Shown here piece after piece: positions 1-22,697 of a stretch of DNA of 22,697 bases. The notes below the pieces were generated by a model, which saw only the letters and a program-made list of their open reading frames with translations, did not search any database and was not told where the DNA came from. How positions within the stretch are numbered: position 1 is the stretch's first letter; each line of letters starts with the position of its first letter. The DNA lies in IMG/VR virus record IMGVR_UViG_3300046516_000452, positions 1 through 22,697 of that record; one strand, written 5' to 3'. The position numbers and the translations under genes were made by a program. This stretch comes from a virus.

Positions 1-285
1 GACTGCTGGCGCGCAATCGACGGATGCAAAGCCGACCCGTGGCACCAAGGCGCAAACGATCGTGGCACCCGATTCGACGGCCTGGAGTTGATCTTCCGAG
101 ACGTCGCGCACGTCGAAAAATTCGTCGGCTACCTCGACCCATCGAGAGCCCCGGTGGTCGACCCGCGCAAGGGCATCGCACCGGCCGCGCCAGCGTCGTC
201 GTTTGCCGAAGCGACGGCGGCGCGCAAAGGCATATCGCGAGACATCTTCGGCGAACATCTTGCCCGAAAGGCTAGCAACCAATGA
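1..285 (+). CDS. C-terminal part of a probable phage replication protein (5' end outside window)
   Basis: The reading frame is open from base 1, so the gene begins upstream of the window. It ends with a TGA that overlaps the ATG of the next gene (ATGA). The visible 94 residues contain a pattern rich in Asn-Asp-Arg-Gly followed by Leu-Ile-Phe-Arg (GANDRGTRF, then ELIFRD). I know similar patterns from the tails of phage winged-helix replication proteins that end near a replicated-origin-binding or helicase-recruiting segment. The gene directly precedes a DnaC-like loader, as such initiators commonly do. The N-terminal domain is not visible, so the role rests on a short tail and on context. The last 40 residues are low in hydrophobics and probably flexible. 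Confidence 0.5.
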   Translation, partial: DCWRAIDGCKADPWHQGANDRGTRFDGLELIFRDVAHVEKFVGYLDPSRAPVVDPRKGIAPAAPASSFAEATAARKGISRDIFGEHLARKASNQ

Positions 286-1046
286 GCGACCCGAAGCCCA
301 TCGGCCCGACGATCGCCCGAGTGCTGCAACGACATGCGGCGGAGATCGGATCGCCCGAATACGCACGCAGGTTGACCGAATACGAGCAAGCCCTCGACCG
401 CAAGCAACGCGAATCGCTCGCGCAGCTTTGCGACGAACGTGGCGTACCGGCCGAGCCCGGTTTGCGCGCAGTCACGTGCGACCCTGACCCGCACGTCACC
501 GCAGCGATGCGTCGGGTGCAAAGCTCGCTCGAGTGGCGCTCGAAGATGCCGGTGGTGATTGGAGCGCGTCAGCCCTTGGTGCTCGTGCTCGCTGGCACGC
601 CAGGCGGTGGCAAGTCCACAGCGCTCGCGTGGGCTGTGGCGAACCATTCGCTAAAATCTCGGTTCACGTTCGCGCGTGTCGTGGGCTCGACACCGCGCAA
701 CACGTTCCCGGCCAACGCGCAGGCCTGGAACGACTGGACCAGTTCCGATCTCGTGGCCATCGACGAACTCGGGCTCGAGGATTCGAAAGACGCATCCGAT
801 CGCATCGCTGCGTTGTTGTGCGAGCGGTACGACAACGGCCGTGCCACGCTGTGCGCCGGCAACCTCGACGCGCAAACGTTCCTCGCGCGCTACGGCGACA
901 ACACACGGTTGATCTCGCGAATCCGTGCGGGGCAGTTTCGATCGGGCGTGCCTGGCGGGTGCGCGTACTGGCACGAGCTGCCAGACGAAGACCTGCGCGA
1001 CCCAGCGCAGCGCGCGCAATTCACTCTGCCGGAGGCCGCGGAATGA
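282..1046 (+). CDS. DnaC/IstB-like AAA+ ATPase, probable helicase loader
   Basis: This 254-residue protein has a central P-loop ATPase domain. The Walker A motif is AGTPGGGKST (Lys about 111). The Walker B motif is LVAIDELG (Asp about 161, Glu about 162). A sensor-like Gly-Asn follows in LCAGNLD (about 192-197), and an Arg-rich RLISRIR segment near residue 210 could hold the arginine finger. The first 95 residues are charged and lack a recognised fold. Length and motif order fit DnaC-type loaders, which place the replicative helicase on DNA using ATP. It starts with ATG inside the stop of the upstream gene. An IstB-type transposition helper is the main alternative by fold, but no transposase is nearby and the neighbours are replication/recombination genes. 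Confidence 0.85.
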   Translation: MSDPKPIGPTIARVLQRHAAEIGSPEYARRLTEYEQALDRKQRESLAQLCDERGVPAEPGLRAVTCDPDPHVTAAMRRVQSSLEWRSKMPVVIGARQPLVLVLAGTPGGGKSTALAWAVANHSLKSRFTFARVVGSTPRNTFPANAQAWNDWTSSDLVAIDELGLEDSKDASDRIAALLCERYDNGRATLCAGNLDAQTFLARYGDNTRLISRIRAGQFRSGVPGGCAYWHELPDEDLRDPAQRAQFTLPEAAE

Positions 1047-1228
1047 ACATTTATTGCTGGCACTGCAAGGTCCCGTGGTGGCCCGATCACGAGTGCAATG
1101 GCAAGAATCCGGGCGCGCCTCCGCCGCTCGAATGTGCGTGGTGCAGCGCGATTGGCGCATGGTTGCAGGTCGACTCCGACGGCGATCCTGAGTGCGATGC
1201 GTGTGCGGAATTGGAGAGCGTGTCGTGA
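1043..1228 (+). CDS. Small Cys-rich, probable zinc-binding protein
   Basis: This 61-residue gene overlaps the loader gene by ATGA and the next gene by GTGA, so it is embedded in the same translational chain. Cysteine pairs lie at residues 5/8, 31/34 and 51/54, with a further Cys at 18 next to His16. That is enough for one or two zinc ribbons or knuckles. There is no signal peptide or membrane segment. I do not recognise a family; small zinc-ribbon proteins are common in phage replication blocks and often bind nucleic acid or other proteins. The start was chosen because it is the only ATG that begins the Cys-rich segment and makes the usual 4-base overlap. The longer frame upstream lies inside the loader gene. 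Confidence 0.75.
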   Translation: MNIYCWHCKVPWWPDHECNGKNPGAPPPLECAWCSAIGAWLQVDSDGDPECDACAELESVS

Positions 1229-1647
1229 TCGTCGCTGCCCGTCCTGCGCCGCCCACGACCATCGTGGTAACCATCCCGATCCGGGTTACCAGCGCCGCGA
1301 ACGCCCGCGAGCATTGGCGAGCAGCGCACAGGCGCAAGCAAGCGCAGCGCGTCGTGACGGCGGCGTTCCTGCGGCTCCAGGGGCCAAGCAAGCAATGGCT
1401 CGCAGACGCGTGGCGCACCCACGCATCGCGAATCGTCGTTGAGTTCACGCGCATCGCCCCGAGTCCGTTTGATGACGACAACATTCGCGGCGCGTTCAAA
1501 GCGTTTCGGGATGAAACTGCGGACTTCCTCGGGCTACCGAACGACCGGGACAAACGTGTGGTCTGGAAATACGACCAGCAACGCGGAAAACCTCGGGAAT
1601 ATGCGATGCGAATCACATTCAAAGCAGGCGCAAATGAAGCCGAATGA
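1225..1647 (+). CDS. RusA-like Holliday junction endonuclease
   Basis: This 140-residue protein resembles RusA-like nucleases of phages, metal-dependent enzymes that cut branched recombination or replication intermediates. An N-terminal beta strand segment (TIVVTIPIRV) is followed by an Arg/Lys-rich helix. The acidic core FDDDNIRGAFKAFRD (about residues 81-95) matches the Asp-rich metal site around the D-D-N motif, and GLPNDRDKRVVW continues the fold. The GTG start at 1225 overlaps the previous stop (GTGA) and gives a family-like length; earlier start codons lie inside the Cys-rich gene. The last 20 or so codons are more AT-rich than the rest and seem to have come with the HNH gene whose ATG lies 14 bases before this stop. 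The displaced original C-terminus is described under the pseudogene at 2155-2250. Confidence 0.75.
   Translation: MIVAARPAPPTTIVVTIPIRVTSAANAREHWRAAHRRKQAQRVVTAAFLRLQGPSKQWLADAWRTHASRIVVEFTRIAPSPFDDDNIRGAFKAFRDETADFLGLPNDRDKRVVWKYDQQRGKPREYAMRITFKAGANEAE
1558..1626 (+). repeat. Upstream copy of the duplicated RusA-like C-terminal coding segment
   Basis: This segment encodes VVWKYDQQRGKPREYAM and six more residues of the RusA-like protein. It aligns without gaps to 2170-2238. By hand count 14 of 23 residues and 43 of 69 bases match. The match follows the reading frame, as expected for two diverged homologous coding ends rather than a recent tandem duplication. Confidence 0.8.
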
Positions 1648-2164
1648 CGAGCGCGCGTTTTGGAGCAAAGTCGATCGGCGTCAGCCGGACGAGTGCTGGC
1701 CGTGGCGCGCTGGCCGATTCGAGTATGGGTATGGACATTTCAAGATGAATGGGAAGGACTGGCATTCCCATCGGCTAGCGTATGAACTTTCATCCGGTGA
1801 GATCCCTGCAGGAATTTTCGTCTGCCATCACTGCGACAATCCTCCGTGCTGCAATCCGAAACATCTGTTTCTCGGCACTCCGGAGGACAACGTTCGCGAC
1901 ATGATCGATAAGGGCCGTCGGCGTTTCGGGAGCTTCGAGACGTCGCGTCGGGTGATTAACGGTCGTGAGTCATGGAGCAAGCCCAATAGTCGCATGCCGC
2001 ACGGCGAGCGGCACTACAACGCCAGGCTTACGCTGGAGCAGGTGGCCGAATTGCGCGCCGCTTATGCGACCGGTGGCGTTCGGCAGGTCGACTTGGCGGC
2101 GCGATATGGAGTCGATCAAACGCACGTGAGTCGAATCGTGAGGGGGACTAAATGGGCTCGCTAG
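1634..2164 (+). CDS. HNH endonuclease with C-terminal helix-turn-helix
   Basis: This 176-residue protein has the HNH_3-type core of free-standing homing endonucleases. After a CWPW motif (21-24) and an HSHRLAYE strand-helix, the metal/zinc site reads CHHCDNPPCCNP with the final His in KHLFLGT (residues about 64-82). The last 45 residues (LTLEQVAELRAAY, then VDLAARYGVDQTHVSRI) form a helix-turn-helix that probably supplies target specificity. The enzyme is expected to nick or cut DNA and so spread its own gene. The ATG lies 14 bases inside the end of the RusA-like gene. A+T content is higher than in the neighbours: 96 of 180 bases are G or C at 1741-1920, against 85 of 120 at 2521-2640. This and the flanking duplication indicate a recent insertion. 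Confidence 0.9.
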   Translation: MKPNDERAFWSKVDRRQPDECWPWRAGRFEYGYGHFKMNGKDWHSHRLAYELSSGEIPAGIFVCHHCDNPPCCNPKHLFLGTPEDNVRDMIDKGRRRFGSFETSRRVINGRESWSKPNSRMPHGERHYNARLTLEQVAELRAAYATGGVRQVDLAARYGVDQTHVSRIVRGTKWAR

Positions 2165-2250
2165 CTCGCGTTCTTTGGGCGTACGAACAGCGGCGCGGCA
2201 AGCCGAAAGAGTACGCGATGACGATCCGACTCGAGGCGGCGCCGTGGTGA
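2155..2250 (+). pseudogene. Displaced 3' end of the ancestral RusA-like gene
   Basis: The frame ending with the TGA at 2248-2250 encodes VLWAYEQRRGKPKEYAM and continues to APW-stop. It aligns with the present RusA-like C-terminus at 1558-1626. Its TGA overlaps the GTG start of the next gene (GTGA), the same junction style used throughout the operon. This is what the original RusA-like gene would have had. It is GC-rich like the rest of the phage, unlike the copy attached to the HNH gene. An ATG at 2152 could allow a 32-residue peptide, overlapping the HNH stop, but I see no ribosome-binding site or reason for a function. I infer a remnant left behind when the HNH unit entered. Confidence 0.7.
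2170..2238 (+). repeat. Downstream copy of the duplicated RusA-like C-terminal coding segment
   Basis: Partner of the segment at 1558-1626, in the same orientation and separated from it by the HNH gene. Matches cluster at conserved codons for Trp, Tyr, Gln, Arg-Gly-Lys-Pro, Glu-Tyr-Ala-Met and Ile. Confidence 0.8.
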
Positions 2251-2909
2251 CCATGGTCGACCCATCGCCCTGCGACGGCTGCACCGCCGCGGCCGACTAC
2301 TCGCGCTCGATGCACGGCGCCCGCGTGCACTGCGACGAGTGCGGCGCGACCCTCACGGCGACGCGCAAGGCGACCAAGCGCGGGCGCAATCGTCGCGATG
2401 ACGAGAACGCGGTTCAATCGAAGATCTGGGAAATGGTGCGAGAGCTAGAGCTGCTCGCCCGCTGGCTGCCAACAATCGAAGGCGGCTCGAGCGAGTTCTC
2501 GCCCATCATCGGCGATGGCAACCGCGGCGGCGGCGCTCGAACGCAAGTCACCGACCGCACCGACTGGGTGAACGACCACCACGAACAGCTGTGGGCAGCG
2601 CAGCTCGTCCACCGTCGGCTCTTGGCGATCGGCGCCGAGCCCGCATATGCGTTGGCTCACCGCGTCATGTGGATCATCGTTCGGGAGTGCGGCAGCGCGC
2701 GACTGTGGGCCCTGCAGCGGTCCGACGGGCAGTTCATCCAGGCAACGCTCGTCGAACTCATCGGGCACGGCCTGGCGACCTCGCAGCAGCGCCGCGCGTG
2801 GCGACTGGCGGTCGAAGCTCGGGACACTGGGGTGGCTCGGGCTGGATCCGCGGAGATGGGCGATGGTCCGCTATGCGCCGCGACGGCCGTGTGGTTCGGC
2901 CTACTGTGA
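2247..2909 (+). CDS. Zinc-finger protein of unknown function
   Basis: This 220-residue protein is not one I recognise. Near its N-terminus it has a four-Cys arrangement, CDGC (residues 9-12) and HCDEC (28-32), consistent with a zinc ribbon. A basic linker (ATRKATKRGRNRR) follows. The remaining 160 residues look largely helical, with WEMVRELELLARWLP and a Trp/Arg-rich MWIIVRECGSARLW segment. No catalytic motif is apparent. The GTG at 2247 was chosen because it overlaps the upstream TGA; an ATG two codons later is an alternative. Position at the end of the replication block and before the packaging genes would suit a DNA-binding regulator or late activator, but that is inference from location and the zinc ribbon only. 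Confidence 0.75.
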   Translation: MTMVDPSPCDGCTAAADYSRSMHGARVHCDECGATLTATRKATKRGRNRRDDENAVQSKIWEMVRELELLARWLPTIEGGSSEFSPIIGDGNRGGGARTQVTDRTDWVNDHHEQLWAAQLVHRRLLAIGAEPAYALAHRVMWIIVRECGSARLWALQRSDGQFIQATLVELIGHGLATSQQRRAWRLAVEARDTGVARAGSAEMGDGPLCAATAVWFGLL

Positions 2910-2922
2910 CCGTGATACATAC

Positions 2923-3285
2923 ATGAGCTCTTTGGGAATCGTGCTGCCTGGGGTTGACGCCAGTCAGGCGCCAGGGTACCCACTTTTGCAGATGGCAGAG
3001 GTGCGTCCAACGGGCGCCAGACTCGCCGTCGACGACGTCGTGCAACGGACCGGGCTACCACGCCGGACCGTGCAACGGTGGTTCGCTCGATGGGCCGAAC
3101 GGGGCTGGCCACGAGTGTCTCGCGAGAAGATCTCGCCCGACGATTCGCGTTGGCGCATGTGGGTTGATGCCGACGATTACGCGTCTTGGAAGCGGGGCGA
3201 TGCGCCCCCTTTTGAGCTTTCCAAAGTTGCCTTTGTGCCGTGCCAAAAGACCCAGCAATACCGCGAATACCTGCAGAGCGCCTAG
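2923..3285 (+). CDS. Small helix-turn-helix DNA-binding protein
   Basis: This product of about 120 residues contains a MerR/excisionase-like helix-turn-helix, AVDDVVQRTGLPRRTVQRWF. It is followed by a Trp-rich wing region (WAERGWP, then SRWRMWVDADDY). It probably binds DNA as a regulator or as a packaging accessory, since it overlaps the small terminase gene by 46 bases. The start is uncertain. ATG 2923 has no clear ribosome-binding site, whereas ATG 2863 in the same frame has GGAG seven bases upstream but would overlap the previous gene by 47 bases. ATG 2994 would still keep the whole helix-turn-helix. The 3' part of the gene carries a terminator-like hairpin. Confidence 0.7.
   Translation: MSSLGIVLPGVDASQAPGYPLLQMAEVRPTGARLAVDDVVQRTGLPRRTVQRWFARWAERGWPRVSREKISPDDSRWRMWVDADDYASWKRGDAPPFELSKVAFVPCQKTQQYREYLQSA
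3194..3213 (+). terminator. Terminator-like hairpin before the small terminase gene
   Basis: GGGGCG (3194-3199) pairs perfectly with CGCCCC (3203-3208) around an ATG loop, followed by C and four T. The U-tract is short and the site lies in a coding sequence. It could be a weak attenuator between early and late genes, or it could be chance in GC-rich DNA. Confidence 0.25.
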
Positions 3286-3686
3286 ATCTGGTCGAGACGC
3301 TGTACAGGGCCTGCAGAACCAACACGCAGATTCAGAATGAAGTTGCCGCGAAATTCAAATGCACGCGCCGCACGGTGCGGAGCTACATCGCGCGCATCCG
3401 TCGGCGAGTTGCCAAGGAAGGCAAGGCTAACGCACGGGCTGCCAGAGCACGCGCGGAGTCGATGTTTCTCGAAACGTTCCAGCTCGCGCGCACGCGTCGC
3501 ACGCTTCGCGGCAACAAACCGCGCCCGGATCTCGCCGTCATGTTGACGGCCGCTGCGCGATTCGCGGCGCTCCACGGTGCCACCGGCGCGCAGCGTGTCG
3601 AGCACTCCGGCCCACGCGGCGGTGCGATCCCGATCGAAACGTCAGCAGCGCCCGTCATATTCATCCCACCGGAGTCAGAAGATTAG
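3240..3686 (+). CDS. terS: Terminase small subunit
   Basis: This 148-residue protein begins with a helix-turn-helix region (TNTQIQNEVAAKFKCTRRTVRSYIARI, shown here only as the stretch at about residues 28-54), as in small terminase subunits that recognise the packaging site. A long basic and alanine-rich helix follows (RVAKEGKANARAARARAE), probably the oligomerisation region. The C-terminal tail is Pro-rich and ends near the start of the large subunit gene, which may help the two subunits interact. The assignment depends mainly on this architecture and on position directly before the ATPase subunit. GTG 3240 is the only plausible in-frame start; it overlaps the preceding helix-turn-helix gene by 46 bases and has no good ribosome-binding site, so coupled translation is likely. 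Confidence 0.75.
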   Translation: MPKDPAIPRIPAERLDLVETLYRACRTNTQIQNEVAAKFKCTRRTVRSYIARIRRRVAKEGKANARAARARAESMFLETFQLARTRRTLRGNKPRPDLAVMLTAAARFAALHGATGAQRVEHSGPRGGAIPIETSAAPVIFIPPESED

Positions 3687-3693
3687 CGCTGCT

Positions 3694-5058
3694 TTGAAAA
3701 TCCAGCCGGCGCGACCACCGCACCCGGACGATTGGAAGCCGAACCCAGGACCACAAACGCGCTTTCTCTCGCTCAAATGTTTCGAGTCGCTCTACGGCGG
3801 CGCCGCCGGTGGAGGGAAATCTGACGCGTTGCTCGTCGATGCGATTCGGTACGTTGGCCGCGGATACGGCGCGAATTATCAAGCGCTGCTTCTGCGACGC
3901 ACGTTTCCAGAACTCGACAAGTCGCTCGTGCGTCGGTCGCACGAACTCTATCGGCGTCTCGGTGCCGGATACAACGAGCAGAAGAAAACGTGGACGTTCC
4001 CCGCGGGCGAGTGCGTGACATTCGGTAGCGTCGAACATGAATCGGACGTGCATCGCTACCAGGGCGCCGCGTTCCAGTTCGTTGGCTTCGACGAGCTTAC
4101 ATCGTTCGCCGAGAGTCAGTACCTGTACCTGATCTCGCGTATCCGCTCCGCGCACGGCGTACCGTGCCGCATTCGAGCCGCGACGAACCCGGGCAACAAC
4201 GGGCACGAGTGGGTTATGCAGCGGTTCGGGCCGTGGCTCGATCCTGCATCGCCGACGCCTGCAAGCCCCGGCACGATTCTCTATTTCGTTCGAGCGCAAG
4301 ACGGCGAGCGCGTCGTACCGAAGGGTACCGCCGGATCACTTGGGCGCACGTTCGTGCCCGCGCGGATCGCGGACAACCCCGCGCTTGCCCTCGGTGACCC
4401 TGACTACACACGCCGGCTCGAGGAACTCGACCCGGTCAAGCGCGCACAGCTTCGTGATGGCAACTGGCTCATCAAGCCGGCGAAGGGTCTCTACTTCCGG
4501 CGCGAGTGGATCAAGGACGTGCTCGATGTCGAAGCGGCGAACGTCTCGGGTCGCGTGCGTTACTGGGATTTGGCAGCCGGTGGCGATTACGCCGTCGGCG
4601 TGAAGTACTCGCGCCTGCGCGAGAAGATGTTCTGCGTGGAAGATGTACGACGACTCAAAGGAACGCCCGGGCAAGTCCGAGCACTGGTCAAGTCCACAGC
4701 TGCACTCGACGGTCAAGCAGTGCCTGTGCACATCGAGCAAGATCCTGGACAAGCTGGCAAGGATCAAATCGCGAGCTACGTCTCTGAGATGGCCGGCTAC
4801 ACCGTTCGCGGACGGCCAAAGCGCGTGGACAAGATCACCGCCTTCGGTCCCTTCAGCTCGAACTGCCAGGCCAACAACGTCGCAGTGATTCGTGCGCCAT
4901 GGAACAAAGATTTCTTCGAGGAACTCGAGGCATTCCCCGAGGGCTCGCACGATGACCAATGCGACGCCGTGAGTGGTGCGCACTCGATCCTGACCACGTC
5001 GGTGGTCGCGAGCTTTAGCGGCATCGACGACTCGTTCATGGTGGAACGCCGTGAGTAG
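3694..5058 (+). CDS. terL: Terminase large subunit (ATPase and nuclease)
   Basis: This motor protein packages DNA into the prohead and cuts it. With the start used here it has 454 residues. Near the N-terminus DWKPNPGPQTRFL resembles the adenine-binding/Q-motif region. Walker A is YGGAAGGGKSD (Lys about 42) and Walker B is FVGFDEL (Asp 133, Glu 134), followed by a coupling-type AATNPGNNGH. The C-terminal RNase H-like nuclease supplies acidic residues in RYWDLAAGGDYA (Asp about 292), HIEQDPGQAGK (Glu about 348) and SHDDQCDA (Asp about 420-424). No ATG lies near the expected start. TTG 3694 was used, but the frame is open upstream to 3577, and an ATT at 3682 has GGAG seven bases before it. The stop overlaps the portal GTG. 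Confidence 0.93.
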   Translation: MKIQPARPPHPDDWKPNPGPQTRFLSLKCFESLYGGAAGGGKSDALLVDAIRYVGRGYGANYQALLLRRTFPELDKSLVRRSHELYRRLGAGYNEQKKTWTFPAGECVTFGSVEHESDVHRYQGAAFQFVGFDELTSFAESQYLYLISRIRSAHGVPCRIRAATNPGNNGHEWVMQRFGPWLDPASPTPASPGTILYFVRAQDGERVVPKGTAGSLGRTFVPARIADNPALALGDPDYTRRLEELDPVKRAQLRDGNWLIKPAKGLYFRREWIKDVLDVEAANVSGRVRYWDLAAGGDYAVGVKYSRLREKMFCVEDVRRLKGTPGQVRALVKSTAALDGQAVPVHIEQDPGQAGKDQIASYVSEMAGYTVRGRPKRVDKITAFGPFSSNCQANNVAVIRAPWNKDFFEELEAFPEGSHDDQCDAVSGAHSILTTSVVASFSGIDDSFMVERRE

Positions 5059-6601
5059 TCCAGCGCTGACAGTCGTGCATCCGGAGCATCCGGAGGATTA
5101 CCAGCCGCTGACGCAGCTCGTGCCGATGCCGATCACGAGCGCTACGGTCTCGTCGATCAGGAACGATCTCGAGGCGCACGAGAGTGGGCTGTTCGTCGAG
5201 TCGTCCAGGCTCGCAGACCACCTCTTGCGTGACGCAGATGTACAGCAGGCGCTCAACCAGCGCGTGCTCGGCGTGATGTCGCTGCCGTTCGACATCGAGC
5301 CCGCCGACGACTCCGCGGCGGCCGTTGCGCTCGCAGACGATGTAGAACGATTCTGGAACCGCGTTGCACCGAAGGCAGCGCTATCGGACATCATCCGCTC
5401 TGCCACAATGCTCGGCTTCGCAGTCGCGCAGATCGTGTGGACGTACGACGAAGAGCTTGCGGAATTCATCCCCGTACTCGACCCATGGCACCCGGCGTTC
5501 GTCGAGTACCAGGCGTGGGACAACCGATGGTTCGCGCACCATACGCTCGGTCGCACCGAGATCATTCCAGGCGATGGCCGATGGCTCCTGTACACCCCGT
5601 GGTCACCACGCCGCGGCCACATGTATGGCGCGATCCGGTGCCTCGCCGAGTGGTTCTTGCGCGCCCAGTACGCGGGCAAGGATGCCTCGCGATGGTCCGA
5701 GGTACACGGCCAAGGCGTGTGGCTCGCGAAGCTGCCGTCGATGGCCGCAGAGAGCCCAGACGGTAAACGATTCATCGCCTCGATTCGCAACCTCGGTCGC
5801 GCCGGTGTCGTGATGCTCCCGCAGGGCGATCGCCCCGAGACGAGCTACGACTTGAGCCTGGGCGAAGCGAAGGCCGAAGGCTGGCAGGGCTTCGAGTTCT
5901 TGCTCGCGAAAGCGGCGGCGAAAGCCCGGCTCGTGATCCTCGGGCAGAACCTCACGACCGAGAACACCAAGACCGGTTCCTACGCGAGTGCGAAGGTCGG
6001 CGAAGGCGTGCGCGACGATGTGAAGCAAGCGGATGCCGAGACGCTTTCGGATGCCATCGCGCACCAGGTGCTTGCGCCGTGGACCCTGTACCGAACGGGT
6101 AGCCGTAAGCTTACGCCGCAACCGTGCTGGGACTCGACGCCACCGACAGACCTTGGTGCCGTCGGTACCGCGTGGAAGACCGCCGGCGACGCCGTGCTTG
6201 CCTGGCAAACGGCCGGCGGGGATGTCGACGTTGAGCTGGCAGCGATGCGCGTTCAGATCCCGCTGCGCAAGTCGAGCGGCACCGCACCGAAGGCGCCGAA
6301 GAAGGCGAAAGCTGCCGACGCACCGGTCGATCAGCGTAAGACGTTCATTGCGGGGCAAGGATACGTTGATGACGTGGTCGAGAAGTCGACCAAGCGCGCC
6401 GTGACGGCCATCGATCCGATTCTCTCAGTTGTGCTCACCGCGATCGACGCGGCATCCAAAGCCGACGATCCATACGCCGATTTGCGAAAGCGGCTACTGG
6501 CTTCATTCCCAGAGTTCGACGAGATGAAACTGCGTGAACTCGTGCACGGCGCAACCATGCTCGGGCTCGCATCTGGCACCTGGAGCGTCAGGCCCAAGTG
6601 A
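5051..6601 (+). CDS. Portal protein, Mu gp29-like (DUF935)
   Basis: This 516-residue protein forms the dodecameric channel at the head vertex through which DNA passes. It has family features of Mu gp29-like portals: DADVQQALNQRVLGVMSLPF near residues 57-77, the ATMLGFAVAQIVW helix-strand, the LDPWHPAFVEY segment and the GQNLTTENTKTGSYA loop near residue 300. The C-terminus has a Lys/Ala/Pro-rich linker (APKAPKKAKAADAP) and a further helical region (about 430-516), which in Mu-like phages can contact the gpF-like protein. The GTG start lies within the end of the terminase gene, and the stop overlaps the next GTG. The order terminase, portal, gpF-like matches Mu. Confidence 0.92.
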   Translation: MSSPALTVVHPEHPEDYQPLTQLVPMPITSATVSSIRNDLEAHESGLFVESSRLADHLLRDADVQQALNQRVLGVMSLPFDIEPADDSAAAVALADDVERFWNRVAPKAALSDIIRSATMLGFAVAQIVWTYDEELAEFIPVLDPWHPAFVEYQAWDNRWFAHHTLGRTEIIPGDGRWLLYTPWSPRRGHMYGAIRCLAEWFLRAQYAGKDASRWSEVHGQGVWLAKLPSMAAESPDGKRFIASIRNLGRAGVVMLPQGDRPETSYDLSLGEAKAEGWQGFEFLLAKAAAKARLVILGQNLTTENTKTGSYASAKVGEGVRDDVKQADAETLSDAIAHQVLAPWTLYRTGSRKLTPQPCWDSTPPTDLGAVGTAWKTAGDAVLAWQTAGGDVDVELAAMRVQIPLRKSSGTAPKAPKKAKAADAPVDQRKTFIAGQGYVDDVVEKSTKRAVTAIDPILSVVLTAIDAASKADDPYADLRKRLLASFPEFDEMKLRELVHGATMLGLASGTWSVRPK

Positions 6602-7305
6602 TCGCGGAGCGGGGTAGTGCAGAGTCCATCGGCGCGACGGCCGATCCGTTGCGCATGGAAGAAGCGGTCACCTGGTTTCGCGATCGCGTGCCGATCATGC
6701 GAGAAGAGTGGGACTCGCTCGACCAGCAGGCCCGTGACCGTGCGTTCACCGTGTCCGGCGTGACGAGCCTCGATGTGGTCGAGCATGTGTGGCGCGCGAT
6801 AGACCGCGCCGTTGCCGACGGTACGACCTTCAACGATTTCAAGCGCGAGACAACTCAACAGCTTCATCGTGAGTGGGGCCAGGCCATCAGCGGGCGACTC
6901 GAAACGATCTTTCGAAACAATGTGCAGAGCGCGTACGCGGCCGGTCGCTGGGAACAGATGACGGATCCCGATATTCGCATCGTGCGACCGTACTGGCAGT
7001 TCAGCGCGATTCTAGATTCCAGGACCACCGACATCTGCCGTCCCCTCGACGGCATGGTGCGCGCCGAGTCCGATCCGTTCTGGGGCGTGCACTATCCACC
7101 GCTGCACCACCAGTGCCGGAGCGGCGTGATCTCGCTCACCGAAGATCAAGCGGCCGCCGAGGGAGGGATATCGCTCCCGGCTGCAAACGCTCCGCCGCAA
7201 CGCGGCTGGGGCGGCGTTCCAGACATCGCTGGATGGAGCCCGAACGCATCGGATTACCCGGCCGAATTGTGGAACGCCTACCAGCACTCGAGAGATGAAC
7301 GATGA
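6598..7305 (+). CDS. Minor head protein, Mu gpF-like (phage head morphogenesis)
   Basis: This 235-residue protein belongs to the SPP1 gp7 / Mu gpF group, present in few copies near the portal and needed for head assembly or DNA ejection. The diagnostic C-terminal block is present: a helix with TIFRNNVQSAYAAGRWEQM, then YWQFSAILDSRTTDICRPLDG and HYPPLHHQCRS with conserved Cys and His residues. Mu gpF is longer, so this is a compact version. GTG 6598 overlaps the portal stop (GTGA), and its own stop overlaps the protease ATG (ATGA), which supports tightly coupled translation of portal, gpF-like and protease genes. Confidence 0.9.
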   Translation: MIAERGSAESIGATADPLRMEEAVTWFRDRVPIMREEWDSLDQQARDRAFTVSGVTSLDVVEHVWRAIDRAVADGTTFNDFKRETTQQLHREWGQAISGRLETIFRNNVQSAYAAGRWEQMTDPDIRIVRPYWQFSAILDSRTTDICRPLDGMVRAESDPFWGVHYPPLHHQCRSGVISLTEDQAAAEGGISLPAANAPPQRGWGGVPDIAGWSPNASDYPAELWNAYQHSRDER

Positions 7306-8324
7306 AAAACCCGGTTACGCGTGCCTATCAGATCCGTCTCGCGAGCGAAGAGCAACGCAGCGTGGACGTCATCGCGTCGACCGACGCACAGGACTCCTAC
7401 GGCGACATCGTGGAACAGGTCTGGGACCTCGAGCGCTACGGCGCGAATCCCGTCGTACTGTTCGCGCACAACAGCCGCGAGCTGCCGATTGGCAAAGCGT
7501 CGGACATCGGCGTTGTAGACGGGCAGCTTCGCGCAAAGCTGCACTTCGTCGATGCCAAAGCGAACCCCCTCGCTGAACAGGTTTGGCAGTCGATCAAGCA
7601 AGGCTCGCTGCGCGCGGTGTCCGTGGGCTTCTACCCGAAGGACGTCCGCTGGGAGAAGCGCGACGGACGCGAAGTCATGGTCCTGTCGAACAACGAGCTT
7701 TTAGAGATTTCCGTAACACCAGTGCCAGCCAACCCGGATGCACTGGCTCAACTCCACGCGCGTGCGGCGCCACAACGAAAGATCGAACAGAAGGATGATT
7801 ACATGAAAGAATTTCTCAAAATGCTCGGCCTCGCCGAGGGTGCGAGCGAAGGAGAAATCCGCGCCGCACTGGACAAGATGACCGCGTTCGAGCGTGAGGT
7901 CGTCGCCCTATCCGGTCGCGCCACCGCGCCCGAGGCACTCGCCGTGCTTCGGGCATGGCAGACCGCACACGGACAGGTCGAGACGCTTTCGGGACGGGTA
8001 GCCGAACTCGAGAGCAAGCTCGCCACCGGTGAACGCACTCGTCTGCTCGAAGTCGCGCGCCGGTCCGCAAGGATCACGCCCGCGATGGAAGCGGACGTGA
8101 AGTGGCAGAAGATGGTCGCATCGTTCTCGCCCGACATGCTTGGCACCTACCTCGAGACGCTGCCGGTGCAGCTACCGACCGAGCGGCTGAAGCAGAGCGA
8201 CAGCGAAGAAGACGGCGTCACCCTTACGGCCGAGGAACTGTCCATCGCCAAGCAGATGGGCAACGACCCCGCAAAAGTACTTGAGACCAAGCGCGCGCAC
8301 ATCGCCGCACGGAAAGGGGCGTAA
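7302..8324 (+). CDS. Prohead protease (S78-like) fused to scaffold domain
   Basis: This 340-residue polyprotein joins two functions. Residues about 1-165 look like an HK97-type serine protease: ASTDAQDSYGDIVEQ, then VVLFAHNSRELPIG with the probable catalytic His56, and GSLRAVSVGFYP with the probable nucleophile Ser107. These enzymes mature the prohead by cutting scaffold and capsid proteins. Residues about 168-340 are charged and helical (VETLSGRVAELESKL), as expected for a scaffold, and end with a basic helix. The layout parallels Mu gpI, whose 3' part also encodes scaffold gpZ. An internal start at 7803 is described separately. The ATG overlaps the preceding stop. Confidence 0.88.
   Translation: MKNPVTRAYQIRLASEEQRSVDVIASTDAQDSYGDIVEQVWDLERYGANPVVLFAHNSRELPIGKASDIGVVDGQLRAKLHFVDAKANPLAEQVWQSIKQGSLRAVSVGFYPKDVRWEKRDGREVMVLSNNELLEISVTPVPANPDALAQLHARAAPQRKIEQKDDYMKEFLKMLGLAEGASEGEIRAALDKMTAFEREVVALSGRATAPEALAVLRAWQTAHGQVETLSGRVAELESKLATGERTRLLEVARRSARITPAMEADVKWQKMVASFSPDMLGTYLETLPVQLPTERLKQSDSEEDGVTLTAEELSIAKQMGNDPAKVLETKRAHIAARKGA
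7789..7795 (+). promoter_or_regulatory. Ribosome-binding site for internal scaffold start
   Basis: AGAAGGA lies seven bases before the in-frame ATG at 7803, inside the protease gene. It is one of the better ribosome-binding sites in the window and decides the proposed internal start. Confidence 0.7.
7803..8324 (+). CDS. Nested in-frame scaffold protein (Mu gpZ-like position)
   Basis: The ATG at 7803, codon 168 of the protease-scaffold gene, is preceded by AGAAGGA with ideal spacing. It would give a separate 173-residue scaffold protein that shares its whole sequence with the C-terminus of the longer product. It begins MKEFLKMLGLAEGAS and is rich in Glu, Ala, Leu and Arg, with a coiled-coil-like middle. 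Such a nested scaffold is established for Mu I/Z and lambda C/Nu3, and lets the phage make far more scaffold than protease. The start site is seen in the sequence; that it is used is inferred. Confidence 0.7.
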   Translation: MKEFLKMLGLAEGASEGEIRAALDKMTAFEREVVALSGRATAPEALAVLRAWQTAHGQVETLSGRVAELESKLATGERTRLLEVARRSARITPAMEADVKWQKMVASFSPDMLGTYLETLPVQLPTERLKQSDSEEDGVTLTAEELSIAKQMGNDPAKVLETKRAHIAARKGA

Positions 8325-8329
8325 TCGCC

Positions 8330-9184
8330 ATGGCACTCTCAGCAGATCGAAAGACGCCCCGAATGGGCGAGGACGTCATTCCTGAAATTCAATCGTTGCC
8401 GGTCGCCGCGTCGACCTTGATTTATGCGGGCGCACAGGTCGCCGTTAACACCGCCGGAAATGCGGTGCCAGCATCGGCAGACCCCACGCTCCACGTGATG
8501 GGCGTAGCCGAAGCGAGGGCGGACAACTCCTCGGGACTCGCCGGCGCGATCCGCGTGATCATTCGCCGCGGCGCGATGGGGATGCGGAACAGCGCCACCA
8601 CCGACGCGATCACCTCGGCCGACGTTGGCAGACCTTGCTACGCGGTGGATGACCAGACGGTTGCTCGCACGTCAGCCGGAGGCACGCGACCGGTATCGGG
8701 GCTCGTGAACTGCATCGACAACGGACTCGTCTACGTCGAGATCGGTTCCGCCGGTGTCGGCGCCGAAGGCAGTAGTAACGTTGTCGACGTCGAGGCGCTC
8801 GCAGGCGCCACGCTTACCGCGGCGCAATACTTGTTCGTGAAGCTCGACACCAACGGCGCTGCAGTGCTCGCGGGTGCCGGAGAACGAGCCTTCGGTGTCT
8901 TGCAGAACGCTCCGGCAAGCGGGGCTGTCGCAATTATCCGAGTGTTCGGATTAACGAATGTCATCGCGGGTGCGACCACCACGCGCGGCGGACAGCTCGC
9001 GAGTGACGCGGCCGGCAAGGCTAAAAATGCGGTGAACGCAACATGCGATTCGTCTGGAGCGAGCGCCACGGCAGTAATCTCCGGTTCTTTCATGTTGGGC
9101 ACCGGTCTGGTTGTCGGCTCGGCCAACGTCGCGATGCAAATGCTTTTCAACCCAGTCGGCTCGGTCGGCGCCACGGCAGCCTAA
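8330..9184 (+). CDS. Head decoration-like protein with two related modules
   Basis: This 284-residue protein lies between scaffold and major capsid genes, the usual place for a decoration or cement protein that stabilises the capsid surface. It is rich in Ala, Gly, Val and Thr with few charges. Two modules appear to share a plan. The first has AGAQVAVNTAGNAVPAS, MGVAEARADNSSG and AIRVIIRRGAMGM (about residues 33-85). The second has FVKLDTNGAAVLAG, AFGVLQNAPASGA and VAIIRVFGLTNVI (about 165-210). Both fit beta-rich DUF2190-like cement folds. AAAGGGG lies upstream of the ATG. A head fibre or major structural role other than decoration cannot be excluded. Confidence 0.7.
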   Translation: MALSADRKTPRMGEDVIPEIQSLPVAASTLIYAGAQVAVNTAGNAVPASADPTLHVMGVAEARADNSSGLAGAIRVIIRRGAMGMRNSATTDAITSADVGRPCYAVDDQTVARTSAGGTRPVSGLVNCIDNGLVYVEIGSAGVGAEGSSNVVDVEALAGATLTAAQYLFVKLDTNGAAVLAGAGERAFGVLQNAPASGAVAIIRVFGLTNVIAGATTTRGGQLASDAAGKAKNAVNATCDSSGASATAVISGSFMLGTGLVVGSANVAMQMLFNPVGSVGATAA

Positions 9185-9189
9185 GGAGA
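9183..9189 (+). promoter_or_regulatory. Strong ribosome-binding site of the major capsid gene
   Basis: AAGGAGA sits eight bases before ATG 9198. It is the strongest ribosome-binding site seen in the window, as expected for the most abundant virion protein, and this gene is one of the few here that does not depend on an overlapping stop. Confidence 0.8.
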
Positions 9190-9197
9190 TATAGAAC

Positions 9198-10127
9198 ATG
9201 CCCACTCAAATCACGCCGGCTGTACTCGCAGGCGTTTACCAGAACTTTAACACCAGATTCCAAGCCGGGCTCACGTCCGCGCCGATCTGGTGGAACAAAC
9301 TCGCCATGCAGATTCCATCGGCCACGGCTGAGGAGTTGTACGCGTGGATGCAGAAGATTCCGAAGATGCGTCAATGGGTCGGCAACCGCGTCATGAACCG
9401 GCTGGCCGCAGACGCCTACCGGCTCGTGAACTCCGACTGGGAGGACTCGGTTGCCGTTGAAAAGAACAAGATCGAAGACGACCGACTAGCGATCTTCGGG
9501 AAGATGTTCGAGATGATGGGGTTGCAGGCTGGCAAGTGGCCTGACCAACAGTGCACCCTGTTGCTCAAGAACTTCGCCACGAACCTCTGCTACGACGGCC
9601 TTCCGTTCTTCGACGACAACCACCCGATCGACATGAACGACTCGGCGGCCGGTGTCTATGACAACAACTTCACCGCCACCGCGCTCACGGGCCCCAACTT
9701 CGACACCGTTTACGCGGCGATGCAGGGCTACAAGGGCCAAGACGGTGAACCGCTCGGGCTCATCCCGGACACGCTGTTCGTTCCGCCCGCGCTCCGCGGC
9801 ACTGCGTCTGTCATCGTGAAGGCTGAGACCATCGGCGTGATCACGGGCGGCACGTACGCGGCGTCGCAAACGAACATCAACAAGGGCGTCGTTGAACTTG
9901 TGGTGGTGCCTGAACTCGCGGGCCAGGACACGACCTGGTACCTCGCAGTCACAAGCCTCCCGATCAAGCCGCTGATCTATCAATTGCGCCAGGCGCCGAA
10001 CTTTGTTTCGCGCACCTCGCCTGATAGTGACAACGTGTTCGAACGCAAGGAGTACCAGTACGGAGCGGACGCCCGCGCCGCCTTCGGTTACTCGCTGCCC
10101 TTCCTGATGGCACGCGCGATCGCATAG
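9198..10127 (+). CDS. Major capsid protein, Mu gpT-like
   Basis: This 309-residue protein builds the icosahedral shell. It matches the Mu gpT family in length and in motifs: the N-terminal FNTRFQAGL, the EELYAWMQKIPKMRQWVGNR block (about residues 45-64), YRLVNSDWEDSVAVEKNKIEDD and the NLCYDGLPFFDDNHP segment near residues 128-145. A C-terminal RKEYQYGADARAAFGYSLP follows. These proteins adopt the HK97 fold although sequence similarity to HK97 is low. There is no long N-terminal delta domain, which agrees with a separate scaffold upstream. Its TAG overlaps the GTG of the next gene by one base. Confidence 0.93.
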   Translation: MPTQITPAVLAGVYQNFNTRFQAGLTSAPIWWNKLAMQIPSATAEELYAWMQKIPKMRQWVGNRVMNRLAADAYRLVNSDWEDSVAVEKNKIEDDRLAIFGKMFEMMGLQAGKWPDQQCTLLLKNFATNLCYDGLPFFDDNHPIDMNDSAAGVYDNNFTATALTGPNFDTVYAAMQGYKGQDGEPLGLIPDTLFVPPALRGTASVIVKAETIGVITGGTYAASQTNINKGVVELVVVPELAGQDTTWYLAVTSLPIKPLIYQLRQAPNFVSRTSPDSDNVFERKEYQYGADARAAFGYSLPFLMARAIA

Positions 10128-10525
10128 TGACGGCGTATGCCTCACGTTTGGACATGACCGAACTCGGGCTACCGGGTAAGGCCATTTCCTCCATGCCCTC
10201 GTGGACTGTCGACCGGGCACTTGCGGCTCGATCGATATGGCTGGACGGGTATCTTGGCGCGAGATACCCGGTCCCGCTCACCGCGTGGAGCGACGACGTG
10301 CGCTCGTGCGTGTGCGCCATGACGGCTTTCGATTTGTTGACCACGCTCGGATTCAACCCCGAGGACCCTGGCGATCAAGCGGTGTTGAGCCGCTGCAAGA
10401 TGTGGGAGCGCTGGGCCCTGAACGTGGCCGAGGGGATTGTGATGCCTGCTGGACTCACCGGCACGAGCGCAGCGAGCACCATTGGCCCGACAGATGCCCA
10501 ATCGGATGAGCCGCGTGGCTACTGA
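10127..10525 (+). CDS. Head-completion protein, Mu gp36-like (DUF1320)
   Basis: This 132-residue protein fits the DUF1320 family, which follows the major capsid gene in Mu-like phages and probably forms the connector ring under the portal. Typical features are the helical start (SRLDMTELGLPGK), then RALAARSIWLDGYLGARYPVPL and a DDVRSCVCAMTAFDLL helix. The C-terminal tail is Ser/Thr-rich and probably disordered. The GTG start shares one base with the capsid stop, and the TGA overlaps the next ATG. Weak points are the low conservation of this family and the reliance on gene order for its exact role. Confidence 0.8.
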   Translation: MTAYASRLDMTELGLPGKAISSMPSWTVDRALAARSIWLDGYLGARYPVPLTAWSDDVRSCVCAMTAFDLLTTLGFNPEDPGDQAVLSRCKMWERWALNVAEGIVMPAGLTGTSAASTIGPTDAQSDEPRGY

Positions 10526-11067
10526 TGCGCGGCGACTTCGAGAAGCTTGCTCGGATGATCGGCAAGTTCGCGGGGCTCGCGACGGGTCAGTTTTCTGCGG
10601 GGCTGCGCAAGCAGATTTCAGAAGAAGGCATCACGCAAGTGAAGCTCGGGTTCCGCGGCGAGCGGGACCCGTATGGCCGCAAATGGAAGCCGATCAAGTA
10701 TCGCCAAGGGAAGATTCTGCGAGACACCGGGCGCTTGGCGAACTCGTTCACGCGCGGCGTGACGTCGGAGGGGTTTTTCCTCGGGACGAACGTGGATTAC
10801 GCGGCTATTCACCAGTATGGCGGCGTTGTCGAGACGAAGTCTCGGATCAACGTGCATGCCAAGGGCGGACGATTCATCAGCCGTGCGAAGGCAGGGAAGC
10901 GCAAGCGCGGTGCCGTGAAGGTATCGATGTCCCACGCGCACAGCTGGAAGATGCCACGGCGCCAGATGGTGCCCGAGGCAGACACGGGAGGACTGGGGCG
11001 CATCTGGCTTGCCGCGTTCGCCAAGACTGGCACCACTGCAATGCGCAGGTTCATGCGTGCTAAGTGA
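10525..11067 (+). CDS. Virion morphogenesis protein, Mu gpG / P2 gpS-like
   Basis: This 180-residue basic protein belongs to the phage virion morphogenesis family (Mu gpG, P2 gpS), involved in completing or joining tails. It carries the family block of DPYGRKWKPIK, LRDTGRLANSF and FFLGTNVDYAAIHQYGG, followed by an Arg/Lys-rich middle and PRRQMVPEAD. The N-terminal 25 residues form an amphipathic helix. It starts at TGATG with the previous gene. An insert of basic residues (KAGKRKRGAVKVS, about 126-138) is longer than I expect in the family and may contact nucleic acid or the neck. Confidence 0.87.
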   Translation: MRGDFEKLARMIGKFAGLATGQFSAGLRKQISEEGITQVKLGFRGERDPYGRKWKPIKYRQGKILRDTGRLANSFTRGVTSEGFFLGTNVDYAAIHQYGGVVETKSRINVHAKGGRFISRAKAGKRKRGAVKVSMSHAHSWKMPRRQMVPEADTGGLGRIWLAAFAKTGTTAMRRFMRAK

Positions 11068-11530
11068 TCTGATCACTCCCATCGCCGACGCGATGGACGT
11101 CGAGCACTCGATTGGCGCTGAGAAGCTGCTCGAGCACTCGGCCCCTCCGCGCGTCGTATGGGTGCCCACGAAGGACCGTTACGACGGACCGATTCAGCAG
11201 TCGCGCACCGTTCGATCGCTGTTTACGTGTCACTCAGGATACGACGTTCACCTTTGGGGAGAGAGCTTCGACGCGGCGCGAGAGCTGCGGCGATCGTTCC
11301 TCGAAGTGCTGATGGCAAACGCCATCGCGAGTTTCGAGATTGGAGCCGGCGAGTGGGTTGGATTCGATCGCCCGCGGTGGCTCAAGAGTGGCGAGGTTTA
11401 CGTGCTCTCGCTGACGATCATGGAGCCGATCACGGCCGCGCCAAAGAGTTTGGTGACCGTCACGAGTGTTGCCTTTGATTCAACCGGGGCCGTCCCCGGC
11501 GACAATGTTTTACAGGCTGGAGAGGGATGA
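11057..11530 (+). CDS. Probable tail terminator or neck protein (Mu gp37 position)
   Basis: This 157-residue protein sits where Mu-like phages encode gp37/gp38 neck or tail-terminator proteins, just before the sheath. Visible features are the start LSDLITPIADAM, a PPRVVWVPTKDRYDGP segment, and a beta-strand/helix region with VHLWGESFDAARELRRSFLEVLM. A C-terminal Val/Ser/Thr-rich tail follows. The small alpha-beta size fits tail terminators, rings that cap the tail and bind the head. GTG 11057 overlaps the previous gene by 11 bases. The assignment rests on position and fold impression, since motifs in this group are weak. Confidence 0.6.
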   Translation: MLSDLITPIADAMDVEHSIGAEKLLEHSAPPRVVWVPTKDRYDGPIQQSRTVRSLFTCHSGYDVHLWGESFDAARELRRSFLEVLMANAIASFEIGAGEWVGFDRPRWLKSGEVYVLSLTIMEPITAAPKSLVTVTSVAFDSTGAVPGDNVLQAGEG

Positions 11531-11688
11531 TGAAAACGGTTGAACAATGGGCCGCCGAGAAGAAGACCGAGGCGTGGAAGTTCTCCGCTGCGAAGGCTGG
11601 CGAGAACTGGCCGCAGGGTCGCGAGATGGACGAAGAGGCATACGACGCCGCGATTGAAAGGGCCGCCAACGTGCGGTTGGGGTACTAG
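11527..11688 (+). CDS. Small structural-block protein, function unknown
   Basis: This 53-residue gene begins ATGATG with GGAGAGG just upstream, so either Met may be used. The product is hydrophilic and helical. It contains a W-K-F-S-A-A-K-A segment and WPQGREMDEEAYDAAIERAA, a pattern I associate with short proteins found between neck and sheath genes of phages. No enzymatic motif is present. Mu gp38 occupies a comparable position, but sequence relation cannot be judged here. Its ATG overlaps the previous stop, and only three bases separate it from the sheath start, so it is part of the same expression unit. Confidence 0.7.
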   Translation: MMKTVEQWAAEKKTEAWKFSAAKAGENWPQGREMDEEAYDAAIERAANVRLGY

Positions 11689-11691
11689 GCC

Positions 11692-13167
11692 ATGACCGCA
11701 TTACCTGACGTCCTACTCCAGATTCTCGACGGCAACCTCGGCATCCTGCCGGGGCCGATCGACGGCATCCATGTCAAGGTCGGCGCTTGCAGCTCTGGGA
11801 CCGAAAACCAGCTGTACTCGTTCAGCGATTTTCAGACCCTCACCGACACGCTCGGTAATGGGCCGCTGGTCGAGGCGGCGGCATTCGCACTCGCCACCAG
11901 CGTGCAGGGCAAGGGCCCGCGGCCAGTGTTGGCGATGAAAATAACCGCGAGCACCGCCGGCACCACTGGCTCCGTGACTCCCAACGCTGGGAACGTTGGC
12001 ACGGCGATCCTAGCGGCGGCCGGCGCTGCATACGATACCTACGACGTCATAGCCGTGATCACACGCGGCGGCGCGAACCTCGCGGCCGCAGTAGCGGCGT
12101 TCAAGTACAGCCTGGACGGTGGTGATACCTATTCGCAAGAGATCGCGATGCCGACCAGCGGCGTGTACGCGATCCCCAACACCAACGTCACACTTACGTT
12201 CACGAACGGAGCCGGCACCGCCTTTGTTGCAGCCGACTCGTTCACGTTCGCGACAGTTGCGCCGTACTACTCCACCACGGACATCCAGACGGCCGTTACC
12301 GCGCTACTCGCAGACTCGACCGAGTGGAGCTTTCTTCACCTCGTTGGCGCCCCGGGAGGTGTCGACGACGCGACGAAGGCCTCGAACCTCGCGACGGTAG
12401 CGGGCGCGTTTACGACCCACATGGCGACATTCGAGACGGCCGGAAGGTACGTCTTCGCAATGCTCGAGGGTCCTGACACCGCGGTTCCGGCTGGCGACAC
12501 TGCGCTAAAGACCGCGTTCGTGAATTACGTCTCATCGCGCGTCATGATCTCGGCAGGTTGGGAGGAGGCCTACTCGCCCGTCAACGGCCGTGTGATGCGC
12601 CGCCCCGCTGCATGGCCAGCGATCGCCAGGATCGCCGCCACGCCCATCCACGAAGATCCGGGCCGCGTCGCGAGTGGGCCCATCACGGGTGTGACAAAGC
12701 TCTGGCGAGACGAGCGCAAGAACGAGCTGCTCGACGCGGCGCGGTTCACGACGCTTCGGACCATCCTGGGAATCCAGGGGTTCTACGTCACCAACGGCCG
12801 CATGATGGCAGCGGCGGGCAGCGACTTTACCTACGTGATGAACCGTCGAGTGATGGACGTCGGGTGTCGCGTCGGGCGCATCGGCCTCCTTCACTACCTG
12901 AACGAGTCGTTACGCGTCGATCCGAAGACTGGGTACATCGACGAGCACGACGCGCGAGCAGTCGAGGCCTACGTCGAAGCGCAGCTCCGCGCGGCACTGA
13001 CGGCGCCAGGCTCGGCCAGTGACGTGACGATCGAGGTCATTCGCAACGACAACATCCTGTCGACGCAACGGCTTCGGGCAAAGATCCGAATCGTTCCGCT
13101 CGGCTACGCCAAAGCCATCACAGAAATCATCTCGTTCTTCAACCCAGCGCTCGCCGTCGCGGCATAG
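11692..13167 (+). CDS. Contractile tail sheath protein (Mu gpL-like position)
   Basis: This 491-residue protein forms the contractile outer tube of the tail. The C-terminal half shows sheath-type features: WPAIARIAATPIHEDPGRVA, TLRTILGIQGFYVTNGRMM, RRVMDVGCRVGRIGLLHYLNES (given here as separate short stretches), and the final strand with AKIRIVPLGYAKAITEI used for sheath handshaking. An N-terminal DGNLGILPGPIDGIHVKVG leads into a domain at about residues 94-188 that is Thr/Ala/Gly-rich (VTPNAGN, KYSLDGGDTYSQE, TLTFTNGAG). This looks like an inserted beta-sandwich on the sheath surface. The ATG is three bases after the small upstream gene. It is most like the DUF2586 branch of sheaths. Confidence 0.87.
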   Translation: MTALPDVLLQILDGNLGILPGPIDGIHVKVGACSSGTENQLYSFSDFQTLTDTLGNGPLVEAAAFALATSVQGKGPRPVLAMKITASTAGTTGSVTPNAGNVGTAILAAAGAAYDTYDVIAVITRGGANLAAAVAAFKYSLDGGDTYSQEIAMPTSGVYAIPNTNVTLTFTNGAGTAFVAADSFTFATVAPYYSTTDIQTAVTALLADSTEWSFLHLVGAPGGVDDATKASNLATVAGAFTTHMATFETAGRYVFAMLEGPDTAVPAGDTALKTAFVNYVSSRVMISAGWEEAYSPVNGRVMRRPAAWPAIARIAATPIHEDPGRVASGPITGVTKLWRDERKNELLDAARFTTLRTILGIQGFYVTNGRMMAAAGSDFTYVMNRRVMDVGCRVGRIGLLHYLNESLRVDPKTGYIDEHDARAVEAYVEAQLRAALTAPGSASDVTIEVIRNDNILSTQRLRAKIRIVPLGYAKAITEIISFFNPALAVAA

Positions 13168-13176
13168 GGGACACCA

Positions 13177-13620
13177 ATGCTCTATCCACTGATCAACGGG
13201 AAGCGCTACTCCTTCGCTTCCATCGAACTGAACTTCAACGGGCTGATCTTCCTCGGGTTCAAGGAGATCTCGTACAGCGACGATCTCGAGCCAGGGGAGA
13301 TTCGCGGTACTCATCCGCAGATGCTCGCGCGCACGATCGGAGACTACAAAGCCGAAGCGTCCGCGAGCATGTACATGGAAGAGTACAACACGCTCATTGC
13401 GTCGATGGGTGACGGCTTCATGGAGCAGCCATTCGACGTGAACGCGACATACGCCGATGACGGACAGCCGACCGTTACCGATCGCGTGGTCGGGTGTCGG
13501 ATCAAAAAGAACGAGTACTCACATTCACAGGGAACCGATGGCCTGATCGTGAAAGTCGACCTCCACCCGTTCTACGTGATTCACGCCGGCAAGATGCCGT
13601 TGCGAAGGATGCGTCGATGA
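13177..13620 (+). CDS. Tail tube protein (Mu gpM-like position)
   Basis: This 147-residue protein directly follows the sheath and precedes the frameshifted chaperone, the fixed place of the inner tube protein. It starts MLYPLINGKRYSFASIEL and has alternating strands consistent with the tube beta-barrel. Typical tube features are the early FKEISYSDDLEPGEIRGTHP loop and a late Asp/Val-rich strand (VKVDLHPFYVIH). There is no signal peptide. The short intergenic segment contains AGGGGA before the ATG, a usable ribosome-binding site suitable for an abundant protein. The stop overlaps the next ATG (ATGA). Confidence 0.85.
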   Translation: MLYPLINGKRYSFASIELNFNGLIFLGFKEISYSDDLEPGEIRGTHPQMLARTIGDYKAEASASMYMEEYNTLIASMGDGFMEQPFDVNATYADDGQPTVTDRVVGCRIKKNEYSHSQGTDGLIVKVDLHPFYVIHAGKMPLRRMRR

Positions 13621-13934
13621 TCACCGATGAGATGATTTCCGAGTTGAAAGCCAAGCACGGCGTCGACGAGTTGCGCTTGCTCGAAGCATGCGGCGAGTCC
13701 GTGTTGATTCGCAAACCGAACCGCGGCGAATACCAGCGGTTTCGCGCGAAGCTCGCGGCCGAGGCCACGCGCGACTCGGCACTCGAGCAGCTGGTTCGCA
13801 CCGTGATTGTATATCCACCGCCCCCGGATTTCAGCGCCATGCTCGAACGGCTTCCGGGGCTGGCCGAAACGTTCGGCGACGAGGTTCTCGAGCTGGTCGG
13901 GGTAACGAAGAAGCTCGAAGCAAAAAAAGTATAG
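13617..13934 (+). CDS. Tail assembly chaperone, short (unshifted) form
   Basis: This 105-residue product is the first part of the tail-assembly chaperone, comparable to lambda gpG or the Mu gp41-type protein. It is acidic and helical, starts MITDEMISELKAKHG, and contains a LIRKPNRGEYQRFRAKLA segment and ETFGDEVLELVG near its end. Chaperones of this class coat the tape measure until tube polymerisation and are not in the virion. The gene ends TAG four codons into a poly-A slippery run (13922-13928), where a fraction of ribosomes can shift to -1 and make the longer product. ATG 13617 overlaps the tube gene stop. Confidence 0.85.
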   Translation: MITDEMISELKAKHGVDELRLLEACGESVLIRKPNRGEYQRFRAKLAAEATRDSALEQLVRTVIVYPPPPDFSAMLERLPGLAETFGDEVLELVGVTKKLEAKKV

Positions 13935-14083
13935 CGGCTTACGACGTGGCGCGCGGAGATGTTGGCGCCGCGGCGGAGGCCCTACTCGCATTCCGAGACG
14001 GTAAGCACTCAGCAGAAGCCGACGCCGGCGCCATGATCATCGCGGAATTCCTCATTCGCGTAACGAAGTTCTTGACTAAGTGA
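13617..14083 (+). CDS. Tail assembly chaperone, -1 frameshift fusion (GT-type)
   Basis: Zero-frame reading to base 13928 followed by a -1 shift re-reads that base and continues AGT ATA GCG. This gives a fusion of about 155 residues whose second part (about 51 residues) starts SIAAYDVARGDVG and ends VTKFLTK. The -1 frame has no early stop, and it ends exactly at the TGA that overlaps the tape measure GTG, which explains the otherwise empty 145 bases. The C-terminal segment probably recruits the tape measure, as in lambda gpGT. A conserved frameshift at this place in dsDNA phage tail genes, including Mu, is established knowledge. Use here is inferred from the slippery site and frame. Confidence 0.88.
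13922..13928 (+). other. -1 programmed frameshift site A_AAA_AAA
   Basis: Seven A in a row are read as gcA AAA AAA in the zero frame, a classic X_XXY_YYZ heptamer. A possible stimulatory hairpin lies downstream: 13946-13952 pairs with 13965-13971 (seven pairs, one G-U, 12-base loop), starting 17 bases after the heptamer. The spacing is longer than usual, so the hairpin is less certain than the slip site. Confidence 0.88.
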
Positions 14084-15915
14084 ACAAGCTTCTATGGCTC
14101 TTTCAGCTCGCGGACAAGGTCAGCGGGCCCGCTCGCATGATGACCAAGGCGCTCGGCGGGTTTAACGCAATCATGCGCACGGCCGCGGGCGCTGCGAGCA
14201 GCGCTGGCTCGCGCGTGGGCTCTGCGTTCTCGCGCCTCGGTGCCGGGGCGAGCAGCGCGCTGGGCGATCTGTCGCACGCAACGAACGTCATGCGCGGCAC
14301 CGTTAGTGCGGTGGCCGGTATCGCCGGCGCCGTCGGCGGCATGGTCCGCGGTGGCGTCGAGTGGGTCGTGGGCGCCGCGTCCTTCCGTGAGAGCACGCTC
14401 ACCGGACTTCGGACCGTGCTGGGCTCGCAGGAGGCTGCGAACAGGGTCTTCGCGGAGTCGCAACGGATGGCACAGCAAACCCCGTTTGATACCGCAGACG
14501 TGATCCGCGACCGGATGAACTTGATCCTGAACCATTTCACCGAGAGCGAATCCCGCGTGCTGTACGCCGCTGGAGCCGACATCGGCACCGCGCTCGGTCA
14601 AGATCGTATGGAGCCGTTCTTCTACGCGCTGCAGCGTATCAAGGGCCAGGGCGCGCTCACCGGGGAGGCGATGCACTCGCTTCGGGCCGCGGGCATCGGC
14701 GAGTCACTCTTGTTCCCGGCGCTCGCGCGTCGGCTGAACATCAGCACAGATAACCAACGCCAGATGATGGCCGCGGTTCGTCAACGGATGAGCGCGGGTC
14801 ACATCGACGGAGACATGGCCCTTTCCGCGATTGTCGATGCCGTCGAGCGAAACATCTCACACGGCACGGCCGGCAGCTTCGCAGTCGGGCAATCGGAAAC
14901 GATCTCGGGGTTGCTCTCCAACCTTCGCAGTGCACCGTCTGACCTCGTGCAGTCGATGGACATGCTCGACACTCCAGGCTTCCGAGCGTTCAAGAACGGA
15001 CTGAAGAACGTGATCGCGATGCTCGCGCCAGCGAGTGCGAGCGGTAAACGTTTGATGGACGTGCTCGAAAAGATGGTCAACGGCGTGTTCAAGGTGCTGT
15101 TCGGCGACCTATCCGACCCAGCGGCGTTGTCTCGCGCGTTCGATGGGGCGATCACCGCGGTCGAGAGATTCATCCCGGTGCTCGTGACCGGGCTCGAAAA
15201 CATCAAACAGTTCGGGCTTGGAATCGCTGACGGTTTCATGACAGCGCTCGGGGCAATCGGCGCATTCGACATGACAAACAACTCCGCCCAGTGGCGTGAG
15301 TTCGGCGTCACAGTCGGAGCGCTCGCCGCGAACCTGCTTAAATTGATCGCACCACTGGCGACCGTCGCGGGATGGATCAACAGCATCGGTGAGGGCATCG
15401 GGAAGGCCGCCGGATGGCTCACCACCGACACGGTCGGTGCACCGCCTGATCTCGACGCCATGCGGGCTCAACACCGCGGCATCGGCACCGTAGCTGGCGC
15501 CGGATTCAACGACGGTTTGATGAACAGCGCGCTCCGCACCCAGATCGCGGCGCGAACGCTTGCGGATGCCTCGACGGTTGCGATGCAGGATCGTTTGCAG
15601 GTGCACTCGCCTAGCCGCGTATTCATGCGCCTCGGGCAGAACACGGCCCAGGGATTCGCCGAAGGACTACGCCTCGAAACGCCGACGATCGAGAGCGCGC
15701 TGACCGGTGCCATCTCGATGAACGATGCACCGACGGCTTCGAGCATGGCTGGCCGCGGCGGACTCAACGCGTCGGGCATGAACGTCAACGTGAATGTGAA
15801 TGTCGGGCCCGAGCACGGCAACCCGCAGGCGATTGCGCAAGAGGTTGCCAGGGTACTTCCGAGCACCCTGCAAAGCGCGCTCGAAGGGCTCGCGCTACAG
15901 GCGGCTGCGGCATGA
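14080..15915 (+). CDS. Tail tape measure protein
   Basis: This 611-residue protein sets tail length and occupies the tube lumen. The N-terminal third is a long Ala/Gly/Ser-rich helix with hydrophobic stretches near residues 75-105 (VAGIAGAVGGMV). A conserved tape-measure block follows, with QQTPFDTADVIRD and LQRIKGQGALTGEAMHSLRAAG. Further hydrophobic helices occur near residues 370-460. The C-terminal part has the common HSPSRVFMRLGQNTAQGFAEGL motif, and NVNVNVNVGP ends the ordered part. The GTG overlaps the chaperone fusion stop. At about 0.15 nm per residue the length suggests a tail near 90 nm, which is inference from the general rule. Confidence 0.93.
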   Translation: MNKLLWLFQLADKVSGPARMMTKALGGFNAIMRTAAGAASSAGSRVGSAFSRLGAGASSALGDLSHATNVMRGTVSAVAGIAGAVGGMVRGGVEWVVGAASFRESTLTGLRTVLGSQEAANRVFAESQRMAQQTPFDTADVIRDRMNLILNHFTESESRVLYAAGADIGTALGQDRMEPFFYALQRIKGQGALTGEAMHSLRAAGIGESLLFPALARRLNISTDNQRQMMAAVRQRMSAGHIDGDMALSAIVDAVERNISHGTAGSFAVGQSETISGLLSNLRSAPSDLVQSMDMLDTPGFRAFKNGLKNVIAMLAPASASGKRLMDVLEKMVNGVFKVLFGDLSDPAALSRAFDGAITAVERFIPVLVTGLENIKQFGLGIADGFMTALGAIGAFDMTNNSAQWREFGVTVGALAANLLKLIAPLATVAGWINSIGEGIGKAAGWLTTDTVGAPPDLDAMRAQHRGIGTVAGAGFNDGLMNSALRTQIAARTLADASTVAMQDRLQVHSPSRVFMRLGQNTAQGFAEGLRLETPTIESALTGAISMNDAPTASSMAGRGGLNASGMNVNVNVNVGPEHGNPQAIAQEVARVLPSTLQSALEGLALQAAAA

Positions 15916-16496
15916 CTCTCGATGAATCCAGATTCGTGCCGTTCTGGGAAGACGAGCCTGACATTTGGGACGAGATCATCTTCGATGGCTTCGCCATGCC
16001 AGGTCTGGCCATTGTCAGCGCGTCCATCGGGCGGAAGATTGATACCAAATCGGCGTCTGGTTCCGACGGCGCCACGCTCACCGACAAGGGTTACGAGCCT
16101 GGTAAGGTTGATATAAAGCTTGTGCTCTGGACGCGGGAGCAGCTCGAGGACTACCTGCGGGTGCGTCCGAGGCGTCGGCCCAATGAGCCGCGTCGACCGA
16201 TCGCCGTAGAACATCCCGCGCTCGAGCTGCTGAACATTCGTAGCATTTACATCAACGAGCTTTCCTCGCCCACGCCCGGAACGGTGAAGGGCACGCGCGA
16301 AATCACCATCAAGGCCATTGAGTACCGGCCGCCGACACGTCGGAACGTCACACGTACCCCAAGGGTACCGGCGTCCGATCTCGCCACGCGCAACAGCGCG
16401 ATCGGCGGAACGCCACGGGTCGACGCCAACGGAACACCGACGTTTATTCAGTTCAACTCCGCCACGGCGCCCAGCGCGAGCGGCAACGGACCATGA
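15912..16496 (+). CDS. Tail tube-baseplate adaptor-like protein
   Basis: This 194-residue protein lies between tape measure and hub, where contractile phages encode tube-initiator or LysM-type adaptor proteins (Mu gpN region). Its core has GSDGATLTDKGYEPGKVDI (about residues 52-70), then KLVLWTREQLEDYLRV and HPALELLNIRSIYI. This strand pattern recurs in proteins that start the tube on the hub. The last 50 residues are Thr/Ser/Asn-rich and probably unstructured. A full LysM motif is not visible, nor is the long N protein of Mu. ATG overlaps the tape measure stop, and the TGA overlaps the hub ATG. Confidence is high for a baseplate-proximal tail protein, lower for the precise role. Confidence 0.65.
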   Translation: MTLDESRFVPFWEDEPDIWDEIIFDGFAMPGLAIVSASIGRKIDTKSASGSDGATLTDKGYEPGKVDIKLVLWTREQLEDYLRVRPRRRPNEPRRPIAVEHPALELLNIRSIYINELSSPTPGTVKGTREITIKAIEYRPPTRRNVTRTPRVPASDLATRNSAIGGTPRVDANGTPTFIQFNSATAPSASGNGP

Positions 16497-17647
16497 GCGA
16501 GCTGCTCTGCAACGGCGCGAACGTCATCTCGGGCACGATCGCGCTCCCGCGCATCGGCATGTGGTCGGCCGATCTCGTGGTCGATTCTACCACGGCGATC
16601 GCGGGTGCGGTCACGATCGCGCCACCAGACGGCACGCGGCCGCTCGTCGGCACAACCGTGCATTCGGGTCTCTTCGAGGATCGCGTCGAAATGCGGGTCG
16701 TTGGTGGGGCTGGGCGGATGGGTTTTCCAGTCGAGCCCCGTTACTACCGCGGCGTGCCGTTGCGGCTCCCGTTGGGAGATCTGCTGCGCGAGGCTGGCGA
16801 GCGTCTCTCGCCGTCGTCGTCGGCACAGGTTCTGGACACACTGCTGCAGAAATGGACGCGCGAAGGTAGCAGCACAGGCCGTGCGCTGAACCACCTGACC
16901 GATGCCGTCGGCGCATCATGGCGAGTACTTCAGGACGGGACTCTCTGGGTCGGTACCGAGACGTGGCCGTCGATCGAGGTCGTGCACGATCTGATCAGCG
17001 AGCACACGAGCGAAAACCGCGTCGAGATCGCCACCGAGTCGATCGATGCGGCGCTCGTCCCCGGAACCGTGTTCCTGGGTCGACGCGTATCGTACGTCGA
17101 GCACCGCGTAGCGCCGGACTCGATGCGCACCATGGTGTGGTTCGAGGCGTCCGGCTCGGTGACCGACCGAATAAAGTCCGTGTTCGAGGCGTTCATCAAC
17201 CAGATCATGCGCCGGATCGATTACCTCGCGGGCTACCGGGCTCGCGTGGTGAGCCAAGCTGCCGACGGCACGCTCGAACTGCAGCCCGATGACACCCGGC
17301 TACCGGGGATGACGGGCGTGCCGATTCGGTACGGCGTGCCTGGCGCGAAAGCAACGATCACCGCGGGTACGTACCTCTGGATTCAGTTCGAGCATGGCGA
17401 TCCTCAACGCCCCGTTGCGACTCACTGGGAATCGGGCTCAACCACCGAAGTGTCGCTTGATTCCACTGCGATCAAGTTGGGAACCGCGGCCACGCGCGGC
17501 ATTGCGCGCCAGAGCGACACGGTGGACCAGAGCGCGGCGATGCTGACTTGGATGAACGCCGTCAGCACCGCCACCGGGGCGCCGCCGTTGGTGGGCACCA
17601 CGATTGGCACGATTAGTTCCTCGAGCGGCCGGGGGACGTGCGACTGA
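16493..17647 (+). CDS. Baseplate hub/spike protein (Mu gp44-gp45 region)
   Basis: This 384-residue protein looks like a single-chain combination of hub and spike. The first 230 residues are strand-rich, with HSGLFEDRVEMRVVGG and a GRALNHLTDAVGASWRVLQDGTLWVG hub-like segment (quoted here as one region at about residues 128-153). Residues about 248-312 resemble an OB-fold as in gp5/gpV proteins: YRARVVSQAADGTLELQ, GVPIRYGVPGAKATI and the ending LWIQFEHGDPQRPVATHW. The last 60 residues (TTEVSLDSTAIKLG and beyond) could begin a small spike. In Mu two genes, P (gp44) and gp45, share these roles, so this may be a fusion or a shortened system. Only one such gene is present between adaptor and gp46-like gene. 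Confidence 0.75.
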   Translation: MSELLCNGANVISGTIALPRIGMWSADLVVDSTTAIAGAVTIAPPDGTRPLVGTTVHSGLFEDRVEMRVVGGAGRMGFPVEPRYYRGVPLRLPLGDLLREAGERLSPSSSAQVLDTLLQKWTREGSSTGRALNHLTDAVGASWRVLQDGTLWVGTETWPSIEVVHDLISEHTSENRVEIATESIDAALVPGTVFLGRRVSYVEHRVAPDSMRTMVWFEASGSVTDRIKSVFEAFINQIMRRIDYLAGYRARVVSQAADGTLELQPDDTRLPGMTGVPIRYGVPGAKATITAGTYLWIQFEHGDPQRPVATHWESGSTTEVSLDSTAIKLGTAATRGIARQSDTVDQSAAMLTWMNAVSTATGAPPLVGTTIGTISSSSGRGTCD

Positions 17648-17991
17648 TGGGCAACCTCGGCACAGACATCATCTGTCTTCCTGACCTCGACCCGTACTTC
17701 CGCGTGCAGTCCGGCCGCGTAGTGCTCGCGCACTCGATCGCGCGACGGCTGTACTACTTGCGGGCGTTCCTCAATGACACGTTCGTGGACCGGCAGCGCG
17801 GGCGCCTGCAAAGTGCCGTCGAGGCCGAGTGCGAGCGGGATGAGCGCGTGCTCGCTGCAACCGCCGCGGTCACGTTCAACGCGGCCGCGCATTCGCTCAC
17901 GGTCAAGGTGTCGCTCGAGGACGCCGACGGACCGTTCGAACTCATCCTCGCGGTCGATCAAGTCACCGTCACACTACTGAAGGGCGGATAG
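17647..17991 (+). CDS. Baseplate wedge protein, Mu gp46-like
   Basis: This 114-residue protein has the size and position of Mu gp46 (gpW/gp25-type baseplate protein), directly before the gp47-like J protein. It starts MGNLGTDIICLPDLDPYF. It contains a SIARRLYYLRAFLNDTF segment near residues 29-45, which matches the family pattern of an N-terminal strand followed by the helix that docks on the sheath. The C-terminal half is strand-rich (HSLTVKVSLEDADG, FELILAVDQVTVTL). The ATG at 17647 makes a TGATG junction with the hub stop; a GTG at 17638 would add three residues but lies too close to the GGGGG ribosome-binding-like run. Confidence 0.8.
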   Translation: MGNLGTDIICLPDLDPYFRVQSGRVVLAHSIARRLYYLRAFLNDTFVDRQRGRLQSAVEAECERDERVLAATAAVTFNAAAHSLTVKVSLEDADGPFELILAVDQVTVTLLKGG

Positions 17992-17992
17992 C

Positions 17993-19111
17993 GTGTCACT
18001 CACCCTCGCAGATCTGATCACGCCGGACACAGAGGACGAGATTCTGACGTTCCTGCTCACCACGCTGGGGAGCAATAGTTTCCCGGTCACCGACTGGGAA
18101 GAGAACGGCGTTGCGATGACGCTGCTCTCGACGTTCGCGAAGGGCGAACTCGACTCGGTCAACAAGGTTTCCGAGATCGCAAAGGGCGGGTTCCTGGGGC
18201 TCGCTGCTGGCGATTGGCTCAAGCTCAAAGCAGCATCGGATTTTAGCAACGACTTCTATCCAGCGGTGTTCGCCAAGGTCCACATTCGGCTCACGTGCGC
18301 CAGCGGATCCGGCCCCTATACGATCACTCCCGCGCAACTGTGGATTTCGGTCAACGCCCGGCGCTACAACAGCGCCAACGCAGCGAACGTCGTGCTTGCG
18401 ACCGGGTCACCGGTCGACATCGATTTCGTGGCCGAGAACGCCGGCATGCTCTTCAACATCAGCGGGCTCGGCGCGGCCGTGACCATGCTGACGCCGCTTC
18501 CGGGCGTGACCGCAGCGCTGCAGGAAACGTCGGGCGGCTCTGGAACCGCGATGACCATCCAGGGCATAGACGAAGAGTCAGACGTCGCGCTCACGCAGCG
18601 TTGCAGAGCCAAGTGGGCAACGATCGCTTATGGATCGACCGACCTGGCGTACGTCAGCTGGGCGCGCGAGAACCAGAACGTTACCAAGGTTCGCGTGCGG
18701 AGCAACAACCCGGATGGCCCCGGAACGCTGAGAGTGTATCTCGCGGGACCGAACGGCGGCGTAGCCGGTGGAGTCGTAACGGACGTCAACGCCGTGATTC
18801 AGGTGCGCAAACCTAACTGTTCGATCGTAGCAACGATTACGGCCACGAATGTCGCGGTCAACATCAGCGCTCACCTCGATGTCACGACCGGGACTGTGCT
18901 CGCGAGCGCAGAGGCGCAAGCGGAGGACGCCCTACGAGCATTCTTTGCAACGCTCGAGATCGGCGACAAGGTTTACAGGTCGGCACTCATCGAGGCGATC
19001 ATGTTGCCATCCGGAGTGATCAACGTGGTGTTGGCCACGCCGGCGGGTGACACGGCTATCGATGGTGACGTGGGCGAAATCGGCGTGCTTGGAACGGTGA
19101 CCTGGACGTGA
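17993..19111 (+). CDS. Baseplate assembly protein J, Mu gp47-like
   Basis: This 372-residue protein matches the baseplate J family (Mu gp47, P2 gpJ), which builds the wedges that transmit the contraction signal. N-terminal DTEDEILTFLLTTLGSNSFP and WEENGVAMTLLSTFAKGE, the GDWLKLKAASDF segment near residues 74-85, and the central GIDEESDVALTQRCRAKW (about 190-207) are characteristic. The family motif GSTDLAYVSWARE follows at about 212, then VRVRSNNPDGPGTLRVYLAGPNGG. The C-terminal ending LIEAIMLPSGVINVVL is also usual. The GTG start is one base beyond the gp46-like stop with AAGGGCGG upstream. Its TGA overlaps the next GTG. Confidence 0.92.
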   Translation: MSLTLADLITPDTEDEILTFLLTTLGSNSFPVTDWEENGVAMTLLSTFAKGELDSVNKVSEIAKGGFLGLAAGDWLKLKAASDFSNDFYPAVFAKVHIRLTCASGSGPYTITPAQLWISVNARRYNSANAANVVLATGSPVDIDFVAENAGMLFNISGLGAAVTMLTPLPGVTAALQETSGGSGTAMTIQGIDEESDVALTQRCRAKWATIAYGSTDLAYVSWARENQNVTKVRVRSNNPDGPGTLRVYLAGPNGGVAGGVVTDVNAVIQVRKPNCSIVATITATNVAVNISAHLDVTTGTVLASAEAQAEDALRAFFATLEIGDKVYRSALIEAIMLPSGVINVVLATPAGDTAIDGDVGEIGVLGTVTWT

Positions 19112-19728
19112 CGAGTTACGAACAGTGGCTCGTCGAGCAGTCTCCCGGCTGGCTCCAGGGCCCATACGGTGCCGGCTACGTCGGTACCCTGGGGCTCACG
19201 AAAGACACGGTCGTCGACGCGGTCAAGCAGGCGATCAAAGCGAGGTTCATAAAGCTCGCACCAAACGATGCGCTTGGATACATCGGCGACGATCGAGTGA
19301 TCGAGCGGTACCCCGTCGACACTGACGCGACGTATCGCGCTCGTCTCGTAGCTGCGTGGGAAACATGGCTGTACGCCGGGACCGATCGCGGCGTGATCGC
19401 GGCCATGAATGCGGCAGGCTTCGCGAACGTCCAGATTTTCAACAATCTCGTGGGCCCCGGTTTCGAGATGACATGGCCGCCCGATAGCGACGCGGCGAAC
19501 TGGTCGAGATTTTGGGTCGTGATCACAGACCCGCAATGGACCGGCGTGGCGTGGGGAGATGGGCACAAGTGGGGCGATCCGTGGAGTTGGGGCACGACCG
19601 CAACCGCGGCCGATGCTGCATGGATCCGAGCGATCATCCGAAAGTGGAAATCGTCGCACACGATCTGCAAAGAAATTCTCATTCGCACCTCGTCGCCAGC
19701 CGCGACGATCGCGCGATGGCCGGGGTAA
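19108..19728 (+). CDS. Tail protein I, Mu gp48-like
   Basis: This 206-residue protein is the expected partner after gp47-like J and joins baseplate wedges to tail fibres. Family features are the N-terminal LVEQSPGWLQGP and KDTVVDAVKQAIKARFI, then RLVAAWETWLYAGTDRGVIAAM near residues 79-100. The Trp-rich DGHKWGDPWSWGTT near residue 150 is followed by AAWIRAIIRKWKSSHTICKEILI, a typical C-terminal helix-strand pair of the P2 gpI/Mu gp48 group. The GTG start overlaps the J stop (GTGA). Three bases separate it from the first fibre gene. Confidence 0.87.
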   Translation: MTSYEQWLVEQSPGWLQGPYGAGYVGTLGLTKDTVVDAVKQAIKARFIKLAPNDALGYIGDDRVIERYPVDTDATYRARLVAAWETWLYAGTDRGVIAAMNAAGFANVQIFNNLVGPGFEMTWPPDSDAANWSRFWVVITDPQWTGVAWGDGHKWGDPWSWGTTATAADAAWIRAIIRKWKSSHTICKEILIRTSSPAATIARWPG

Positions 19729-19731
19729 CGC

Positions 19732-20571
19732 ATGTCACACTCGCTCACCGATAGCTCTTCGTTCGACACCGTCACGGTCCCCGACGACGGGGACGGCGCT
19801 GTTGCCGCGTCGGTCAACGTCGGATTCCAGGCGCTCGCGAACCGCGACAAATACCTGCGCGACAGTTTTCCGAACGGGTATATGATCGGCGGACAAAACG
19901 CCGTAGTGACCAGCGGTTTGAACAGCGATTGGCAGGCGATCCTGGCGCTGTGGCTCGGCGGTACCCTTTATACGTATCCGAGCCTGATCACAATGAACGC
20001 CGCGAACATCGAGGGCGGCGGATCGTTCGCGGCTGGGTGGTACTACGCATATGCCTACGTGAGTTCTGGATCCTTGGCGTTCCAGCTTTCCACGACGGCT
20101 CCCGATATTCTCTGGAAAGACTCGACACTTAAGACGCACCGCTACATGGGGTGCATCTACGCCGAGAGCAGCTCGATCATTTCGAAGTTCCACAAGGTCG
20201 GGCAGAAGTACATTTTTGCAATCGGTCGCGTGGCACTCACTGACCCGAGTACGCCGTCGACCGGCGGGACGTATCAATCGGCGGCGGTACCAGGGGCCGC
20301 GATTCCGCCGCATGTGCGGATGATCGGAGTGAAAGTGAAACTCACGAACACCAGCGCCTCGAACCATTACTATGGTCGCGTGCGAAGCCCTGGCAGCGTC
20401 GGCACCACGGACGCCGGTAGCGCGCTGCAGTTGTTCGCCGAGGGCGATACTCCAAACCGGTCGACACATGGTTGCTGCGAGCTTGCGCTCGACGCGTCGC
20501 AACAGTTCGAGTGGACGACCGAGAACACGGCCGCGCAGCTAAGCGTGCTCGTGCACTCGTTCCTGGAATAG
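19732..20571 (+). CDS. Tail fibre-like protein 1
   Basis: This 279-residue protein begins the host-recognition block after gp48. N-terminal residues (TVPDDGDGAVAASVNVGFQALANRD) resemble attachment segments found at the start of phage tail proteins. The middle, with GWYYAYAYVSSGSLAFQLSTT and TLKTHRYMGCIYAESSS (each under twenty residues as written in the protein), is a beta-rich module that recurs in tail and fibre proteins of environmental phages. The C-terminal third is strand-rich with Cys-Cys in THGCCELALD. There is no coiled coil or collagen repeat. A role as a baseplate-attached receptor-binding or fibre base is likely; the receptor cannot be inferred. ATG 19732 is the first start after the gp48-like stop. 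Confidence 0.65.
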   Translation: MSHSLTDSSSFDTVTVPDDGDGAVAASVNVGFQALANRDKYLRDSFPNGYMIGGQNAVVTSGLNSDWQAILALWLGGTLYTYPSLITMNAANIEGGGSFAAGWYYAYAYVSSGSLAFQLSTTAPDILWKDSTLKTHRYMGCIYAESSSIISKFHKVGQKYIFAIGRVALTDPSTPSTGGTYQSAAVPGAAIPPHVRMIGVKVKLTNTSASNHYYGRVRSPGSVGTTDAGSALQLFAEGDTPNRSTHGCCELALDASQQFEWTTENTAAQLSVLVHSFLE

Positions 20572-20574
20572 ACC

Positions 20575-21375
20575 ATGACCATTCTGCGAAAATACGGCGC
20601 TGGACTGCTCCTAAACGGAGCGTCGCTCCTTGTAGACTTCGGCATTGCAGCCACGCAGGCGGCTCCTGGAAACAAGCTGCCGGGGCCAGTACCGATCGAC
20701 ACAACGTCACCGATCGACGGTTACGTACTTGCGTACAACGCGGGGCTTGCCAAGGCAGTATGGTCAGCGGCCGGCACTGGCGACATGCTGCTCGCTGGCG
20801 TCCAGACGGTCACTGGCGCGAAGACCTTCAACACCGACAAGTTGATAGCCAACGGGATCAATACTCCGGCGGCGGTCGACTTCACCGTCAATATCGGTCC
20901 ACAGGGCGGCAACCAGGCCATGCAGGTCTGGAAGATCAATGGTACCGAATTCGCGCGACTGAAAAACACCGCAGGACTGTCGCTCGGCCTCGCAGAGAGC
21001 TTCGACGCTCCTGGATTGCTGTTGCCAAACGGCCGAGGAATCTGGACGAAAGCGTTGAATGCGACTCAGAAGTGCATGCTGTATGCGAGCGGCGACGACG
21101 TACTCATTCAAGCACTGTCTGTGAATGGCGCTGTCATCGCTACGTTCGGGACCCAACTTACGGTGCGCAATATCAGTCTCAACCCAAGACTGGAAGTGAG
21201 CAACACCGCGATGACAACCACGAATCTATACCAGGAGATGGGCGCGATCGCAGACCCCGGCGTTTCGGCTGCGAGTACCGGTCGTCTGTACTGGAAGCTC
21301 AATGGCGGAGGGAAGATGGAGCTTAAGGCCATCGGACCAACTGGCGCGGCTTCGGTGCTTTTCACGGAGCCATAA
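20575..21375 (+). CDS. Tail fibre-like protein 2
   Basis: This 266-residue protein has the phage fibre motif GVQTVTGAKTFNTDKL (about residues 75-90), a repeat unit widely seen in tail fibres. Its N-terminus MTILRKYGAGLLLNGASLL may anchor it. After the motif come regularly spaced short strands (NIGPQGGNQAMQVWKINGTEF, ISLNPRLEVSNTAM) that suggest a beta-fibre. It ends with a GRLYWKLNGGGKMELKAIGP strand cluster, similar to C-termini of fibre shafts. Only one repeat is present, so the fibre is short. It is separated by three bases from the previous fibre gene, and its stop overlaps the next ATG (TAATG). Confidence 0.7.
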   Translation: MTILRKYGAGLLLNGASLLVDFGIAATQAAPGNKLPGPVPIDTTSPIDGYVLAYNAGLAKAVWSAAGTGDMLLAGVQTVTGAKTFNTDKLIANGINTPAAVDFTVNIGPQGGNQAMQVWKINGTEFARLKNTAGLSLGLAESFDAPGLLLPNGRGIWTKALNATQKCMLYASGDDVLIQALSVNGAVIATFGTQLTVRNISLNPRLEVSNTAMTTTNLYQEMGAIADPGVSAASTGRLYWKLNGGGKMELKAIGPTGAASVLFTEP

Positions 21376-21659
21376 TGGACTGGAAACTTTCCGCCGAAGA
21401 CACGTTGGAGCTGCTGCTCTGCGAATCGAAGGCCCTCGAAGCCGCATCCCTTGCGCGCGAGGCCGAGCGTCTCACCGAACTCGCAAACATGAAGCATTCA
21501 ATTGCCGCGGCCAGTAAAGTCGCAATCCTCTCGCGTCTCGGCCTTCTCGGACTTCCGATCGGCGTGACAGAGCATGGAAAAGTAATCGACACCCGCACGG
21601 GCCAACCGATGCCGGCACCATCATCTCCAGAGACTAGAACGGCCGATGACAGCCGCTAG
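21375..21659 (+). CDS. Small helical protein of unknown function in the fibre block
   Basis: This 94-residue product starts MDWKLSAEDTLELLLCES and continues as one long Ala/Glu/Leu-rich helix to about residue 55, followed by a Pro-rich, polar tail. The helix has heptad-like Leu/Ala spacing, so a coiled coil is possible. I do not recognise a family. Its place between two fibre genes suggests a fibre assembly chaperone, an adaptor or a minor baseplate part. The ATG overlaps the previous stop by one base and the gene overlaps the next by 14 bases. The reading frame is clearly coding because it is exactly bounded by coupled neighbours. Confidence 0.65.
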   Translation: MDWKLSAEDTLELLLCESKALEAASLAREAERLTELANMKHSIAAASKVAILSRLGLLGLPIGVTEHGKVIDTRTGQPMPAPSSPETRTADDSR

Positions 21660-21984
21660 GCGCAACATCATCATCGAGCAGTACGCCGAGTTCCGGTGGT
21701 CGCTGCTATTCAAAAACGTTGATTACGTAGCCGCTCCGAAACGCTTCCGCGTGCTCCCGACATTCGGCGCAACCGCATGGATCGACCTTACCGAAGGCGC
21801 CGGCATCACATCGACGTTGGTGGGTGCCGATACGCGCGTGGTGATCGTCGTACTCGCTAGCATCACCGGCGGGCTCGTCGCGCCGTCGCTGGGTGTCTTC
21901 GATCTGTTTATTGCGCCGTCGAGTCTCCCGCGGAAAGAGATCAAGGGACGCGCGACTGTTGATCCGAGCACCGGTCCGATATGA
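21646..21984 (+). CDS. Small beta-sandwich-like protein, function unknown
   Basis: This 112-residue protein contains alternating hydrophobic strands. Its opening IIIEQYAEFRWSLLFKN resembles the start of small immunoglobulin-like beta-sandwich proteins (LtfC/BppU-N type) that sit between tail fibres of many phages, where an EQG-x-x-F pattern is usual. The Gly after Glu-Gln is replaced by Tyr here. A hydrophobic stretch (VVIVVLASITGGLVAP, about residues 66-81) could be two strands rather than a membrane segment. Its likely role is a connector to the next fibre; this is inference. It starts inside the previous gene, and its stop overlaps the next ATG. Confidence 0.6.
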   Translation: MTAARRNIIIEQYAEFRWSLLFKNVDYVAAPKRFRVLPTFGATAWIDLTEGAGITSTLVGADTRVVIVVLASITGGLVAPSLGVFDLFIAPSSLPRKEIKGRATVDPSTGPI

Positions 21985-22697
21985 ACGACGACTTCTTCGA
22001 CGAGCCTGAGGACACCTCCATCACCGAGGAGGCGACCGAAACGGTGGTTGTCCACGAGGGCATGCAAGGCCCCGCAGGCGCCACTCTCCAGCTCTCAAAC
22101 GCCACGCCTCAGCCCCTCGGCACCGCGGGCCCTGGCACGTCAACGCAGGCGATGCGCGGCGATGCAGTGTTGCCGTTGCCCACCGCTGCGATCGCCAGCG
22201 CAGTCGCCACCGAAACCGCTCGCGCTACGGCTGCAGAAGCAGCTGCACTCACGGCAGCCGAAACCTACGCCGACGACGTTGGCGCCACCGCTACCGACGA
22301 CGCCGCTGACTACACTGACGCTCAGATTGCGGCCGAAGCGGCGACGCGGGCGGCGGCGGATACTGCGCTCTCTGCCGTCGCTACCGCCACGACTGCCGGA
22401 CTCGAGAGCGCGGCCGACAAAGCCGCATGGGATCAGCTTTTACTTGGAACGCTCACGATCCCCGCGAGCCCGACGTACTACGTAGCCTCAACCGGCAACG
22501 ACGGCGCGACGCACACGGGTGCCATCAGCGATCCGCTGGCGACGATTCAGGAAGCGTTAAGGCGTCTCGGGATTACGGGGTGGACCGGTAGTGCGATTGT
22601 CATCGTGATGGACGTGCTCGCGATGGGCACGGATCCCGAGATCAGCTACCCATCGCCCACGGGCGGAGCAGAACCCATTTGTATCCGCGGCACGCTC
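21981..22697 (+). CDS. Large fibre or tailspike protein, 3' end outside window
   Basis: The frame is open for 239 codons to the end of the window with no stop. The first 35 residues are acidic, then a GPAGATLQLSNATPQPLG segment and GTAGPGTSTQAMRGD resemble the attachment motif seen before fibre shafts. Residues about 70-145 are an Ala/Thr-rich helix (ETARATAAEAAALTAAET) and probably a trimeric coiled coil. From about 160 the sequence changes to PTYYVASTGNDGATHTGAI and DPLATIQEALRRLG, the usual first coil of a parallel beta-helix. Together these fit a tailspike or receptor-binding depolymerase, with the enzyme domain mostly out of view. ATG 21981 overlaps the previous stop. Confidence 0.7.
   Translation, partial: MNDDFFDEPEDTSITEEATETVVVHEGMQGPAGATLQLSNATPQPLGTAGPGTSTQAMRGDAVLPLPTAAIASAVATETARATAAEAAALTAAETYADDVGATATDDAADYTDAQIAAEAATRAAADTALSAVATATTAGLESAADKAAWDQLLLGTLTIPASPTYYVASTGNDGATHTGAISDPLATIQEALRRLGITGWTGSAIVIVMDVLAMGTDPEISYPSPTGGAEPICIRGTL

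Follow-up and report, generated by a model that had tools for sequence, protein, structure and literature searches.

Our analysis of a viral sequence of 22,697 nucleotides, referred to here as the window, points to an HNH endonuclease gene that would have entered a RusA-like gene together with a replacement for the 3' end of that gene. The reading that we favor, with a probability of roughly three in four, is that the one-sided repair of a nuclease cut imported the RusA-like tail and the HNH gene of a donor, leaving the native tail behind as a remnant. A free-standing homing nuclease must enter a gene without killing it, a problem that introns and inteins meet by splicing; bringing along a spare gene end seems to be an alternative to splicing.

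The record, a virus of 22.7 kb with Mu-like head genes (portal, F, I and gpT) and a baseplate J gene, contains an early operon on the plus strand in which a DnaC-like helicase loader (282..1046; phrog_50, E=2.1e-8) lies upstream of the RusA-like gene (1225-1647), the HNH gene (1634-2164), an orphan frame (2164-2250) and a gene of unknown function (2247-2909) that begins with GTG. The protein encoded at 1225-1647 found no match in Pfam and PHROG profile searches, and 17 of its relatives lacked a RusA match as well; because the sequence profiles give no match to the RusA family, we name it RusA-like only. Its predicted structure has the RusA fold, as the AlphaFold2 model reached a pLDDT of 86.7 and E. 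coli RusA (2h8c) was the top Foldseek match (probability 1.00, TM 0.51/0.62).

The HNH gene (1634..2164, +), whose start overlaps the stop of the RusA-like gene by 14 nt, is a putative homing endonuclease gene. Its product matched the Pfam family HNH_3 (PF13392) above the cut-off at E=1.1e-11, as well as PHROG endonuclease families at values down to E=3.4e-30. The combination of an HNH catalytic domain with a DNA-binding domain, as in free-standing HNH homing endonucleases, was found in this protein, with weak, below cut-off helix-turn-helix matches standing for the latter at its C-terminus. A sporadic distribution was also observed: none of the RusA-like relatives carries an HNH gene between the RusA-like gene and the next gene. 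An Rfam search of positions 1000-3000 revealed no group I intron.

The orphan frame, ARVLWAYEQRRGKPKEYAMTIRLEAAPW followed by its stop codon, repeats the C-terminus of the RusA-like protein (KRVVWKYDQQRGKPREYAMRITFKAG...), the two copies being 60% identical in both protein and DNA. Codons 110-134 of the RusA-like gene (1552-1626) occur again at 2164-2238, directly after the HNH stop, and 45 of the 75 nucleotides are identical, the likeness beginning immediately past the presumed break, at 2164, and ending at 2238. When the RusA-like protein was compared with the whole record it matched two places only, the gene itself and 2164-2238 (60% identity, E=1.4e-6). Thus, as in the fungal mitochondrial cases discussed below, a duplicated gene end is present on both sides of the endonuclease reading frame. 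The first-pass annotation had described this duplication as 14 of 23 identical residues at 1558-1626 and 2170-2238, with coordinates and frames that proved correct; the spans of the tails hold, but the remnant (2164..2250, +), which has no start codon and extends from the HNH stop to the GTGA junction, starts with the final base of the HNH stop (2164) and not at 2170. That junction was also correctly recognized, with the TGA at 2248-2250 and the GTG of the next gene at 2247-2249.

Several lines of evidence bear on which of the two tails is native. The GC3 was 0.77 in codons 1-109 of the RusA-like gene (1225..1551, +), the presumed resident part, which is phage-like in composition and has 53 viral relatives, and 0.79 in the downstream copy; in the HNH gene it was 0.66, and in the tail in use (1552..1647, +; stop codon at 1645-1647) it fell to 0.45, a value reached by only 0.26% of the 30-codon windows in 19 other genes. 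The AT-richness attributed to the upstream tail and the HNH gene by the first-pass annotation is therefore borne out in substance. A moderately significant change-point in GC3 along the RusA-like gene (p=0.01) had its best position at 1579, with 1552 within 0.7 log units, in a tail of about 30 codons; this composition suggests that a short tract of the gene was imported. Since the tail in use and the HNH gene overlap by 14 nt and neither has the composition of the phage, they seem to have travelled together.

Removal of the intervening DNA restores a seamless gene: the sequence joined at 1551|2164 aligned without gaps to a profile of the 56-sequence family and scored 137.3 bits, as compared with 139.8 for the present gene and 100.8 for the N-terminus alone, while dropping one residue at the join cost about 4 bits. 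In the HNH-free relatives the stop codon of the RusA-like gene overlaps the start of the next gene as NTGA (-3) in more than half of the loci, which is the commonest arrangement, and the GTGA at the end of the remnant would originally have been such an overlap with the RusA-like stop. In the predicted fold the C-terminal beta-hairpin comprises residues 112-120 and 127-134, and the break at residue 109/110 falls directly before it; the exchange would therefore have swapped one structural unit. Composition, operon junction, seamless join and position of the break in the predicted fold thus support the view that the downstream copy would be the displaced native tail and the tail in use the import, and the earlier proposal of an HNH gene with a replacement 3' end, the native end being left downstream, is the reading best sustained by the join, the operon overlap and the composition. 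Similarity to 59 relatives, compared between tail and N-terminus, did not differ between the two tails, which are too short, and the relatives too distant, for this comparison to discriminate. Neither a donor phage with an upstream-type RusA-like tail and this HNH gene nor a close HNH-free sister of the window phage was found in the sequences searched, and the history of this phage therefore rests on internal evidence and on the analogy with a helicase locus.

At that locus the same kind of exchange could be followed in a population. For the DEAD-type helicase of locus L280, 73 close relatives were retrieved from viral contigs; these provided 39 usable nuclease-bearing loci, defined by a nuclease gene directly before the helicase, and 31 nuclease-free loci. 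A truncated helicase start of the type MLRDYQQRTIDQLYAW was present upstream of the nuclease in 18 of the 39 nuclease-bearing loci, so that only about half of them retain a remnant, and in none of the 31 nuclease-free loci (Fisher p=3e-6, with loci that are not fully independent). Four nuclease genes occupy this site according to Pfam: two distinct HNH_3 genes, one Endonuclease_7 gene (L369) and one whose product contains NUMOD3 and NUMOD-like domains and is probably a GIY-YIG enzyme, judging from its GIY-YIG-like N-terminus. The remnants end in ...YAW and ...YA with the two HNH_3 genes, in ...YAWF with Endonuclease_7 and in ...DQL with the NUMOD3 protein, that is, within about 12 nt of each other. 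The genes upstream of the helicase loci belong to ten unrelated clusters.

Upstream of the remnant, continuity with nuclease-free relatives was evident at this locus: a stretch of 149 nt that extends through the start codon is 88% identical between L397 and the nuclease-free L394, while L354 and the nuclease-free L365 are 90% identical upstream and 81% across the start; in addition, the remnant peptide is found as an uninterrupted helicase start in the nuclease-free neighborhood of phage record MW202867. From this continuity and the intact start in MW202867 we infer that the displaced helicase copy is the resident, and that the nuclease-attached copy, of a different sequence type, is the import. 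The expectation of the first-pass annotation that intact relatives should match the displaced copy thus held at this analogous locus, where the import may have extended to the whole gene. In one of the loci (L363:1407-2201) the HNH gene continues the reading frame of the helicase 5' remnant that precedes it, making a fused remnant-HNH protein possible.

The occurrence of duplicated gene ends was surveyed in 240 HNH loci gathered from viral contigs by a protein-level comparison of the sequences flanking each nuclease gene on either side. For 191 non-identical loci with both flanks, a second copy was considered abutting when it lay no more than 45 nt from the HNH 3' end, and long low-complexity matches in GC-rich antisense frames were removed by filters on identity, stops and complexity. 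As the control we chose mismatched flank pairs drawn from these loci (n=1,519), because one based on open reading frames was noisy (10/535, mostly real paralogues, L064 and L050). A significant flank match was found in 12 of the 191 loci and an abutting partial gene copy in 8, as compared with 2 and 0, respectively, of the 1,519 mismatched pairs; leaving out the window and near-duplicates, the figures for abutting copies were 5/188 vs 0/1,519 (p=1.5e-5). The flanks of the window pair scored 88, whereas only 2 of the 1,519 mismatched pairs from other HNH loci reached 56. These frequencies are lower bounds, as the survey sees recent or well-preserved remnants only, and several of the loci are interrelated.

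Every case was inspected singly and showed a complete gene adjoining the nuclease and, on the far side, a truncated second copy of the gene end in question. The affected ends were the 5' end of a small Cys-rich protein gene (L085/L088), the 5' end of an amidase gene with the nuclease antisense (L095), the 5' end of the DEAD-type helicase (L280/L300) and 3' gene ends with the nuclease convergent with the gene (L156 and L186). Slightly weaker cases were the 3' gene ends of L155 and L157, and L201, where the HNH gene is separated from the remnant of the interrupted gene by a cytosine-methylase-like gene (RVLDLFCGAGGAAMGL..., L201:2257-2893, +), as though the latter were cargo. We excluded L112 and L138, whose matches were paralogous or non-abutting, and rejected L096 as not convincing. 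In L112, one open frame also encodes an extended array of decapeptide repeats (NSHAVLRE/NSHAELWG) that are nearly identical to each other (L112:2130-2620).

In the mechanism that we propose, the donor would have been a related phage whose HNH gene overlapped the 3' end of a RusA-like gene. The resident RusA-like gene in an ancestor of the window phage would still have lacked an HNH gene, and the nuclease would have cut it near codon 109/110. On its 5' side, the break would have matched the donor and been repaired by copying the donor RusA-like tail and the adjoining HNH gene; on the other side, donor and resident would have been unlike, and the ends would have been joined illegitimately at or near the cut. 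The outcome would be a presumably functional hybrid RusA-like gene of normal length, followed by the HNH gene and by the resident tail as a dead remnant starting at the cut, so that the inner end of the remnant would mark the cut to within the extent of any resection. The imported tail is unlike the native one and may for that reason also guard the hybrid against recutting. The first-pass annotation had envisaged the insertion of a discrete cassette; the arrival of the new tail with the HNH gene agrees with our data, but one-sided repair of a nuclease cut fits them better than a transposing cassette.

Other histories could lead to a duplicated tail. Such phages do undergo duplications of genes and segments, as in the whole-gene duplication of L064, and two adjacent RusA-like genes might have existed before an HNH gene inserted between them, the second copy then being reduced to its tail. 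We regard this as improbable, given that the remnant begins precisely where the HNH gene stops and precisely completes the N-terminus, that the helicase remnant was absent from all nuclease-free loci, and that a prior tandem duplication does not predict breaks in the same codon region with several types of nuclease. An equally low likelihood is given to the insertion of the HNH gene without a new tail, the present tail being patched on later by mosaic recombination: phage genes recombine freely and a single genome cannot tell the timing, but two events and an intermediate with a truncated RusA-like gene would be required, and the tail in use overlaps the HNH start and shares with that gene its departure from the composition of the phage.

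Much less credible still is the idea that the downstream segment is no remnant but has a function of its own, for example as a small peptide or as a site for translational coupling. In favor of this are the intact codon composition of the segment and its GTGA junction with the next gene; however, it offers no start codon before an internal ATG near the end of the frame, matches no Rfam family and has no counterpart as an isolated segment among the relatives.

A closely similar arrangement has been described in fungal mitochondria, where mORFs combine a foreign C-terminus, fused to a gene, with an endonuclease ORF that is followed by the native C-terminus, as in atp6 of Allomyces and atp6, atp9, cox2 and nad3 of Glomus (PMC3630166). 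The window would share with them the placement of the endonuclease near the 3' end of the gene, the fusion of a foreign C-terminus and the stranding of the native one, without splicing. In contrast to the mitochondrial LAGLIDADG or GIY-YIG enzymes of the mORFs, the phage cases comprise HNH genes together with Endo-VII-like and GIY-YIG-like genes at the helicase site, and phage loci swap 5' gene ends as well as 3' ends.

In phages, the accessible part of a review of T4-type systems reports one-sided events with illegitimate repair, demonstrated for the td intron, and free-standing HNH and GIY-YIG genes (Seg/Mob) beside the phage genes that they cut, as would be the case in the window, with co-conversion of flanking sequence and marker exclusion; it describes split genes (nrdA with mobE) but, in that part, no imported gene end with a remnant (PMC2988022). 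The HEG islands of ICP1 resemble the window in having nuclease genes at recombination boundaries, but these are boundaries of whole genes or regions, and no intragenic end replacement with a remnant is described in the accessible text (PMC10448857). F-CphI of cyanophage S-PM2 is, according to the portion available, a homing endonuclease with an Endo VII motif, as is L369 at the helicase site (PMC6083498). Split genes, exchange boundaries and co-conversion are described for phage homing nucleases in the accessible parts of four reports, which contain no intragenic end replacement with a remnant (PMC2988022, PMC10448857, PMC12724721, PMC13096335), and the open-licence literature searched yielded no phage precedent for a nuclease with duplicated or hybrid gene ends. 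As far as that literature shows, gene-end replacement is known from fungal mitochondria and is new in phages.

We consider it reasonably probable that swapping one end of the target gene serves several unrelated classes of phage homing nucleases (HNH, Endo VII and GIY-YIG) as a general, splicing-free route of entry, in which the inner end of the remnant records the cut site. The recurrence in phages, at both 3' and 5' gene ends and with several nuclease classes at a single helicase site, looks like a common way for nuclease genes to invade useful genes without destroying them. If so, the cut sites of many uncharacterized phage nucleases could be read from the genome sequence alone, providing testable predictions for genes annotated merely as HNH endonuclease, and the intragenic mosaicism of phage genes would be in part a by-product of selfish nucleases.

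With regard to the wider RusA-like family, the window gene (1225-1647) and those of loci L003-L065 share the motif LTRIAPRALDDDNLxGAxKAxRDxVAD. The family defined by this motif, whose window member gave no match to Pfam and PHROG models despite its predicted RusA fold, is a possible addition to annotation libraries. A search for closer RusA relatives in bacterial genomes of two phyla retrieved distant ones only, and no relatives of the gene following the remnant were found in viral contigs. None of the apparent duplicated tails among the RusA-like relatives was real: L064 contains a tandem duplication of a multi-gene segment including the whole RusA-like gene (L064:1000-4400), with copies that are now about 70% identical, and in L013-L018 the variability of the 3' ends showed no link to a nuclease. 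In a RusA-like locus without an HNH gene (L050:4324-4952), adjoining segments begin alike (RRRSDDVSN) and then diverge. Finally, an HNH gene lies directly upstream of a RusA-like gene and overlaps it in L038 (2501-2992), where a duplicated end was not detected; this is possibly an independent association of a nuclease with the RusA-like gene family.
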